A stretch of 64,000 nucleotides of DNA from Silvibacterium acidisoli. GTDB lineage: Bacteria; Acidobacteriota; Terriglobia; Terriglobales; Acidobacteriaceae. The notes under the pieces are model-generated. The model searched no databases. It saw only the letters and a program-made list of their open reading frames with translations, and was not told where the DNA came from. Made by a program: the position numbers and the translations under genes. How positions within the stretch are numbered: position 1 is the stretch's first letter; every line of letters starts with the position of its first letter. Positions 1 to 64,000 of this stretch are shown here, in pieces. The stretch covers positions 372,001-436,000 of the forward strand of contig CP085323.1 of the NCBI GenBank assembly GCA_022870745.1, written 5' to 3'.

Positions 1-803
1 ACGCCGAGATTCGCCTTGAGCAGCTGTGCGACCTGCTTCATGCTGTCACCGAAGGCTCCGCGGGGATAGTTCGCACCCGGCGCGGGCGTGTAGCGATCGA
101 GCTGGGAGGACTTGAGCATCTGCACCGCGTCAAAGGTTTCGTGCGCCGTGCCATGCAGCGCGGCATCGGCGGTCTGGGCGTAGAGGGCTTCGAAGCTGGC
201 GTTCGCAGGCGCGGCGGCTGGTCCATTGCCAAGGTGAAAATCGCGGACATTGTTCAAGGCAATTGCAGGCACACGGCCTTCGAGGGTACGCGGCATCTGC
301 GGCGTCAGGGAAACAGCCCTGAAAGGCGTCTGCGAGGCGCGGATGCGCTCGTTTTCTGCCTGCAGTGCGCGGTTCAGCCAGCCGTCTTCAGTCGACTTCA
401 CGCCGGGAGTGCCCGACTCCATGAAGTCCTGCGCGTCGAAGTGCGAGCGAGACATATCCGGCGACCCGGCGGCGTGCACGATGGCCAGGTGCTTCTGATC
501 CCAGAGTGGCTTGAGGCTGGCCATGGCCGGATGCAGCCCGAAAAATCCATCGAGATCGATGATCTGCCCTTGCGGAATGGCGATACTGGGGCGCATCTGG
601 AAGTACGACGGCTCCGCATGCGGAATCACGATATTCAGGCCGTCGGCAGCGCCGCGCTGAAAGACTACAACCAGCTTCTTATGATTGGCCGCAGCGGTGG
701 TGGCCTGCGCCATGACAGATCGCGTCAGAAATGCCGGGATGGCCGTGGTGCCGACCAGCGCCATCGCTCCGCCTTTCATAAATGCTCTTCGCGTCAGGTT
801 CAT
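1..803 (-). CDS. DUF1501 family exported protein (3' end cut by window)
   Basis: The reading frame runs from ATG at 803 off the left edge of the window without a stop (267 codons visible). The N-terminus MNLTRRAFMKGGAMALVG is a twin-arginine signal, followed by a hydrophobic stretch and a likely cleavage after VMAQA. The mature part begins KKLVVVFQRGAADGLNIV and contains WDQKHLAIVHAAGSPDMSRSHFDAQDFMESG, split here by function only; this is the sulfatase-like fold typical of DUF1501. It is probably moved folded by Tat into the periplasm. It lies 21 bp after a DUF1800 gene on the same strand, and the two families are commonly paired; their shared function is not known. The family call is strong, the function is not. 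Confidence 0.85.
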   Translation of the reverse strand, partial: MNLTRRAFMKGGAMALVGTTAIPAFLTRSVMAQATTAAANHKKLVVVFQRGAADGLNIVIPHAEPSYFQMRPSIAIPQGQIIDLDGFFGLHPAMASLKPLWDQKHLAIVHAAGSPDMSRSHFDAQDFMESGTPGVKSTEDGWLNRALQAENERIRASQTPFRAVSLTPQMPRTLEGRVPAIALNNVRDFHLGNGPAAAPANASFEALYAQTADAALHGTAHETFDAVQMLKSSQLDRYTPAPGANYPRGAFGDSMKQVAQLLKANLG

Positions 804-824
804 GGAGCTTCTCCGGATATGGGA

Positions 825-2753
825 TTACTTGCGTTGAAAGTCGGGTGAGCCGAGCAGCAGCGCTTCCGCTGTGGTTGCCGGGGTGGGCGTTACGCCAGCC
901 GGCTTGACCGGCGGACCGAAAAATTCGCCGCTCGGCAACTGGGAAAACTGGTTCAAGCGCCGCGCCTGTGGCATGTCGGTTGCGGCATTCATCTCCGTCA
1001 AAACCGTCTGGTGCGTGTGCGCATCGGCGAGGCCGTTCAGCAGTTGCTGCTCGAGCGCGGCTTCTTCCGCTTCAGGGTTCGCTGCCTGCGCAGGGACGGC
1101 GACGGTCGTTCCCGGCACATGATCGACAGTGAAGGCGAGCGCAAAGTTCATGCGGGCCAGCAGCGCTCCCGCGCCCAGCCAGGGATCGGCCTTGAGCGAA
1201 TAACCGTTCGGCTGCTGCACCCCGTAGATGGGCATGCCCATGCGATCGAGCGAGGCAGCGAGAGGCGCGGCGTCGTCCACGGTTGCGTGCGTCGCACGGC
1301 ATGCGGAGACAACATACTCAAAGGGCGTCTTCAGCTTGGCGCGGTATGCATCCTGCGACCAGAACTCCGGCGAGCGGAACATCGTCCGCAGAACCTGGCG
1401 GATATCGCCGTGGGTCCTGAGATAGGTCTTAGCCATGCGATCGACCAGGGCGGGCGGCGGATTGTCGCTTACGAACTGCTCGGCCAGCTTGGTTGAAAGG
1501 AAGTGCGCGGTCGCCGGACGCATCGCCAGCAGGTGCAGCACCTCGATGCCCTCCTGCTCGCCCTTTTCCTGAATCGTATGTCCCAGAACCTTTTTGGCAC
1601 CTGGCTCGTGACGGCGCTCGTTGAAGTCAAAACCATAGCCATCGCGCGGATTCACGACGCCCCAGCCGGTGAATACCTTTGCCACCTCGGTGACGTCGTT
1701 CTGCGTGTATCCGCCGTTCACCCCAAGCGTGTGCAGTTCCATCAGCTCGCGGGCGTAGTTTTCATTCAATCCGGGCGCAGCATTTTTCCGGTTGGGATTA
1801 CCCTCGGCGCGCACGGCGGCAATCGAATGGGGGCCGATGCTCTGCTCGTTGTCGAGAAACTCGAGCATGGCCGGGCTGTGCGCCACGGCATCGAGCAAGT
1901 CTTCAAATTTGCCCATCGCATGCGGACGAATCACGTCGCGCTCGTATCCGGCCAGGTACCAGGGCTCGACTCCGTTTTTGTGCAGGAAGACGCTGAAGTG
2001 GTTGGCCCAGAAGCTGGTCATGACCTCGTCGAGCTGGCGATTGCTGTAGATGGCGCGCAGGAGCTTCTCGTCCATCATCTCGTTGTCGACCACGCGGTCT
2101 TCGTTCACCAGGGCCAGCAGAACCTCCTTCTGCTGAGCGGTCATACCCTCGGCAAAGCGCTGGCGCTCGGCAGGCTTCAGGTCACGCAGCATGGGACGAA
2201 TCGTGCCTGGAGTCATGGACTGGAGCGTATCCCACCGCTCTGCCGCCGGCTCAGTGAGCAGCTTCGACGCTGCAGACTGCTGCTGCGGGTTCGGCTTCGC
2301 GGGTTCGCTTTCGGCGTCCTGGGCTCGCTTGTTCAGCCGCTCGCGGTAATCCGCGAGGGCGTTGGCGTAAATCATGCGTTCCACGGGATCGACGGGCATC
2401 GATTCATTGCCGCCGTTTTCCATCTGCCGGATCACTGGCGGAGGAGGGTATTTCAGGATGAGGGCCTGCGCCGAGAGGTGCATCGCAGGCAGCATGGCGA
2501 GCTTCGATTGCAGGGCCGAGTCGTCGATGCCCTCCGGACGCAGCTCCCACTCGATCCAGCGATGCACGCCCATCGCCTCCACCTGGCTGACGTAACCGGG
2601 CTCCGCTCCAAAGGTCAGCCTCGACACAGCGTGGACGGCCTGCCCATGCTCGCTGAGGCGGCCGGGGGTTTCAGCAGACGCAAAACCGGCTGCGATGCCC
2701 AGAAGGGTGCAACCTGCGAAAAAGTGAGAGGTCCAGCGAGGGAGACACATCAT
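825..2753 (-). CDS. DUF1800 family exported protein
   Basis: About 642 residues. The open frame extends upstream to 2828, but a double Met at 2753/2750 begins a clean signal peptide (MMCLPRWTSHFFAG, hydrophobic core, cut near FASA), with an AGG-type ribosome site just upstream, so 2753 is preferred. That also leaves about 95 bp for a promoter against the divergent rhomboid gene. DUF1800 features visible: AVHAVSRLTFGAEPGYV near the N-terminus, MTSFWANHFSVFLHK in the middle, NENYARELMELHTLGVNGGYTQNDV and VFTGWGVVNPRDG, and a C-terminal LYGVQQPNGY-like stretch (here IYGVQQPNGYS). A low-complexity Glu/Pro/Gln segment (about residues 140-170) is an insertion. Probably an operon with the DUF1501 gene. 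Biochemical role unknown. Confidence 0.88.
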   Translation of the reverse strand: MMCLPRWTSHFFAGCTLLGIAAGFASAETPGRLSEHGQAVHAVSRLTFGAEPGYVSQVEAMGVHRWIEWELRPEGIDDSALQSKLAMLPAMHLSAQALILKYPPPPVIRQMENGGNESMPVDPVERMIYANALADYRERLNKRAQDAESEPAKPNPQQQSAASKLLTEPAAERWDTLQSMTPGTIRPMLRDLKPAERQRFAEGMTAQQKEVLLALVNEDRVVDNEMMDEKLLRAIYSNRQLDEVMTSFWANHFSVFLHKNGVEPWYLAGYERDVIRPHAMGKFEDLLDAVAHSPAMLEFLDNEQSIGPHSIAAVRAEGNPNRKNAAPGLNENYARELMELHTLGVNGGYTQNDVTEVAKVFTGWGVVNPRDGYGFDFNERRHEPGAKKVLGHTIQEKGEQEGIEVLHLLAMRPATAHFLSTKLAEQFVSDNPPPALVDRMAKTYLRTHGDIRQVLRTMFRSPEFWSQDAYRAKLKTPFEYVVSACRATHATVDDAAPLAASLDRMGMPIYGVQQPNGYSLKADPWLGAGALLARMNFALAFTVDHVPGTTVAVPAQAANPEAEEAALEQQLLNGLADAHTHQTVLTEMNAATDMPQARRLNQFSQLPSGEFFGPPVKPAGVTPTPATTAEALLLGSPDFQRK

Positions 2754-2847
2754 GAGTTGCCTGAAGGAAAAGACCGTTTCGGGCCAAAGAAGTTGCGACC
2801 GGCGGCGAATATTTGTCAGGCTTCGCACGCAAGGATAGCCTAGAAGA

Positions 2848-3780
2848 ATGGACGCAAGCTGGCAGCAGGACGGCCCTTACCGCAGGGAAGACGGGGCGAA
2901 CGGAGAAGGTTTCCGCTCCGGACAGGTACAGCCGGAGATTCTGCCGCCCGATGATCCACGTGGGCCGAACGAGAGACCGTACGAGCAGGCGTACTATCCG
3001 CCTCAGCAGCCCCAGCCCGGCTATGCGCCACAGCCGTCGCGTCCGCGCCGCCGCAACACCTGGGCCTTTGCTCCCGCGACCTACATCCTTGTCGGCATCA
3101 ACTGTGTCGTGTTCCTGCTGATGCTGCTCAGCGGCGTATCGATCCTTTCACCCACCTCACGACAACTGGTGGATTTCGGGGCGAACTTCGGCCCTTACGT
3201 CCTGCTGGGCGATCAATGGTGGCGCCTGATCTCCGCCATGTTCGTTCATGTCGGCATCATCCATCTGGCTACTAACATGTGGTGCCTTTGGAACCTCGGC
3301 CTGCTTGGTGAGCCGCTCCTCGGGCCGTTCGGCGTCTTCGCTACTTACCTGCTCACTGGCCTCGCGGGAAATATTCTCAGTGTCGCCGTGCATCCAGGGA
3401 TAAATGGAGACGGCATCGTCGGCGCGGGCGCTTCCGGCGCGGTCTTCGGGCTGGCCGGGGTGCTGATCATCCTGCTGAAGTCGCCGCTGCTGCCGCTGCC
3501 CAAGGTCGAATTGAAACGGCTGCGCGGCAGCGTGATCCAGTTTGCCATTCTCAACTTCGCCATCGGCCTCTACACGGCCTTCGGACACACCAGCATTCAG
3601 ATCGACAACATGGCTCACCTGGGCGGATTTCTGAGCGGACTCGCCCTCGGGCTGCCCATGGTGCCAAAGATCGGCGCGCCAAAGTCGACCTTCGTAAGCC
3701 GCCGCCTGCTGGCGACCGGCGGTATGTTCTTCCTGCTGCTACTTATCTGCTTTGGATTGCACTCCTTCTGGCGCCAATAG
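2848..3780 (+). CDS. rhomboid family intramembrane serine protease
   Basis: 310 residues. The first 70 are Pro/Gln/Tyr-rich and cytosolic (PPQQPQPGYAPQPSRPRRR), followed by six or seven membrane segments. The catalytic dyad is visible: Ser196 in GAGASGAVFG and His257 in NMAHLGGFLSG. The family features WWRLISAMFVHVGIIHLATNM (loop 1 and TM2 with the HxxxN region) are present. Rhomboids cleave membrane-anchored substrates within the bilayer; the substrate here is unknown. The proline-rich leader is longer than in GlpG and may be a disordered linker. The gene diverges from DUF1800 and stands alone. Confidence 0.92.
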   Translation: MDASWQQDGPYRREDGANGEGFRSGQVQPEILPPDDPRGPNERPYEQAYYPPQQPQPGYAPQPSRPRRRNTWAFAPATYILVGINCVVFLLMLLSGVSILSPTSRQLVDFGANFGPYVLLGDQWWRLISAMFVHVGIIHLATNMWCLWNLGLLGEPLLGPFGVFATYLLTGLAGNILSVAVHPGINGDGIVGAGASGAVFGLAGVLIILLKSPLLPLPKVELKRLRGSVIQFAILNFAIGLYTAFGHTSIQIDNMAHLGGFLSGLALGLPMVPKIGAPKSTFVSRRLLATGGMFFLLLLICFGLHSFWRQ

Positions 3781-3909
3781 ACGCATCCAACGTCAGAGGC
3801 TCACAGCTTTCTTTTTGCAACACCGCACCATGCTGGGCTAAGGTGAAATTGACCCGAACGCCGGGTGCGGTCTTGCTGTAACTACTTCTCCCCCCGAAAA
3901 GGAAACAGC

Positions 3910-4941
3910 GTGAAGAAGATTGGCGTTCTGTTTGGCATGGAAAACACCTTTCCTGGTGCATTGGTTGACCACATCAACTCCCAGAACCTTAATGGCATAA
4001 CTGCCGAGTTCATACATACAGGCGCCGTCCGCCTGGACAAGCCGTCGGAGTATGCCGTTATCGTCGACCGGATCTCGCACGATATCCCGTTCTATCGGGC
4101 GTTCCTGAAGCATGCCGCTCTGCACGGAACCGCAATCATCAACAATCCTTTCTGGTGGTCGGCCGACGACAAATTCTTCAACTATGCACTGGCGGAGAAG
4201 CTGGGCGTGGCCGTTCCGCGCACCGCGATCCTGCCGCACAAACAGCTGCCTGCCGGAACGACCGAGCGTTCCATGCGCAACCTCGAATATCCGCTCGATT
4301 GGGACGGCCTGTTCGAATACATCGGCTTCCCTGCTTTCCTTAAGCCAATTGACGGTGGCGGCTGGCGCGATGTGCACCATGTCCACAACCGTGACGAGTT
4401 TTTTCACGCCTACGATCAGAGCCACACGCTGTGCATGATGCTCCAGAGCGCGGTCGACTTCAACGAGTACTTCCGCTGCTACGTGGTCGGCCAGCAGAAG
4501 GTGCGCATCATGGCTTACGATCCGCGCCGTCCGCACCATGAGCGCTACCTGGTGAACCCTCCCGCATACGACAAGAAGCTGCTGAAGCGGGTCGAAAAGG
4601 ACGCGATCACGCTCTGCAAGGGCCTCGGCTACGATCTGAACACCGTCGAGTTCGCCGTAGAGAATGGCGTACCGTACGCGATCGACTTCATGAATCCCGC
4701 TCCGGATGCGGATCTGCACTCCGTCGGCGAGGAAAGCTTCAAGTGGATCGTGGAAGAGGTGGCAAAGCTGGCGATCAAGAAAGCCAAGGCCGCGCCCGCT
4801 CCAATCGCTCTCCATGCCGAGGCGCTGCTGCATGCTTCGCAGGAAACTCCTGAAAAGAAGAAGGCTCCGAAGAAGTCCGCAAAGAAACCAGTCAAGCCCA
4901 AGGCAGAGAAAAAGGTAGAATCGGGCGAGACTGAAAACTGA
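3910..4941 (+). CDS. ATP-grasp family ligase with basic C-terminal tail
   Basis: 343 residues from GTG at 3910, preceded by GGAAA at a good distance; the frame is open further upstream but lacks a ribosome site. The core has the ATP-grasp arrangement: pre-grasp segment, FPAFLKPIDGGGWRDVH (ATP lysine and glycine loop), and VEFAVENGVPYAIDFMNPAPDADL (the Glu/Asn metal ligands near the C-terminus of the fold). Such proteins activate a carboxylate with ATP and join it to an amine. The last 50 residues are a Lys/Ala/Pro-rich tail (EKKKAPKKSAKKPVKPK), probably disordered and nucleic-acid or acidic-partner binding. A YbdK-type ligase starts 43 bp downstream, suggesting one peptide- or amide-forming pathway. 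The substrate is unknown. Confidence 0.82.
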   Translation: MKKIGVLFGMENTFPGALVDHINSQNLNGITAEFIHTGAVRLDKPSEYAVIVDRISHDIPFYRAFLKHAALHGTAIINNPFWWSADDKFFNYALAEKLGVAVPRTAILPHKQLPAGTTERSMRNLEYPLDWDGLFEYIGFPAFLKPIDGGGWRDVHHVHNRDEFFHAYDQSHTLCMMLQSAVDFNEYFRCYVVGQQKVRIMAYDPRRPHHERYLVNPPAYDKKLLKRVEKDAITLCKGLGYDLNTVEFAVENGVPYAIDFMNPAPDADLHSVGEESFKWIVEEVAKLAIKKAKAAPAPIALHAEALLHASQETPEKKKAPKKSAKKPVKPKAEKKVESGETEN

Positions 4942-4984
4942 ACCGGCGCATTGTTGCCCCACGCGTGCGCGGAACGGCGGGACA

Positions 4985-6094
4985 ATGCGGCCATCTTTCA
5001 CCATCGGCATTGAAGAGGAATACCAGACCATCGATCCGGTAACCCGCGATCTTCGTTCGCACGTTTCAACGGAGATGCTGTCGAAGGGCAAGCTGAAGCT
5101 CGAAGAGCGCGTCAAGGCCGAGATGCACCAATCGGTCGTCGAGGTCGGGACGCGCGTCTGCCGCACCATCGGCGAAGCGCGCGAAGACCTCTTCGACCTA
5201 CGCCGCCAGATGATTCACCTCGCACGCGAAAACAATCTGCGACTGGTTGCTGGGGCCACCCACCCGTTTGCCGACTGGCGCGCGCAGGAGATCTACCCTG
5301 ATCCCCGCTACGCGCAGGTCGTCGAAGATCTCCAGCTCGTGGCGCGAGCCAACCTGATCTTCGGCCTGCACGTACACGTGGGCGTCGAAGACCGCGAAGC
5401 AGCCATGCGCATCATGAACTCGATGCGCTACTTTCTGCCGCACATTCTTGCGCTCTCGACCAACTCCCCGTTCTGGCGCGGCATGAAGACGGGCCTCAAA
5501 AGCTACCGCGCAAAGGTCTTCGACAAATTCCCGCGTACGAACATTCCCGACAGCTTTTCAAGCTACGCGGAGTTTGAAAGCTTCGTGGCCCTGCTCATCA
5601 AGACAAACTGTCTCGACAATGCCAAGAAGATCTGGTGGGATATCCGCCCGCATCCTTTCTTCAACACCGTCGAGGTGCGCATCTGCGATATTCCGCTGCG
5701 CGCCGAGGAGACGCTGGCTATCGCAGCGCTGATCCAGGCGACGGCCGCCAAGATGTACCTGCTGCACGAGCGCAACCAGGACTGGAGGCAGTACTCCCGC
5801 GCCCTCATCATGGAAAACAAGTGGCGCGCTGTACGCTATGGACTCGACGGCAAGCTGATCGACTTCGGCAAATCAACCGAAGTGCCCGAGCGAGAGCTGA
5901 TTCTTGAGTATCTCGACTTCGTGGAAGAGGTCGTCGATTCGCTGGAGTCGCGCTCGTCGATCGAATACGTCAAAAAAATTCTGGAGATGGGGACAGGAGC
6001 CGACCGGCAACTGCGCGTCTTCGACGAAACCGGGGGCGACCTCAACGCGGTCGTCGACTACATGGCGGAAGAGACCGAGGCAGGGCTGTTTTAG
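4985..6094 (+). CDS. YbdK-type carboxylate-amine ligase (glutamate-cysteine ligase family 2)
   Basis: 369 residues. The N-terminus FTIGIEEEYQTIDPVTRDL carries the GCS2 signature with the EEEY acid cluster. Further family motifs are VEVGTRVCRTI, GATHPFADW, GLHVHVGVED and WWDIRPHPFFNTVEVRICD. Length matches YbdK (about 372). E. coli YbdK has weak gamma-glutamylcysteine synthetase activity in vitro, so the physiological substrates are uncertain. It is probably co-transcribed with the upstream ATP-grasp gene, an arrangement reminiscent of two-step gamma-glutamyl peptide synthesis (GCS plus an ATP-grasp ligase), which is inference. Followed by a strong terminator. Confidence 0.9.
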   Translation: MRPSFTIGIEEEYQTIDPVTRDLRSHVSTEMLSKGKLKLEERVKAEMHQSVVEVGTRVCRTIGEAREDLFDLRRQMIHLARENNLRLVAGATHPFADWRAQEIYPDPRYAQVVEDLQLVARANLIFGLHVHVGVEDREAAMRIMNSMRYFLPHILALSTNSPFWRGMKTGLKSYRAKVFDKFPRTNIPDSFSSYAEFESFVALLIKTNCLDNAKKIWWDIRPHPFFNTVEVRICDIPLRAEETLAIAALIQATAAKMYLLHERNQDWRQYSRALIMENKWRAVRYGLDGKLIDFGKSTEVPERELILEYLDFVEEVVDSLESRSSIEYVKKILEMGTGADRQLRVFDETGGDLNAVVDYMAEETEAGLF

Positions 6095-6118
6095 CTGGCT
6101 GTTATCCCGGTTGGAAAT

Positions 6119-6146
6119 TGTTATTCCGAACGTAGTGCGATGACAA
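6119..6146. repeat. dispersed intergenic element, copy A
   Basis: Contains TGTTATTCCGAACG, then TAGTGCGATGACAAC. It matches the better preserved copies at 38864-38890 and 62475-62503 (TGTCATCCCGAACG / CAGTGAGGGATGACA). All three lie between genes, two of them next to gene ends. This copy is the most degenerate. Confidence 0.5.
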
Positions 6147-6168
6147 CATGGGAGAGAGAAAGAAATCA

Positions 6169-6206
6169 AAAAGCAAAACCGGGACCTGAGTCCCGGTTTT
6201 GCTTTT
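6169..6206. terminator. bidirectional intrinsic terminator
   Basis: A perfect 17-bp stem with loop CTGA; arms begin AAAAGCAAAACCGGGAC and end in TTTTGCTTTT. The A-run on one side and U-run on the other serve both the ligase pair (plus strand) and the convergent membrane-protein genes (minus strand). Confidence 0.93.
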
Positions 6207-6223
6207 AGGCTGTGCGGATGGGG

Positions 6224-6754
6224 TTAAGCGACCGCCGCGGCCAGTTTTGGATAGAGCACGTACTGGCTGGTTTCGTACAGGGCTAACAACCGCTTCGAAA
6301 GCAGGTAGTAGGAAGATGCCGCCTGGTGGATGTGAAAAGGCGTCCGCAGGCCGCTGCGCTTGAGATAAAGATCGATCTGGATGCGGAACAGGGCGCGCTT
6401 CAGCAGGTTCGAATCGTGACGGATGCGCTCCGCGACGATGATCGCCTGGTCGAAGTTCCAGCGCTGGACGTAAGCCGCCAGCAGGATCATGCGGTCAGCG
6501 TTGCGACGCATGCGCTTCAGACCGTCGACACCGCCTACCAGGGTCCACATTTCGTCCGGCTCGAGCTTGAGCTGATTTCCCGCAGGATGCATGTAGTCCA
6601 GGGCGACGATTTCAAGCGCCTTGGCATGCACCGGTTCAATAGAAGCGACCAGATCGTCCCAGCTTCCGGAACGAAGCCGCCGAGCCTTCACGTGTGCGTA
6701 GATCAGTGAGGCTGCAATAACTGCCGCAAATACGATGATTGCCGAAAAGACCAC
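6224..6754 (-). CDS. hypothetical single-pass membrane protein
   Basis: 176 residues. One N-terminal membrane segment (VFSAIIVFAAVIAASLIYAHV) is followed by a basic stop-transfer KARRLR and a helical cytosolic domain rich in Leu/Arg (LKRMRRNADRMILLAAYVQRW, ERIRHDSNLLKRALFRIQIDL). No domain recognised. It starts 9 bp after the end of the upstream polytopic membrane protein gene, so the two are almost certainly one operon. Function unknown. Confidence 0.75.
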   Translation of the reverse strand: MVFSAIIVFAAVIAASLIYAHVKARRLRSGSWDDLVASIEPVHAKALEIVALDYMHPAGNQLKLEPDEMWTLVGGVDGLKRMRRNADRMILLAAYVQRWNFDQAIIVAERIRHDSNLLKRALFRIQIDLYLKRSGLRTPFHIHQAASSYYLLSKRLLALYETSQYVLYPKLAAAVA

Positions 6755-6763
6755 GTTTTACCC

Positions 6764-7540
6764 TCAACTCAGCGAATCAAAATGACTGGTGCTACGTAAG
6801 TCCACTGACACCCGGCGATGAAGCGCCGCCAGATACTCTTGCATGTCGTCAGACAGTGTACGAGATTCCGGTTCGGGAATCCAGAACGTAATGATCCAAT
6901 AAATTGTTGCTGCCTGGAAGATAATAACTCGGGCAAACTCGAGTCTACCCACCAAAGTTGTAGGACCATAGTAACTATGGATAGCGTCGGTGCAGAGAAC
7001 TACCAGCGCCCAGACCGTAAAACCCTGCCCCAAACCCATGACATGATTGCGCCAGACCAGCCCCAGACGCGAAGATGCGAAGGCCATGGACGCAAAAAGC
7101 TCGCACATCAGCAAGGTAGCGAACAACCGCCCCTTTGTTAGCCAACTAACAAAGGTGGTTGGCGTCTCAGGACTTACTGCGAAGGAAAGCCCGACAGCTA
7201 TCAGGGCACCAACCGCTCCCCACAAAAGAAAGGACTTCCGAGCGTCCCGCACCCACGTACCGGTGGGTTTCAGGACGATGCGTGCCATTTCGAAGACCAG
7301 CGTCACCTGCAACACCAGGTCGATGCACGCAGCCGACCAGTACACACCTGGGTAGACAGCATCAAGGCCCGTCTTGATAAGGGTGAAGAGAACCGCGCTG
7401 CGGAGAACGTTAAAACCCATCAAGGCCGAGAAAACAGGAAACTTTCTCCAACGGCCTCTTCCTAAAAGAACCAGCGTCAGCACGCAGGTTTCAATGAAAC
7501 CTGCGTACCACAATAGCCGGCTTAGCGTGCTCGATTCCAT
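6764..7540 (-). CDS. hypothetical polytopic membrane protein
   Basis: 258 residues with about seven hydrophobic segments (for example LLWYAGFIETCVLTLVLLG, SFLLWGAVGALIAVGLSFAV, FTVWALVVLCTDAI, VIIFQAATIYWIITFWI) and a charged C-terminal tail. The topology recalls small seven-helix membrane proteins common in Acidobacteria genomes, but I recognise no catalytic motif. It is the first gene of a two-gene unit with the downstream 176-residue membrane protein. Function unknown. Confidence 0.72.
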   Translation of the reverse strand: MESSTLSRLLWYAGFIETCVLTLVLLGRGRWRKFPVFSALMGFNVLRSAVLFTLIKTGLDAVYPGVYWSAACIDLVLQVTLVFEMARIVLKPTGTWVRDARKSFLLWGAVGALIAVGLSFAVSPETPTTFVSWLTKGRLFATLLMCELFASMAFASSRLGLVWRNHVMGLGQGFTVWALVVLCTDAIHSYYGPTTLVGRLEFARVIIFQAATIYWIITFWIPEPESRTLSDDMQEYLAALHRRVSVDLRSTSHFDSLS

Positions 7541-7666
7541 GAGGCCCCATTTTACCCCTCATTGTTTTCAAGGAGTTCATTCCGAGCTTTGCTGCGATTC
7601 TTTACTTCCCTCACGTCAGGCACTGCCTGTATCGCCGTTCTGGTGAACAGGAGGCGATCAGGTACA

Positions 7667-8317
7667 TTACGCTGAAACAGTCAGGCCACCCTTCGATTTT
7701 GGCATCGGATCGCTGCCCGTTACCGCTGCAATCGTCGTCAGGCCACCCTTGGACTTCGGCATTGGGTCGCTACCCGTTACCGCTGCGATCGTCGTCAGGC
7801 CACCTTTCGACTTCGGCATCGGATCGCTACCCGTCACCGCTGCGATCGTCGTCAGGCCACCTTTCGACTTCGGCATCGGATCGCTACCCGTTACCGCTGC
7901 AATCGTCGTCAGACCACCCTTCGACTTCGGCATTGGGTCGCTGCCCGTTACCGCTGCAATCGTCGTCAGGCCACCCTTCGACTTCGGCATCGGATCGCTA
8001 CCCGTCACCGCTGCGATCGTCGTCAGACCACCCTTGGACTTCGGCATTGGATCGCTACCTGTCACCGCGTGCGTATTCGTCGTCAGACCGCCCTTCGACT
8101 TCGGCATTGGATCGCTACCCGTTACTGCTGCAATCGTTGTCAGACCACCCTTCGACTTCGGCATTGGGTCGCTGCCCGTCACTGCACGCGAAATTGTTGT
8201 CAGGCCGCCCTTGGACTTCGGCATTGGATCGCTGCCGGTCACCGCTGCATGCAGGCTGGCAGTCGAAAGAAAGGCAAGGGTGGAAGCAAATACGACGTTA
8301 TGAAAAATGGTTTTCAT
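7667..8317 (-). CDS. secreted protein of ten tandem 19-20-residue repeats
   Basis: 216 residues. A signal peptide (MKTIFHNVVFASTLAFL, likely cut after SLHA) is followed by exactly ten repeats of AVTGSDPMPKSKGGLTTIA and no other domain. Eight units are 19 residues; units 1 and 3 are 20 and end in ISR and NTH; unit 10 ends in VSA and the stop. The core AVTGSDPMPKSKGGLT is identical in all ten, while the DNA varies at wobble positions (TCG/TCC for Ser, GGC/GGT for Gly, ACC/ACG for Thr). That pattern indicates selection on the peptide in this frame. The start has GGAG at a good distance (ACGGAGAAACCG before ATG). No neighbour obviously modifies or exports it. It could be a structural surface protein, a metal- or polymer-binding protein, or a multi-copy peptide precursor; none can be shown. 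Confidence 0.85.
   Translation of the reverse strand: MKTIFHNVVFASTLAFLSTASLHAAVTGSDPMPKSKGGLTTISRAVTGSDPMPKSKGGLTTIAAVTGSDPMPKSKGGLTTNTHAVTGSDPMPKSKGGLTTIAAVTGSDPMPKSKGGLTTIAAVTGSDPMPKSKGGLTTIAAVTGSDPMPKSKGGLTTIAAVTGSDPMPKSKGGLTTIAAVTGSDPMPKSKGGLTTIAAVTGSDPMPKSKGGLTVSA
7680..8245. repeat. tandem 57-60-bp repeat array inside a gene
   Basis: Ten direct repeats of 57 bp (60 bp in two units), without spacers. Because the period is a multiple of three, every frame that lacks a stop in one unit stays open on both strands. This creates long meaningless frames on the plus strand. Confidence 0.9.
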
Positions 8318-8627
8318 CGGTTTCTCCGTTTAAGTAGTTAGAAAGTTATCGGTTACCGCACAGCAATACTGCGAACGGTGAATTTTGACGCGCGAGGCGC
8401 CATGCTTCGTGGGCCCGGAAATTTAGATTGGCGAACTGGCTACCGGTCACGGCGGCCGCGCGGATTTTTGCGCTCAAAATCGCTAGGGCGTAAACAGATA
8501 TCTGCTCGCAAAGGCTCCGCTCCAAAGATCTCTCCTTAGTAAGGATCTCTCCCCATGTCGGCGAGGTGCGCAGTATCCCCGATATTAGTCAGGTAGAAAT
8601 ACATTGCCGCAACAGGTATTAGATTTG

Positions 8628-8744
8628 TCACCTGATGGCATCGTGCAGTCGGGCGGGAACTAGTCGAAGGACGGCGGTGGGCTGCCGGGCGTCAACGAAG
8701 ACTTCGCGACGAAACCAGAGCGGACAGCGAACAGGGATATTCAT
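8628..8744 (-). CDS. possible small protein, 38 residues
   Basis: Starts MNIPVRCPLWFRREVF and is Arg-rich, with no recognised family. The reason to list it is the start context: GGAG sits seven bases before ATG, and the 17-bp stretch reading TTCATCGG, two variable bases, TCTCCGT (plus strand) is shared with the leader of the repeat-protein gene at 8313-8330. Coding is unproven; the ORF could equally be chance in GC-rich DNA. Confidence 0.22.
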   Translation of the reverse strand: MNIPVRCPLWFRREVFVDARQPTAVLRLVPARLHDAIR

Positions 8745-8885
8745 CGGAGTCTCCGTCAGGCACGGAATGCTTTCCACCATCTGAGCGTAAAACTCTTTTA
8801 GTTACACAACAATAGAAACTTTAACCAAAAACAGAAAATTTTAGCACAACTTAAAACAACTTTTTGCAGCTTACTCCAATTCGGT

Positions 8886-8920
8886 GTTACTTTGGAATAT
8901 CTAAAGTTACCTAGGGTTAC
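8886..8920 (+). promoter_or_regulatory. phased GTTAC boxes upstream of trigger factor
   Basis: GTTAC occurs at 8886, 8906 and 8916, spaced 20 and 10 bp, and thus on one face of the helix. A fourth copy lies at 8801. The spacing suggests cooperative binding of a regulator in the presumed promoter of the tig-clpPX block. No matching factor is known to me. Confidence 0.3.
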
Positions 8921-9098
8921 CGATGGGTGATACTGACCCACCCCACCGGGTTTCTTAAAAGCGCAGTTTTCCACGCCGCACGCGGTTTGCTCTTCCCTGA
9001 GAAGCTCCGTACCATAGATAGAACGTCCCCGGTGCGTTCGCTGAACCCGGGCAATGGACCGGAAAGCACGGGACGAGCACATTTTGGAAGGCATTACG

Positions 9099-10490
9099 TT
9101 GAGCTCAACAGAGACTGTCGAAACGACGAACCAGGAAACTGCCGAGACCGCTGCGCACGATCACGAACATCATCACCACGATCATGATCACGCCGGTCAC
9201 TCGCATGGCCCTACCCTTAACCCCGATCTCACCCGCGAAGTGGAAGTCGAAGTACCGGCCGACGAAGTCGAGCGCGCCTTCCGCTCCACCGTTAAGAAGT
9301 ATCAGAAGCAGGCGCGCATCCCCGGCTTCCGCGCCGGTAAAGTTCCTGAGACCCTGATCCGTTCGCGCTTTGCTGAAGGGCTTCGCCAGGATGTTGTCGA
9401 AGCTGTGCTGCCCAGCCACTTCCGCACCGCTATCGACGCACAGAAGCTGCAGCCGATCTCGCAGCCCCAGGTTACCGATCTCCAGCTCGAAGAAGGCAAG
9501 CCGCTCAAGTTCAAGGCTATCTTTGAAGTTCTGCCTGAGTTCGCGATCGATGGCTATCAGGATGTGAAGGTCGAGAAGCCGGACACCTCCCTGACCGACG
9601 AAGAGTTCAACACCGAGATGGACCGCGTGCGCGATTCGCGCTCCACTATGGAGCCGGTTGCCGAAGAGCGCGAGCTCGTCGATGGCGACTTCGCCCAGAT
9701 CACCTTCCGCGGCAACATCCAGGGTGAAGAAACGACGGGCCAGCCCGGCAATCAGCCGATTGAGGGCGAGGACGTCATGATTGAAGTCGGCGGCGCCAAC
9801 ACACTGCCCGCCTTCAACGAGGCACTGCGCGGCACCAAGGCCGGACAGGAACTCAAGTTCGAAGCCAGCTACCCTGCCGAGTTCGGCGAGCCCCGCCTGG
9901 CTGGCAAGACGGTTTCTTACGATGTTGAAGTGAAAGGGATCAAGAAGAAGATCCAGCCGGAGCTGAATGACGAGTTTGCCAAGGAGCTTGGCAACTATGA
10001 GGGTCTCGAAGACTTCAAGACAAAGCTGCGCGAACACCTCGCCAACGACAAGCAGCGCCGCCTGCAGGCAGAGACGCGCGACAAGCTGACGACTGCACTG
10101 GTCGAACGCTTCCAGTTCCCTGTTCCTGAAGCGCTGGTGCAGAACCAGGTCGATGCTCGTCTCGATCGCGGACTGCGCGCACTGGCTTCGCAGGGCATGC
10201 GTACGGAAGACATGCGCAAGCTCGACTTCGCCCGTCTGCGCGAGGCACAGCGCGACGCTGCTGTATCCGAAGTCAAGGCCGGCCTGATCCTCGATAAGAT
10301 CAGCGAAGCCGAGAAGACGGAGATCAGCGACGAAGAGCTTGAGCAGGAATTGCAGCTTATCTCCCTGCAGACGCGTGAGCCGCTGGATGCCTTGCGCGAT
10401 CGTTTGACGCAGGATGGGGCACTGGCTAGAATTCGGGAACAACTCCGCAGAGAGAAAACCGGAAACGTGCTTTACGAGCGGCTTGCTTAA
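9099..10490 (+). CDS. tig: trigger factor with His-rich N-terminal extension
   Basis: 463 residues if translation starts at TTG 9099, which has GGAAGG seven bases upstream; ATG 9054 in the same frame lacks such a site. Trigger factor is the ribosome-bound chaperone/prolyl isomerase. Domains: ribosome-binding N-domain beginning REVEVEVPADEVERAF with signature RIPGFRAGKVPE; FKBP-type domain around VDGDFAQITFRG to YDVEVKGIKKK; C-terminal chaperone arms. Unusually, about 30 residues precede the N-domain and contain HDHEHHHHDHDHAGHSHG, which should bind Ni, Zn or Co ions. His-rich tails are common in SlyD but not, to my knowledge, at the N-terminus of trigger factor. It heads the conserved order tig-clpP-clpX-lon. 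Confidence 0.95.
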   Translation: MSSTETVETTNQETAETAAHDHEHHHHDHDHAGHSHGPTLNPDLTREVEVEVPADEVERAFRSTVKKYQKQARIPGFRAGKVPETLIRSRFAEGLRQDVVEAVLPSHFRTAIDAQKLQPISQPQVTDLQLEEGKPLKFKAIFEVLPEFAIDGYQDVKVEKPDTSLTDEEFNTEMDRVRDSRSTMEPVAEERELVDGDFAQITFRGNIQGEETTGQPGNQPIEGEDVMIEVGGANTLPAFNEALRGTKAGQELKFEASYPAEFGEPRLAGKTVSYDVEVKGIKKKIQPELNDEFAKELGNYEGLEDFKTKLREHLANDKQRRLQAETRDKLTTALVERFQFPVPEALVQNQVDARLDRGLRALASQGMRTEDMRKLDFARLREAQRDAAVSEVKAGLILDKISEAEKTEISDEELEQELQLISLQTREPLDALRDRLTQDGALARIREQLRREKTGNVLYERLA

Positions 10491-10579
10491 GGAGTTGCCT
10501 GGCCGGAGAGCATACTCTTCGGCTGAACCTTCACGCTGTTGACGAAGCTTAAGGCTTCAGGGATTGAGAGTAAGGATAC

Positions 10580-11170
10580 ATGGCACTGGTACCCATGGTG
10601 GTTGAGCAGACGAGTCGCGGAGAACGCGCCTACGACATTTACTCCCGTCTGCTTCGCGACAACATCATCTTTCTCGGAACGCCCATCGACGATCAGATTG
10701 CAAACCTGGTCATCGCGCAGATGCTCTTCCTCTCCGGGGAGGATCCGGAAAAGGACATTCAGCTTTACATCAATTCGCCGGGCGGCTCGATCACGGCCGG
10801 CCTTGCCATCTATGACACGATGCAGTTCATCAAGAACGACGTGGTGACCTACTGCATCGGTCAGGCCGCAAGCATGGGTGCTTTCCTGCTCATGTCCGGC
10901 ACGGCAGGCAAGCGTTTCGCGCTGCCGAACTCACGCATCCTGATTCACCAGCCGTCGATGGGCGGACTGTCGGGTCAGGCTACGGATATCGACATTCACG
11001 CACGCGAAATCCTGCGCATCCGCGAAATCACCAATACCCTGATGTCCAAGCACACTGGCCAGTCCCTTGAGCGTATCGAAAGGGATGTGGAGCGCGACTT
11101 CATCATGAACGCTCCGCAGGCCAAGGAATATGGCATCATCGATGAAATCATTGACCGTCCCCGCACTTAA
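10580..11170 (+). CDS. clpP: ATP-dependent Clp protease proteolytic subunit
   Basis: 196 residues, the usual length. Forms the tetradecameric peptidase chamber that works with ClpX. Catalytic triad visible: Ser98 in [11 protein letters not shown], His123 in [11 protein letters not shown], and Asp near 173 in [10 protein letters not shown]. The short N-terminal propeptide and [19 protein letters not shown] oxyanion region are normal. ATG at 10580 is preceded by AAGGA. It lies 89 bp after tig and 47 bp before clpX, so it is probably co-expressed with both. Confidence 0.98.
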
Positions 11171-11217
11171 ATAGAGGCCGGCAATACAACCGTTGAGCAA
11201 CAGCAGGAGGATTGCAG

Positions 11218-12498
11218 ATGAAAACGCGCACGGGGTCGGATGAAACACTGCGGTGCTCGTTCTGTCATAAGTCGCAGGATGCTGTAGCGAAGCTTATCTC
11301 TTCGCCCAGCGATTATCCTCGCGCATATATTTGCGACGAGTGTGTCGCCGTCTGCAATTCCATCCTTGAAGATGACCGGGGCGAAACACCGCAGGGTGCC
11401 GCCCCGACCCATCTGCCCAAACCTCTCGAGGTGAAGGCATTCCTCGATGAATATGTCATCGGGCAGGACCAGACGAAGAAGAAGCTTGCTGTAGCCGTCT
11501 ACAACCACTACAAGCGTATCCAGATGAACCGGACGCGCGGCAACGACGTAGAGCTGGCCAAGTCCAACATCCTTCTCGTTGGCCCCACCGGAAGCGGTAA
11601 GACGCTGCTGGCGCACACCCTCGCGAAGATGCTCGACGTTCCCTTTGCGATCGTCGATGCCACCACGCTCACCGAAGCAGGATACGTCGGTGAAGACGTA
11701 GAGAACATCATTCTCAAGCTGCTGCAGGCAGCCGATGGAGATGTTGCACGCGCACAGACCGGCATTATCTACATTGATGAAATCGACAAGATCGGCCGCA
11801 AGGACGAGAACCCTTCCATCACCCGCGACGTCTCCGGTGAAGGCGTACAGCAGGCATTGCTGAAGATTCTCGAAGGCACCGTGGCCAACGTTCCCCCGCA
11901 AGGGGGACGCAAGCATCCGCACCAGGAATTTACCCCGGTCGACACGACAAATATCCTCTTCATCTGCGGGGGCGCTTTTGTAGGCCTGGAGCGGGTGGTG
12001 GGGCGTCGCGTAGGCAAAAAGGCGCTCGGCTTCAAGGCCCTCAGCGACAAGGACAACCAGGATGGTGCGATCCAGCACGGTCCGCAGCGTGACTCAGAGC
12101 TGCTTCGGCGGGCCGAACCGCAGGATCTGATCAAGTTTGGCCTGATTCCCGAATTTGTCGGCCGTCTGCCTGTCATCGGTATTCTCGATGAACTGGACGA
12201 AGCCGCGCTGATCGAAATCCTGACCAAGCCGCGCAATGCCATTCTGAAGCAGTACCAGAAGCTCTTCGAGTATGAAGGCGTAAAGATCGTCTTCAGCGAA
12301 GAAGCTACGCGTGCAATCGCCCAGGAAGCGCTGGCACGGAAGGTGGGTGCTCGCGGCTTGCGTATGATTCTGGAAGAGTTAATGCTCGACCTGATGTATC
12401 ACCTGCCGAGCAACAAGAAAGTTAAAGAGATGGAGATTACGGCGGAGATGGTTAAAAACCGCGATCTCTCACTCAGAATGCTGGAAAAGGCCGGATAA
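11218..12498 (+). CDS. clpX: ATP-dependent Clp protease ATP-binding subunit ClpX
   Basis: 426 residues from ATG 11218, which has AGGAGG seven bases upstream; an in-frame TTG at 11212 is too close to that site. ClpX unfolds substrates and feeds them to ClpP. The N-terminal zinc-binding domain has Cys pairs CSFC and CDECVAVC. The AAA+ module has Walker A GPTGSGKT, pore loop GYVGED, Walker [10 protein letters not shown], and sensor-2 region [11 protein letters not shown]. About 13 residues are inserted in the [16 protein letters not shown] region compared with E. coli, which is common outside Proteobacteria. Confidence 0.98.
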
Positions 12499-12525
12499 CG
12501 AGAGCATACAGATTGGAATTGGAAC

Positions 12526-12555
12526 GAAGGCGGGCCGCGATGCTCGCCTTCTTTT
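12526..12555 (+). terminator. intrinsic terminator after clpX
   Basis: GAAGGCG and CGCCTTC arms (plus inner pairs) followed by TTTT. It separates clpX from lon, so lon likely has its own promoter in the 120 bp before 12676. Confidence 0.78.
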
Positions 12556-12675
12556 GTTGCATGGATGCCGGTAATTGACCTAAGTACCCGCCAGATTGTG
12601 ACGGAATGCGTTAAAGTTCATCTAACAGGGATAAGACTGACTACGGAAGTTTGTTTGTAGAGAGAGAGGGAGTCT

Positions 12676-15096
12676 GTGACCCAATCCAAAGAAAGCCGCG
12701 ACAAGAATAACCAGCGCAAGCTGCCCATGATGCCCATCCGGGACATGGTCATCTTTCCGCACATGATGACGCCCTTCGTCGTCGGCCGCGAGTCGAGCGT
12801 GCGCGCTCTGGAAGAGGCGCTGAACGGCGACCGCAAGATTTTTCTGGCGACGCAGCATGACGCGCGCATGGATGAGCCATCCGCCGAGGACATTTACCCG
12901 GTCGGCACCATCGGCAACATCGTGCAAAGCGTAAAAATGCCGGATGGCAACATCAAGGTGCTGGTCGAGGGCCTGGAACGCGCCCGAGCTGTTGAAATGA
13001 ATGACTCGGACGGTTTCTTCGTCGTCACCGTTACGACCACTCCGAAGACCGAGTTTGAAATCACGCCGCAGATCGAGAATCTCGTCCAGCGCGTCACTTC
13101 CCTGTTCGAGCAGTATGTGAAGCTGCAGCAATCGCTGAACTACGAGACGATGATTGCAGCGGTCCGCACCGACGAGCCCGCCAAGCTGGCCGACACCATC
13201 GCCGCTAACCTGCAGCTTGAGATCGCCGAGAAGCAGATGATTCTCGATGTGTTCGATCCTGCTGAGCGCCTCAACATGATCTCCGAGGTGCTGGATGTTG
13301 AGATCGAAAAACTCAACATGGATCGCAGCGTCCAGTCGCGCGTAAAGCGACAGATGGAGCGCGCCCAGAAAGAGTACTACCTCAACGAAAAGATCAAGGC
13401 GATTCAGAAGGAACTGGGCCGCGGTGAAAAGAGCGAGTTCGACGAGCTGAAGAAGAAGATCGAAAGCGCGGGCATGCCCAAGGATGTCTTCGATAAGGCC
13501 ATCCAGGAGCTGAAGAAGCTCGAAGCCATGCCGCCGATGTCCGCCGAGTCCACCGTATCGCGCAACTATCTCGACTGGCTGCTGGCGGTGCCATGGAAGA
13601 AGAAGTCCAAGGAAACGCGCAGCATCGATCACGCTGAGAAGGTGCTCGATGAAGATCACTACGGGCTTGAAAAGATCAAGGAGCGCATTCTCGAATTCCT
13701 CGCCGTGCGTCAGCTGGTGAAGAATCCGAAGGGATCGATCCTCTGCTTTGTCGGACCTCCAGGCGTGGGCAAGACGTCACTCGGCATGTCGATCGCTAAG
13801 GCCACAGGGCGCAAGTTCGTTCGCATGTCGCTTGGCGGTGTGCGCGATGAGGCCGAGATTCGTGGCCATCGCCGTACCTACATCGGAGCGCTGCCGGGCC
13901 AGATCATCCAGTCGATGAAGAAGGCCGGCACCAAGAACCCGGTCTTCATGCTCGACGAAATCGACAAGATGGCTTCGGACTTCCGTGGCGATCCGGCGTC
14001 GGCACTCCTCGAAGTGCTCGATCCCGAACAGAACACGAGCTTCCAGGATCACTATCTCGATGTGGAGTATGACCTGTCGCAGGTGCTCTTCGTCGCGACG
14101 GCCAACGTGCTGCATACGATTCCCGGACCGCTGCAGGACCGTATGGAAATTCTTCGCCTGCACGGTTATACCGAGGTCGAAAAGCTCGAGATTGCCAAGC
14201 AGTACCTGGTGAAGAAACAGATCGAAGGCACCGGTTTGAGCGAGAAGAACATCAGCTTTACCGATGACGCGATTCGCGAAGTCATTCGCTCCTACACGCG
14301 AGAAGCAGGCGTGCGTAACCTGGAGCGCGAGCTGGGCAACATTTGCCGCAAGGTGGCGCGCCGCGTAGTGAAAAACGGCGTGAAGCACAAGGACGCTGTC
14401 ACGGGAGAGAACGTCTCCGAGTTCCTCGGCGTCGCCAAGTTCCGTGATTCCGCAGTGCACGAGAAGAACGAAGTCGGCCTGGTCAACGGCCTGGCCTGGA
14501 CCGAGGTCGGCGGCAGCATCCTGCAGACCGAAGTGCAGGTGCTCGACGGTAAAGGCAAGCTCACTACGACCGGTCAGCTGGGCGATGTGATGCAGGAGTC
14601 GGCTCAGGCCGCTCTCTCCTACATCCGCAGCCGTGCACAGCATCTCGGCCTGCCGCGTGACTTCTATCGCAACCTCGACATTCACATCCACGTGCCTGAG
14701 GGCGCGATTCCCAAGGATGGACCGTCAGCGGGCATCACCCTGGCAACCGCTCTGGCCAGCGCGCTGGCCAAGGTTCCTGTTCGCCGCGATATTGCCATGA
14801 CGGGAGAAATCACGCTGCGCGGCAAGGTTCTGCCGATCGGTGGACTCAAGGAGAAGCTGCTGGCAGCGCACCGCGCCGGCATCTTCGAAGCGATCCTGCC
14901 GGCCGATAACCAGAAAGACCTGGCCGACCTGCCGGAGATCCTGAAGAGCGCGATGAAGCTGAACTTCGTCGACTCGATGGACGAAGTGTTGAAGCTGGCG
15001 CTCGAATCTCCGCTGCCGGAGTTGAAGGAAGAAACGCCCGAGGTGCTGGCTGCCGTTGCAAGTCCTGTAGCAAAGGAACAGCGTCCGCATCAGTAA
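12676..15096 (+). CDS. lon: ATP-dependent protease Lon
   Basis: 806 residues from GTG 12676, preceded by GAGGGAG. A soluble hexameric AAA+ protease for misfolded and regulatory proteins. N-terminal LON substrate domain ([19 protein letters not shown]); central coiled coil; Walker [10 protein letters not shown] and Walker [11 protein letters not shown]-terminal protease with Ser684 in [10 protein letters not shown] and Lys727 in [14 protein letters not shown], the Ser-Lys dyad. The C-terminus has a short non-conserved tail ([18 protein letters not shown]). Follows clpX after a terminator and ends at a strong terminator. Confidence 0.98.
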
Positions 15097-15110
15097 CCGT
15101 AATCATTACA

Positions 15111-15145
15111 AAAGGGCCGCCGATTCTCAGAATCGGCGGCCCTTT
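15111..15145. terminator. intrinsic terminator after lon
   Basis: Perfect 15-bp stem, arms AAAGGGCCGCCGATT and AATCGGCGGCCCTTT, loop CTCAG, then TCTTCTT. It is usable from both sides, between convergent lon and the permease gene. Confidence 0.93.
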
Positions 15146-15172
15146 CTTCTTGGTCACTTCGAACGCGGGTGC

Positions 15173-15205
15173 CCCATCCATGACAGTCTCAACGTCATGG
15201 GTGGG
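15173..15205. repeat. intergenic inverted repeat
   Basis: Arms CCCATCCATGAC and GTCATGGGTGGG pair over 11 of 12 positions around a 9-base centre. Preceded by GGGTGCC. Lies directly after the lon terminator, so it is not needed for termination and looks like a REP-type extragenic palindrome. Confidence 0.55.
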
Positions 15206-15225
15206 ACTGCAAGACGGAACGCCGA

Positions 15226-17922
15226 TCACTCATAACGAAGCGAGTCCGCCGGATCGACATTCGCAGCCCGCCATCCCGGTATCACGCACGCACCCAGCGC
15301 CGTCAGCAACAAAAGCACTGGCACAAGCAGAAATGTAACCGGATCGGTTGCATTTACTCCAAACAGGAAGCTCCGAATCAGGTGCTGAAGGGCGAACGCT
15401 CCGGCTATCCCCAGCAGCAAACCTGCGAAGACCAGCCGTACCCCCTGACTGACGATGAGCGAAAGCACATTGCCACGCGAGGCTCCAATGGCAAGTCGAA
15501 TGCCGATCTCCTGCTCTCGCTGCCGCACCGTGTAGGCCAGCAGCCCGTATAGCCCGACAAGCGCCAGCGCCAGGGCCATCACGGAGAAGGCGCCAAGCAG
15601 AACGGTCTGGAAGCGGCGCAGCGCCAACGCCTCGGACACGCGATCATTCATCGTGTGTATGTCTGCAAGCGTGAGCGTCGGGTCGAGCTTATTGAGAGCT
15701 GCTCGCACTGCGGGTACAACTTCCGCAGGGGGTACGCTCGATCGAATGGCCAGATAAGCTCGGTCTGGATCCTGCAGGCAGTCATAAAGTGTTGGTGGAG
15801 GAGGTTCTTCCAGGCTGGAATGGCGAACGTCGGCAACCACGCCGATAATCACCCGCTTGTTACTGTTGCGGTTATCGGGCGTGCCGTTGGCAATCCATTT
15901 GCCGATAGCATTCTTTCCAGCAAAATATTTACGAACGAATGCTTCGTTGACGATAACTACATTTCCTTCATTCAATCTGAATTCGCGTCCGGCAAGCATC
16001 GGGGTCCCCATAGCGCCAAAATATCCGGCAGTCAGCGAAGCAGCTTCCACCGTCTGTCCTTTTTCGTTTGCATAGTCCTGCACCCACAACGTCGTAATGC
16101 TCTCATCATGACTAAGAGGCAAGTTTGTAATCGCGCCTGCGGCCTGCACGCCAGGAATTGCGCGAATGTCATCGAGAAGGCGCGGAAAAAGACCGCGATG
16201 CTGCGCGGCGGTGGCATACGCCGGGGGCAGATCGACCTTCATCGAAAGCGTCGCCGTCGAGAAGCCCGTCGGCACAGCTTCGACCTTGAGGAAGCTCCGG
16301 ATAAGCAGGCTGGCTCCGGACAGCAGCATGACCACAAGCGCTACTTCTCCTGCAATGAGCACGCCGCGAAGACGGTTATTGCCGCGTACAACTCCTTTAT
16401 TGCCGCCCGACTTTAGAAATTCAACCAGATCGCCACGAGACGAAGAGAGCGCAGGCAGAATGCCGGTGGCGACACTCGTAAGCAGCGTTACCGACAGCGT
16501 GAAGAGGAGCACATGCGGGTTCATCGAAACCTGTTGCAGACGCGGAACGTTTCCCGGATCAAGCCGCAAAAGCATTTTCAGAAAGAGCCACGCGAGCGCA
16601 GTGCTGACAGCCCCGGCTGTCAAACTCAGCAGCAGAGCGTCAGTCAGCATCTGCTGGATCAGCCGGGCGCGCCCTGCGCCGAGAGTTGCTCGCACACCCA
16701 ACTCATGGGTGCGACTCGCATTGCGCGCCAACAGCAGGCTGGACGCATTGCCGCAGGCAATCAAAAGTACAAAACCCACCGCGCCCATCAGCAGGCGCAG
16801 CAATGGGCGTGCATCGCCGACAAGTGTTTGGCGAAAAGGCTTGATATAAGCCCGCCAGCCTCCATGGAACATTGCGCTCGGTGGCTCAATCTTGTTCAAC
16901 TGCGCCACAATCGCGCTCATCTCTGCCTGCGCCTGCTGAACCGTAACACCGTCTTTGAGACGAGCCAGTGAATAAGAGTCTCCGGGCTCATCGTTCATCC
17001 TCTGCGCTGGAGTCAACGCTAAAGGAACCCATACATCAGTAGCTTCAGCTCCACTGACTCCGTAGTCCAGCTCCTGCTTATGCGGATAGTGGAAGCCCTG
17101 CGGCATCACTCCGATGATGCGATAGCTGTTATTCGCCGCCCTGTTCTGCGCCTCGGGCATCTGACGATAGACCTTCAGGGTCATTTGCTGCCCGATGATA
17201 TGGGGATCGCCACCGAATTGCTGCTTCCAGAGCGCGTAACTGATCACCGCGGTATCCCGTTTACCAGCCTGATCGTCTTGTTGCCCAATCGCTCGCCCAA
17301 GAATCGGAGCTACTCCAAGGGTGGAAAAGAAACTTGCATCGACCGTTGCTCCCTCAACCGGAACAACAGAGCCTTTGCGTTCCAGGTTGAACGACAACTG
17401 CTGGAACTCTGTAAAAGATGCGTACAAGCGACTGCTTTTCTGAATACCTTGGGCAAAAAAGAACGAGGGCGGAATCGCATCCGGTGGGACGCTCTCAAAA
17501 AGCGAATTCGGAGTGAAGAGATAAACAAGCCTGTCAGGGTTCGTATACGGCAGCTTCGGATACAGCACCACATCCATCAGGCTGAAGACCGCCGTGCATG
17601 CGGCGATGCCCAGCGCCAGCGTCATGACGACAACGATGGCGAAGCCACGATTGCGTAACAACGAGCGGGTTCCGTAGCGCAGGTCCTGCAGGAAATTTTC
17701 TAGCAACCGCGTGCCGCGATTGTCGCGCACCTGCTGCCGGATCTGTTCCGGGCCGCCGAAGGCGATTCTTGCCTTGCGTTTCGCTTCTTCTGGCGACATT
17801 CCAGCGCGAATATACTTCTCCGTCTCGTGTTCGAGATGAGCCTGGAGCTCTTCATCGAGCTCGGCTTCAACATGGCTGCGTAGAAACAACGAACGAAGGC
17901 GATAACGCAGATCGCTGAGCAT
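15226..17922 (-). CDS. FtsX/MacB-type permease with prefix domain (ADOP type)
   Basis: 898 residues. The first 90 (LRYRLRSLFLRSHVEAELDEELQ, AFGGPEQIRQQVRD) form the soluble 'permease prefix' domain. Then come two copies of the MacB periplasmic core plus FtsX-like four-helix unit: first TM after RNRGFAIVVVMTLALGIAACTAVFSL, FtsX helices near LLRLLMGAVGFVLLIACGNASSLLLARNASRTHELGVR and again near the C-terminus (VMALALALVGLYGLLAYTVRQREQEIGIRLAIGASR). This single-chain duplicated permease is expanded in Acidobacteriota. It needs a separate ATPase; none is adjacent. The export substrate is unknown. It lies 21 bp after a PadR regulator, the normal pairing. Confidence 0.92.
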   Translation of the reverse strand: MLSDLRYRLRSLFLRSHVEAELDEELQAHLEHETEKYIRAGMSPEEAKRKARIAFGGPEQIRQQVRDNRGTRLLENFLQDLRYGTRSLLRNRGFAIVVVMTLALGIAACTAVFSLMDVVLYPKLPYTNPDRLVYLFTPNSLFESVPPDAIPPSFFFAQGIQKSSRLYASFTEFQQLSFNLERKGSVVPVEGATVDASFFSTLGVAPILGRAIGQQDDQAGKRDTAVISYALWKQQFGGDPHIIGQQMTLKVYRQMPEAQNRAANNSYRIIGVMPQGFHYPHKQELDYGVSGAEATDVWVPLALTPAQRMNDEPGDSYSLARLKDGVTVQQAQAEMSAIVAQLNKIEPPSAMFHGGWRAYIKPFRQTLVGDARPLLRLLMGAVGFVLLIACGNASSLLLARNASRTHELGVRATLGAGRARLIQQMLTDALLLSLTAGAVSTALAWLFLKMLLRLDPGNVPRLQQVSMNPHVLLFTLSVTLLTSVATGILPALSSSRGDLVEFLKSGGNKGVVRGNNRLRGVLIAGEVALVVMLLSGASLLIRSFLKVEAVPTGFSTATLSMKVDLPPAYATAAQHRGLFPRLLDDIRAIPGVQAAGAITNLPLSHDESITTLWVQDYANEKGQTVEAASLTAGYFGAMGTPMLAGREFRLNEGNVVIVNEAFVRKYFAGKNAIGKWIANGTPDNRNSNKRVIIGVVADVRHSSLEEPPPPTLYDCLQDPDRAYLAIRSSVPPAEVVPAVRAALNKLDPTLTLADIHTMNDRVSEALALRRFQTVLLGAFSVMALALALVGLYGLLAYTVRQREQEIGIRLAIGASRGNVLSLIVSQGVRLVFAGLLLGIAGAFALQHLIRSFLFGVNATDPVTFLLVPVLLLLTALGACVIPGWRAANVDPADSLRYE

Positions 17923-17943
17923 ATTTGTTCCCCTGATTGTTAC

Positions 17944-18288
17944 TTATGCCATGTCCAACACGTGGCCGACAGCGGCGGTCAGCCTGCGCCAGGCTTCTGT
18001 CTCGGCGGCAAGCTGCTTCTGCCCTTGCTTCGTCAGCTCGTAGTACTTGGCACGGCGATTGTTCTCGCTGGTCGACCACGTGGCCTTGATCCAGCCGCGC
18101 CGCTCCAGCCGGTGCAATGCAGGATAGAGCGAGCCCTGCTGCACCTGAAGCGCCTCGCGAGAGATCTGCTGCAGGCGCTCGGAGATACCCCAGCCATGCA
18201 GCGGCTCAAGTGTCAGTGTTTTCAGGATAAGTAGATCGAGCGTACCTTGCGGCAGCTCGAGTTTCGGGTCTGTTTTCGAATCAGCCAC
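17944..18288 (-). CDS. PadR family transcriptional regulator
   Basis: 114 residues from GTG 18288. PadR winged helix: QGTLDLLILKTLTLEPLHGWGISERLQQIS, then QGSLYPALHRLERRGWIKATW and KYYELTKQGQKQL, which are the family signatures. It probably represses its own transcript and the downstream permease, as the promoter just upstream is embedded in a perfect inverted repeat. The ligand is unknown; PadR proteins often answer phenolics or drugs. Confidence 0.95.
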   Translation of the reverse strand: MADSKTDPKLELPQGTLDLLILKTLTLEPLHGWGISERLQQISREALQVQQGSLYPALHRLERRGWIKATWSTSENNRRAKYYELTKQGQKQLAAETEAWRRLTAAVGHVLDMA

Positions 18289-18298
18289 GCTTCCCTTT

Positions 18299-18343
18299 CA
18301 CTTCTACAGGGGACTATAGTGCGCTTTCCTGTAGAAGTGCAAG
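18299..18343 (-). promoter_or_regulatory. PadR promoter with palindromic operator
   Basis: Reading the minus strand, TTGCAC (-35) and TATAGT (-10) are 18 bases apart. A perfect 12-bp inverted repeat, CCTGTAGAAGTG / CACTTCTACAGG (plus positions 18328-18339 and 18299-18310), overlaps the -35 box with one arm and sits just after the -10 box with the other. This is the expected geometry for autorepression by a dimeric winged-helix regulator. Confidence 0.75.
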
Positions 18344-18350
18344 GGTAAAG

Positions 18351-20660
18351 TTATTGCAGCAGGCCGAAGACCACCACGCCGTTCTGTATGCCGATAAAGA
18401 CCTTGCCGTTGGCCACTACCGGCGTGACGAACTTGTTGTCGGTAAAGTTGTCACGGCCACCTGTCTGGCTGCTGTCATAGAGTTCTTCTGACAGGTCGGT
18501 CGCAGCGTACGCATGAAGGACGCCGCCAACGTGCACACGATTTTCTACCGCCCACACAATGCCGTTCTGCGTGCCGTTCGAACTCACGCTCGGTGAGGTG
18601 CCGGGATAGGCAAAGGTTTCCGCAGTCTGGCTGCTTGCCGCCACCTGCACCTTCGCGCTCACGACCTCGAAGGCTTTCATCACATCGCCGTTCGAGCCGT
18701 AGTAGATCGTTCCGTTGAAGTAGGCGGGGCTGGCGTACACTCCGGTGGGGAGTGCCCCGGTCAACTGTTGATAGATATGGTTTCCCGATGCGTCGAACTT
18801 GCCCATGTTGCTGGTGTCGACGATATACATGTTGGCGTCTTTTCCGGCGCCGACCGCAAGCTTATAGCTCTTTCCCGAAGCATCCGTCATCGCGGGCAAC
18901 ATGAGGACTCCACCGGATCCAAGATCCTTATCCTCGTTCGACTCGGTTACGGTATTTGACGGGTTGAAGTAGTCGCTCACTGCGAGCTTGCCTTTGACAG
19001 TCGATACCTTCAGGAAGGCGTTGCCGTAGTCCTGGTGTATCGGGAAGCCGTTGGCGTCGAGCGTGGCGTCAAAACTTCCATTGGCATCGAGGAAGTACAG
19101 GTTTCCGTCGGCGTCGCCCGTGAACCCGGCGCCCGACATCCAGATCGAGCCTTCGCCTCCACCGAATCCGGAGACGCCACTGTTGGGCGTCAGGTTCAGC
19201 ACTGATATCTGCTTCAGTGTCAGCTCGCTGTAGGCCATCAGCCAGCCAGTGTACGGCTCGATGTCACAGTGCGAGGCCCAGCCCAGGTAGATGATGCCGT
19301 TCATGAGCAGCAGGCTCACGCGTTCGTCATACTGGCCGGGCGCGAAGGTCTGCACTCCGTTCACTGAAAATACGCCGGTACCGGGATAGGTTGCCTGTAT
19401 CTCCGACGGGCTTCCACTCAGCTCAGCCCCGGTGGTGACGTCGAGCGCGTGCAGGCGTTGATGATAGTTGCCGCTTGCATCCTTGGTCATGGCAACCAGG
19501 AAGATCGCGCCATTCGCGCCGTAGTGACGATCGATGACCGGTGTAGCCGTGATGCCGATCTCGGGTGAGATCGTGCCGCAAGAGTGCGAGTCGCTGGGGG
19601 TCTCTCCCGAGGCCAGTACAGAAACCTTCCAGAGCTGGGCACCCGTATCCGCGTCGAAGGCGTAGACGCTGTCGTGCTCAGAGGCCGCATACACCACGTT
19701 ATGCGATTGCCCATTGACGGTCACGGCAGAGAGATAGAGCGGCGCGGCATCTGCCTTGCCATCCATCACAAGGACGCGCAGCTTTCCGAAGGTCGAGGGA
19801 GTCACGTTCGAAGGAGTGAGCGTTGTCTCCAAAGCATTCCATCCATCGCGGGCCCTGTCGTAGTGGTAGGTCGTGACATCGACCGTCGCGGGGGGAGGCG
19901 GATGGCTGATTGTCAGCGCTGCCGTAACGGCGTGGTTCAGCGAGCCTTGGCTCGCGTAGAAGAGTACCGTCACTTTTCCTGCAGCCGCGCTCGCGGAGGC
20001 CGCAAACTGGATTGCCTGTGGCTTTCCCGAGGCCAGTGTCAGGCTGGCAGGGCTGGCAGTCACCCCTGCCGGCAATCCATAGATCGCCACATGAACGGTG
20101 CCGCTGAACTGGCTGTTGCCGGTAGCGCTTAAATTGATCGACTGCGAAGTGCCGCCTGCTGCAAGAGCGGCGGTCGCGGGCGAAATGCCGAGAGCAAAGT
20201 CCGGTTGGGACGTGGCAGCACCGGCGCTTAGAACCAACGTCAGCAGTACCGTGTGAACGAGGGTGCCGGAGGAGCCCTTCACAGCAATCCTCGCGGTTTC
20301 AGGCGTTATGCCGGCGCCAGCATTGAAGGAGATCGCCTGTGGCGTTCCTGCAATGAGTGTGAGCGCGGCAGGCGAGGCGGTTAGCCCGGCGGGAAGACCT
20401 GAGAGGGAGAGCGCGACGCTGCCGCTGAAGCCGTTCAGCGGCAGCGCGGTGAACGTAATGCTCTGCGAGCTGCCAGCCACAATGTTTGCCGTTGTGGAAG
20501 AGAGAAAGAGAATGAAGTCCGGCTGGGAGACCGATTCGGCCGACGCGGTCTGCATGGCGCCCTGGCCGTCCCATGCCTGGGAGGTCGCTCCGCAGGCCAT
20601 CAGAGCGGCGAGGAAGGCAATGCTAAGGAGGCAACGACGAAGATCCCCGACTATGCGCAT
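18351..20660 (-). CDS. secreted lipoprotein with Ig-like repeats and PQQ-type propeller
   Basis: 769 residues. N-terminal signal LLSIAFLAALMACGATS with a lipobox-like LMAC. Two similar about 100-residue beta modules follow (PDFILFLSSTTANIVAGSSQ and PDFALGISPATAALAAGGTSQ, each with FSG, LPAG-TASPA-LTL), then a beta-propeller with PQQ/outer-membrane-assembly-like blades (VVYAASEHDSVYAFDADTG, AQLWKVSV, GKVFIGIQNGVVVFGLL). Proteins of this layout are exported and surface-bound in Acidobacteria; some related propellers are dehydrogenases, but no quinone or calcium ligands can be named here. It ends only 11 bp before the -35 side of the padR promoter. Confidence 0.8.
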   Translation of the reverse strand: MRIVGDLRRCLLSIAFLAALMACGATSQAWDGQGAMQTASAESVSQPDFILFLSSTTANIVAGSSQSITFTALPLNGFSGSVALSLSGLPAGLTASPAALTLIAGTPQAISFNAGAGITPETARIAVKGSSGTLVHTVLLTLVLSAGAATSQPDFALGISPATAALAAGGTSQSINLSATGNSQFSGTVHVAIYGLPAGVTASPASLTLASGKPQAIQFAASASAAAGKVTVLFYASQGSLNHAVTAALTISHPPPPATVDVTTYHYDRARDGWNALETTLTPSNVTPSTFGKLRVLVMDGKADAAPLYLSAVTVNGQSHNVVYAASEHDSVYAFDADTGAQLWKVSVLASGETPSDSHSCGTISPEIGITATPVIDRHYGANGAIFLVAMTKDASGNYHQRLHALDVTTGAELSGSPSEIQATYPGTGVFSVNGVQTFAPGQYDERVSLLLMNGIIYLGWASHCDIEPYTGWLMAYSELTLKQISVLNLTPNSGVSGFGGGEGSIWMSGAGFTGDADGNLYFLDANGSFDATLDANGFPIHQDYGNAFLKVSTVKGKLAVSDYFNPSNTVTESNEDKDLGSGGVLMLPAMTDASGKSYKLAVGAGKDANMYIVDTSNMGKFDASGNHIYQQLTGALPTGVYASPAYFNGTIYYGSNGDVMKAFEVVSAKVQVAASSQTAETFAYPGTSPSVSSNGTQNGIVWAVENRVHVGGVLHAYAATDLSEELYDSSQTGGRDNFTDNKFVTPVVANGKVFIGIQNGVVVFGLLQ

Positions 20661-20852
20661 AGATCACCAGCTTTGCGCCAAACACCAGCGCGAAGAGAGA
20701 TGCAGAGTCGTGCCCGGGAGCTGTTACCGGCAAGGGAAGACGCCGTCCGCGAAGACATTTAACAGCAGCGGCACCGGATCAGGCAAGTTCTGCGATGCGG
20801 CAAGGAATGCGGCCTCCGCATATCGCGTAGGCCCACATGCCTTACGTTGCAC

Positions 20853-22007
20853 TTAGATCGAGTTAAGGGCTTGCTCGAGATCATAAAGAAGGTCTTCAAC
20901 CTCCTCGATACCTACTGAAATGCGCACCAGGCCATCGGTGATGCCCAGTTGAGCGCGCGCCTCTGCTCCGATCGCTGCGTGGGTCATCGTCGCTGGATGC
21001 GAGATCAGAGTCTCGACGCCGCCGAGCGATTCGCCAAGCGTGCAGACCTTAACGCTGGTCAGTAACTTGTTGGCGTTCTCGAGCGAGCCTGTTTCGAACG
21101 AGATCATGCCACCGAAGCCGGTCATCTGCTTTTGGGCCAACTCGTGTCCTGGATGGCTGGGCAGACCGGGATAGAAGACCTTCGCGACCTTCTTATGTCC
21201 GGCGAGGAATTCGGCCACGCGCCGTCCGCTTTCGTCATGCTGCTTCATGCGTACGGCAAGCGTCTTCACACCGCGCAGAATCATCCAGCATTCAAATGGA
21301 GAAAGAATCCCTCCGGTGCACTTCTGCACGAAGGCAAAATTTTCTTTGTGCTCCGGCTTGGTGCCGATCAGCACGCCGCCCAGTCCGTCGCTATGCCCAT
21401 TCAGGTACTTGGTCGTCGAGTGCATCACGATGTCCGCACCCAGCTCGATTGGCCGCTGAAAATACGGGGACATGAAGGTGTTGTCCACCGCCAGTTCCAC
21501 GCCTTTGTCATGACAGATATCGGCAACCGCGCGGATGTCGGTCAGCGTCATCAGCGGATTGGTAGGCGTCTCGATATGCACAAGCTTTGTCGTGGGGCGA
21601 ATGGCACGGCGAACATTTTCCGGATCGGAGGTGTCCACGTAGTCGAACTCGATGCCGTAGCGGGTAACGATCTGGTTGAAGAGCCGGGGCGTGCCGCCGT
21701 AGACATTTGCTCCGCAGATGACGTGATCGCCCGACTTGAACATGGTGATCATCGCCATGATTGCCGCCATACCGCTGGCGAAGACATGTCCGCTGGCGCC
21801 GCCTTCGAGCGAAGCCAGATTTGTCTCGAGGGCATCGCGGGTCGGGTTGGAGACGCGTGAGTACTCGTAGCCCTTGTGGCGCCCAATCTCCTCCTGCGCG
21901 TAGGTCGAGGAGAGATAGAGAGGTACGTTCACGGCACCTGTCTGCGGATCGGGGGCCTGGCCGTCGTGGATGGCTCGTGTGGCAAAGCCGTGCTTTTGTT
22001 CGCTCAT
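20853..22007 (-). CDS. cystathionine gamma-synthase/gamma-lyase family PLP enzyme
   Basis: 384 residues, the usual length for the Cys/Met metabolism fold-type I family. Signatures: GYEYSRVSNPTRDALE, ASGMAAI, VDNTFMSPYFQRPIELGADIV and the PLP lysine in HSTTKYLNGHSD. Cannot be assigned with certainty to MetB (O-acyl-homoserine plus cysteine to cystathionine) or MccB/CGL (cystathionine to cysteine). It lies 54 bp downstream of a cysteine synthase/CBS-type gene, which suggests reverse transsulfuration (MccA-MccB type) or a cysteine-to-methionine route. Confidence 0.9.
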   Translation of the reverse strand: MSEQKHGFATRAIHDGQAPDPQTGAVNVPLYLSSTYAQEEIGRHKGYEYSRVSNPTRDALETNLASLEGGASGHVFASGMAAIMAMITMFKSGDHVICGANVYGGTPRLFNQIVTRYGIEFDYVDTSDPENVRRAIRPTTKLVHIETPTNPLMTLTDIRAVADICHDKGVELAVDNTFMSPYFQRPIELGADIVMHSTTKYLNGHSDGLGGVLIGTKPEHKENFAFVQKCTGGILSPFECWMILRGVKTLAVRMKQHDESGRRVAEFLAGHKKVAKVFYPGLPSHPGHELAQKQMTGFGGMISFETGSLENANKLLTSVKVCTLGESLGGVETLISHPATMTHAAIGAEARAQLGITDGLVRISVGIEEVEDLLYDLEQALNSI

Positions 22008-22061
22008 GATGATTCGCTTCTTCCTGGATCCGGTTTCGATTAGTTGATATGTGAGGATGAA

Positions 22062-23015
22062 TCAGCCTTCGAAGATCTTCTTCGAAAGATAGCGTTCGGC
22101 TGAATCGGCCACGATCGTGGCCACGCGTTTGCCGGGGCCGAGACGCTTTGCGACAGCCACCGCCGCATGCAGGACCGCTCCCGAGCTTGAACCTGCCAGT
22201 ACGCCCTCTTCGGCGGCCAGACGGCGCACCATGGCAAAAGCATCGGCATCGGTCACCTGGATGATCTCGTCCGTGACGGTGCGGTTGAAGGTCGCCGGAA
22301 CGAACGATGCTCCGATGCCCTCCACGCGATGGGGACCGGGAGCACCGCCTTGCAGGACCGATCCTTCGGTTTCAACCGCAACCGTCCAGGTTTCCGGTCG
22401 ATGCTCCTTAAGATAGCGGGCGATGCCGGAGAAAGTACCTCCCGTGCCGACACCGGCTACGAAGGCATCCACGCGCCCTTGCATCTGCTGCCACAGCTCG
22501 GCGGCCGTGGTGTCATGATGAAATTGAGGATTGGCCTGATTTTCAAACTGGAGAGCGGCAAAAGCCTTCGGATCGTTAGCAGCGAACTCCTGCGCGCGAC
22601 GAATGGCCCCCTTCATCCCTTCGGCCTCCGGGGTGCGCTCGACGGTAGCGCCGAAGCCGCGCATGAGGATGCACTTTTCCTCTGCAAAGCCCTCCGGAAC
22701 GAAGAGCTTGACCTTGTATCCACGATTGACGCCCACAAGCGCCAATCCGACCCCCGTATTTCCGGCGGTTGCTTCGACAATGGTGGAACCAGGGCCGAGC
22801 CTGCCCTGTTTCTCTGCCTCGAGAATCATCCCCATCGCGGCGCGGTCTTTGACGCTGCCGCCCGGGTTGAGGAATTCGAGTTTGGCGTAGAGCGCGGCGG
22901 CATCCGCCCCGGCAATCCGGCCTAGCCGGAGCATCGGGGTGTAGCCAATCAACTCGCTCATCTCTTCGGCAACACGCAGGCTGCCGGACTGAAGGATTGT
23001 TTGAGATTCATTCAT
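22062..23015 (-). CDS. cysteine synthase / cystathionine beta-synthase family protein
   Basis: 317 residues from ATG 23015 (the frame is open to 23066, but homologs begin near this Met). Fold-type II PLP enzyme: lysine in NPGGSVKDRAA, the EATAGNTG substrate loop, phosphate-binding GVGTGGTFSG, and C-terminal SSGAV and SAERYLSKKIF. It makes cysteine from O-acetylserine and sulfide, or cystathionine from serine and homocysteine; no C-terminal regulatory CBS domains are present. First gene of a two-gene unit with the gamma-synthase/lyase. Confidence 0.92.
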   Translation of the reverse strand: MNESQTILQSGSLRVAEEMSELIGYTPMLRLGRIAGADAAALYAKLEFLNPGGSVKDRAAMGMILEAEKQGRLGPGSTIVEATAGNTGVGLALVGVNRGYKVKLFVPEGFAEEKCILMRGFGATVERTPEAEGMKGAIRRAQEFAANDPKAFAALQFENQANPQFHHDTTAAELWQQMQGRVDAFVAGVGTGGTFSGIARYLKEHRPETWTVAVETEGSVLQGGAPGPHRVEGIGASFVPATFNRTVTDEIIQVTDADAFAMVRRLAAEEGVLAGSSSGAVLHAAVAVAKRLGPGKRVATIVADSAERYLSKKIFEG

Positions 23016-23186
23016 GGCAAAAACACCCCAGTGTAGCAGGAAGGCGTCCTGGCCCGGTCTTTTCAATCCTATGAAAGTCGTTACAATCCGGTAGGGATTT
23101 ACTTGTTGGTTATAAGGCGAAAAATAGGTAATCTTTTAGAAATTCTTGACCAAAATCAATTTGTGACGAGGCAGTTCTAACGCGCC

Positions 23187-24926
23187 GTGTCTCCGATCGT
23201 ACCCAATACCGCTCCGAAGCAAAATCGGACCCCGCTTCTCCTCGCGCTCTCGGCGATCGGCGTAACGATATGCGTATGTGCCGCAGGCTGGATGCACTAC
23301 GATGCAGCCGTCAAGCTCGATCAGTCCCGCGACTGGCTTGAGCATTCAGAGACGGTCATCTCGAATATCCAGATCGAGCAGCAGCGCCTCGATCGTATCG
23401 AGCCGGCCGTTCGCCTCTTCCACCTCACCCAGGACGACAACAATCTGCAGGCAGCCCAGACGAACAGCGTGGCCCTGCACGCGACGGCCCTGCATCTGCA
23501 ACAGCTCCTGGCGGATAATCCCCAGCAAGCCTCAAATACGCGCAACCTGGTCCAGTACAGCGAGCGCCTGATGCACACGCTGGCGCATCTCTCTCCACAG
23601 GACGACCCTCCGGCACAGACTGCCCTGGCCTGCCGAGAGACACTCAGCCTGATGCAGACGCTCGAACGCGAGCTGCTTACCCAGCGAACCGACGATTCCA
23701 AGGTCAATGCCAGCCGCAATATCCTGCTGAGCATCGCCTTTACGGCGCTCTCCATGCTGGTCGTCATCGTCCTGTTCGGTTTCCTCATTCGCGACGCATT
23801 TCGCCGCCGGCGGGACGAGGGACAGATATTTGAAGCCAATGAAAAACTGGCCGGATCGGTGCGCGCCCTCGAGCGCCAGGCGCGTGAGTCGGAACTGATC
23901 ACCTCCGCTCGCGATGAGCTCCAGCTCTGCGTCAATTCGGTTCAGGCATGGAACGTATCGACACGCTACCTTGAGCAGCTGCTGCCCGGAACCAGCGGCG
24001 CCATGTGCCTGATCAATCACTCACGGCAGTCCCTTGAGATTTCCTCAGTCTGGAATCGCCCGACCAACCTGCTCGATGGCTTCGCGCTGGACGCCTGCTG
24101 CGGACTGCGCTCTGGCATGATGCGCTGGCGCAAGTCGGGCTACTCCGAGGTACATTGCTCGCATTTCTCCGGAGCCGCTCCGGAGAACTACCTTTGCCTG
24201 CCGCTTTCGGCCCACGGCGAGACTCTAGGCATCGTCATGGTGGAATGTGCCTCAACTGGCCTCGCGGCAATGGTGGACGCCAACCTGCCCACGCTGCAGC
24301 AGCTGGTGACGCTCGCCGCCATCGCCATCGCCGGCCTTAACCTGCGTATGAAGCTCGAGCACCAGTCGATCCGCGATGGACTGACCGGCCTCTTCAATCG
24401 GCATTTCATGGAAATCGCGCTCGACCGCGAAATGCGCCGCGCCGAGCGCCAGCAGAAACCGCTGGCCGTACTTATGCTCGACGTGGACCACTTCAAGCAG
24501 TTCAATGACACCTACGGGCACGAGGCCGGCGATACGGTTCTGCGCGAGGTGGCGGAGACACTGCGCCTGACGGTCCGCACCGAAGACATCGTTTGCCGCT
24601 ACGGCGGCGAAGAGTTTGTCGTGATCCTGCCCGAGGTGAACGGACAGGAAGCGGTGGAGCGGGCTGACCGGATTCGCCAGATGGTCGGCGAGGTGCGTTT
24701 GCGCTTCCGTGCCCAGTCGCTCCGCGAGATTACAATTTCGGCCGGTGTCGCGGTTTATCCCGACAACGCCGATACCCTCGAGCAGCTGTTGCGGCTTGCG
24801 GATCGCGCCCTCTATGCGGCAAAACACCAGGGGCGCAACCGGGTCGTCCTCACCCCGACCCAGCGGGTAACAGACGTCGAAGCCTCAGCAGCTCTGCCGG
24901 GTTCACTTTCGAGCGCCCTTATTTAA
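23187..24926 (+). CDS. membrane diguanylate cyclase with GAF-like sensor
   Basis: 579 residues from GTG 23187. Order: TM1 (LLLALSAIGVTICVCAAGW), periplasmic helical region of about 130 residues like CHASE3-type sensors, TM2 (ILLSIAFTALSMLVVIVLFGFLI), a GAF-like domain (about 240-390), then GGDEF. The catalytic motif is RYGGEEF, and the inhibitory I-site RTED stands exactly five residues ahead, so the enzyme should be active and product-inhibited. Makes cyclic di-GMP from GTP. Stands alone, divergent from the cysteine genes. Confidence 0.93.
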   Translation: MSPIVPNTAPKQNRTPLLLALSAIGVTICVCAAGWMHYDAAVKLDQSRDWLEHSETVISNIQIEQQRLDRIEPAVRLFHLTQDDNNLQAAQTNSVALHATALHLQQLLADNPQQASNTRNLVQYSERLMHTLAHLSPQDDPPAQTALACRETLSLMQTLERELLTQRTDDSKVNASRNILLSIAFTALSMLVVIVLFGFLIRDAFRRRRDEGQIFEANEKLAGSVRALERQARESELITSARDELQLCVNSVQAWNVSTRYLEQLLPGTSGAMCLINHSRQSLEISSVWNRPTNLLDGFALDACCGLRSGMMRWRKSGYSEVHCSHFSGAAPENYLCLPLSAHGETLGIVMVECASTGLAAMVDANLPTLQQLVTLAAIAIAGLNLRMKLEHQSIRDGLTGLFNRHFMEIALDREMRRAERQQKPLAVLMLDVDHFKQFNDTYGHEAGDTVLREVAETLRLTVRTEDIVCRYGGEEFVVILPEVNGQEAVERADRIRQMVGEVRLRFRAQSLREITISAGVAVYPDNADTLEQLLRLADRALYAAKHQGRNRVVLTPTQRVTDVEASAALPGSLSSALI

Positions 24927-24934
24927 AGCCTTGC

Positions 24935-24963
24935 CTGATGCCAGTCGCGAGACCCGGCATCAG
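24935..24963. terminator. weak hairpin between convergent genes
   Basis: Arms CTGATGCC and GGCATCAG with a 13-base loop, between a diguanylate cyclase gene and a VWA gene. No U-tract follows, so the terminator function is doubtful. Confidence 0.35.
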
Positions 24964-24965
24964 AC

Positions 24966-26150
24966 TCACTTCTTCTGGGTGTCGTTGCCCGCCGATGCCT
25001 TCGAGTAATAGCCGCTTCGTGTGCGAACAGTCAGCTTGCCATGGGCGCCATGAGCTTCGACGCGAATGCTTCGAAACCCAGGAACCTCCGGCGGCTTGGT
25101 CGAGTGATAACCGATGGTGTACTGGTTGCGGATATCATGTGCGACCTCGGTAGCGATCTCATCGACTTCAGCCAGCGACTTCGGAAAGAAAGCAAGCCCC
25201 CCGGTTTCGTCCGATAGCAGCTTCAGAGCCCGGCGCGCGCGCTTCGATTCCCTGCCGCTTTCGTCCCCGAAGAGCAGGCCGATGGAATAGACCACCGGAC
25301 CCTGCAGCGCCTGGATGCGGCGGATGGTCTGCTCCAGATTGAAGGTTGAAGCATTGTCTTCGCCATCGGTAATGATGAGAAGCGCCTGCTTCGGGCGTTT
25401 GGCGTACTTCGAAAGCTGGTCGGCCGAGGCGACGACAGCGTCATACATCGCCGTGCCACCTTTCGAATCGATATGCGAAAGCCCTTCGCGAAGCTTGCCC
25501 AGGTCGGCGGTGAAGTCCTGATCGATGAACGCTTCGTCGGAAAAGTTCACGATGAACGACTCATCCTGCGGGTTCGAGGCTTTGACCATGTCGAGCGCCG
25601 CAGCGTTCACGGCCGAGCGTTTATCGCGCATCGAGCCGGAGTTGTCTACAAGAATGCCGATCGAGACGGGGATATCCTGGTGCTGGAATGAAGCGATCGT
25701 CTGCGGAACATTATCCTCCCAGATCTTCACGTCTTCCTTCTTCAGATCGTTGACCAGGTGCCCTTCCGAATCAAGGACGGTCACATTCAGAATCACTTCA
25801 TCGACGTTGCGAGTCAGCGTGAAGACGCCTTTATCGTTGCGCCCCACTTCGCCGGGCTGGGCACTGGATTGCCCTGCCGCCTCCGCCTCCTCCTGTTTCT
25901 GATTCATTGGGGCGTTGTCAGCGGTATCGGGCGAAACCACCGGATCGCGGTCCACGTCGAGCGGCTGCTGCGTTTCCGGTTTGGGAGCGGGCTTGGCACT
26001 GGTCGACTGGGCAGGCAGCGGAGGCAGCCCGGCAAGCGCGCGAGCAGCAGGCGACGTAGGCTCAGAAGGCGGAACGCTCTGAGCCAGCGCGGTCGATACC
26101 AGAAGACCAAAAATGAGTACCCGGAGCGGGCGGCTATTGCAAAGGGGCAT
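24966..26150 (-). CDS. secreted VWA-domain protein
   Basis: 394 residues from ATG 26150. Signal peptide (LRVLIFGLLVSTALAQS), a Pro/Ala/Glu-rich linker of about 80 residues, then a small beta domain (VDEVILNVTVLDSEGHLVNDLKKEDVKIWEDNVPQ, broken here for description) and a VWA domain with MIDAS motif DNSGSMRDKR and later DGEDNAST. This is the VWFA-related layout frequent in Acidobacteriota. VWA domains bind metal and protein partners; the partner is unknown. The start overlaps the end of the upstream VWA gene by 17 bp, so the two are translationally linked. Confidence 0.88.
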   Translation of the reverse strand: MPLCNSRPLRVLIFGLLVSTALAQSVPPSEPTSPAARALAGLPPLPAQSTSAKPAPKPETQQPLDVDRDPVVSPDTADNAPMNQKQEEAEAAGQSSAQPGEVGRNDKGVFTLTRNVDEVILNVTVLDSEGHLVNDLKKEDVKIWEDNVPQTIASFQHQDIPVSIGILVDNSGSMRDKRSAVNAAALDMVKASNPQDESFIVNFSDEAFIDQDFTADLGKLREGLSHIDSKGGTAMYDAVVASADQLSKYAKRPKQALLIITDGEDNASTFNLEQTIRRIQALQGPVVYSIGLLFGDESGRESKRARRALKLLSDETGGLAFFPKSLAEVDEIATEVAHDIRNQYTIGYHSTKPPEVPGFRSIRVEAHGAHGKLTVRTRSGYYSKASAGNDTQKK

Positions 26151-27213
26151 AGTATCCGGCACGTGCATGAACGGTGAGCGGCGGCAAGCCAGCCGGGGGC
26201 ACCAGTCTCACTTTCAATTTACGCCACTTGCCGTCGCGTTTGTCATCGTCCGGCTTGTAACCCAGCACATATTCGTTGCGCAGCTCGGAGCTGATCTTGG
26301 CAGCGATGTCTCCCATCTCATCCACGTTGTCCACGCGGAAGAGCCTGCCGCCCGTGTCTTCACTGATGTCGTTCAACAGCAATGGCCCCATCCGCTCCTC
26401 GGTCGTGGCTGCGTAAGGGTCAAAGATGCCGATGGAGTAAATCTGCGTTCCCGCTTCCTTCACCAGCGACCTTACCTCGCCTTCAGTGTAGCGGCTGCGA
26501 TTGTCGCCTCCGTCAGAAACAACGAGCAGCGCGCGCCGTTCAAATTTCGCCTCCTTCATCTTACTCAGGCCGAAATAGATAGCGTCGAGCAGGGCGGTTC
26601 GGTGCTCCGCTTTCACCATCTGGAGACGCGATTCAATCTGCTCGGGCGCCGAGGTAAAGTCCTCGATCAGCTCGGGGCGGTCGTTGAAACCGATGACGAA
26701 GAATTCATCCTGCGGATTCGAAGTCTTCATGAATTCGAGGATGGAGTCGCGGGCGCGCAGCACCTTGTTGTTCATGCTGCCGCTCAGGTCAAAGATAATG
26801 CCGATCGATACCGGTGCATCTTCGGTCGAGAACGATTTGAGCAGCTGCAGCCGGTTGTTCTCATAGATGAAGAAGTTTTCCTTCTCCAGGCCGGTGACAA
26901 GGCGGTCCATGGTATCGGTGACAGTCAGCGGAACCAGCACCAGGTTCACATTCACGCGGATACGCTCGCCCGCCCGGGCTCTCAGCGCGGCCGGACCCTC
27001 GAGCGCAGGGGCTTCCTTGCTCGGCTCAGGCGGTTTTGGCTGTACATGAACGTTATTCAGGGGGTCTTCCTGGGCGTGAGCCAAACGTGTGCCCGCCGCG
27101 ATTGAAAGCAGCAATAAAATCCTGCAGGCGAAACGAACAGTCCGGGCCAGCTTCCGCACCCGAAGTCCATCCGTTGGCCTCGCGTCGTGATACGCGTTTG
27201 AAGACGCCCTCAT
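26134..27213 (-). CDS. secreted VWA-domain protein
   Basis: 359 residues. Basic N-terminus then a hydrophobic signal (FACRILLLLSIAAGTRLAHAQ). The beta domain (VNLVLVPLTVTDTMDRLV, ENFFIYENN) precedes a VWA fold with MIDAS motif DLSGSMNNK and a second acidic loop VSDGGDNRSRY. It is a paralog of the downstream gene and overlaps it, pointing to a local duplication and possibly a heteromeric complex. Function unknown. Confidence 0.88.
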   Translation of the reverse strand: MRASSNAYHDARPTDGLRVRKLARTVRFACRILLLLSIAAGTRLAHAQEDPLNNVHVQPKPPEPSKEAPALEGPAALRARAGERIRVNVNLVLVPLTVTDTMDRLVTGLEKENFFIYENNRLQLLKSFSTEDAPVSIGIIFDLSGSMNNKVLRARDSILEFMKTSNPQDEFFVIGFNDRPELIEDFTSAPEQIESRLQMVKAEHRTALLDAIYFGLSKMKEAKFERRALLVVSDGGDNRSRYTEGEVRSLVKEAGTQIYSIGIFDPYAATTEERMGPLLLNDISEDTGGRLFRVDNVDEMGDIAAKISSELRNEYVLGYKPDDDKRDGKWRKLKVRLVPPAGLPPLTVHARAGYYAPLQ

Positions 27214-27510
27214 GTTTCCTCAACTCTCGCATTCCGACCGGGGCTTCTCCGTTCTTGCTGGGCGCGCACAGACCTCCGGGCGGATTCCAGTGCCGGTGTC
27301 GAGCATCCTAGCATGCCCGTGTGTCTCTGACTTGTCTCTTTTATTGCATCGAAACAGAGTGAGCAAAGGGATGAAAGCGTTGACGAAAACTGTTGCTGTC
27401 CGCAATCGAGACTGCGTTCCCGGATCGGGCCGCACGGCCAGCGAACCATCGCAAACGACTGATTTACAATCGGTCAAGATTGAAGTTCAGGTATAGACTG
27501 CTTCCCCTGC

Positions 27511-28839
27511 ATGGCTCAAATCTACCCATTTCGCGCTCTCCGCTATAACCCGTCGATCGTCCGCGTCGACAAGGTGGTGACCCAGCCCTACGATAAGGTC
27601 TCTCCCGCGATGCAGCAGGCGTACTACCAGCGCAGCCCCTACAACCTGATCCGCGTCATTCTCGGCCTGCCCGAACTCTTCGACTCCGAGCAGGACAATG
27701 TCTACACCAGGGCGGCGGCAAGCTTTCGCGAATGGCGCGACAAGGGCATCCTGATGCAGGAGGCCGAGCCCTGTGTCTTCGGCTACGCGCAGCGCTTTAC
27801 CGTTCCCGGCACGAACGAGCAGGTAGAGCGGCGTGGATTTATCGCACTTGGCCAGCTCTCCGATTACAGCGAGAAGATCGTCTTCCGCCACGAACAGACG
27901 CTTGCCAAACCCAAGGACGACCGCCGCAGGCTGCTCGAGGCGACGCGCGCGCATTTCGGGCAGATTTTCATGCTCTACTCCGATCCCGGAAGAACCGCGG
28001 AGAGCCTGCTCTTCGAGGGTGAGGCCGCGCCCGACATCGAGGTGACGGACGACTACGGAGTACAGCACCTTGTATGGCGGGTGAACGATGCCGGAACCAT
28101 CAATATGCTCACCACCGCCCTCGACGACAAAAAACTGATCATCGCCGATGGACATCATCGCTACGAAACGGCGCTGCTATACGCAAAAGACCACGCGCCG
28201 AAGACGCCAGTAGAAGCGGTCGAACGCAACTCATACACGGCTCCGCAGCCGGCCTATCCCGAAGCAGCCGTAATGATGACCTTCGTGAATATGGACTCCG
28301 ACGGCCTGGTGATCCTGCCGACGCACCGCGTTGTCTCGGGACTGGCTGATTTCAAGGCGACAGACTTCCTGAAGAAAGCCGCCGAGTTTTTCGAGGTCGA
28401 GACACTTCCGCAGGAAGATGCGACGGTGTTGACAGCACGGCTGGCTTCTCTGCGTCCGCAAACGGCATTTGTCTGCGTTACTCGCGAAGGCTGTTCCCTT
28501 TTGAAAGCGAAGCCAGAAGTGATGGCAAGCGCGATGAACGGCACACCCGACCGGCAGCAGCGGCTCGATGTTTCCCGCCTGCATGAGATTGTTCTCGGCC
28601 GGCTGCTGGGCATTTCGCCGGCGGACATTCTCAACCAGACGCACCTTACCTATGTGCGCGAAGCCGCGGAAGCCATCGAGCAAGTCGCCGCTGGGACCTC
28701 CGACGTAGCATTCCTGATGAATCCGGTGACCCTCGATCAGCTGCGTGAAACCGCTTTTGCGGGTGAGGTGATGCCGCAGAAGTCGACCGATTTCTTCCCC
28801 AAACTATTGAGCGGCCTGACGATCTATGCATTGGATTAG
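27511..28839 (+). CDS. DUF1015 family protein
   Basis: 442 residues. N-terminus IYPFRALRYNPSIVRVDKVVTQPYDKVSP and internal IADGHHRYETALLY are the DUF1015 hallmarks. Members resemble the ParB/sulfiredoxin-like SerK serine kinases of archaea, so a nucleotide-dependent kinase is possible, but the bacterial function is not established. Its 3' end overlaps the next gene (a cell-wall amidase) by 14 bp, which places it in a wall-related operon. Confidence 0.9.
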   Translation: MAQIYPFRALRYNPSIVRVDKVVTQPYDKVSPAMQQAYYQRSPYNLIRVILGLPELFDSEQDNVYTRAAASFREWRDKGILMQEAEPCVFGYAQRFTVPGTNEQVERRGFIALGQLSDYSEKIVFRHEQTLAKPKDDRRRLLEATRAHFGQIFMLYSDPGRTAESLLFEGEAAPDIEVTDDYGVQHLVWRVNDAGTINMLTTALDDKKLIIADGHHRYETALLYAKDHAPKTPVEAVERNSYTAPQPAYPEAAVMMTFVNMDSDGLVILPTHRVVSGLADFKATDFLKKAAEFFEVETLPQEDATVLTARLASLRPQTAFVCVTREGCSLLKAKPEVMASAMNGTPDRQQRLDVSRLHEIVLGRLLGISPADILNQTHLTYVREAAEAIEQVAAGTSDVAFLMNPVTLDQLRETAFAGEVMPQKSTDFFPKLLSGLTIYALD

Positions 28840-29572
28840 CCGCGCCGGCATGTCCGCGCTGTTTCTGGCCCTTACTGCAGCCTCGGCTCAGGACGCTCCG
28901 CAGGCCGTGCAGATTCCACAACAATCGCCCGCGAACCCGCCGCATCTTCCCGCAGCCGTTTCCACGCCGGCGGTTCCACGCTTTATGGTCGTTATCGATG
29001 CCGCCCATGGAGGCAACGAGACCGGCGCGCGCATCAGCGATCATCTGCTGGAAAAAGACCTCACGCTCAGCCTCTCCATCCGGCTGCGATCCATACTTTC
29101 GGCCCACGGCATCGGCGTGGTCACCACGCGGGAGAGCGACGCAAATGTTCCCGCAACGACGCGGGCCGAGCTGGCCGACCGCTCCGCCGCAGCCGCCTGC
29201 ATCCTGATCCATGCGACGACTACCGGCAGTGGTGTCCATATCTACACCTCGTCGCTCGCGCCCTCGACCGCAACCCGCTTCATGCCCTGGCAGACGGCAC
29301 AGGCCGGTTACGTAACCCAGAGCCTGAAGCTGGCTTCAGAGATCGATTCGGCACTGGCGCATGCAGAGATTCCGGTAACGCTGGGCCGCACCGCGCTGCA
29401 ACCGATGGACAGCTTCACCTGCCCGTCCGTTGCGGTCGAGATTGCCCCGCTGGCGGCAAACAGCTCCACCAAGGCCAAAGCACTTGACGATGCGGGATAC
29501 CAGCGCACGTTGCTCGATGCCCTGACGGCTGCTCTGGACGAATGGCGCAATGACTGGAGGCAGCAGCCGTGA
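28826..29572 (+). CDS. N-acetylmuramoyl-L-alanine amidase (Amidase_3)
   Basis: 248 residues with signal peptide (SALFLALTAASAQ). Zinc amidase of the AmiC fold: VVIDAAHGGNETGAR (His), HLLEKDLTL (Glu), CILIHAT (His), and the catalytic Glu in SVAVEIAPLA. Cuts the bond between MurNAc and the stem peptide in the periplasm. The catalytic domain fills the protein; no extra targeting domain is present. The next gene begins at overlapping GTGA. Confidence 0.88.
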   Translation: MHWISRAGMSALFLALTAASAQDAPQAVQIPQQSPANPPHLPAAVSTPAVPRFMVVIDAAHGGNETGARISDHLLEKDLTLSLSIRLRSILSAHGIGVVTTRESDANVPATTRAELADRSAAAACILIHATTTGSGVHIYTSSLAPSTATRFMPWQTAQAGYVTQSLKLASEIDSALAHAEIPVTLGRTALQPMDSFTCPSVAVEIAPLAANSSTKAKALDDAGYQRTLLDALTAALDEWRNDWRQQP

Positions 29573-30195
29573 TCTCCCGAGCGCAGCGCATCCTGTTTTT
29601 CACCATGCTGATCGCCGCGGTCACCATGGCCGCGATCCTGATCCGGCTGCGCGAGCGCGCACAGGACCGTCTGTACCGCGCGCAGAGCGCAATGCCGCTG
29701 GTGGAACCGGTCGAAGCTCCGCCAACGGCCATCACCCTGCTGATTCCAAACGACGCCGATGGTTCGCTGCTCGAAAGCCAGCGCAGCCTGCCGCTGCCGC
29801 AGGACGAAAACGCGCGCGCGAGGATCATCCTGACCACGCTGCTTAGCGCCTATCGCGAGCCGCATTCCACGCATCCGATGGGCGGAGCAAGCCTGGCTCC
29901 GGGCACAGAAACGCCGGGAGTGGATGAGGTCTTTCTGATGCCGGTGCCACAAAGCAAGCAAGGGAAAATGGCAGTTGTGAACTTCAGCCCCTCGTTCGGG
30001 CAGATGCACCCTTCCGGCATTGAGCCGGAGACGCTGACGCTGCTTTCGATTATCGGCACGCTGCATGCGAACCTGCCTGACATCGCCCAGGTCCGCTTCC
30101 TGGTCGATGGGCGCCAGGCCGATACGCTGGCCGGCCACGCCGACCTGACGCGCGTCTACGTAGCCTCGGACAGCGCCATGGGAGGCGGTCAGTAA
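29569..30195 (+). CDS. GerMN-domain protein
   Basis: 208 residues from GTG 29569, overlapping the amidase stop by 4 bp. One N-terminal membrane anchor (ILFFTMLIAAVTMAAILI), then a periplasmic GerMN domain: VVNFSPSFGQMHPSG, TLLSIIGTLHANLPDIAQVRFLVDG. GerMN domains occur in spore and wall proteins and often accompany Amidase_3 enzymes, so this one probably localises or regulates the upstream amidase. That role is inference. Confidence 0.85.
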   Translation: MISRAQRILFFTMLIAAVTMAAILIRLRERAQDRLYRAQSAMPLVEPVEAPPTAITLLIPNDADGSLLESQRSLPLPQDENARARIILTTLLSAYREPHSTHPMGGASLAPGTETPGVDEVFLMPVPQSKQGKMAVVNFSPSFGQMHPSGIEPETLTLLSIIGTLHANLPDIAQVRFLVDGRQADTLAGHADLTRVYVASDSAMGGGQ

Positions 30196-30197
30196 CC

Positions 30198-31001
30198 ATG
30201 CGCATCGGTGTCTTCGATTCAGGTTTCGGCGGGCTGACCGTGCTCCGTGCGCTGATGGACAGGTTGCCATCCGCCGACTATATCTATCTCGGCGACACAG
30301 CCCGTTTGCCCTACGGCGCGAAATCGCAACAGACCGTCGCGCGTTACGCGGTGTCGAGCGCAAAGTTTCTCGTCGAAGAACAGAAGGCCGACTACCTGGT
30401 CATCGCCTGCAATACGGCTTCTGCACTGGCGCTCGACGCAATTCGCGAGTCGGTGAGTGTTCCGGTGCTGGGCGTGATTGAGACAGGCGCAAACGCAGCA
30501 AAGGATGCGACCGAAAGCGGCGACGTACTGGTGATAGCAACCGCCGCGACCGTCGAGAGCCATGCCTATGCAGAGGCCTGCCGCGAGCGCGGAATGCGTG
30601 CCGTGGAAAAAGCCTGTCCGCTGCTCGTTCCGCTGGTCGAAGAAGGATGGATCGACCATCCGGTGACCGACGAGGTGCTGCGTATCTACCTCTCCGAGCT
30701 GCTGGCCGATGCCGCAGGCAGGCCTGACACGCTGGTGCTTGGCTGCACCCATTATCCCCTGCTGCGAACGAAGATCGAGGAAGCGGTTCCGGAGACGATC
30801 CGGGTTATCGACTCTGCAGAAGCGACGGCAACGCAGGTAGCGGACGCCCTTTGTCTTCCCGCCGAGTTCTGCCGCGAGGACGGGAAGCCACACGAGCGCA
30901 GATTCTTCGCCACTGACTCCGTGAAAAAGTTCCAGACGCTGGGTTCGCGCTTTCTCGGTGCGCCGATGGATAAAGTGGAGCTCCTCGATCTGGGAGGCTG
31001 A
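30198..31001 (+). CDS. murI: glutamate racemase
   Basis: 267 residues. Converts L- to D-glutamate for peptidoglycan. Signatures: IGVFDSGFGGLTVLRAL, YLGDTARLPYG, with the two catalytic cysteines Cys71 in IACNTAS and Cys183 in LGCTHYPLL. ATG at 30198 comes two bases after the stop of the GerMN gene, so DUF1015, amidase, GerMN and murI form one operon. Confidence 0.97.
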   Translation: MRIGVFDSGFGGLTVLRALMDRLPSADYIYLGDTARLPYGAKSQQTVARYAVSSAKFLVEEQKADYLVIACNTASALALDAIRESVSVPVLGVIETGANAAKDATESGDVLVIATAATVESHAYAEACRERGMRAVEKACPLLVPLVEEGWIDHPVTDEVLRIYLSELLADAAGRPDTLVLGCTHYPLLRTKIEEAVPETIRVIDSAEATATQVADALCLPAEFCREDGKPHERRFFATDSVKKFQTLGSRFLGAPMDKVELLDLGG

Positions 31002-31008
31002 CGGGGCC

Positions 31009-32856
31009 CTAGTTGTCTGCCACCTGCACCATGTTGCGTCCCGCATTTTTGGCGCGATAGAGAGCTGCGTCGGCTGCTGATACGAGTTCATTGACAACCG
31101 ATTCCTGCGACGGAGTCGCGGTGGCGCAACCGACGCTGATCGTGATGATCTCCCGCGGAGCGCCGCGATGCGAGAAGCTCATCGCCTGCACGGCGGCACG
31201 CATCTGTTCCGCGATCTGTTCCGCACCTTCCGCAGATGTGTTAGGCAACACGACAGCGAATTCTTCCCCACCGTAGCGAGCGACAAGGTCTGCCGGGCGG
31301 CAGATCTTGTCCCGCGTGATACGGGCGATCTCGCGCAGACAGTCATCGCCGCGCAGGTGGCCATGGAGGTCGTTATATTCCTTGAAGTGATCCACGTCGA
31401 CCAGCAGAAAGGAGATCGGATGCTGGTTGCGGATGGCCAGCTTCCATTCCTGCTCCAGAACCTGGTCGAGGCGACGGCGATTGGCGATGCCGGTGAGCCC
31501 GTCGAGGCTGGCAAGATTCTCCACCAGCTGGAAGGCCTTGGCCAGCTCATCTTCCGCTGCTTTCCGGCCCGAGATGTCGCGCACCACGTTCACAAAGCCG
31601 ATGGGCTTGCCGCTCATCGGATCGCGATAGAGCCGCATGTTGGCCTCCATCCAGAGATAACTGCCATCCTTGCGGCGACAGCGATAAGAGAGGAATCTTT
31701 CGGGACCGCCATGGAGGACACCCTCGAGCAGGGTTGAGAGAGACGCCATGTCATCAGGATGCACGATCTGCCTGTACGAGCCCCCTACGAGCTCTTCGGG
31801 CGACCAGCCCAGAAGCTCCGTCGATGCGGGCGACACATAACGCCGCACTCCGTCGAGATCGGTCAGCACGATAATGTCGCGCGAGGTCTCGGCAAGCAGC
31901 CGGAAGTAAGCTTCGCTGGCCTGCAGGCTCTTCTGGAAGCGCCGGCTCTCGGCCATCACCACTTCCAGCAGATACAACGTGATCATGGACGCAGCGATGA
32001 AGAACTGGAAAGTGAGGACCTGGGCCTCGATCGAGCGGTTGCGCATCAGCGCAACCGGGCCGTGACCGGCAGCAGTAAAGAATCCGCCGAGGACGGAAAC
32101 CGAGAGCAGCCCCAACGTGGAACCAGCCAGCCCCGCACGCATGCCCAAAAACAGCAGGCACGGAACTACAAGAAACAAGGACGGATAGCTCGTCTGCCAG
32201 AAAACCCATCCGCTAATCACGATGAGAAATAGGAACGGCGGAATCCCGTCAGTAAGCAGTTCTTTCCACCGATGGCTCGCCTGCCGGTATGCAAGGCAGA
32301 GCGGAGTAACCGTCGCAATACCGAGCACGTCGGCTGTCGCCCACATCCGAAAGACGTGCGCCATCTCTTTCGAATGAAACTTCTGCAGCACAAGAGAGGC
32401 AATGAGCGTAGCCACTGCGGGGCCAGGGATAGCCCCAAACAGCAGAAAGCGGGCCATCTCGCGCCCCTGCGTCAGGTCGGGCTCCGCAGGAAGCACCTTG
32501 CGCAGCAGGAACCCTGCGATAGAAACCTCCAGCATATTGCAGCCCGCAAGGTAGAAGGCCGTAAACGATGGATTAGACAGGCTGATGTTGATACCGAAAT
32601 CGACCGCAAGACCCACCGTAAGATACGCGGACCAATGCCTTCGTGGCGACAACAGCAAGACACCAAGAAGCATGCCGTTGGATGGCCACACAACCGTGAT
32701 GCCGCCAGTACGCTCGTTCAGCAGCAATGCTGCCAGGGATAAAGAAGACAGCACGATGGCGAGAGTCACCAGGCGCCATACTTGCGGAAGGACGCGCAGG
32801 CTGCTGCGGTCAGTTCCAGGGTCGTGGCTCATTGCGATCGCTGCCATATGCCTCAA
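31009..32856 (-). CDS. MASE1-PAS-GGDEF diguanylate cyclase
   Basis: 615 residues (Met at 32832 is an alternative start). About eight N-terminal membrane helices match MASE1 ([42 protein letters not shown]). A PAS domain follows ([31 protein letters not shown] part [17 protein letters not shown]), then GGDEF with RYGGEEF. The I-site RPAD lies five residues ahead, so it should be active and feedback-inhibited. Converges on murI with only 7 bp between stops. Confidence 0.93.
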
Positions 32857-33024
32857 CTCATCGCCGATAAAAACGGGTAGGCGAAGGCCTGTTTCAAGGC
32901 GCGACTTCAGAATGCGATGAAAAGGGTCCTTAGTGAAAAATCTACACCACTACAGCTATGGATTGCGAGAGATGATTTTTGCCGTTTCCGGCTGCTATCC
33001 TTTCACTTTGGAGGAAGTTGTCTC

Positions 33025-33792
33025 ATGCTGAACCTTGAAGGCCGCGTAGCGGTGGTATTTGGACTGGCGAATAAACGCAGCATCGCCTGGGGCATTGCAC
33101 AGAAGCTTCATGAGGCGGGCGCAAAGCTGGCCATCAGCTACCAGAACGAGCGGCTGAAGGCCGAAGCGCAGGACCTGATCGCCGAACTGCCCGGTTCCGA
33201 AGCCTTCCAGTGCGATGTATCGAACGATGCCGAGATCGAACAGGTCTTCGCGCACCTGAAGGAGAAGTACGGCAAGCTGCACGTGCTGGTGCACTCGGTA
33301 GCCTACGCTCCCGCCGATGAACTGAAGAACGACTTCATCCACACCTCCCGCGACGGCTTCCGCGTGGCGCACGACATCAGCGTCTATTCGCTGATCGCCG
33401 TCAGCCGCGCTGCCTCGGCCCTAATGACCGACGGCGGCAGCATCATCACCCTCAGCTACTACGGCGCGGAGAAGGTAGTTCCCCACTACAACGTCATGGG
33501 CGTCGCGAAAGCCGCGCTCGAGGCGACCGTCCGTTACCTCGCAGCCGACCTCGGCAGGCGGAACATTCGCGTAAACGCCATCAGCGCCGGCCCCATCAAG
33601 ACGCTGGCTGCCCGCGGCATCGGCGGCCTCAGCGAAATGCTCAAAGCGCACGCCGATCGCGCTCCCCTGCATCGCAACACCGAGCAGTCGGAAGTAGGCA
33701 GTACGGCTGTATATCTGGCCTCAGACCTCGCCAGCGGCGTAACCGGTGAGACCATCTATGTCGACTCGGGCTACAACATCATGGGGTTCTAA
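33025..33792 (+). CDS. fabI: enoyl-[acyl-carrier-protein] reductase (NADH)
   Basis: 255 residues from ATG 33025, with GGAGGA nine bases upstream; the frame is open to 32917 but that extension is not family-like. Last reductive step of fatty-acid elongation. FabI traits: GLANKRSIAWGIAQ cofactor loop, SVAYAPADEL, and active-site region SYYGAEKVVPHYNVMGVAK (Tyr and Lys of the YxxxMxxxK type), then RVNAISAGPIKTLAARGI. Single gene ended by a nested hairpin. Confidence 0.96.
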   Translation: MLNLEGRVAVVFGLANKRSIAWGIAQKLHEAGAKLAISYQNERLKAEAQDLIAELPGSEAFQCDVSNDAEIEQVFAHLKEKYGKLHVLVHSVAYAPADELKNDFIHTSRDGFRVAHDISVYSLIAVSRAASALMTDGGSIITLSYYGAEKVVPHYNVMGVAKAALEATVRYLAADLGRRNIRVNAISAGPIKTLAARGIGGLSEMLKAHADRAPLHRNTEQSEVGSTAVYLASDLASGVTGETIYVDSGYNIMGF

Positions 33793-33805
33793 TAAGGCAG
33801 GGTCT

Positions 33806-33900
33806 AGGATTTAGGAATTAGGCATTAGAAAAACAAAAAATAAAGAGGCGGAGCTTATGCTCCGCCTCTTCTCATTCCTAACCCCTGATTCCTAAATCCT
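33806..33900. repeat. nested inverted repeat around the fabI terminator
   Basis: Outer arms AGGATTTAGGAATTAGG (33806-33822) and CCTGATTCCTAAATCCT (33884-33900) match at 16 of 17 positions and enclose a separate perfect 12-bp terminator stem. The outer AT-rich arms are not part of a normal terminator and look like a mobile or REP-type element. Confidence 0.6.
33843..33870. terminator. bidirectional terminator after fabI
   Basis: Perfect 12-bp stem AAGAGGCGGAGC / GCTCCGCCTCTT with loop TTAT, between convergent fabI and the NIF3-like gene. Confidence 0.88.
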
Positions 33901-33910
33901 GTTTCCTGTC

Positions 33911-34771
33911 CTAAGGCCTCCACATCGCCTGCCCTGCCTGGATGTTGTCGACGCGAACGCCGGGAAATAGCGCCTGAATCTGGGGTGTGGCCTCGACCAT
34001 TCCCGGCTCTTCCGACACTTCATGACCCAGCAGAATCAGCGCCTTCGGCTTGCCCTGCGCCATGGCATCGTTCGCGTAGATGACCGTCTCCCACTCCGAC
34101 GCTTCGCCTGCGACGAGCACCTGCACATCGTCTCGACGCAGCATGATCACCTGTTTCTCGAGTCCCGAAGCGCCTGGCAAGAGCCCCACGCCGGTCACGA
34201 CCAGCTTGGGATCGCCGACCACGCGCATCGTTTTCGACCCCGTCTTCTTCTCGAGGTAGTCGACAAGTTCACCGAGCGTCGTCTGGGGAATCTTCACAAG
34301 ATGATAGGGACGGGCCGCGTTCTTGTCCGTAACGTACTGCGTCCAGCCAAGCTTCTTTACCAGCGCGACGGCAAAGTCGTCCGGCTGTGTCGCATGAATC
34401 TCATCGTGCATGCGGTAGACGACCATGTGATGAGCCTTGATAAAGGCCAGCTTGTCCTTGTAGACAGCGTCGTCTTTGAAGAACGTGGTGTCATCCGGAT
34501 GGTTATAGAAGGTCGGCTCGTGGCTGATGATGAGATTGTCGCCGCGCTTCGCCGCTTCCTGAAGTACCTGCATCGTATCCATAAAAGTCGTTGCGATGCC
34601 GGTGACCGGCGTCGAGGGATCTCCGGCTTTAAGCGTGTCGACCGTGTTCGCCGGCGGATGGTTGCCGTAGCGCTCCTTGATCTTCTGGAAAGCATCGCCA
34701 GCGGTGAGGGTTTGGGAAAATGCAGGAACGGCAACAAGGGTGAGAGCAAGCAGGCCGACGGGAGTTTTCAT
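33911..34771 (-). CDS. exported NIF3-like (DUF34) protein
   Basis: 286 residues from ATG 34771 (Met at 34783 and 34819 also possible). A clear signal peptide (MKTPVGLLALTLVAVPAFSQ) precedes a NIF3 domain: GIATTFMDTMQVLQEAAKRG, metal-site DNLIISHEPTFYNH, GVGLLPGASG, and a C-terminal LLGHEVSEEPGM with His/Glu ligands. Cytosolic NIF3 proteins bind two metal ions and have disputed hydrolase roles; export is unusual. Single gene. Confidence 0.8.
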   Translation of the reverse strand: MKTPVGLLALTLVAVPAFSQTLTAGDAFQKIKERYGNHPPANTVDTLKAGDPSTPVTGIATTFMDTMQVLQEAAKRGDNLIISHEPTFYNHPDDTTFFKDDAVYKDKLAFIKAHHMVVYRMHDEIHATQPDDFAVALVKKLGWTQYVTDKNAARPYHLVKIPQTTLGELVDYLEKKTGSKTMRVVGDPKLVVTGVGLLPGASGLEKQVIMLRRDDVQVLVAGEASEWETVIYANDAMAQGKPKALILLGHEVSEEPGMVEATPQIQALFPGVRVDNIQAGQAMWRP

Positions 34772-34811
34772 GGTCGGTAACATCTTAGCCGAACGGAACA
34801 AACGCTTGCCG

Positions 34812-34855
34812 CAAAGCAAAAGGCCGGAAGGATTCCCTTCCGGCCTTTTGCTTTG
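34812..34855 (-). terminator. terminator of the thrC-sulfur carrier operon
   Basis: Perfect 20-bp stem (arms CAAAGCAAAAGGCCGGAAGG and its complement) with loop ATTC, downstream of the sulfur-carrier gene on the minus strand. It separates that operon from the NIF3-like gene. Confidence 0.9.
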
Positions 34856-34867
34856 ATGTTTTGGAAG

Positions 34868-34922
34868 GGCACGGCTTCAGCCGTGCCGCTATCGTTTTGT
34901 GATGCAAGCGGCTTCAGCCGCT
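34868..34922. repeat. pair of REP-like palindromes
   Basis: GGCACGGCTTCAGCCGTGCC at 34868-34887 and AGCGGCTTCAGCCGCT at 34907-34922 share the core GCGGCTTCAGCCGC-like centre GGCTTCAGCC but differ in the outer, still complementary bases. Compensated arms imply that the stem structure is kept. Confidence 0.6.
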
Positions 34923-34934
34923 GAGGAGCTGCGC

Positions 34935-35258
34935 TTAGCAGCAGGTACAGTCTTCCTGTCCACAGTAGGAACAGCAGCTACAGCTTCCGCCGGCGATCGA
35001 CGGGATGACGAGAACTTCGTCGCCGTCCTTGAAGGTGTACTTCTCGTTGCCGAGGAAGCGGATGTCTTCCTCGTTCACGTAGAAGTTGATGAAGCGGCGA
35101 ACCTGACCCTGCTCATCGCGAAGATGGGTCTTCAGCTGCGGGAACTCGGTTTCGATATCCGTCAGAAGGTCGTTCAGGTTTGCTGCGTTCGACTGAATTT
35201 CCTTCTTACCTTCGGTGTGCTTCGTAAATGCGTTGGGCAACAAAACTCTAACGGACAC
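34935..35258 (-). CDS. MoaD/ThiS-like sulfur-carrier protein with Cys-rich tail
   Basis: 107 residues from GTG 35258, with AGGAGG five bases upstream. Beta-grasp ubiquitin-like fold: SVRVLLPNAFTKHTEGKKEI, LNDLLTDIETEFPQLKTHL, RRFINFYVNEEDIRFLG, DEVLVIPSIAGG. Carriers of this type hold sulfur as a C-terminal thiocarboxylate on the last Gly. Here Gly91 is followed by SCSCCSYCGQEDCTCC, with seven cysteines in sixteen residues, so the diglycine is not terminal. Known cases with extensions (QbsE, HcyS) are trimmed by a JAMM protease; none lies nearby. It overlaps thrC by 11 bp, an arrangement like CysO with the related enzyme CysM. Confidence 0.85.
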   Translation of the reverse strand: MSVRVLLPNAFTKHTEGKKEIQSNAANLNDLLTDIETEFPQLKTHLRDEQGQVRRFINFYVNEEDIRFLGNEKYTFKDGDEVLVIPSIAGGSCSCCSYCGQEDCTCC

Positions 35259-36534
35259 TTGCTCCTCCTGCGATGGCTTCCAGTTCCTCGATACCGAGCG
35301 TCGCCTTCTGGCGCTCGAAGTACGCTTCAAAATCGGTAAGGCGCGGACGAACCGGCTCTTCCACTTCATAGACACCGGCGAGTGCATCGGTCGTCTTGAG
35401 ACCGTTGCCGGTGATGACGCTGACCGTCAGCTCATCGGGCTTGATGCGGCCATGAGCGTAGAGGCGGGCGGTCACAGCGGTGGTAACGCCGCCTGCGGTC
35501 TCGGTAAAGACGCCTTCGGTCTCGGCCAGCTCCTGGATCGCGGAGACGATCTCGACATCGGAGACATCCTCAGCCCAGCCGCCGCTGTTGCGGATCGCAC
35601 GTGCCGCGTAAACGCCGTCAGCCGGGTTGCCGATGGCAAGCGAGCGGGCGATGGTGTTCGGCTTCTGCGGTTCGATGTGATCGGCACCGGTCTTCACTGC
35701 GACAGAGATCGGCGAGCAGCCGGTGGCCTGCGCTCCAAAGAAGCGAACTTCCTTGTCTTCAACCAGTCCAAGCTCGACCAGTTCCTTGAACGCCTTCTTG
35801 ATCTTGGTGATCAGCGAGCCGCCGGCCATGGGGCATACGATGTTGTCGGGCAGACGCCAGCCAAGCTGCTCGGCGATTTCGTAACCGACCGTCTTCGAGC
35901 CTTCCGCGTAGTAGGGGCGAAGGTTTACGTTGACGAATCCCCAGTTGTAGCGATCGGCGATCTGCGAGCACAGGCGGTTGACGTGATCGTAGTTGCCGTC
36001 GATGCGGACCAGCTTCGCGCCGTACACCTGGGTGTTAAGGATCTTGGCCGGCTCGAGATCGGCAGGAACGAGGATGTAGGTCTTGAAGCCGAGGCGGGCG
36101 GCGTGCGCAGCGACGGCATTGGCGAGGTTGCCGGTCGAGGAGCATCCGACGGTGTCGAAGCCGAAGGTCTGTGCGGCGGCGAGTGCGACCGAGACTACTC
36201 GGTCCTTAAAGCTCAGCGTCGGCGTGCAGACGGCATCGTTCTTGATATAGAGATTGTTCGCGCCGATGCGCTTGGCCAGCCGGGGCGCGCGTAGAAGCGG
36301 CGTCCAACCCGATGGCGTTGGTCCTACGTATTCTTCCGGCACGGGCAGCAGCGCCTTGTAGCGCCACATGCTGTCCGGACCCTGGGCGATCTTCTCGCGG
36401 GTAAAGTCTTTACGGGCAGCCTCGAGATCGCACTGGACCTCAAGAGGGGAAAAACAGGCTTCGCAGATGGAAAGGGGCGCGTTCTCGTAACGCTTGCCAC
36501 ACTCCCGACATTGCAACTCATACGCAATTGCCAT
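35248..36534 (-). CDS. thrC: threonine synthase-like PLP enzyme
   Basis: 428 residues. N-terminal zinc ribbon (CRECGKRY, ICEACF), then fold-type II PLP domain with lysine in TLSFKDRVVSVAL, phosphate loop GCSSTGNLANAVAAHAARLG, and SVITGNGLKTTDAL at the C-terminus. Threonine synthase makes threonine from O-phosphohomoserine. Overlap with a sulfur-carrier gene leaves open that it, or a side activity, uses protein thiocarboxylate in the manner of CysM; this is inference. The start codon and ribosome site lie in a hairpin (36533-36570). Confidence 0.88.
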   Translation of the reverse strand: MAIAYELQCRECGKRYENAPLSICEACFSPLEVQCDLEAARKDFTREKIAQGPDSMWRYKALLPVPEEYVGPTPSGWTPLLRAPRLAKRIGANNLYIKNDAVCTPTLSFKDRVVSVALAAAQTFGFDTVGCSSTGNLANAVAAHAARLGFKTYILVPADLEPAKILNTQVYGAKLVRIDGNYDHVNRLCSQIADRYNWGFVNVNLRPYYAEGSKTVGYEIAEQLGWRLPDNIVCPMAGGSLITKIKKAFKELVELGLVEDKEVRFFGAQATGCSPISVAVKTGADHIEPQKPNTIARSLAIGNPADGVYAARAIRNSGGWAEDVSDVEIVSAIQELAETEGVFTETAGGVTTAVTARLYAHGRIKPDELTVSVITGNGLKTTDALAGVYEVEEPVRPRLTDFEAYFERQKATLGIEELEAIAGGASVR

Positions 36535-36584
36535 TGGTCCCTCATATTCGAAGGCGACCTCAGGACCAATAGAGGATTACCTCT
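36533..36584 (-). promoter_or_regulatory. thrC: hairpins over the thrC ribosome-binding site
   Basis: Arms ATTGGTCC and GGACCAAT (36533-36540 and 36563-36570) form an 8-bp stem that includes the thrC ATG and abuts its GAGG ribosome site. A second small stem AGAGG/CCTCT (36571-36584) stacks next to it. If formed, the first hairpin would block initiation. Confidence 0.5.
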
Positions 36585-37030
36585 ACGGGTACATATGCAC
36601 GGGCGTGCGTGACGTTACTCTGCTAACACTTCGTACTGCTAAACTACTGGAATCAGCGAGATGCGATACTGCAATGCATCCCCGAATCTCATGTGCCCTG
36701 ACTCCGTTGCCGGATTCAGGAGAGAGGTGACACCGATGTCTCAGATTGCCTGAGCCGGTTGTCGTGGCGTCACAGGGCCCGTCCCTCAGCCACTCTTCAT
36801 GAAATTCAGGCTCGCTCGTAAGAGCAAACTTGAATGATTCATTTGTAACACAGCACCTGTTGGCGTGCAAGCCGCACTTTCCACAGCCACTTTGTTTTGT
36901 GACCGTCGTGGGTTTTCACGAGATCAATGCCTTATCCCGAACCTATAACGCATTCATCGGCATTTTATGACGACCGGGTTCAATGGCTGCACCCGCGGAA
37001 CGCTCTCCGCAATCCCCCGGAGGAAGAACC
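36585..37030. other. structured intergenic region between thrC and phoD-like gene
   Basis: No gene is evident. Two adjacent hairpins occur: 36697-36720 (10-bp arms, one mismatch, loop GCAA on the minus strand) and 36727-36773 (8-bp outer stem with one mismatch enclosing CTCAG/CTGAG). They could be an attenuator or aptamer in the thrC leader, or a terminator-like element; they match no riboswitch that I know. The right part (36840-36980) is featureless. Confidence 0.4.
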
Positions 37031-38782
37031 ATGGATCGTCGTGAATTTGTGAAGTACAGCTCGGCCAGCGGAGTGCTCGCCTGGCTCGCCGCAAGCCAGC
37101 CACTGCCAGCGCAGATCGTCAGCCAATACTCCAATGCGGTTCCTTTCATACTGGACCCCGCGATCAGTGGCCTCTCCGATGCGGACAGGCAGGCTCTGTT
37201 CAACGTAAACGCCGCAGCAACACCTGCGCAGCAGGCAGCCACCTATCCGCAGAGCGTGGCCTCGGGCGATCCCTTACCCAACGGCGTAGTTTTGTGGACA
37301 CGCGTCGACCCTTCGCAGCAGGCCGCACCCTCGGGCGACATGGTCGCATGGCAGATCGCGGCTGATCCAGCCTTTGCAACCGTCCTCATCGAAGGCGTCG
37401 CGCTGGTCCCGGCCGATCGCGATTCGACGGTGAAGATCCCCGTCGCGAACGCGGTGCTCGCGCCCTTCACGAACTACTACTATCGCTTCCTCTACAACGG
37501 CATTCCCAGCCGCACCGGCCAGTGCAAGACCCTGCCCGCGCCCGACGCTGCTCTGCCGCAACTGAAGCTCGGCCAGATCGTCTGCCAGGACTACGGCAAT
37601 GGCTACTACAACGCTCTGAACTACCTCGCGCAGGAGCAGGTGGACTACGTCGTTCACCTCGGCGACTACATCTACGAAACCATCGCGGCACCGAGCTTCC
37701 AGAACAACCCCATCCGCACCGTGCCTCCCTTTGCATCGGGAGGCGCAATTCCGCAGAATGTCGATGACTATCGCCACCTCTACCAGGTTTACCGCTCCGA
37801 TGCGAACCAGCAGGCGGTGCATGAGAAGTTCACCTACATCCAGCTGTGGGACGATCACGAATTCGCCAACGACTGCCACCAGGACTTTCACCCCGACGAC
37901 AATGTCGCGCCAAATTCAGCAACGACTCCGCAGCCCGAGCTGCGACAGGCGGCCAACCAGGCATGGAGCGAATACGGGCTGGCAGATGTGGCCTTCGACC
38001 CGACTCAGGACTGGGAGAACTCAATCCAGGTCTATCGCAGCTTCAGCTTCGGCACACTTGCACAGCTGATCGTCACCGACGAGCGGCTGTACCGCGACGG
38101 ACCACCGTGCGGCAACAACGAAGCCTTCCAGCGCTATTTCTCGCTTGGCTGCTCAGAGATGGGCGACACGAGCCGTTCCATGCTGGGCCAGACACAGCAC
38201 GATTGGTTCGTGAACGAGCTGCAGACCTCGACCGCAAGGTGGAAGCTATGGGCCAACGAAGTCATGCTGATGCAGCTGAAGGTTGGCCCCATCTATATCG
38301 ATCTCGATCAGTGGGACGGCTACCAGCAGGAGCGAAACGCCATTCTTAACGTCGTGAAAAATGGCGACATCAAAAACTTCATTGCGCTCACCGGCGACCT
38401 GCACACTTTTCTCGCCGGATACCTCAAGACCGACTTCGACAATCCTTTTGAGCCGCACGTCGGCATCGAGCTGATGGTCGGCTCCATCACCTCCGCTAAC
38501 TTCGCGGAGGAGATCGAAGCGGCGATTCCACTGGCGAGCCGTCCGCTGCCTGCAAAGAACATGGGTGTCCCTCCGAATCTGCTCGATCCAATGATCCGCG
38601 CAGCAAATCCGTGGATCGAATACTGGGACTCTTCCACGCACGGCTACGCGGTGCTAACGATCACACCAACCCAGATGGTCTGCGAGTACAAGGCGGTCAC
38701 TACGATCACGCAGCCCACTGCGACGCTCGTGCCGCTGAAGACCTTCACCATTCCCGAAGGCAAGGTGAAGCTGGAGAGCTGA
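37031..38782 (+). CDS. PhoD-type alkaline phosphatase/phosphodiesterase
   Basis: 583 residues from ATG 37031, preceded by GGAGGAAG. Tat signal MDRREFVKYSSASG with Ala-rich core. PhoD domain: PQSVASGDPLPNGVVLWTRV, metal ligands in QDYGNGYYNAL, VHLGDYIYE, LWDDHEFANDCHQD, and IALTGDLHTFLAG. Releases phosphate from phosphate mono- and diesters in the periplasm, using Fe/Ca in characterised members. The usual Pho box was not identified. Confidence 0.93.
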   Translation: MDRREFVKYSSASGVLAWLAASQPLPAQIVSQYSNAVPFILDPAISGLSDADRQALFNVNAAATPAQQAATYPQSVASGDPLPNGVVLWTRVDPSQQAAPSGDMVAWQIAADPAFATVLIEGVALVPADRDSTVKIPVANAVLAPFTNYYYRFLYNGIPSRTGQCKTLPAPDAALPQLKLGQIVCQDYGNGYYNALNYLAQEQVDYVVHLGDYIYETIAAPSFQNNPIRTVPPFASGGAIPQNVDDYRHLYQVYRSDANQQAVHEKFTYIQLWDDHEFANDCHQDFHPDDNVAPNSATTPQPELRQAANQAWSEYGLADVAFDPTQDWENSIQVYRSFSFGTLAQLIVTDERLYRDGPPCGNNEAFQRYFSLGCSEMGDTSRSMLGQTQHDWFVNELQTSTARWKLWANEVMLMQLKVGPIYIDLDQWDGYQQERNAILNVVKNGDIKNFIALTGDLHTFLAGYLKTDFDNPFEPHVGIELMVGSITSANFAEEIEAAIPLASRPLPAKNMGVPPNLLDPMIRAANPWIEYWDSSTHGYAVLTITPTQMVCEYKAVTTITQPTATLVPLKTFTIPEGKVKLES

Positions 38783-38863
38783 TACCGGGCTCGGAGCGCA
38801 GGGCTCAGTTTCAAGAGCCGATCCCTCGAAGATTGTCTCCGGGAAAACACCCCGCCTATGGTT

Positions 38864-38890
38864 TGTCATCACGAGCGCAGTGAGGGACCT
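38864..38890. repeat. dispersed intergenic element, copy B
   Basis: TGTCATCACGAGCG followed by CAGTGAGGGACCTGCG; aligns with copy A (6119) and copy C (62475). The left half is conserved, while the right half lacks the ATGACA needed for the palindrome. Confidence 0.5.
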
Positions 38891-38963
38891 GCGCTTTCAC
38901 TTCGGCAGCCCGCAATCGTCTAATCAACAAAGGCATTCACCGCAAAGTGAGAAACAACAGCCA

Positions 38964-39359
38964 CTATTCCCCAAACCGGTGAATTCGCCCGCGAAGCTTG
39001 TTGATCTCGCGGCGATCTTTCTTGGTAGGCCTGCCATCTGTAACCGCCATGGCCATCGCCATCTGCTTGCGCTGCTCGGCGGCTCTTGCGCGCATATCCT
39101 TACTTTCATCGGTTTCCCGGTAGAGCTTCTGCGCGGCCGCAGACGGTCCACGCACCTCGCTCAGCTCCAGCACTTCGACAATAAAGTCGCCGCCCTCGTT
39201 GCGGATATGCAACATGTCGCCTGCTTTGACTTCTCTTGCAGCCTTCGCACGCACGCCGCCCGACTCGACACGCCCCAGCTCGCAGGCCTTCACCGCCAGC
39301 GCACGAGTCTTGAAGAAGCGCGCCGCCCAAAGCCATTTATCCATCCGTACGCCGTTCAT
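38964..39359 (-). CDS. S4-domain RNA-binding protein (Hsp15 family)
   Basis: 131 residues (Met at 39344, giving MDKWLWAARFFKTR, may be the real start). S4 domain: MDKWLWAARFFKTRALAVKACELGRVESGG, then VKAGDMLHIRNEGGDF. The basic C-terminus is rich in Arg/Lys. E. coli Hsp15 binds 50S subunits carrying stalled nascent chains and allows their recycling. Followed by no clear terminator. Confidence 0.92.
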   Translation of the reverse strand: MNGVRMDKWLWAARFFKTRALAVKACELGRVESGGVRAKAAREVKAGDMLHIRNEGGDFIVEVLELSEVRGPSAAAQKLYRETDESKDMRARAAEQRKQMAMAMAVTDGRPTKKDRREINKLRGRIHRFGE

Positions 39360-39371
39360 CCTTCCAGTTTC

Positions 39372-39878
39372 TCACCGATCCTGCAGCGCAGGGACAGGCT
39401 CGGACTGGACCAGCACCAGCAGCACGATTCCGATACAGGCAAACATGCGGAAAGCCGCCTCCTGCCCATTCCATGTCTTCGATTGCCACATCAAGAACCA
39501 CTCGCCGCCGACCGTAATGAACGCCACGAACCACAACAGCATGCCGAGCGTGAGCGCGCCGACCGCGATATTCTTCGCTTCCTGAAAGATGCGCGGTGAG
39601 CGCCGGCAGGCACGCAGCAGCTGCACCACACCCGCCCAGAGAAGAATCGTCGTTACCGATTCCCAGAGAATGATGCCGTCATAGAAGGTCGTCTGCAGCA
39701 GCAACGGATGAATAGCACGCCACATGCCGTGATTTCCCGCAAAGGTCGTATCCATCAGCAGAACGTGATGAACGAAGAGATAGTTCGACGGATAGTCGGT
39801 GACGTTATTGAAAACCACCAGCGTGTAGAAGAACGCGACTGCGGCGACGAGAGCGATCTTTGCGGCGCGCAGCATCAT
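39372..39878 (-). CDS. DUF2165 family membrane protein
   Basis: 168 residues, four membrane helices. Family signatures NNVTDYPSNYLFVHHVLLMDTTF and FVAFITVGGEWFLMWQS. Function unknown. It overlaps the end of the upstream cytochrome gene by 4 bp (ATGA), and the S4 gene follows after 12 bp, so the three are likely one transcript. Confidence 0.85.
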   Translation of the reverse strand: MMLRAAKIALVAAVAFFYTLVVFNNVTDYPSNYLFVHHVLLMDTTFAGNHGMWRAIHPLLLQTTFYDGIILWESVTTILLWAGVVQLLRACRRSPRIFQEAKNIAVGALTLGMLLWFVAFITVGGEWFLMWQSKTWNGQEAAFRMFACIGIVLLVLVQSEPVPALQDR

Positions 39879-40762
39879 TGCGTGTCTCCTGTCGTTACCG
39901 GGTTCGGCGCAAAGGTCGCGAAGTATGCGGTCAAAGCCTTGATGGTTGCATCGTCGTCGTTCGGCTCACCCGGCATCTGCGCCAGGGCATACTGCGACTT
40001 CGGATCGCGTATGTAGGCCGAGAAGAAATCCGGCTGCTCACTGGCGAGCTTTGCCAGTCTCTGCCAGGTGCGGCTGGCCTTGTGGCCGCCATACTCGCCC
40101 TGGTTATGGCAGCGGAAACAGTCTTCGCGAGCAATGCGGTAGCCCTGCACTTCCGGAGAGTTCTCGGCAAAGCTTCCCTGCGGCTTGATCGCCGCCAGCA
40201 CTTTGTCTTCGTTGAGAAAGCGCACCTCCAGCAATCCGTTCGGTATCTGAGCCTCTTCAGGATGCGAAAGAATGCTGTAGCGCGGCTTGAAGACAGCATG
40301 CGAAATCAGGTAAGGCCCATAGACCCCGCCATCGGCAGTGCGCGCAGAGGTCGCCAACGGCTTGCCGTTCAGGCTATAGACGAGTATAGGATGATGAGCC
40401 GCACGATAGTCCGCCGCATAGTGCGCCTCGTACTGGTCATCGCAGATCGCGGCGATCATGGTGTTCTTCCCCGGGATATGAAGCGCCGCCAGCAGGTCGT
40501 CGAGTGAAACGCCTTCAATATGCGCCGGGGCGGTAAAGTTTGAGTCATCTGTAACTGTTGCGGATACATGAGGAAGTTTCCTGAGCTCCGCCAGCGAAAG
40601 GTAGCCGGTCGTACCGGTGGCGACACCGGGAACATCTCCCGAAACAGCCAGGTCCTGCGGCGACGCCTGTTTCGGTGACACTGTCATCACGGGCATGGCA
40701 GAGTCGGCGGGCAGGAATAACGTCAGTACCGCAAGCAAGACAGTCATCAGGACGGGACTCAT
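39875..40762 (-). CDS. exported c-type cytochrome with molybdopterin-domain-like N-terminus
   Basis: 295 residues. Signal peptide (LMTVLLAVLTLFLPADSA). The region 30-190 (LAVSGDVPGVATGTTGYLSLAELRKLP, FTAPAHIEGVSLDDLLAAL, MIAAICDDQYEAHYAADY) resembles the sulfite-oxidase-type Moco domain but lacks an obvious Moco Cys. A class I-like cytochrome follows with CFRCH binding haem and a Met ligand candidate in LAQMPGEPND. Probably a periplasmic electron carrier or oxidase subunit. Precedes a DUF2165 gene. Confidence 0.75.
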   Translation of the reverse strand: MSPVLMTVLLAVLTLFLPADSAMPVMTVSPKQASPQDLAVSGDVPGVATGTTGYLSLAELRKLPHVSATVTDDSNFTAPAHIEGVSLDDLLAALHIPGKNTMIAAICDDQYEAHYAADYRAAHHPILVYSLNGKPLATSARTADGGVYGPYLISHAVFKPRYSILSHPEEAQIPNGLLEVRFLNEDKVLAAIKPQGSFAENSPEVQGYRIAREDCFRCHNQGEYGGHKASRTWQRLAKLASEQPDFFSAYIRDPKSQYALAQMPGEPNDDDATIKALTAYFATFAPNPVTTGDTQ

Positions 40763-40826
40763 GGGGGCTATCGTATCCGAGATCGCCCGATTTGCCAGCA
40801 GAAAAGACGTGTTACATTACCTGCAA

Positions 40827-41291
40827 ATGTCTGCGCAAAGTCCCGAAGAAAGAATCGCTGGCCTCGGCCATAAGCTGCCCGAACTGCCTTCTCCCGGCGG
40901 CAACTACCTGTCGGCAAAGGTCGTCGGCAACATGATCTACCTTGCCGGAGTGGTATCGCAGAACGAGAGCAGCGTGATGGGCGGCACCATCGGGCAGGAC
41001 CGCACAATCGAGGAAGGCTACATAGCAGCGCAGCAGTGCGCGCTGATCCAGCTTGCCGTGCTCAGGCAGGCTTTAGGGTCGCTCGATCGCATCGTTCAGA
41101 TCGTAACCGTGAACGGCTACGTCAACGCTGCCTCGGGTTTTCCCGATTCGCCCAGGGTGATCAACGGAGCCTCCGATCTGCTGATCGAAGTCTTTGGCGA
41201 ACGTGGCCGGCACGTGCGCGCCGCTGTCGGCGTCTCCGCGCTGCCACGCAACGCCATGGTTGAAATCCAGATGACCGCGGAGATCCGCTGA
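40827..41291 (+). CDS. RidA/YjgF family protein
   Basis: 154 residues from ATG 40827; the frame is open upstream but runs into the divergent cytochrome gene. RidA features: GNMIYLAGVVSQ, EEGYIAAQQCALIQLAVL, IVTVNGYVNAASGF, ALPRNAMVEIQMTAEI. RidA proteins hydrolyse reactive enamines/imines, and relatives open or deaminate intermediates in pyrimidine or related catabolism. Its stop overlaps the amidase start by one base, so it belongs to the degradative cluster. Confidence 0.9.
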   Translation: MSAQSPEERIAGLGHKLPELPSPGGNYLSAKVVGNMIYLAGVVSQNESSVMGGTIGQDRTIEEGYIAAQQCALIQLAVLRQALGSLDRIVQIVTVNGYVNAASGFPDSPRVINGASDLLIEVFGERGRHVRAAVGVSALPRNAMVEIQMTAEIR

Positions 41292-42229
41292 TGGCGGAGC
41301 ACACTCTCTCCGCCGAGCCAACCCACTCTCGCTGGAACCGCGATCTCGCTCCGCGCCTGGTCATCGCGCATGGCGATACCGTACACATGGAATGCGCCGA
41401 TGCGAGCGGCGGCCAGGTAAAGCCCGGCATGAGCGCCGGCGAATTTCAGTCAATCGATCGCGGACGCATCCATGCACTCACCGGCCCCATCTTCATCGAG
41501 GGCGCTGACGTTGGCGACGTGCTCGAAGTCCAGGTTCTCGAAGTGGCGCACAAAGGCTGGGGCTGGACAAGCGTGATCCCCGGCCTTGGCTTTTTGAAAG
41601 ACCGCTTCAGCGAGCCATATCTTTTCCATTGGGAGCTCGAAGGCAATGTCTCTCGGTCGCTGGCACCAGCTCTTGTTCCCCTGCAGCCTTTCTGCGGAGT
41701 CATGGGCGTGGCTCCGGCGGAGCACGGCGAGTTTCGCACGCGGCCGCCAGGCATCTTCGGCGGAAACATGGACATACGCGAGCTATCGACCGGTGCAAAG
41801 CTATACGTGCCCGTGCTGAATCACGGAGCGCTCTTTTCCGCGGGCGACGCGCACGCAGCGCAGGGCGATGGCGAGGTCTGCATCAACGGCATCGAGTGCC
41901 CGGCCAACGCAACGCTCCGTTTTCACATCCACAAGGGCGGAAAGATTTCTTCGCCGCTGGTCGAGTCATCCCCAGGCGCACAGACACGAGGGCCGGAGTG
42001 GATCGTTGTCGAATCCGGCGAAGATGCCGTCGCAGCAGCGCGCGCAGCAACCTCGCGCATGGTCGACCTGCTTGCGGAACGCTGGCGCATGTCGCCTCTG
42101 CATGCCTACCTGCTCTGCAGCGCAGTCATGAACCTGCGCTTGAGCCAGGTTGTGAACGAACCCATGTTCACCGTCTCCGCCGCGATCTCCAAACACATCC
42201 TGCCCGAGAGGAAGCTTTTCCAAGCATGA
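41291..42229 (+). CDS. acetamidase/formamidase family hydrolase
   Basis: 312 residues. FmdA_AmdA fold: RLVIAHGDTVHMECADASGG, TGPIFIEGADVGDVLEVQVLEV, CGVMGVAPAE, GGNMDIREL and LYVPVLNHGALFSAGDAHAAQGDGEVC. These enzymes hydrolyse short amides to ammonia and the acid; the substrate is uncertain because many homologs are untested. Overlaps both neighbours (TGATG and ATGA), so it is translated with RidA and the AtzH-like protein. Confidence 0.92.
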   Translation: MAEHTLSAEPTHSRWNRDLAPRLVIAHGDTVHMECADASGGQVKPGMSAGEFQSIDRGRIHALTGPIFIEGADVGDVLEVQVLEVAHKGWGWTSVIPGLGFLKDRFSEPYLFHWELEGNVSRSLAPALVPLQPFCGVMGVAPAEHGEFRTRPPGIFGGNMDIRELSTGAKLYVPVLNHGALFSAGDAHAAQGDGEVCINGIECPANATLRFHIHKGGKISSPLVESSPGAQTRGPEWIVVESGEDAVAAARAATSRMVDLLAERWRMSPLHAYLLCSAVMNLRLSQVVNEPMFTVSAAISKHILPERKLFQA

Positions 42230-42609
42230 TCATCAACGATCCCGATGTGGTTGCGGAGTTAGCCGAGCTGTACCCTCGCTACGAGCAGGCGCTCGTAACC
42301 AATGACGCAGCCACGTTGACGGCAATGTTCTGGGATTCGGAATACGCGCTGCGCTTCGGCGCGACCGAAAACCTGCACGGTGCGTCGGAAATCGATGCCT
42401 TCCGCAGAAGCCGGTCCGCGGCTAACCTCGCTCGCATCACAAAACGTCTTGATATCGTTACCTTCGGACGCGACTACGGCAGCGTCACCCTGGAGTTCGA
42501 ACGGCAGGTTGGAGACAAACTTCTGCAGGGCCGCCAGAGCCAGGTCTGGGTTCGGCTTAGCGAAGGATGGCGCATCGTCTCCGCACATGTTTCGATGCTT
42601 CAAGCGTGA
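42226..42609 (+). CDS. AtzH/HpxZ-like protein (DUF3225)
   Basis: 127 residues from ATG 42226, which overlaps the amidase stop (ATGA). A long frame starting at 41629 shares this 3' end, but its first two thirds are an antiphase reading of the amidase gene. NTF2-like fold: LAELYPRYEQALVTNDAATL, FWDSEYALRFGATENLHG, ARITKRLDIVTFGRDYG, GRQSQVWVRLSEGWRIVSAHVS. AtzH from the cyanuric-acid pathway and HpxZ from oxalurate use belong here, next to AtzE-type amidases; this window has such an amidase at 53611. AtzG is missing. Confidence 0.88.
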   Translation: MIINDPDVVAELAELYPRYEQALVTNDAATLTAMFWDSEYALRFGATENLHGASEIDAFRRSRSAANLARITKRLDIVTFGRDYGSVTLEFERQVGDKLLQGRQSQVWVRLSEGWRIVSAHVSMLQA

Positions 42610-42884
42610 GGAAACCCCCGAAAAATCAGGCCGAATAAACTTCTTTTATCCGGTCAACGAAAATCCGCTATGCGGCAATTTTTGGCGTGAGGCCCACGGC
42701 AAAGTGAGTTATTCTCGCTCAAAGATTTTTCCAACAAGCTGACTCGTTCACAACTTCGCAGCAGCCGCTCCAGAATTCGATCTTGCTTTCCTCGACCTGA
42801 ATGCGATCGCAGTACGGGGTAGTTCCTGGCCGCAGAACGGCCGAAGTGTGTCTTTTTTCTATCTCCATTTGAGGCCCGGAATTG

Positions 42885-45800
42885 ATGTTGAAAAGACTTT
42901 TCAGTTTCGTATTCGCATTTGCCATTGTCTTCGCCCTTCTCGTTGCTCCCTTCACCGCTCCCGCACAACAGACTCTCGGTGGCATCACGGGAGAAGTCTC
43001 CGACTCTTCCGGCGGCTCCGTTGCAGGCACCACCGTCACGCTGGTCGGAGACCAGAACGGCCTGACGCGCACGGTGAAGACAAACGACGCAGGCGGCTAT
43101 CTCTTTCCCAGTCTTCCCATCGGAACCTACACGCTGACTTTCACCCATGACGGTTACGATTCGCAGAAGATACCATCCGTAGCCGTGCAGGCCGACCGCA
43201 CCGCGACCATCAACACGCAGCTCAAGGTCGGCGAGGTAAGCACCTCAGTGACCGTGCAGGAGACGGCGCTCATGAATGCCGTCGACACCACCAACGGCTA
43301 CGTCATGGACAAAGCGCAGATTGACGCCGTGCCGCTGCCCACCGGCAGCTTCACCGGCGTGGCGATCCTCGCGCCGGGTGTGAACGCTGAACTGCCCGGC
43401 GGCACCGGCTCCAACAGCGGCCTCGGCAATGCGCCGATCTGGGCCAACGGCCAACGCGACACATCGAATAGCTTCCTGCTGAACGGCGTCGACGCAAGCA
43501 ACCTCTTCAACGGCAAAAGCACCAGCCAGGTCGCTTCGGCCCGCATCGTCAACAACACCGGCACGGGCAACGCGGGTGCAGGCGGAGTCGAACAGAGCAG
43601 CGCATCGGTGTATCTCGCCATCGGCAATGCCCTGCCGACGCCGGCCCCGGAGACGCTGCAGGAAGTTCGCGTAAACACTTCCATGTACGACGCCCAGCAG
43701 GGCTCAACATCGGGCGCGCACATCGACATGAGCACCGACAGCGGCACCAACGCCTATCACGCGCAGGCCTATGTCCACCGCGGCACGGACTGGCTCAATG
43801 CCGCGCCCTTTTTCTTCAAGCAGTCGACCGCCATTCCAGAGAACGAGAAGGTTCCGCAACTGCACCGTTACATCGCTGGCGGGTCGTTCGGCGGCCCCAT
43901 CATCAAGGACAAGCTCTTCGGCTACCTCGCCTACCAGCACGTACATATTTCCGACCAGGAGATCGGTATCTCGCGACTCGCCGTGCCCACGGGGCTGACG
44001 GACGACCGCAGCACCGGCGCGCTCGCAGCCGTGGCAAACGAGAACTTCGGCACGAACATGAGCGCAGCCGACATCAGTCCGGTGGCCCAGTACCTGATGC
44101 AGTACAAGCTACCCAACGGCCAGTATCTTGTGCCCTCCGCCACGCCAGGCGTTATTCCAACCTACAACGACCCGTACAACACATCCATTCCCGGCACTTC
44201 GACCTTCACGGCTGATCAGGGAATCGCCAACATCGACTGGAACGCCAGCAGCAAGGACACCCTGGCGCTGAAGTACTACTACCAGCACGATCCGCTCGAT
44301 GCTCCCTATGCCTACTCGAGCGTTGCAGGCTTCAACCAGAAGCTCGACACCGGCAGCCAGGTGTTTTCGATCAACAACACGCAGATCATCAAGCCCAACC
44401 TCAGCGTGACGGAAGTCTTCGGCTTCATCCGCGAGAAGGCTTATGGTGTAAACGACCAGCCCTTTACGCCGCAGGAAGCAGGCATCAATACCTTCGGTTC
44501 AACCTACTTCCCCGGCATCAGCATCATCGACGACTTCGGAAACTCGTCGCCCAACAATCCGAACGACGTATACAACGCCACGATGAACATCGGTCCCGGC
44601 GCCCTCACACAGTCGCCCTTTACCGGACTATTCCAGAACCGGTGGATGCCCTCCGCCAACGCCATCTGGACGCTTGGAAGACATACCGTCACCTTCGGCG
44701 GCAGCTACTCGTACACGCAGCTGAACGTGCGCAATGAACGCACCGGCAAAGGCATGATCGCCAGCGCTGATTTCGGCAACTTCCTTGAAGGCAATCTCGC
44801 CTACCAGAACGACGACTTCACCACCACGTCATTCATGCTGGGCAACGCGAACCGCTACTATCGCGCCAACCAGGTCGGTACCTACATTCAGGACAAGTTC
44901 CAGGCGACACCGACTCTCAGCCTCACCGCTGGTCTACGCTGGGACTGGAACGGCGGCCTTACCGAAAAGTACGGCCGCATCTTCAACTTCGATCCTTCGC
45001 TTTACTCCTTCGACGGCAGCGAGGTCACCAGCAATGGCTTCATCATCGCCGGCAACAACAAGCAGTACCCGACAGCCGGAGTCAGCGACACCACGCTCAC
45101 CGGCCGCCAGTGGGGCTTCGGTCCACGCCTGGGTCTCGCCTGGCAACCGAGCAAGTTCGACGGCAAGGTCGTTGTGCGCTCCGGCGTTGGCATGTACTAC
45201 GATCGCGGCGAGCTCTTCACCTATCTCTCGCCCGGCTACGCTGCTGGAGAAGTCACCGGTGGCCCCTTCGGCGTAACCATGACGCCGCCCTTCGTCAACA
45301 CCGTACAGTGCGATCCTGACAATCCCGGCCCAACGGTCGCCTCGCAATGCACCGGCACCATCAACCTCTCGAACCCGTGGGGCACCACGCCCGGCATTCA
45401 GCCAAGCGGCAATCCCGCGGACATCAACAAATATCTGCCCTCCCTCTCCGAGATCGAGAATGGCGCGGCGCTCTTCTCCTTCGCCAACTACAACCGCGCC
45501 AACAAACTGCCTTATTCGATCAACTACACGCTCGACATTCAGTGGCAGCCTCGCAACGATCTCGCCATTGACATCGGCTACCAGGGCAATGTGGGACGCC
45601 ACCAGGTCATCCCGCTGCCCTTCAACCAGGCCAACACCGCCTCGCCAACTCGTCCCATCAACGGCCAGAACTACACCTACGGCTACAGCGTGCAGGTTCC
45701 CGATGCGTCGAATGGCCAGTATTACAACGGAGCTCCGGCCACACTGGCGGATGGCACCAAGTACCTCTGGACCTATGAAGGCGGCAACATCGATATGCGC

Positions 45801-46742
45801 GTGCCCTACCTTGGCTACTCGGCCGAGTCGGAAAGCTACACCGCAGCGGGCCTCTCCGCCTACAACGCGCTCGTTGTCCACGTGGACAAGCGCATCAGCC
45901 ACGGATTGCAGGCGGGCTTCTCCTACACGTATTCCCACTCGCTCGACGAACAGAGCGCGATGGGCCTGTTCTACAACGGCAATAACCCAAACGATCCGCA
46001 CGACGGCTACGCTTCGTCGGACTTCGACCGCACCCACGTCTTCAACTTCACCTACGCCTACACGCTGCCCAATGCCTTCAAGGAGAATTCGTGGGCAGGC
46101 CGCGTCGTCGATGGCTGGACACTGCAGGGCCTGACCGTCATCCAGAGTGGCCAACCTTACAGCGTTATCGACTACTCGGGCGCAGTCGGCAGCATTTACT
46201 ACGGCGTCTCCGACGGCATCACCAATCCGATCGTGCCGCTTGCTCCGGGCTGCACGCCGAAGAAGGCTTACACCGGAACCTCGGGCGCTTTCGGCACGCC
46301 GGCACTCGATGCCACTTGCTTCACGCTTCCCTTGTTGCCTGCCGGCGGCCTCGGCGGCGCAATTCCCTCGAACGATACCTTTGAAACCAACTTCACCAGC
46401 GGCCAACGCAACATTCTTCGCCAGTCCTACCAGAAGCGCGCTGACGCCTCACTGGCAAAATCCTTCAAGCTGAATGAAAACATCACGGGACGTTACACCT
46501 TCGACGTCTTCAACCTCACCAACACGTCAAGCTTCGATATCCCCGGCGACAACGTGACGCAGAACGAGGGCTATAACGACTTCCCGGTCGTGGGAACCCC
46601 CTCGGCTCCAACCTCGGCGTCATGCGCAAATAACACCGCGCCCTCTGGAACCTTCTTCAACTGCCCGGCTGGGCTCGGTTACACGACACACACCATCGGA
46701 AGTCCAAGACAGATCCAGATGTCTCTGCGACTTACATTCTAG
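42885..46742 (+). CDS. TonB-dependent receptor, Oar-like, with carboxypeptidase-regulatory domain
   Basis: 1285 residues from ATG 42885 (TTG 42882 is in frame). Signal peptide (LFSFVFAFAIVFALLVAPFTAPAQ); carboxypeptidase-regulatory beta domain (GGITGEVSDSSGGSVAGTTV, GGYLFPSLPIGTYTLTF); plug (MDKAQIDAVPLPTGSFTGVA, ANGQRDTSNSFLLNGVDAS); large beta barrel ending in IQMSLRLTF with the terminal Phe expected for BAM. Acidobacteria use such receptors for uptake of large or scarce substrates. It lies 275 bp after the AtzH-like gene and 53 bp before a converging catabolic operon, so it could import the substrate of the island. Confidence 0.93.
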   Translation: MLKRLFSFVFAFAIVFALLVAPFTAPAQQTLGGITGEVSDSSGGSVAGTTVTLVGDQNGLTRTVKTNDAGGYLFPSLPIGTYTLTFTHDGYDSQKIPSVAVQADRTATINTQLKVGEVSTSVTVQETALMNAVDTTNGYVMDKAQIDAVPLPTGSFTGVAILAPGVNAELPGGTGSNSGLGNAPIWANGQRDTSNSFLLNGVDASNLFNGKSTSQVASARIVNNTGTGNAGAGGVEQSSASVYLAIGNALPTPAPETLQEVRVNTSMYDAQQGSTSGAHIDMSTDSGTNAYHAQAYVHRGTDWLNAAPFFFKQSTAIPENEKVPQLHRYIAGGSFGGPIIKDKLFGYLAYQHVHISDQEIGISRLAVPTGLTDDRSTGALAAVANENFGTNMSAADISPVAQYLMQYKLPNGQYLVPSATPGVIPTYNDPYNTSIPGTSTFTADQGIANIDWNASSKDTLALKYYYQHDPLDAPYAYSSVAGFNQKLDTGSQVFSINNTQIIKPNLSVTEVFGFIREKAYGVNDQPFTPQEAGINTFGSTYFPGISIIDDFGNSSPNNPNDVYNATMNIGPGALTQSPFTGLFQNRWMPSANAIWTLGRHTVTFGGSYSYTQLNVRNERTGKGMIASADFGNFLEGNLAYQNDDFTTTSFMLGNANRYYRANQVGTYIQDKFQATPTLSLTAGLRWDWNGGLTEKYGRIFNFDPSLYSFDGSEVTSNGFIIAGNNKQYPTAGVSDTTLTGRQWGFGPRLGLAWQPSKFDGKVVVRSGVGMYYDRGELFTYLSPGYAAGEVTGGPFGVTMTPPFVNTVQCDPDNPGPTVASQCTGTINLSNPWGTTPGIQPSGNPADINKYLPSLSEIENGAALFSFANYNRANKLPYSINYTLDIQWQPRNDLAIDIGYQGNVGRHQVIPLPFNQANTASPTRPINGQNYTYGYSVQVPDASNGQYYNGAPATLADGTKYLWTYEGGNIDMRVPYLGYSAESESYTAAGLSAYNALVVHVDKRISHGLQAGFSYTYSHSLDEQSAMGLFYNGNNPNDPHDGYASSDFDRTHVFNFTYAYTLPNAFKENSWAGRVVDGWTLQGLTVIQSGQPYSVIDYSGAVGSIYYGVSDGITNPIVPLAPGCTPKKAYTGTSGAFGTPALDATCFTLPLLPAGGLGGAIPSNDTFETNFTSGQRNILRQSYQKRADASLAKSFKLNENITGRYTFDVFNLTNTSSFDIPGDNVTQNEGYNDFPVVGTPSAPTSASCANNTAPSGTFFNCPAGLGYTTHTIGSPRQIQMSLRLTF

Positions 46743-46760
46743 CCAGGGTCCAGAAACAGA

Positions 46761-46794
46761 AATGCCCGGAACGATCACAATCGTTTCGGGCATT
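46761..46794. terminator. bidirectional terminator
   Basis: 15-bp stem (arms AATGCCCGGAACGAT and ATCGTTTCGGGCATT, one G-U pair), loop CACA, between the convergent receptor gene and the DUF3891 operon. Confidence 0.85.
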
Positions 46795-46795
46795 C

Positions 46796-47617
46796 CTATT
46801 TTGTAACTGTGACCACAAGTTTTTCAACCGGCGCAGCGTGAAACTGCCGTTGTAAATCCCCCGCCGTTGCAAACAACTTCCCTTCGACAAAGCGAGCGGG
46901 AAACGTGAAAGACAAAGTCGGCTCGTTGAAGGGGTAAGGGTCGAGCCGGAAGCAGCGCTCCCCGCAGGATTCGACTGCGACCGTCGTGTGGTCACCATCA
47001 TTCATCGCAAGCGGATGCAGCAACGTCGCGGGATCGCGATAATCCACACAGGTGAGAAGAGAAAGATTGTCGACCGCCTGCAGCAGCCGGAAGTGATCGA
47101 GAATCGTCGCCTCGCTCTTATTGGCTGACGCCAGGGAATTGTCGTCAAGAATGCGGGCTCGCAGTTGCTGCTGCAGTTCCTTCTTCCCGGCGAGAAATGC
47201 GTCGAGCAACGGCAGCTGCGCCGGGGCAATCGTCGAGCGATCCGCCCGCTCAGTCAGCAGGTTGTAGGTGTGCATCGAGACGAGGATCGCGGCATAGGCA
47301 TCTTCCTCGGCAATCAGGCGGAGGGCCCGCCCACGCACGGCGAGGTAATCTTCGAGATCGATCTCCTCAAACGCCGAATACTTCCCCACCAGCTCGACAG
47401 AAAACGCGCTGGGCTTTCCCATCTTCGTGATCTGAGGCTCCGCATCGCGGGCAAGCCATCCATCATCGTGCCGTGCAATGCCTTTCAGCACATGCGTTCG
47501 CGGCTCGGGAGATCGAAATACGTCATTGCCCCAGTGCTCGGCGAAGGCTCCCGCCAGCCTCGCGTGATCGACGTGCGTCACCAGCCACCATCCGGATCCG
47601 GTTTCAAGCCGCAGCAT
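46796..47617 (-). CDS. DUF3891 family protein
   Basis: 273 residues. N-terminus GSGWWLVTHVDHARLAGAFAEHWGND, then GIARHDDGW and VSMHTYNLLTERAD: repeated His/Asp motifs give it the look of a metal-dependent HD-like hydrolase. No biochemistry is known to me. It starts directly after the permease stop (TAG then ATG) and is the last of seven coupled genes, next to creatininase and transporter functions, so an auxiliary hydrolase is plausible. Confidence 0.85.
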   Translation of the reverse strand: MLRLETGSGWWLVTHVDHARLAGAFAEHWGNDVFRSPEPRTHVLKGIARHDDGWLARDAEPQITKMGKPSAFSVELVGKYSAFEEIDLEDYLAVRGRALRLIAEEDAYAAILVSMHTYNLLTERADRSTIAPAQLPLLDAFLAGKKELQQQLRARILDDNSLASANKSEATILDHFRLLQAVDNLSLLTCVDYRDPATLLHPLAMNDGDHTTVAVESCGERCFRLDPYPFNEPTLSFTFPARFVEGKLFATAGDLQRQFHAAPVEKLVVTVTK

Positions 47618-48406
47618 CTATTCCACCTCCGGAGTACGCGCCGACTCGTGCCAGTTGTGCAGAAAGTACCACTCCAGCCCGGCGACGATGAAGTAAAAAA
47701 CAAACCCCAGCACGGCAGAGGCGGCAATCAGCGCGAAGAGGTAATCCGTTTGCAGCTGCTGCGAAGAGTAGATGATCGAGTAGCCCAGGCCGCCCTGTCC
47801 AACGCTGCTGGAGCCGGCGAACAGCTCTCCGGTGATCGCGCCGATCACCGCAATACCGGCTGAGATCCGAACGCCCACGAACAGCGCGGGAATCGCATGA
47901 GGCAGCCGCAGCTTGAATAGAATCTGACCCCGCGTCGCATTGTGCATAAGGAAGAGGTGAACAAGGTTCTCGTCCACGCTGACCATGCCCTGCGTTGTAT
48001 TGGCGATGATCGGGGCCAGGCAGATGATGAAGGTGATCAGTGTGACCGAACCTGTCCCGGCGCCAACCCACATCAGTATCAGCGGAGCAATCGCGACGAT
48101 GGGAACGGTTTGTAACAGCAACGTATACGGATAGAACATCCTCCGGACCCAACGCGACTGGGCAAAAATCAACGAGATCCCGACTCCGGCAACAATGCTC
48201 GCGGCCAATCCCAATGCCGCTGCGAATGCGGTGATGGCGAAGGAATGCACCAGCGATGCCCACCTGTCCACTGCTACCTGCCCGACCTTCGCGGGGGACG
48301 GCAGCATGAAAGGTGGCACATGTCCGAACCAGATAACGCACTGCCAGAGCAACAGGAGCACCGCAAAAATCGCGACGGCATTCAAAGCACCAGTGAGCCG
48401 CTTCAT
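47618..48406 (-). CDS. ABC transporter permease (Tau/Ssu/Thi type)
   Basis: 262 residues, six helices. The EAA loop (RLPHAIPALFVGVRISAGIAVIGAITGEL) and MLPSPAKVGQVAVDRWASLVHSF are typical of permeases for nitrate, taurine, sulfonate or pyrimidine uptake. Overlaps the ATPase gene by 4 bp. The matching binding protein is likely the lipoprotein at 54895. Confidence 0.93.
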   Translation of the reverse strand: MKRLTGALNAVAIFAVLLLLWQCVIWFGHVPPFMLPSPAKVGQVAVDRWASLVHSFAITAFAAALGLAASIVAGVGISLIFAQSRWVRRMFYPYTLLLQTVPIVAIAPLILMWVGAGTGSVTLITFIICLAPIIANTTQGMVSVDENLVHLFLMHNATRGQILFKLRLPHAIPALFVGVRISAGIAVIGAITGELFAGSSSVGQGGLGYSIIYSSQQLQTDYLFALIAASAVLGFVFYFIVAGLEWYFLHNWHESARTPEVE

Positions 48407-49161
48407 GCTCGGGCCTCGCGCAGCAGGCGGGAAATCCGGGTAACCGTCTGCTCATATTCGAGCGTGGATCGCAAATCACCATTGCGTTCCTGATCAAATG
48501 CTATTGGCAGATCGGCATGGATGCGACCTGGATTTGGAGCCAGCACCACGATGCGCGTCGATAGGAAGACCGCTTCTGCAACCGAATGGGTTACAAATAC
48601 CACGGTCCATTTCTGCTCTTCGCGCAACCGCAATAGTTCTTCATTCAGCCGGTCGCGGGAAATCTCATCGAGCGCAGCAAACGGCTCGTCAAGCAGCAGC
48701 AATCGCGGTCCGGTCGCCAGCGCGCGGGCAATCGAGACACGCATCTTCATGCCGCCTGACAACTCGCGCGGATAGGCTCGGCTCACATGCCCCAAACCAA
48801 CCAGCTCCAGCAGGCTGCTCACCCGTTCGCGGCGCTTTTCGCGAGGGATGCGTTCAAGTTCCAGCCCCAGGCCCACATTCGACTCCACCGTTCGCCACGG
48901 CAGCAGCGTCGCGTCCTGAAAAATGAACGACATTGTCTCGCGGGCATTGCGCGGGGTCATGCCATCAATAACGATGCTGCCCTCAGTCGCGGGCGTAAGA
49001 CCGGATATGAGCTTCAACACCGTCGACTTGCCGCAACCGGACGGGCCAACGAGGCTAATAAACTCGCCCTTCGCGACAGTAAGGTTCAGGTCATCGAGGA
49101 TCATCCGGCCGTTCGCGTACCGCTTGCGGATCCCCTTCAGTTCAATTTGCGGCGCGATCAT
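48403..49161 (-). CDS. ABC transporter ATPase (Tau/Ssu/Thi type)
   Basis: 252 residues from ATG 49161, overlapping the upstream hydrolase stop (ATGA); a longer frame to 49248 is unlikely. Walker A GPSGCGKST, Q-loop FIFQDATLLPW, signature LSGGMKMRVSIARAL, Walker B LLLLDEPFAALD, switch VFVTHSVAEAV. Drives import through the adjoining permease. Confidence 0.95.
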   Translation of the reverse strand: MIAPQIELKGIRKRYANGRMILDDLNLTVAKGEFISLVGPSGCGKSTVLKLISGLTPATEGSIVIDGMTPRNARETMSFIFQDATLLPWRTVESNVGLGLELERIPREKRRERVSSLLELVGLGHVSRAYPRELSGGMKMRVSIARALATGPRLLLLDEPFAALDEISRDRLNEELLRLREEQKWTVVFVTHSVAEAVFLSTRIVVLAPNPGRIHADLPIAFDQERNGDLRSTLEYEQTVTRISRLLREARA

Positions 49162-50861
49162 GCCGTATCTCCTCGCAGCGGCAGGTGGAGAGCCGAAGGC
49201 CTCTCCGCGTCGTGGTATACGATCTGCGTCGAGCGCACCCAGTCCCACGAAGTGGCGCGGGCTGAAGGCACATCCCCACCTGGGTTGCGGTCGTAAAGCG
49301 GGAAGGCGCTGCTGGCAATCTCAAGACAAATACGATCGCCGCTCTCGAAGCGGCACGAGGTGGGCTCAAGCTCAAAGCTCCAGAGGTGAATCCGGTCAGG
49401 CTCGTATACGCCATCAAAAAGCATCTGCGAGCGGGCAATGCCGATGCAGACAAAATCCGCACGGCCGTCCGTGCGCACGCGCACGAGCTTCGCCGTGAAG
49501 TCCGTGCTGTTTGCCGAGGCAGCGCAATAGAGCGAGACCCGCGGCGAACCCAGAACTGCTATCGGCTCTTCAAGAGCCCGCGTCGTGTAAACCAGCACAT
49601 TGTTGCCCATCTCAAGCGACGACTGGTTATAGGAACCGCTCACCGCTCCAGGACCGGGCGAAGGCACAGGCACCTCAGGGTCATAGACGAAGATATCTGT
49701 CGCCTCGTCGGACGAAGGCGGTATCGCATCAAGCGTCCCGTCGCCTTTGCGCGAGTTGGCGCGGCCTTCGCTGTGCAGAAACAGGGTAAGAGCCGTACTT
49801 TCGGGCCATTCGCTCGCTGCATGCCACTTGTTTTCGAAAAGAGAAAAGTGCCGTACACGCGGCTCCCGGGAAAAGTCGCCCGTATCCTTCAGCCAATGAT
49901 TGAACCAGCGCAGCAGGATATCGTCGGTATCGATCAACGCCTCCACGCCAAAATTCACTTCGCCGATCTGGTCGCCCCACGGAATGTGAACCCATGGCCC
50001 GGCAAGCAGGTACTGGTTCTCCCGCGCAAAGGCACTCCCGGCATGCTCTCGCAAGGCGACATAGCCATCAATCGTTCCATGCAGGTACGTGTCGTACCAC
50101 CCGGAAATATGCAGCGCAGGAATTTGTATCTGTTGCAGGCACGTACTGATGTCCAATGCTCTCCAGTAATCTCCTGCGCGATCATGATCGAACCAATCAC
50201 GCACATAGCTGGGCAAGGCTTCCGAACGAATCGCCGGATGATCGCGAAACGGCAGTACGTTTGCCTGGCTTCGTAAGTCCGCCCATGCAGCTTCCAATCG
50301 ATTACTCTCTTCGCGCAGTCCGAGGCGGCGCGCGTCCATCTTAAGCATCTGCAGGCCCCAGCCCATGCTCGACGCGAGCCGCAGCGCACCGTTGTGATAG
50401 AACCAACCACGATAGAGATCGACGGCAGCCATGCCCGGCGCGATACAAACCAGTCCTTCAGGCTGCTCCGCTGCGGCTAGAAATTGCGTGACGCCCTGAT
50501 ATGAGAAGCCGTACATGCCGAAGCGCCCGTTCGACTCGGGCCGCGTCCGCAGCCATGCGATGGTGTCTGCGCCGTCATTGCGTTCGCTGCGGAAGGGATA
50601 AAACTCGCCCTCGGAATCGCCTCGCCCCCGCACATCCTGGATGACCACGTTATAACCGTGCCGTGCAAACCACACTGGATGCGCATAGACGACCGTGGAT
50701 GCAATATCGCGGCCATACGGCTGCCGCATCAGCAACGTTGGATGAGGCCCGGGCTCGGCAGGATAGTAATGGTCGGAAACCAGCTCGGCTCCATCGCGCA
50801 TGGCGCAACGCAGGCCGCGTTCCAGCCTCACCCCGTTGCCACAGTCGATGAAGTCAGTCAT
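49158..50861 (-). CDS. CocE/NonD family hydrolase
   Basis: 567 residues. Alpha/beta-hydrolase with nucleophile Ser in GMYGFSYQGVTQ and an N-terminal LMRQPYGRDIAS, NVVIQDVRGRGDSEGEF; C-terminal jelly-roll (PepX_C) from about 330. Family members cleave esters or amides (cocaine esterase, glutaryl acylase, X-Pro peptidase). No signal peptide, so cytosolic. Overlaps both neighbours by 4 bp; in this operon it likely hydrolyses an acyl or ester intermediate. Confidence 0.92.
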   Translation of the reverse strand: MTDFIDCGNGVRLERGLRCAMRDGAELVSDHYYPAEPGPHPTLLMRQPYGRDIASTVVYAHPVWFARHGYNVVIQDVRGRGDSEGEFYPFRSERNDGADTIAWLRTRPESNGRFGMYGFSYQGVTQFLAAAEQPEGLVCIAPGMAAVDLYRGWFYHNGALRLASSMGWGLQMLKMDARRLGLREESNRLEAAWADLRSQANVLPFRDHPAIRSEALPSYVRDWFDHDRAGDYWRALDISTCLQQIQIPALHISGWYDTYLHGTIDGYVALREHAGSAFARENQYLLAGPWVHIPWGDQIGEVNFGVEALIDTDDILLRWFNHWLKDTGDFSREPRVRHFSLFENKWHAASEWPESTALTLFLHSEGRANSRKGDGTLDAIPPSSDEATDIFVYDPEVPVPSPGPGAVSGSYNQSSLEMGNNVLVYTTRALEEPIAVLGSPRVSLYCAASANSTDFTAKLVRVRTDGRADFVCIGIARSQMLFDGVYEPDRIHLWSFELEPTSCRFESGDRICLEIASSAFPLYDRNPGGDVPSARATSWDWVRSTQIVYHDAERPSALHLPLRGDTA

Positions 50862-51652
50862 GGGCGGTAATGATTTTCGTAGCGTGCCATCGCTTCGAGC
50901 GCTGCGGCAATGCGCATTGCGGCTGCCTCAATCCAGCGCTCGCCATTCTCCGCAGTTGCCGGGCGCGGATCGCCCATCACGCCGCTCGGAGCAATGTCGC
51001 GTGTGAGCCATGCAAAGTTCGCGGGAGAATTCTCCGGCTTCAGCAACTCCGGCTTTCCAACGTCTGCGATGTAGTTCACCGTGTAGGCGCTGGTGTCTAC
51101 CAGCTCCGGGGTGCCCGCGAGCAGAAACGCAGTCTCTATCTCTCCCGCATGGAAGCCATACGCCTTCTCCTGTTCGCTGACCCCTTCGAAAGAAATACCT
51201 CCCGAGCCGAACAACGAGAAAGTCCGCAGCCCGAATTCAGCGCGAAGGTCGCGAGCCATTACGTCCACCAGCGACGAATTTCCGCCGTGCGTGTTGTAAA
51301 GCGCAATCTTCTTGAATCCTGAAGCATGCAGGCTCGCGCCCAGGTCCCGCACCACTGCCATGAATGTCGATGCCGAAACAGAAAGCGTGCCCGGGAAACC
51401 GATGTGCTCGTTGCTCTTGCCATAGCAGACCGGGGGCAGCGCGTAGACAGGCAGATCCTCGGGAAGCTTCGTCAACGCACGCCCCAGCAGGATGTTATTG
51501 ATGAGGGTATCGGTCGCGACCGGCAGGTGGTGCCCATGCTGCTCGATCGCTGCCGTCGGCAGCACCAGCAACGTTTCGTCTTTCGGCAATGCCTCGACCT
51601 GCTTCCAGTTCAGGTAAGCGAACTGCCTTGCATCGGGTATCCAGGTTTTCAT
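50858..51652 (-). CDS. creatininase family hydrolase
   Basis: 264 residues. Metal ligands visible: IEQHGHHLPVATDT (Glu, His, Asp), YNTHGGNSS (His), and HAGEIETAFLL (Glu). The family opens cyclic amidines/amides: creatininase, the riboflavin/F420 formamide hydrolase ArfB, and others. Substrate here unknown, but the fold fits ring opening of a small N-heterocycle. Overlaps both neighbours (ATGA). Confidence 0.93.
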   Translation of the reverse strand: MKTWIPDARQFAYLNWKQVEALPKDETLLVLPTAAIEQHGHHLPVATDTLINNILLGRALTKLPEDLPVYALPPVCYGKSNEHIGFPGTLSVSASTFMAVVRDLGASLHASGFKKIALYNTHGGNSSLVDVMARDLRAEFGLRTFSLFGSGGISFEGVSEQEKAYGFHAGEIETAFLLAGTPELVDTSAYTVNYIADVGKPELLKPENSPANFAWLTRDIAPSGVMGDPRPATAENGERWIEAAAMRIAAALEAMARYENHYRP

Positions 51653-53013
51653 CGCACTGTCTCTTCCGCAGGTTGAAAGCTCAACATCTTGCCGGGATTC
51701 AGCAATCCCTTCGGGTCATAGCGGCGCTTGGCCGCGAGCTGTACATTGTCTTCGCGGAAGCGCCCTCCATCTTCAACGTTGTTGACATGAGGATTCGCAA
51801 CAAACACGCCGATCTCACGGCAGTAGCGAATCATTTCCAGCAGCCGCTCTTCCGTCGTAAAGCGCACGAGTGGAATCGCTCCTGGAACAATTCGCCCAGC
51901 TCCGTTCTTCATGAACTCCATGTGGAAGAGAATCTCTTCGCCAAACTTTTCTTTCAGCAAACGAAACTGCTCCCGCACGCTGTCAGGATTGAAGCCGCAC
52001 TGCAGATAGGTGAAAGCCTCGTCCTGCTTGATGGCCCAGAGGGTGGTGTGGTTCCAGGTGTAGTCAGAGAGCAGCGGCGAGGTGCGCAGTCCAGCATAAT
52101 CGCCCGAATACGTTACTGTTGCAGATACGTTTCTTACCTCCTGCTCAAAGTCCTGCAACTGGTCGCGGGCGATCAGGAAGAATGCCAGGTCCTTCGCCTC
52201 GGTGCAGATGTTGCGGATCGGATAAAATGCGGACGGGATCGGCCATTCGAAGGTTGTAACCAGCCGCTTCGTCCACCTCGGATCATTCGCAATGCGCTCA
52301 CTGAAATCGTACGCCTTATCGAACCCGTCGAAGGCGACAGCGCACTGTGACCACTCGACTGCGGGCGTCAGCGCAAGCCAGATCCTGGTGATGATGCCGT
52401 TAGTGCCCCACGCGTGCAGAATTTCATGCACCGCTTCGCCTTCGTGCCGATGCACCTTCGGTTCGGCTTCCATGGTGACAACTTCAAGCGCTCGCACAGT
52501 GCCGAAGTCGCGCAGGCCACCGTGGGTAATCGAGCCGATGCCACCCGAGCCACCGCCGAGAAAACCGCCCAGAGTGGCCTTGGCAATCGTGCTCGGATAA
52601 CAACGCAACTCCCAGCCCGAGGTGCGGGCAGCGGTTTCGAGCACCCCAAGCCGCACGCCAGGTCCACAGACGGCAACGCCATCGGCAGTAATCTCATGGA
52701 TCGTATCCATACGCGAAAGGTCGAGTACGATGCCGCCGTGCAGCGGAATCGCCTGTCCATAGTTGCCGGTTCCCGCTCCACGCGCCGTCACCGGAACATC
52801 ATGCGCAAAACAGAAACGCAGCACCTCGCGGACTTCGTCCACATTCACCGGCTGAATCACTGCATCCGCGTGCTTGCCCTCAAGCTGTCTGCGCAGCACC
52901 GGAGAGTACCAGTAAAAATCCCGGGAGAGCCGCTCGACGATCGCAGGCTCGGTGATGAAACGCTGCGCATCCGCGATGATTCCCGGAATCGATTGCTTCA
53001 GGAGATCGCTCAT
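51649..53013 (-). CDS. FAD-binding oxidase (GlcD/PCMH type)
   Basis: 454 residues from ATG 53013, overlapping the deaminase stop. PCMH FAD domain: PVTARGAGTGNYGQAIPLHGGIVLDLSRM, CGPGVRLGVLETAAR, GGFLGGGSGGIGSITHGGLRD; C-terminal NPHVNNVEDGGRF and KRRYDPKGLLNPGKML are typical. Oxidises an alcohol, amine or hydroxy-acid to the keto or imine form. In this operon it probably follows the deaminase or precedes ring opening. Confidence 0.92.
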   Translation of the reverse strand: MSDLLKQSIPGIIADAQRFITEPAIVERLSRDFYWYSPVLRRQLEGKHADAVIQPVNVDEVREVLRFCFAHDVPVTARGAGTGNYGQAIPLHGGIVLDLSRMDTIHEITADGVAVCGPGVRLGVLETAARTSGWELRCYPSTIAKATLGGFLGGGSGGIGSITHGGLRDFGTVRALEVVTMEAEPKVHRHEGEAVHEILHAWGTNGIITRIWLALTPAVEWSQCAVAFDGFDKAYDFSERIANDPRWTKRLVTTFEWPIPSAFYPIRNICTEAKDLAFFLIARDQLQDFEQEVRNVSATVTYSGDYAGLRTSPLLSDYTWNHTTLWAIKQDEAFTYLQCGFNPDSVREQFRLLKEKFGEEILFHMEFMKNGAGRIVPGAIPLVRFTTEERLLEMIRYCREIGVFVANPHVNNVEDGGRFREDNVQLAAKRRYDPKGLLNPGKMLSFQPAEETVR

Positions 53014-53537
53014 GCGCGTGCCCTCGTCGTCCTGCGCATGGACCAGCTCTTGAAGACTTCCAGCATTGCCGGGTGCGTAAAGAGCGCATAGCATTCGTCG
53101 CGCATGACTTCGCCATCGACAACACAGGGCATGTCACTCCGCTTCGAAACTTCGTTGGCCGGAATCTGTATCTGGTTGCAGTGGCGATTCGCGTCTGCAA
53201 TCGTCGCTCCGAAGACCACGCGATCCACGCGCGCCCACAGCGCATTCGCCATGCACATAGGGCAAGGCTCGCAGGTGGTGTAGAGCGTGTACCCGGCAAG
53301 CGATGGACTGCCGATCTTCTTGCACGCCAGGCGAACAGTACGAAGTTCCGCGTGTGCGCTCGGGTCGTTCTCGCGCATGACGGCGTTGCGGGCGCGATAA
53401 AGCAATTCGCCCGACTTGCTGTGAACGATGGCCGCGCCAAATGGGACGGGACGGCCCATTCGAAAGCTGCGCGCAGTGAAACGGATAAGGTCCGCCATGA
53501 TCGTGGCGTCCCGCGCAGGCCCGGAAAGCTTTCCCAT
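53010..53537 (-). CDS. nucleoside/base deaminase (zinc CMP/dCMP type)
   Basis: 175 residues (Met at 53498 is an alternative start). Zinc site: AHAELRTVRLA (HAE) and TTCEPCPMCMANALW (PCxxC). Related to guanine deaminase and tRNA adenosine deaminase; many free-base deaminases have this size. Acts on exocyclic amino groups of purines, pyrimidines or similar rings, releasing ammonia. First gene of the seven-gene operon, with 73 bp to the divergent amidase for a promoter. Confidence 0.92.
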   Translation of the reverse strand: MGKLSGPARDATIMADLIRFTARSFRMGRPVPFGAAIVHSKSGELLYRARNAVMRENDPSAHAELRTVRLACKKIGSPSLAGYTLYTTCEPCPMCMANALWARVDRVVFGATIADANRHCNQIQIPANEVSKRSDMPCVVDGEVMRDECYALFTHPAMLEVFKSWSMRRTTRARA

Positions 53538-53610
53538 TGACGAAATTTAGCATGAGCCGCGCCGATTTTCAGCAGAAACCCGCACGCGCTTCACGCAATA
53601 CAATCGGCAC
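53538..53610. promoter_or_regulatory. divergent intergenic region of the catabolic island
   Basis: Only 73 bp separate the deaminase (minus) and amidase (plus). Both transcripts must start here, so the region should carry back-to-back promoters. I see no obvious operator palindrome. Confidence 0.4.
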
Positions 53611-54864
53611 ATGCAGCCCGGTCCTTCTCCGATAGAAAAAGCACTCGCGCACCCCGATCCCGAAGCACTCGCAAGCGAAGCTCTAGACAAAGCCAACAGC
53701 AACGCCGGGCGCAACGTCTATCTCGCCCGCGATGCGGAGTGGACACTCGCGCAGGCGCGCCATGCTGCACAGCACCGGAAAGCCGCCCTGCGCGGCCTGC
53801 CCATCGCCCTCAAAGATTGCTTCGATCTGGCCGGATTCACGACCAGCTGCGGCTCGCGCTACTACGCCGAAATCAACCCGGCTGCCGAAGAAGATTCCTG
53901 GGTCGCCGAACGCCTGAAGCAAGCCGGAGCCGTGATCACCGGCAAGACGCACATGCAGCAGCTCGCCTACGGCATCACCGGAGAAAACGCCGACTACGGC
54001 GACTGCGTGCAGCCTGCCGACGCGACCAGCCTCACCGGCGGCTCCTCCAGTGGCTCGGCCGCCGCCGTGCAGGAAGGCTCAGCCATCGCCGCCATCGGCA
54101 CCGATACCGGCGGATCCATCCGTGTCCCGGCGGCATTGTGCGGGCTCGCAGGCTACCGCGCCTCGCATGGCCTGGGAGACTGGCGCGGCGGCGCACATCT
54201 TGCGCAGTCCTTTGACACCATCGGCTGGCTCTGCCGCGATCTGCGCGACCTGCCCCGTCTCGCGCAGGCCGTATTCGAACTGCCTGCCCCGACACCGAAC
54301 GACAATCCAATCGTTGTAGGCCGGGTGAGCGGAGCGTTACTCAATGACTGTGAGCCATCCGTCATGGATGCCATGGAACACACCCTGCAGCAGATCGCCG
54401 CCGGCGGAGCGGCCGTGGTCGACATCGATCCTTTCTTCTGGACAGAAGCCTTCGAAATTTATGCGCCGCTGCAGGCCATCGAAGCCGCCAAGCTCCACGC
54501 CGGGCGATTCGAGTATTTTGAACCAGGCATTGCCGACCGCCTGCGATGGGGCGCGTCGATCCCGTCCGATGAAGCCCGCGCGCTTGAAGCCCGGCATCGC
54601 AGCTTCGTCTCCGAAACCATCGCGCTCATGTCTGGGGTCGATTTCCTGCTGATGCCCGCGCTGCCGCTGCCCCGCCTCGCAGCAGGCGCCGATCACTCCG
54701 CCGTCCGTGCAAAAATCCTGCGCTACACCACCCCGGCCAGCCTTGCCGGATTACCCTCGGTTGTCCTTCCGGCAAAGCCCTGCGGCATGCAATTACTTGC
54801 ACCGCGCTTCGAAGATCGACGTCTGCTCGCCTTCGCCGCCAGCCTCGCAGCATTCCTTCCTTGA
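53611..54864 (+). CDS. amidase-signature hydrolase (AtzE/HpxY-like)
   Basis: 417 residues. Ser-cisSer-Lys triad: Lys in LPIALKDCFDLAGF, Ser in LTGGSSSGSAAAV, and GTDTGGSIRVPAALCGLAGYR. The size and the presence of an AtzH-like gene in the same island favour the AtzE/HpxY subgroup (carboxybiuret or oxalurate amide cleavage). The family name is sure, the subgroup is inferred. First of two plus-strand genes. Confidence 0.88.
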   Translation: MQPGPSPIEKALAHPDPEALASEALDKANSNAGRNVYLARDAEWTLAQARHAAQHRKAALRGLPIALKDCFDLAGFTTSCGSRYYAEINPAAEEDSWVAERLKQAGAVITGKTHMQQLAYGITGENADYGDCVQPADATSLTGGSSSGSAAAVQEGSAIAAIGTDTGGSIRVPAALCGLAGYRASHGLGDWRGGAHLAQSFDTIGWLCRDLRDLPRLAQAVFELPAPTPNDNPIVVGRVSGALLNDCEPSVMDAMEHTLQQIAAGGAAVVDIDPFFWTEAFEIYAPLQAIEAAKLHAGRFEYFEPGIADRLRWGASIPSDEARALEARHRSFVSETIALMSGVDFLLMPALPLPRLAAGADHSAVRAKILRYTTPASLAGLPSVVLPAKPCGMQLLAPRFEDRRLLAFAASLAAFLP

Positions 54865-54894
54865 TTGGCTTCGCTACGGTTGTTAAGCTCGGTC

Positions 54895-55890
54895 ATGCTC
54901 CGCTTGAAAAATTGGGCTGTTCTTTTTCTCGTTTCTGCCGCGTTAACCGGCTGCCATAGTGATGCACCCTCTACTAATGTTTCGCGGGTTACGTTCCAGC
55001 TCGACTGGTATCCGCAGCCGGAACAGGGCGGTTTTTACGAGGCGCAGATCAAGGGTTACTACGCGCAGGAAGGTCTCGAGGTAACCATCCAGCCCGGCGG
55101 CCCCTACGCAATCGCCGAGCAGCAGGTATCCACGGGCAATGCGCAGTTCGCCATGGGTTCGTCAGACCGGCTCCTCGAAGCCGATTCCCAGGGGCAATCG
55201 CTGGTCGCCGTGGGCGCGACCATGCAGCATGACCCGCAGGCACTGATGCTCCATGCAAACTCCCCCGTGCAGAACTTCGCCGACCTCGAGGGCCACACCG
55301 TCGCGCTGAAACCCGGTTCCACGTGGTTCGAGTACCTCGTCGCCCGCTACAAGCTGAAGAATGTCCGCGAGACTCCGGCAACTTATTCTGTAGCGAACTT
55401 CCTGCAAGACCCCGGCTACATTCAGCAGATCTTCGTGACTTCAGAGCCGTACTTCGCCCGCAAAGCGGGTGCGCAGGTCCGGACGCTGCTCATCAGCGAC
55501 ACCGGATACGATCCGTACCGCGTCTTCTTTACCCGTCGCGACTTCCTCGCCGAGCATCCTGACGTGGTTGCTAAATTTGTCCGCGCATCCCTGCGTGGAT
55601 GGCAGGACTATATCGCGGACCCCTCCGAGGTAAACGCAGCGCTGCTCAAGCTGAACCCGGCCCTTTCTTCCGACCAGATGCAATTCACGGCCAGCGCCCT
55701 GCGCGATGGACACTTTATCTACCCCGAGGGCGATCCAGGTAAGACCGGCGCCTTCGACCCGGCCCGCTGGCAGCAGATGTACCGGCAGCTTTCCGACCTT
55801 GGGCTCGTAAAGCATCCAATTGACCCCTCGACCGCTTACACCACGCAGTTTTGCGGCCAGGCCTCTTCGCAGACCAATCCCAAATCCTAG
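54895..55890 (+). CDS. NMT1/THI5-type substrate-binding lipoprotein
   Basis: 331 residues from ATG 54895; the longer frame from 54865 abuts the amidase stop but begins before the signal. Lipoprotein signal (VLFLVSAALTGCHS, lipobox LTGC). Binding domain: FQLDWYPQPEQGGFYEAQIKGYYAQEGLEV, the hallmark of ThiY/NMT1-like proteins that bind pyrimidines, riboflavin precursors or related N-rings; also GGPYAIAEQQVSTGNAQFAMGSSD, split in use. Probably feeds the permease and ATPase at 47618-49161. Confidence 0.92.
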   Translation: MLRLKNWAVLFLVSAALTGCHSDAPSTNVSRVTFQLDWYPQPEQGGFYEAQIKGYYAQEGLEVTIQPGGPYAIAEQQVSTGNAQFAMGSSDRLLEADSQGQSLVAVGATMQHDPQALMLHANSPVQNFADLEGHTVALKPGSTWFEYLVARYKLKNVRETPATYSVANFLQDPGYIQQIFVTSEPYFARKAGAQVRTLLISDTGYDPYRVFFTRRDFLAEHPDVVAKFVRASLRGWQDYIADPSEVNAALLKLNPALSSDQMQFTASALRDGHFIYPEGDPGKTGAFDPARWQQMYRQLSDLGLVKHPIDPSTAYTTQFCGQASSQTNPKS

Positions 55891-56004
55891 CTGACGATCG
55901 ACTTGCGGGCGGATGGCACAACGCATCCCCCGCGAGGCGCATCTTACGGGCATATTCTTGTAGTAGCCTTTTTCTGCCCACAACCACTGCTAGATGAATG
56001 ACTT

Positions 56005-57831
56005 ATGAATAAAGAGAATCAGTCTGGGTCCCATAGTGCCTGGGGCGATCGCATTCGCGCACTCAAGAACGTTCCTCAGGTTCTGCGTATCGTCTGGCAG
56101 TCCGGCCCTTCCGTTGTCACCTGGGGACTCATCCTTCGCATCATCGTCCCCGTGCTCGGCCTGCTCATCGGCATCGTTGCCGCGAAGATCCTCGACGGCG
56201 TATCGCGCGCCTTTCAGCATCAGCCCCAGTTTCCGCACTTCTGGTGGCTGGTTGCTGCCGAGGTCGCGCTCGCACTTCTTACAGGTATTCTGTCGCGAGC
56301 CATCGACTACACCGACCAGCTCCTCGCCAACCGCTACACCTTTCACGTCAGCGTGCAGGTTATGGAGCAGGCCGCACAGCTCGATCTGACGACCTACGAG
56401 AATCCTGAGTACTACGATCGTCTCGAACGCGCGCGCGCCCAGGCCACCGATCGCCTGGCGATGATCCAGCAGATGGGCCGTCTCTTCCAGCTTTCGGTCC
56501 TCACCCTTATCTGGAGCGGTGTGCTCATCTACCGCTCGCCCAGCATGATCCTGCTGCTCATCGCCGGCGTGCTGCCCAGCTTCTTCGGTGAAACGCACTT
56601 CGCCTTCCTCGGCTACGCCAAGAATTTCCGCCAGACCCCGGCCAAGCGCCTCATGGACTATCTGCGCCAGGTCGGCGGCAGCAAGGAAGCCGCGAAGGAG
56701 CTGAAGCTCTTCAACCTGAGCCGCTACTTCACCGATCGCTTCCGCACCCTTTCAGAGGAAATCTACAACGAAGACGTCGCGCTTGCGAACAAGAAGCTCA
56801 TCTGGGGCGGACTGCTCTCGCTCATCAGCACTGCGGGCTATTACGGTGCCTACGCCTTCGCCATTTATGAGGCCGTTACCGGCAAGTATCCGTCCATCGG
56901 CATCTTCTCGCTGATCACCGTCGCCATCCAGCAGGCCAGCACCAACTTCATGCAGGCGTTCTCTACGGCTTCGGGCATTGCCGACCAGGCGCTCTTCCTG
57001 ACCGACCTCATCGCCTTCTTCGAGATGAAGCCTACCGTCGCCTCGAAGCCGAACGGTGTGAAGGTTCCGCACCCTATTAAGCAGGGCTTTGAGTTCCGCA
57101 ATGTCTCCTTTGCCTATCCCGGCACCGAGCGCCGCGTTCTCAAGAACTTCAATTTCCATCTGCATCCGGGCGAACGCATCGCGCTGATCGGAGAAAACGG
57201 CCAGGGCAAGACCACCATCGTCAAGCTCATCACCCGCCTCTACGATCCCACCGAGGGCCAGATTCTGCTCGACGGCATCGATCTGCGAGACTACGATCTC
57301 GACGACCTGCATGCCGAGATGGGCGTCATCTTTCAGGACTTCATGCGTTACGAGATGACCGCGAAGGAAAATATCCTCGTCGGCCAGATCGAAGTGCCGC
57401 ATACCGATGACGACATCATCTCCGCAGCACATAAGAGCCTTGCCGACACCGTGGTTGCCAAGCTGGCCGGCGGCTACGATCAGCAGTTGGGCCGCCGCTT
57501 CGAGACGGGCGTCGACCTCTCCGGCGGCGAATGGCAGAAGATAGCCCTGGCCCGCGCTTACCTGCGCGATGCGCAGTTGCTGATCCTCGACGAGCCGACT
57601 GCCGCGCTCGATGCGAAGAGCGAGCTTGAAGTCTTCGAGCGCTTCGCCGAGCTGACCGAAGGCAAAATGGCTCTGCTGATTTCCCATCGCTTCTCCACCG
57701 TCCGCATGGCTGACCGCATTGTCGTTCTTGAAGGCGGACAGCTGGTGGAAGAAGGCACGCACCAGAAACTTATAGACCTTGGCGGACGCTATGCCGGCAT
57801 GTTTGAGATGCAGGCTGCCAGCTATCGTTGA
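56005..57831 (+). CDS. ABC exporter half-transporter (fused permease-ATPase)
   Basis: 608 residues. N-terminal six-helix membrane domain, then ATPase: Walker A GENGQGKTT, signature DLSGGEWQK, Walker B LLILDEPTAALD, H-loop LISHRFSTVR. Homodimeric exporters of this type move lipids, glycans or peptides. The next gene, 9 bp downstream, is a cyclic beta-glucan synthase-like protein, so export of that glucan (as NdvA does for NdvB products) is a good guess. Confidence 0.92.
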   Translation: MNKENQSGSHSAWGDRIRALKNVPQVLRIVWQSGPSVVTWGLILRIIVPVLGLLIGIVAAKILDGVSRAFQHQPQFPHFWWLVAAEVALALLTGILSRAIDYTDQLLANRYTFHVSVQVMEQAAQLDLTTYENPEYYDRLERARAQATDRLAMIQQMGRLFQLSVLTLIWSGVLIYRSPSMILLLIAGVLPSFFGETHFAFLGYAKNFRQTPAKRLMDYLRQVGGSKEAAKELKLFNLSRYFTDRFRTLSEEIYNEDVALANKKLIWGGLLSLISTAGYYGAYAFAIYEAVTGKYPSIGIFSLITVAIQQASTNFMQAFSTASGIADQALFLTDLIAFFEMKPTVASKPNGVKVPHPIKQGFEFRNVSFAYPGTERRVLKNFNFHLHPGERIALIGENGQGKTTIVKLITRLYDPTEGQILLDGIDLRDYDLDDLHAEMGVIFQDFMRYEMTAKENILVGQIEVPHTDDDIISAAHKSLADTVVAKLAGGYDQQLGRRFETGVDLSGGEWQKIALARAYLRDAQLLILDEPTAALDAKSELEVFERFAELTEGKMALLISHRFSTVRMADRIVVLEGGQLVEEGTHQKLIDLGGRYAGMFEMQAASYR

Positions 57832-57840
57832 CGGAGAGAA

Positions 57841-60800
57841 ATGACTTACCAGGTTCCCGAGATCGACCAGAAAATACTCGACGCGGCCGGACTGACACCC
57901 GACGAGCTGCGCGCCCAGGCCCGCGAGGTCACGCCCAGATGGGCAATTGCCCATCGCCCCAAGGGCGACACCGCATTTACGAAGGACATCGACGAGACGC
58001 TGGCTGACCTCGACGAGCTTTATGCCTTCCTCGACGCTCAGCCTCCCGCAGAGGTGCTGGATAAGGATGTCTTCCTGGAGCTTAAGGAAAATCCGCGCCT
58101 GCTGCGCGCCGCTATATCTGAAGTCTCATCGTCCGAGCGCGAGATCAAGAAGCTGCCCCGCGTCGTCGCGCAGGAAGGCGAGATTCCTCGCGTCGCCGTA
58201 TTGTCCGCAGCATACCTCGACGCTGCAAAGAACGTCTGGAACGGCTCGGCACAGCGCATCTATCTCGAGGCCGCGCAGGAAGCCGACCCGCTCGAGCTGA
58301 AAGAGCTGTGGGTGCTGCCCTCGCTGATGAAGTTCGAGCTGGTGAAGCGCATCATTGCCCAGGCAAACGATCTGCGTGACAACCCCGAAAAGCAGGAGCG
58401 CCTCAAGACCGAGCTCAAGCAGGCCTTCCGCTGGTCGAATCCTCCGGTAAAGAGCCTGCGCGAGTTGAGCCACGCCGACTGGCCCGCATTGATGGAGCCG
58501 CTGGTGATCTTCACCAACGTGCTCAAGCAGGACCCCGCCGGTGCCTACCCACGCATGGACTTCGACAGCCGTGAAGCCTACCGCAAGCGCGTCGCAGAGA
58601 TTGCCCACTACTCAGAGTTCACCGAACTGAAGGTCGCGCAGGAAGCTGTTCATCTCGCCCGCGAAGCCCAGCAGCACGCCATCGAGCCGCCACGTCTTTA
58701 CCTGCGGCAAGCTCACGTCGGCTACTACCTGGTCGATCAGGGATTCGAGCAGCTTTCGCAACGCATCGGCTATCGTCCCCGCTTCATCGATCGCATCCGC
58801 CGCGGCCTGCGACGCAATGCGGACGACTTTTACATCGGCGGCATCGAAATCCTAAGTGTCCTGCTGATCGCAGCCTTCCTGCTGCCTCTGATTCCGAACT
58901 ACCCCCTCTTCGGCGGGCTCACCGTTGCCTTTATCCTGCTGCTGCTGCCGGTGACCCAGGGCGCGGTCGACCTGATCAACAACACGATCAGTCTCGTCTA
59001 CCGTCCTACCTCCCTGCCCAAGCTCGACTTCAGCGAAGGCATTCCGGAGGAGTTCACCACGCTGGTAACCGTTCCCACGCTGCTGATGAACGAGAAGCAG
59101 GTGCGCGAACTTGTAAACGAGCTCGAGGTCCGCTTCCTCGCGAATCCTGATCCGCACCTGCATTACGCTCTGCTGACTGACCTCCCCGATGCCGTCACCC
59201 GGCCTCGCCAGCTGGACTCCGATCCCTTGGTCGATCTGGCCGTCAAGCTGATCGACGATCTGAACAAGCGTTATCCCAAGTCGCCAAAGCACGGTGGCTT
59301 CTTCCTGCTCCATCGACATCGCATCTTCAATGCGCGGCAGGGCGTGTGGATGGGCTGGGAGCGTAAGCGCGGCAAGCTTCTCGATCTGAACAAGTATCTG
59401 GTCGGCGAATTCGACGCCTTCCCGGTGAAGGCTGGCAACATGGACGACCTGCATCGCGTGAAGTACATCATCACGCTCGATTCGGATACCCAGCTGCCTC
59501 GCGGCACCGCCGGTGCCATGATCGGCACAATGGCGCACCCGCTGAACCGCGCCATCATCGACAAGGACCGCCGCATTGTCACCGCCGGATACGGCATTCT
59601 GCAGCCGCGCGTCGGTGTCAGCGTTCACTCGGCATCGCGCTCGCGCCTGGCCGCCATCTACTCCGGCCAGACCGGCTTCGATATTTATACCCGCGCCGTC
59701 TCCGATACGTATCAGGACCTCTATGGCGAAGGCAGCTTCACCGGTAAGGGCATCTATGAGGTCTCCGCGCTGCACGAGGTGCTCGACAAGCGCTTCCCGC
59801 GCAACTCGCTGCTCAGCCACGATCTGATCGAAGGCGCATACGCACGCGCCGGACTCGTCACCGATGTCGAAGTCATCGACGACTACCCCTCGCACTACAG
59901 CGCCTACACCCGCCGCAAGCATCGCTGGGTGCGCGGCGACTGGCAGATTGTGCAGTGGCTCTTCTCGCGTGTTCCCGACGAGTCGGGACGCTTCGTGCGC
60001 AATCCCATTTCGACCATCTCGCGCTGGAAGATCCTCGACAATCTGCGCCGTTCGCTGGTCGAGCCCCTTACGCTGATCCTGCTAGTCTCCGGCTGGCTGA
60101 GCCTGCCTGGCGGCGCGCTCTACTGGACGCTGATCACGCTCTTCCTGATGTATGTGCCGACATTCGTCCAGCTGGCCTTCAGCCTGGGCCGCGCCTACTT
60201 CGCCGAAGAGCAGCCGGGCGCGGTACGCGATTCCCTGTTGGGCTTCTGGCAGTCGCTGGTCATCAGCACGCTGAACCTCGTCTACCTGCCTCACCAGACG
60301 ATGCTCTCGGTCGATGCCATCCTGCGCGCGTGGATCCGCCGCCTTATTACCGGCCAGCGCCTGCTCGAGTGGGAGACCGCTGCTGAAGCCGAAGCCTCCG
60401 TCTCGTCCGGCAAGGTCACTGCCGTCGATCGCTACCTCTCGGCTACGCCCATCTTCGCACTCTGTCTCGCGATCGTGATCGCCATCTTCCGGCGCGATTC
60501 CCTGCTGGTAGCCGCTCCCATCCTCGTACTCTGGGGATGCGCACGCGGCATCACACTGTGGCTGAACAGCCCGCCCCGCGAGGTCAAGCAGAAGCTCGAC
60601 CAGGGTGAACGCGACTACCTCCGCCAGCACGCGCTGCGCATCTGGCGCTTCTTCTACGAGTTCGGCGGCAAGCGCCACAACTACCTGATCCCCGACAACG
60701 TGGAAGAGAAGAACATCTTTGAAGCGGCGCGTATCTCGCCCACCAACTTCGGATTGCTCCTCAATGCCCGCCAGGCTGCCGTGGCGATGGGCTTCCTCAC

Positions 60801-62394
60801 CGTGCCCGAGTTCACCGAGCTCTCGCACCTGAGCTTCGCCACCATCGACCGCCTCGAGAAATATCGCGGCCACGTCTACAACTGGTACAACACCCACACC
60901 CTCGAACCGCTGCTGCCAGCGACCATTTCGTCAGTCGATAACGGCAATCTTGCAGCCTCGCTTTACACGCTCTACACCGGCACGGCAATGCTGCTGACAC
61001 AGCCGCTGCTCTCGAAGAACCTCTTCGCCGGTCTCGCCACGCACCTCCAGCTCCTGAAGGCTCAGAAGAACGCTCCGGCGGATCTTCTCGCGCTGAAGAT
61101 TCCCGGCGAGTCAGCATCCCTCATCGAGCTCTGCACCTGGGCCTATGAAACCGCGCAGCTCGACGTTATCGACTCGATCCCCTTGTACGACGAGCCATCG
61201 CCGGATGAATCGCTCTGGTGGTCAAACCAGATCCGCACGCGCCTCAAGGCTATCGCCGCCATCATGCACGATTACATGCCCTGGCTGCTGCCCGAATATG
61301 CCACCCTGCGGTCGATGCAACAGATTGCACTCACTGACAAGGATGCCTTCCCCAAGCTCGAGAAGCTGGCCGACTTCGCCACGCAGCTCGAAGGCCGCCT
61401 CGGCCGCGCCTGGTCAACTCTGAGCAGCAAAGAGGAAGGTCTCAGCGACGGCACGCTCGCCGAGAAGCTGCGCTCCGAGCTGCCCGAAGCACGCGAGAAG
61501 GCAACCGCACTGGCCACAAGCGTTCACGACGCCAGCGAGACAGCCTATCGCCTCGCCGACGACATGGACTTCGGCTTCCTCGTGCAGAAGGGCCGCAACC
61601 TGCTCTCGATCGGCTACGAGATCGCCACGCACACCCTGCACGAGGCCATCTACGACATGCTGGCTTCGGAAGCTCGCATCGCCACTTTTATTGCCGTGGC
61701 GAAAGGCGAGCTCTCGCAGCAGGGCTGGTTCAAGATGGGCCGCACCCATGTCACCGCCTACGATCAGTCTGTTTTGCTCTCCTGGACAGGCACCATGTTC
61801 GAGTACCTGATGCCCGCCCTCTGGATGCGCAGCTATCCGGACACGCTGATCTCGCGCACGCTGCACGGCGTAGTAAAGATCCAGCGCGATTATGCGAAGG
61901 ATCTCGGCATTCCATGGGGCATTTCCGAGTCGGGATACAGCAAGACCACCGACGACGGCCACTACCACTACCAGGCCTTCGGCATTCCTCCGATTGCTCT
62001 CAAGTGGGACGCAACCGCCGGGCCGGTCGTCTCGCCCTACTCGACTCTGCTCGCGCTTCAGGTCGATTCGGTCGAAGCCCTGCGCAACATGCATCGCATG
62101 GAGCAGATGGGCTGGACCGGCGCCTACGGCTTCTACGAAGCAGCCGATTACATGGAATCGACCAAGGAACCGGTGCTCACACGCGAGTGGATGGCCCACC
62201 ACCAGGGCATGGGCCTCATGGCCATCCTCAACCTGCTTGAGAATGATCTGACTCACACCTGGTTCCATGCCAACCCGCTCTTTCAGGCAACGGAGCTGCT
62301 TCTGCACGAAAAGCCGATTCGCGAAGCCACGCTCAAGGCGGAACAGAAGAAGTTCGCTCCGAAGAAACGGCCCGCAAGGAAGAAGGCCAGCTAG
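57841..62394 (+). CDS. cyclic beta-glucan synthase-like protein (GT84 plus glycoamylase domain)
   Basis: 1517 residues, about half the length of NdvB/Cgs. N-terminal helical region (1-340), two helices (EILSVLLIAAFLLPLIP, LTVAFILLLLP), glycosyltransferase 84 domain with YIITLDSDTQLPRGTAG, EVSALHEVLDKRFPRNSLLSHDLIEGAYAR, split in use, and HRWVRGDWQIVQW, further helices, then a glycoamylase-like domain (GHYHYQAFGIPPIALKWD, WMAHHQGMGLMAILNLLEND). The C-terminal GH94 phosphorylase domain of Cgs is absent; the protein ends with a basic tail (KKFAPKKRPARKKAS). Makes or trims a beta-glucan at the inner membrane. Ribosome site GGAGAG precedes ATG. Confidence 0.88.
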   Translation: MTYQVPEIDQKILDAAGLTPDELRAQAREVTPRWAIAHRPKGDTAFTKDIDETLADLDELYAFLDAQPPAEVLDKDVFLELKENPRLLRAAISEVSSSEREIKKLPRVVAQEGEIPRVAVLSAAYLDAAKNVWNGSAQRIYLEAAQEADPLELKELWVLPSLMKFELVKRIIAQANDLRDNPEKQERLKTELKQAFRWSNPPVKSLRELSHADWPALMEPLVIFTNVLKQDPAGAYPRMDFDSREAYRKRVAEIAHYSEFTELKVAQEAVHLAREAQQHAIEPPRLYLRQAHVGYYLVDQGFEQLSQRIGYRPRFIDRIRRGLRRNADDFYIGGIEILSVLLIAAFLLPLIPNYPLFGGLTVAFILLLLPVTQGAVDLINNTISLVYRPTSLPKLDFSEGIPEEFTTLVTVPTLLMNEKQVRELVNELEVRFLANPDPHLHYALLTDLPDAVTRPRQLDSDPLVDLAVKLIDDLNKRYPKSPKHGGFFLLHRHRIFNARQGVWMGWERKRGKLLDLNKYLVGEFDAFPVKAGNMDDLHRVKYIITLDSDTQLPRGTAGAMIGTMAHPLNRAIIDKDRRIVTAGYGILQPRVGVSVHSASRSRLAAIYSGQTGFDIYTRAVSDTYQDLYGEGSFTGKGIYEVSALHEVLDKRFPRNSLLSHDLIEGAYARAGLVTDVEVIDDYPSHYSAYTRRKHRWVRGDWQIVQWLFSRVPDESGRFVRNPISTISRWKILDNLRRSLVEPLTLILLVSGWLSLPGGALYWTLITLFLMYVPTFVQLAFSLGRAYFAEEQPGAVRDSLLGFWQSLVISTLNLVYLPHQTMLSVDAILRAWIRRLITGQRLLEWETAAEAEASVSSGKVTAVDRYLSATPIFALCLAIVIAIFRRDSLLVAAPILVLWGCARGITLWLNSPPREVKQKLDQGERDYLRQHALRIWRFFYEFGGKRHNYLIPDNVEEKNIFEAARISPTNFGLLLNARQAAVAMGFLTVPEFTELSHLSFATIDRLEKYRGHVYNWYNTHTLEPLLPATISSVDNGNLAASLYTLYTGTAMLLTQPLLSKNLFAGLATHLQLLKAQKNAPADLLALKIPGESASLIELCTWAYETAQLDVIDSIPLYDEPSPDESLWWSNQIRTRLKAIAAIMHDYMPWLLPEYATLRSMQQIALTDKDAFPKLEKLADFATQLEGRLGRAWSTLSSKEEGLSDGTLAEKLRSELPEAREKATALATSVHDASETAYRLADDMDFGFLVQKGRNLLSIGYEIATHTLHEAIYDMLASEARIATFIAVAKGELSQQGWFKMGRTHVTAYDQSVLLSWTGTMFEYLMPALWMRSYPDTLISRTLHGVVKIQRDYAKDLGIPWGISESGYSKTTDDGHYHYQAFGIPPIALKWDATAGPVVSPYSTLLALQVDSVEALRNMHRMEQMGWTGAYGFYEAADYMESTKEPVLTREWMAHHQGMGLMAILNLLENDLTHTWFHANPLFQATELLLHEKPIREATLKAEQKKFAPKKRPARKKAS

Positions 62395-62410
62395 TCACAG
62401 TCACTGTTAC

Positions 62411-62440
62411 AAAAAGCCGCCGGCATGCCGGCGGCTTTTT
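62411..62440. terminator. terminator after glucan synthase gene
   Basis: Perfect palindrome with arms AAAAAGCCGCCGGCA and TGCCGGCGGCTTTTT, ending in a U-run on both sides; serves both convergent genes. Confidence 0.93.
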
Positions 62441-62474
62441 CATTGCCTCCATCTTTGCGTCAACCTTATGGAGC

Positions 62475-62503
62475 TGTCATCCCGAACGCAGTGAGGGATG
62501 ACA
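62475..62503. repeat. dispersed intergenic element, copy C
   Basis: Best copy: TGTCATCCCGAACG joined to CAGTGAGGGATGACA. TGTCATCCC and GGGATGACA are perfect 9-bp inverted arms. Lies 36 bp after a terminator and 10 bp before the stop of the next gene. Confidence 0.6.
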
Positions 62504-62513
62504 ACGTAACCGG

Positions 62514-63062
62514 CTAAGACGGCGGACGCGACACCTTCCTGTCCTTCCGCCGATTCGAAACAGCCTTGAACCACAACGCCCCGATCGCAAGAAACGGCAA
62601 CGAATAAAGCATCAGGTCCCAGCGGCCATAACCAGTCGGAGTGACGTCCACATCCGTAGCCGCCTCACCCGACCCACCCGTTGCGCTCGATAAGAGCACA
62701 TGGATATGCCAGCGTTCCTCGCGGTCGAACGGCAGCACCACCTTGTACTGCACCTGCCCGGCCAGCACTTCGCGCGGCGCGTCATACACCTTCTCAGGCA
62801 GACGCCCGCTCACTGGCTGAATCCCGATTCTGACCTTCATATCCGCCGGCACAGGCTTCCCGTCACGCGGATCCAACATGACAAAGAAAGGACCGCCGCC
62901 AACATCGGGATTCGCCCAGACGGTCACAATCGCCGGGCCCACCGGCTGATCCTTGAGAATCGGAAACGGCGGCCCCGTATGCGCAAACGCCGCGTGCTGA
63001 AAGGCGATCCACAGCGCGCACATCAGAATCTTTCGCAGAGAAAAAGCAGTTCGCATCTTCAT
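62514..63062 (-). CDS. FixH/YtkA-like exported membrane protein
   Basis: 182 residues from ATG 63062 (Met also at 63056); the longer frame to 63293 antiphases the polyferredoxin gene. Signal peptide (CALWIAFQHAAFAHTGPP), beta-sandwich domain (AIVTVWANPDVGGGPFFVML, KVRIGIQPVSG, VVLPFDREERWHIHVLLSS) and one C-terminal helix (LMLYSLPFLAIGALWF). FixH accompanies FixG in copper-oxidase assembly; this looks like a comparable pair. Overlaps the upstream gene by 4 bp. Confidence 0.72.
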   Translation of the reverse strand: MKMRTAFSLRKILMCALWIAFQHAAFAHTGPPFPILKDQPVGPAIVTVWANPDVGGGPFFVMLDPRDGKPVPADMKVRIGIQPVSGRLPEKVYDAPREVLAGQVQYKVVLPFDREERWHIHVLLSSATGGSGEAATDVDVTPTGYGRWDLMLYSLPFLAIGALWFKAVSNRRKDRKVSRPPS

Positions 63063-64000
63063 CCGGCCATCAACGTCGCGCGCATGTCCATCGGTTGCAG
63101 CATCAGCCAGACTGCGATCACGAGCAGCACTACATCTACCGCAGCCCACGGAGCAAAGATCGCCGCAACCCGATCCTCCGCATCTTCTTCCGCAAGCCGC
63201 CACGACACGATCAGAGAGCCCGCAAAGCCCATCACCAGCGCTCCCATCTGCAATGGCTGTACCCAGCGCAGCGGAAGCCCCATAAGCGTCCACATCGGAT
63301 CGCCGAAAGCGTAAATACCGATGTCGTTAAGAGCCGATTGCGTCACCGGGATCACTGTCAGCAGTCCGGTAAGAAAGTGAAACGAATAATGCGACAGCCA
63401 CATGCCGAATCCCACCGGCACCAGGCTGTAGCTGTAGCGCAGCAGCATCTCGCGCCAGTTGCGGGCCGACACCCGGCTGCTGACCGCCGCAGCAGGCAAC
63501 AGCAAAACCGCTGGCAGCAGCACGATCACCGCGACAAAGACCAGCCCCAACAGCAACGGCTGCCACTCGGTACGAAGCACACTACCCAGCCACTTCTCCA
63601 TGCTGTAAACCGGAGCTACCATGCCCAGCGCGTTCATGAGCGCGCTGAAGACGAAGAACACCGCCAGGGCCGCAAGATCCACGCGCCGCGAGAATCTGCC
63701 GATTCCCGACCTCAGCGCGTTCGACGATAGCTCCGCGACCGGCTCCCGGCTGAGGATACCGACATTATCGTGCGGGCAGGCATGCACGCAATCGAGGCAG
63801 AAGGTGCAGTCTACGTTGCCTTCCTTGCGCGGCTGGAAAAGCGCCGTCTCGCATCCCCGCTGCAGGATCACGAACTTCTCCGCACCCGGACCAGCGGCAC
63901 GCCGCCCGCGAATGCAATCCTTCGTCTGGCAGCGATCGCACACGCCGTGGTCGCGCACCGCCACTTCCAGCGGAGAGACCGTCGAGGCAATGAAGTTGAA
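63059..64000 (-). CDS. membrane polyferredoxin, FixG/CcoG-like (5' end cut by window)
   Basis: The frame is open to the right edge (FNFIASTVSPLEVAVRDHG precedes), so the start lies outside. At least 313 residues. Cysteine motifs VCDRCQTKDC and DCTFCLDCVHACPHD bind 4Fe-4S clusters. About six membrane helices follow. Such proteins pass electrons in copper delivery to cbb3-type oxidases or in cyclic electron flow; the order FixG-like then FixH-like supports the first, but C-terminal helices are more numerous than in FixG. Confidence 0.72.
   Translation of the reverse strand, partial: FNFIASTVSPLEVAVRDHGVCDRCQTKDCIRGRRAAGPGAEKFVILQRGCETALFQPRKEGNVDCTFCLDCVHACPHDNVGILSREPVAELSSNALRSGIGRFSRRVDLAALAVFFVFSALMNALGMVAPVYSMEKWLGSVLRTEWQPLLLGLVFVAVIVLLPAVLLLPAAAVSSRVSARNWREMLLRYSYSLVPVGFGMWLSHYSFHFLTGLLTVIPVTQSALNDIGIYAFGDPMWTLMGLPLRWVQPLQMGALVMGFAGSLIVSWRLAEEDAEDRVAAIFAPWAAVDVVLLVIAVWLMLQPMDMRATLMAG

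Follow-up and report, generated by a model that had tools for sequence, protein, structure and literature searches.

A repeat peptide gene in the stretch of DNA analysed here (the window; 64,000 nucleotides, positions 372001-436000 of one 5.36 Mb contig) belongs to a conserved, lineage-specific module of the Acidobacteriaceae, made up of three genes, which encode a peptide carrying a Sec-type signal, a seven-transmembrane (7TM) protein, and a membrane-anchored helical protein. The earlier note on this DNA did not take in the most important context, namely that the next two genes downstream encode the usual partners of the peptide. Since peptide genes usually adjoin a gene for the same kind of seven-helix protein, an undescribed bacterial peptide-signalling system is suggested, resembling by analogy the mating pheromones of yeasts and their receptors. 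In the reading that we put forward, which in our judgement stands an even chance, the peptide would be the ligand, the adjacent 7TM protein the sensor, and the third protein the relay of a cell-surface module.

The peptide gene (7667-8317, minus strand; identified from its open reading frame and its relatives) encodes a secreted repeat peptide precursor of 216 amino acids. It starts with an ATG preceded by a Shine-Dalgarno-like sequence, ACGGAGAAACCG (8318-8329, minus strand; read directly), with GGAG six bases 5' of the start. The first 24 residues, MKTIFHNVVFASTLAFLSTASLHA (8246-8317, minus strand), have the composition of a signal peptide, with similar starts in relatives, which agrees with the secreted look described in the earlier note. 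Repeat analysis gives ten tandem units (7670-8245, minus strand), each consisting of the core AVTGSDPMPKSKGGLT and a linker of three to four residues; TRF reports a period of 57 bp, 9.9 copies, and 87% matches. The earlier description of ten identical repeats holds for the 16-residue core, the peptide of which is identical in 10/10 units, and does not hold for the linkers (TIA seven times, TISR, TNTH, and a final VSA). The statement that each repeat starts after Ala-Ala was also inexact: TIA precedes Ala at seven of the nine inner junctions, ISR and NTH at the remaining two. As to the cleavage into ten 19-mers considered possible in the earlier note, an Ala-X-Ala-like junction is found at 7/9 positions in the window and, by eye, in several long-period arrays, and is absent in short-period arrays, for example GVTGTDPRPQ x3.

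The DNA of all ten units is mutually different, and ten differing copies with one core peptide rule out a chance or assembly repeat. All 13 polymorphic columns in the core DNA are third codon positions, so that the variation is synonymous only, as had been noted; pairwise comparison of the cores between units counts 245 differences at codon position 3 and 0 at positions 1 and 2. Selection on the core peptide, the conclusion drawn earlier from the window, finds further support in 17 arrays, in which the polymorphic columns are distributed 21/20/135 over the codon positions (135/176 at position 3), changes at anchor residues being undercounted in this tally because the units were chosen by those residues. 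The third-position pattern cannot alone choose the strand, since an antisense frame (7749-8303, plus strand) shows the same pattern, with 8 units, 11 polymorphic columns, all at third positions, and one variable residue; this frame mirrors the repeat and varies almost only synonymously because third positions face third positions. The choice of the minus strand rests on the signal peptide, the Shine-Dalgarno sequence, relatives in the same frame, and the co-directional partner genes.

Pfam, NCBIfam, PHROGs, and PADLOC yielded no credible match to the peptide precursor or to either partner; for the precursor, the weak hits in PHROG (E 0.0044) and NCBIfam (E 0.017) are far below usable and were taken as composition. 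A sequence similar to the beginning of the peptide gene, ACGGAGACTCCGATGAA, lies at 8560-8780 (minus strand). A relic of a second peptide gene 5' of 8345 was considered and rejected, its local score (24, against a shuffled maximum of 26) being not significant.

The search for relatives proposed in the earlier note found proteins with the same layout and other units. The whole repeat protein, compared with 200 family genomes, gave nothing convincing except one fragment from another genus (G070, locus L004), with units AAVSGTDPRPKGTIV and running into an assembly gap; other weak whole-protein matches were dropped. A first contig scan of genomes with the repeat protein yielded zero relatives, and the window's own repeat has no clear match in eight other genomes of its genus. 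The unit of the G070 fragment, used as second query on 398 family genomes, retrieved secreted repeat proteins in G119 (GITGSDPRPPKSSVVVA x12), G262 (GVTGTDPRPQ x3), G219 (TVSGSDPRPA x2), G294 (AVSGANPRPQ x3), and G017 (KGIIGSLPRPAGTLQA repeats); matches in 6 of the 13 genomes matched (G036, G079, G087, G260, G302, and G360) were chance-like on reading and were dropped. The usual peptide of closer relatives has a signal peptide, one core (for example NISGGNPHPQ, SVTGTDPEP, or GPGGNDPPPP; typical pattern G-x-[DN]-P-x-P), and often a hydrophobic tail, and distant paralogous loci have other short peptides instead of the usual core. Short secreted peptides 5' of distant 7TM paralogues (L111, L113-L119) mostly have at least two cysteines, e.g., ADGNPGTDCPKGLVCKP; these cysteine-bearing peptides are possibly a disulfide subtype. 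The n-regions of the signal peptides are alike across genera by eye ([NKT]KS[IL]RN[LV]-like).

In the window the three genes are read from one strand: first that of the secreted peptide, next the one for the seven-helix membrane protein (6764-7540), and last the one for the one-helix-plus-bundle protein (6224-6754). Going from peptide to partner, 6/7 peptide loci other than the window's own have the 7TM and third genes directly downstream (G119, G262, G219, G294, G017, and G070:C6); in G017 homologues of both partner genes of the window come next after the repeat gene and share its strand. The seventh locus, G070:C29, has neither partner and runs into an assembly gap. Going from the 7TM gene, 62 of the 66 distinct loci have a short secreted peptide gene at most 330 nt upstream of it, compared with 70 of 192 other genes taken as background (loose rule; Fisher p 1.7e-17). 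Distinctness of the 66 loci was judged by eye, with identical peptides among the criteria. The loose rule flagged 65/66. Three of these were removed by hand, L054 and L055 because the upstream open reading frame is another 7TM gene and L112 as a probable chance match; L071 has no short secreted peptide gene. L048, L056, L083, and L162 were left out for too little upstream DNA, and L159 for want of a 7TM match. Under a strict rule (peptide stop 10-150 nt upstream, plus core motif) the counts are 22/26 7TM loci and 6/192 background genes (p 6e-21); at least two of the six background positives resemble longer secreted proteins. The loci missed by the strict rule are L086, whose peptides lie at a greater distance upstream; L091, with 7TM genes in tandem; L076, for which the called 7TM start is too early; and L108, with a peptide that has no core motif.

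The third gene was found in 65/66 loci of the neighbourhood set, some genomes being counted in two copies; among 20 loci, a BLAST-detectable third protein is absent from nine distant ones (L111-L119), most of which have a short downstream open reading frame. Outside apparent clade synteny no gene other than the 7TM and third genes recurs, as judged with a crude gene caller that clustered the 7TM gene in 29/36 loci and the third gene in 27/36, so that a neighbour shared by a moderate number of loci may have escaped notice; one 7-locus cluster resembles the antisense of the third gene. The absence of an adjacent modifying enzyme, remarked on before, fits this comparison, in which none is common to the loci. 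ATP-grasp/GCS2 genes at 3865-6094 were rejected as modifying enzymes: among the clusters listed, those of the 7TM and third genes are the only ones that include the window. In one clade (L098, L100, L101, L103-L107, and also L102) the peptide gene is adjoined upstream by a gene for a secreted protein, which we take to resemble an M13-type peptidase; this neighbour could act on the peptide, processing or degrading it, or its position could simply reflect synteny.

Array sizes across the family run from 2 to 24 units. Peptide copies are also multiplied as genes: two genomes of the window's genus have tandem single-core genes 5' of the 7TM gene, seven in G117 (L122) and four in G066 (L121; one interrupted by N), each of about 40 residues and with similar products. 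Repeat arrays and tandem genes are shown by these loci to be parallel routes to higher peptide copy number. The window's own genome has a second module some 12 kb ahead of the window (L109; C1:357700-363500), in which a peptide with 9 x SPATPRPLPPPAVAFA lies upstream of a diverged 7TM gene; the second locus in five congeners has 7, 7, 5, 7, and 8 units of species-specific variants. Judging from these second-locus arrays, units are near-uniform within an array and differ between species. Three of the six second-locus 7TM genes are on the 7TM tree, where they form one clade; the other three were not placed. On this tree (60 rows, labelled by hand, 18 as 'array' and 38 as single core) the array label requires 6 changes, at least 3 of which are forced by supported branches.

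These counts bear on the fibre or coat raised in the earlier note, and more generally on a structural, multivalent repeat protein (fibre, coat, or matrix) anchored by the 7TM protein. Long arrays, up to the 24 units of Acidipila sp. EB88, and units rich in Pro/Gly would suit such a role, but the single core in 38/60 tree loci (hand labels) means that repetition is not common to all members, and separate tandem genes of 39-40 residues are unable to form a repeat fibre. With so many single-core or tandem single-core relatives, the single peptide is probably the functional unit and a fibre or coat is disfavoured; we regard the structural explanation as highly improbable.

Sequence change was compared in five Edaphobacter/Granulicella loci. 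The dN is 0.09-0.42 for the mature core (resting on ten codons, with core dS high and saturated in 6/10 pairs), 0-0.06 for the signal peptide, 0.04-0.15 for the 7TM protein, and 0.01-0.07 for the third protein; given the ten codons and the high, partly saturated dS, what is seen is faster change of the core and not positive selection.

The second gene (6764-7540, minus strand) encodes a seven-transmembrane protein of 258 amino acids, a putative receptor or partner, predicted N-out/C-in and with a C-terminal helix. Homologues were found in 151/200 family genomes (E<=1e-5), and named genomes, Acidipila rosea, Paracidobacterium acidisoli, and Edaphobacter lichenicola among them, contributed 30 loci. 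A 7TM profile matched 28/31 family genomes and 0/266 other genomes of the phylum, the 31 being counted in a kinship-sorted listing that omits 249 genomes without a match, with at most nine candidates scored per genome. The structure model, built from 29 sequences (pLDDT 82.5, pTM 0.74), shows seven helices followed by one more at the C-terminus; the predicted orientation follows from positive inner loops and the alternation, but in contrast to those loops the C-terminal tail, predicted to be cytosolic, is acidic on balance (4 K/R, 7 D/E). Conservation is 3.64 bits in the inner loops and 2.25 in the outer, a contrast matched by 1/219 circular shifts in alignment A4 and, more weakly, by 16/219 in the broader A2.

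Fast change of the mature core, a hypervariable peptide beside a membrane protein, and the hydrophobic C-terminal tail of many single-core forms (e.g., VISVFGL) could also be explained by a bacteriocin-type module, in which the secreted peptide inhibits relatives while the 7TM and third proteins give immunity. We consider this quite unlikely: the 7TM family is present in those 28 of 31 family genomes, with multiple copies in some (five matches in G117); it is the cytosolic and not the outer side of the 7TM protein that is more conserved; and bacteriocin, immunity, or defence family matches in the libraries (Pfam, NCBIfam, PHROGs, PADLOC) number zero.

A GPCR fold of the 7TM partner is putative. 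Rhodopsins and GPCRs make up most of the top rows of a Foldseek search, alongside a few talin-like bundles, and the best row (E 0.019, TM 0.45) is not significant; with VIA, run on the 1000 best Foldseek chains, all 50 entries listed are GPCR-type or GPCR-like, with 180-204 residues aligned, rmsd 3.2-4.8, and Z 11.0-12.5, a range that helical bundles can reach by chance. No 7tm Pfam family was matched by the window protein (E up to 10) or by any of 25 members (E up to 0.1), and PDB sequences gave no credible match to the 7TM family (best E 0.78). The third protein (6224-6754, minus strand; 176 amino acids), with one N-terminal TM-like helix and a helical bundle, has no significant fold match, nor was a credible match to its family found among PDB sequences. 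Searches with the two partner proteins brought up no kinase or DNA-binding family.

In a different explanation the 7TM protein would serve in maturation, release, or export of the peptide instead of sensing it, and the repeat or single-core peptide would have another surface role. A single Pfam match of the 7TM protein, very weak and to the CAAX-protease N-terminal domain (E 4.7), would fit this, as would the frequent adjacency of peptide and 7TM genes and signal peptides that are unusually conserved in one strain set (the dN of 0-0.06 above). The peptide signals are ordinary and Sec-like, however; no catalytic motif was recognised by eye among the conserved columns of the 7TM protein, and profile searches brought up no protease or transporter family beyond chance-level matches of single members. 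Maturation or export is in our opinion an unlikely role for the 7TM protein.

Under the ligand-sensor-relay reading, the peptide, as a mature GxDPxP-like core or as proteolytic pieces of an array, would act outside the inner membrane as ligand of the 7TM protein, the conserved cytosolic side of which would pass the signal to the third protein, as first cytosolic relay. With repeats, each transcript would yield more ligand copies, or the ligand would become multivalent, as with the fungal alpha-factor precursors. More tentatively, and with the chances in our view somewhat against it, a bacterial equivalent of the yeast mating pheromones may have arisen within the Acidobacteriaceae, which are abundant soil bacteria, with multi-copy precursors, a GPCR-like 7TM receptor, a dedicated helical effector tethered to the membrane, and, in some genomes, several co-diverging ligand-receptor pairs that would give species-specific signals. 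No recognisable description of the module was found in the open-licence PMC literature searched, although one may nonetheless be in print; in a comparative genomics paper on Acidobacteria (PMC5900883) 'peptide', 'quorum', and 'seven transmembrane' occur 0 times. If true, a family-wide hypervariable peptide and an unannotated 7TM protein would be a new bacterial way of sensing peptides, and the module would supply ready ligand-receptor pairs to test.

Among known systems, bacterial peptide quorum sensing (Agr, ComX/ComP, Rap-Phr, Rgg-SHP) shares with the module a gene for a short secreted, fast-changing peptide beside a putative sensor; the module differs in that no histidine kinase or transcription factor was found in it, and in its GxDPxP core, its array amplification, and its Acidobacteriaceae host. 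Multi-core RiPP precursors (plesiocin, cyanobactins) likewise have several identical cores per precursor, but in the module no modifying enzyme is common to the loci, and a Sec-type signal takes the place of a leader peptide. With eukaryotic GPCRs and microbial rhodopsins the 7TM partner shares seven helices and the predicted N-out/C-in orientation; it differs in the absence of a sequence match, the Foldseek result is not significant, and the VIA scores are within the chance range of helical bundles. STE2, the fungal partner of alpha-factor, is a 7TM GPCR. The peptide does not belong to the fungal alpha-factor family: there is no sequence relation, and the window units are without dibasic Kex2 sites (K-S-K but no KR, RR, or KK, by eye); compared with fungal pheromones, the partner gene is adjacent in the Acidobacteriaceae module, no G protein is known, and the GPCR fold is not established. 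In a study on Huntiella (PMC10182648), the alpha-factor precursor consists of a signal peptide and repeats of one short mature peptide, a-factor is multiplied both by repeats and by gene copies (up to seven), and the pheromone units are conserved within species and sensed by receptors. Fungal alpha-factor/STE2 is the nearest working analogue, internal repeats, and in a-factor also extra genes, raising copy number in the fungi as in the module.
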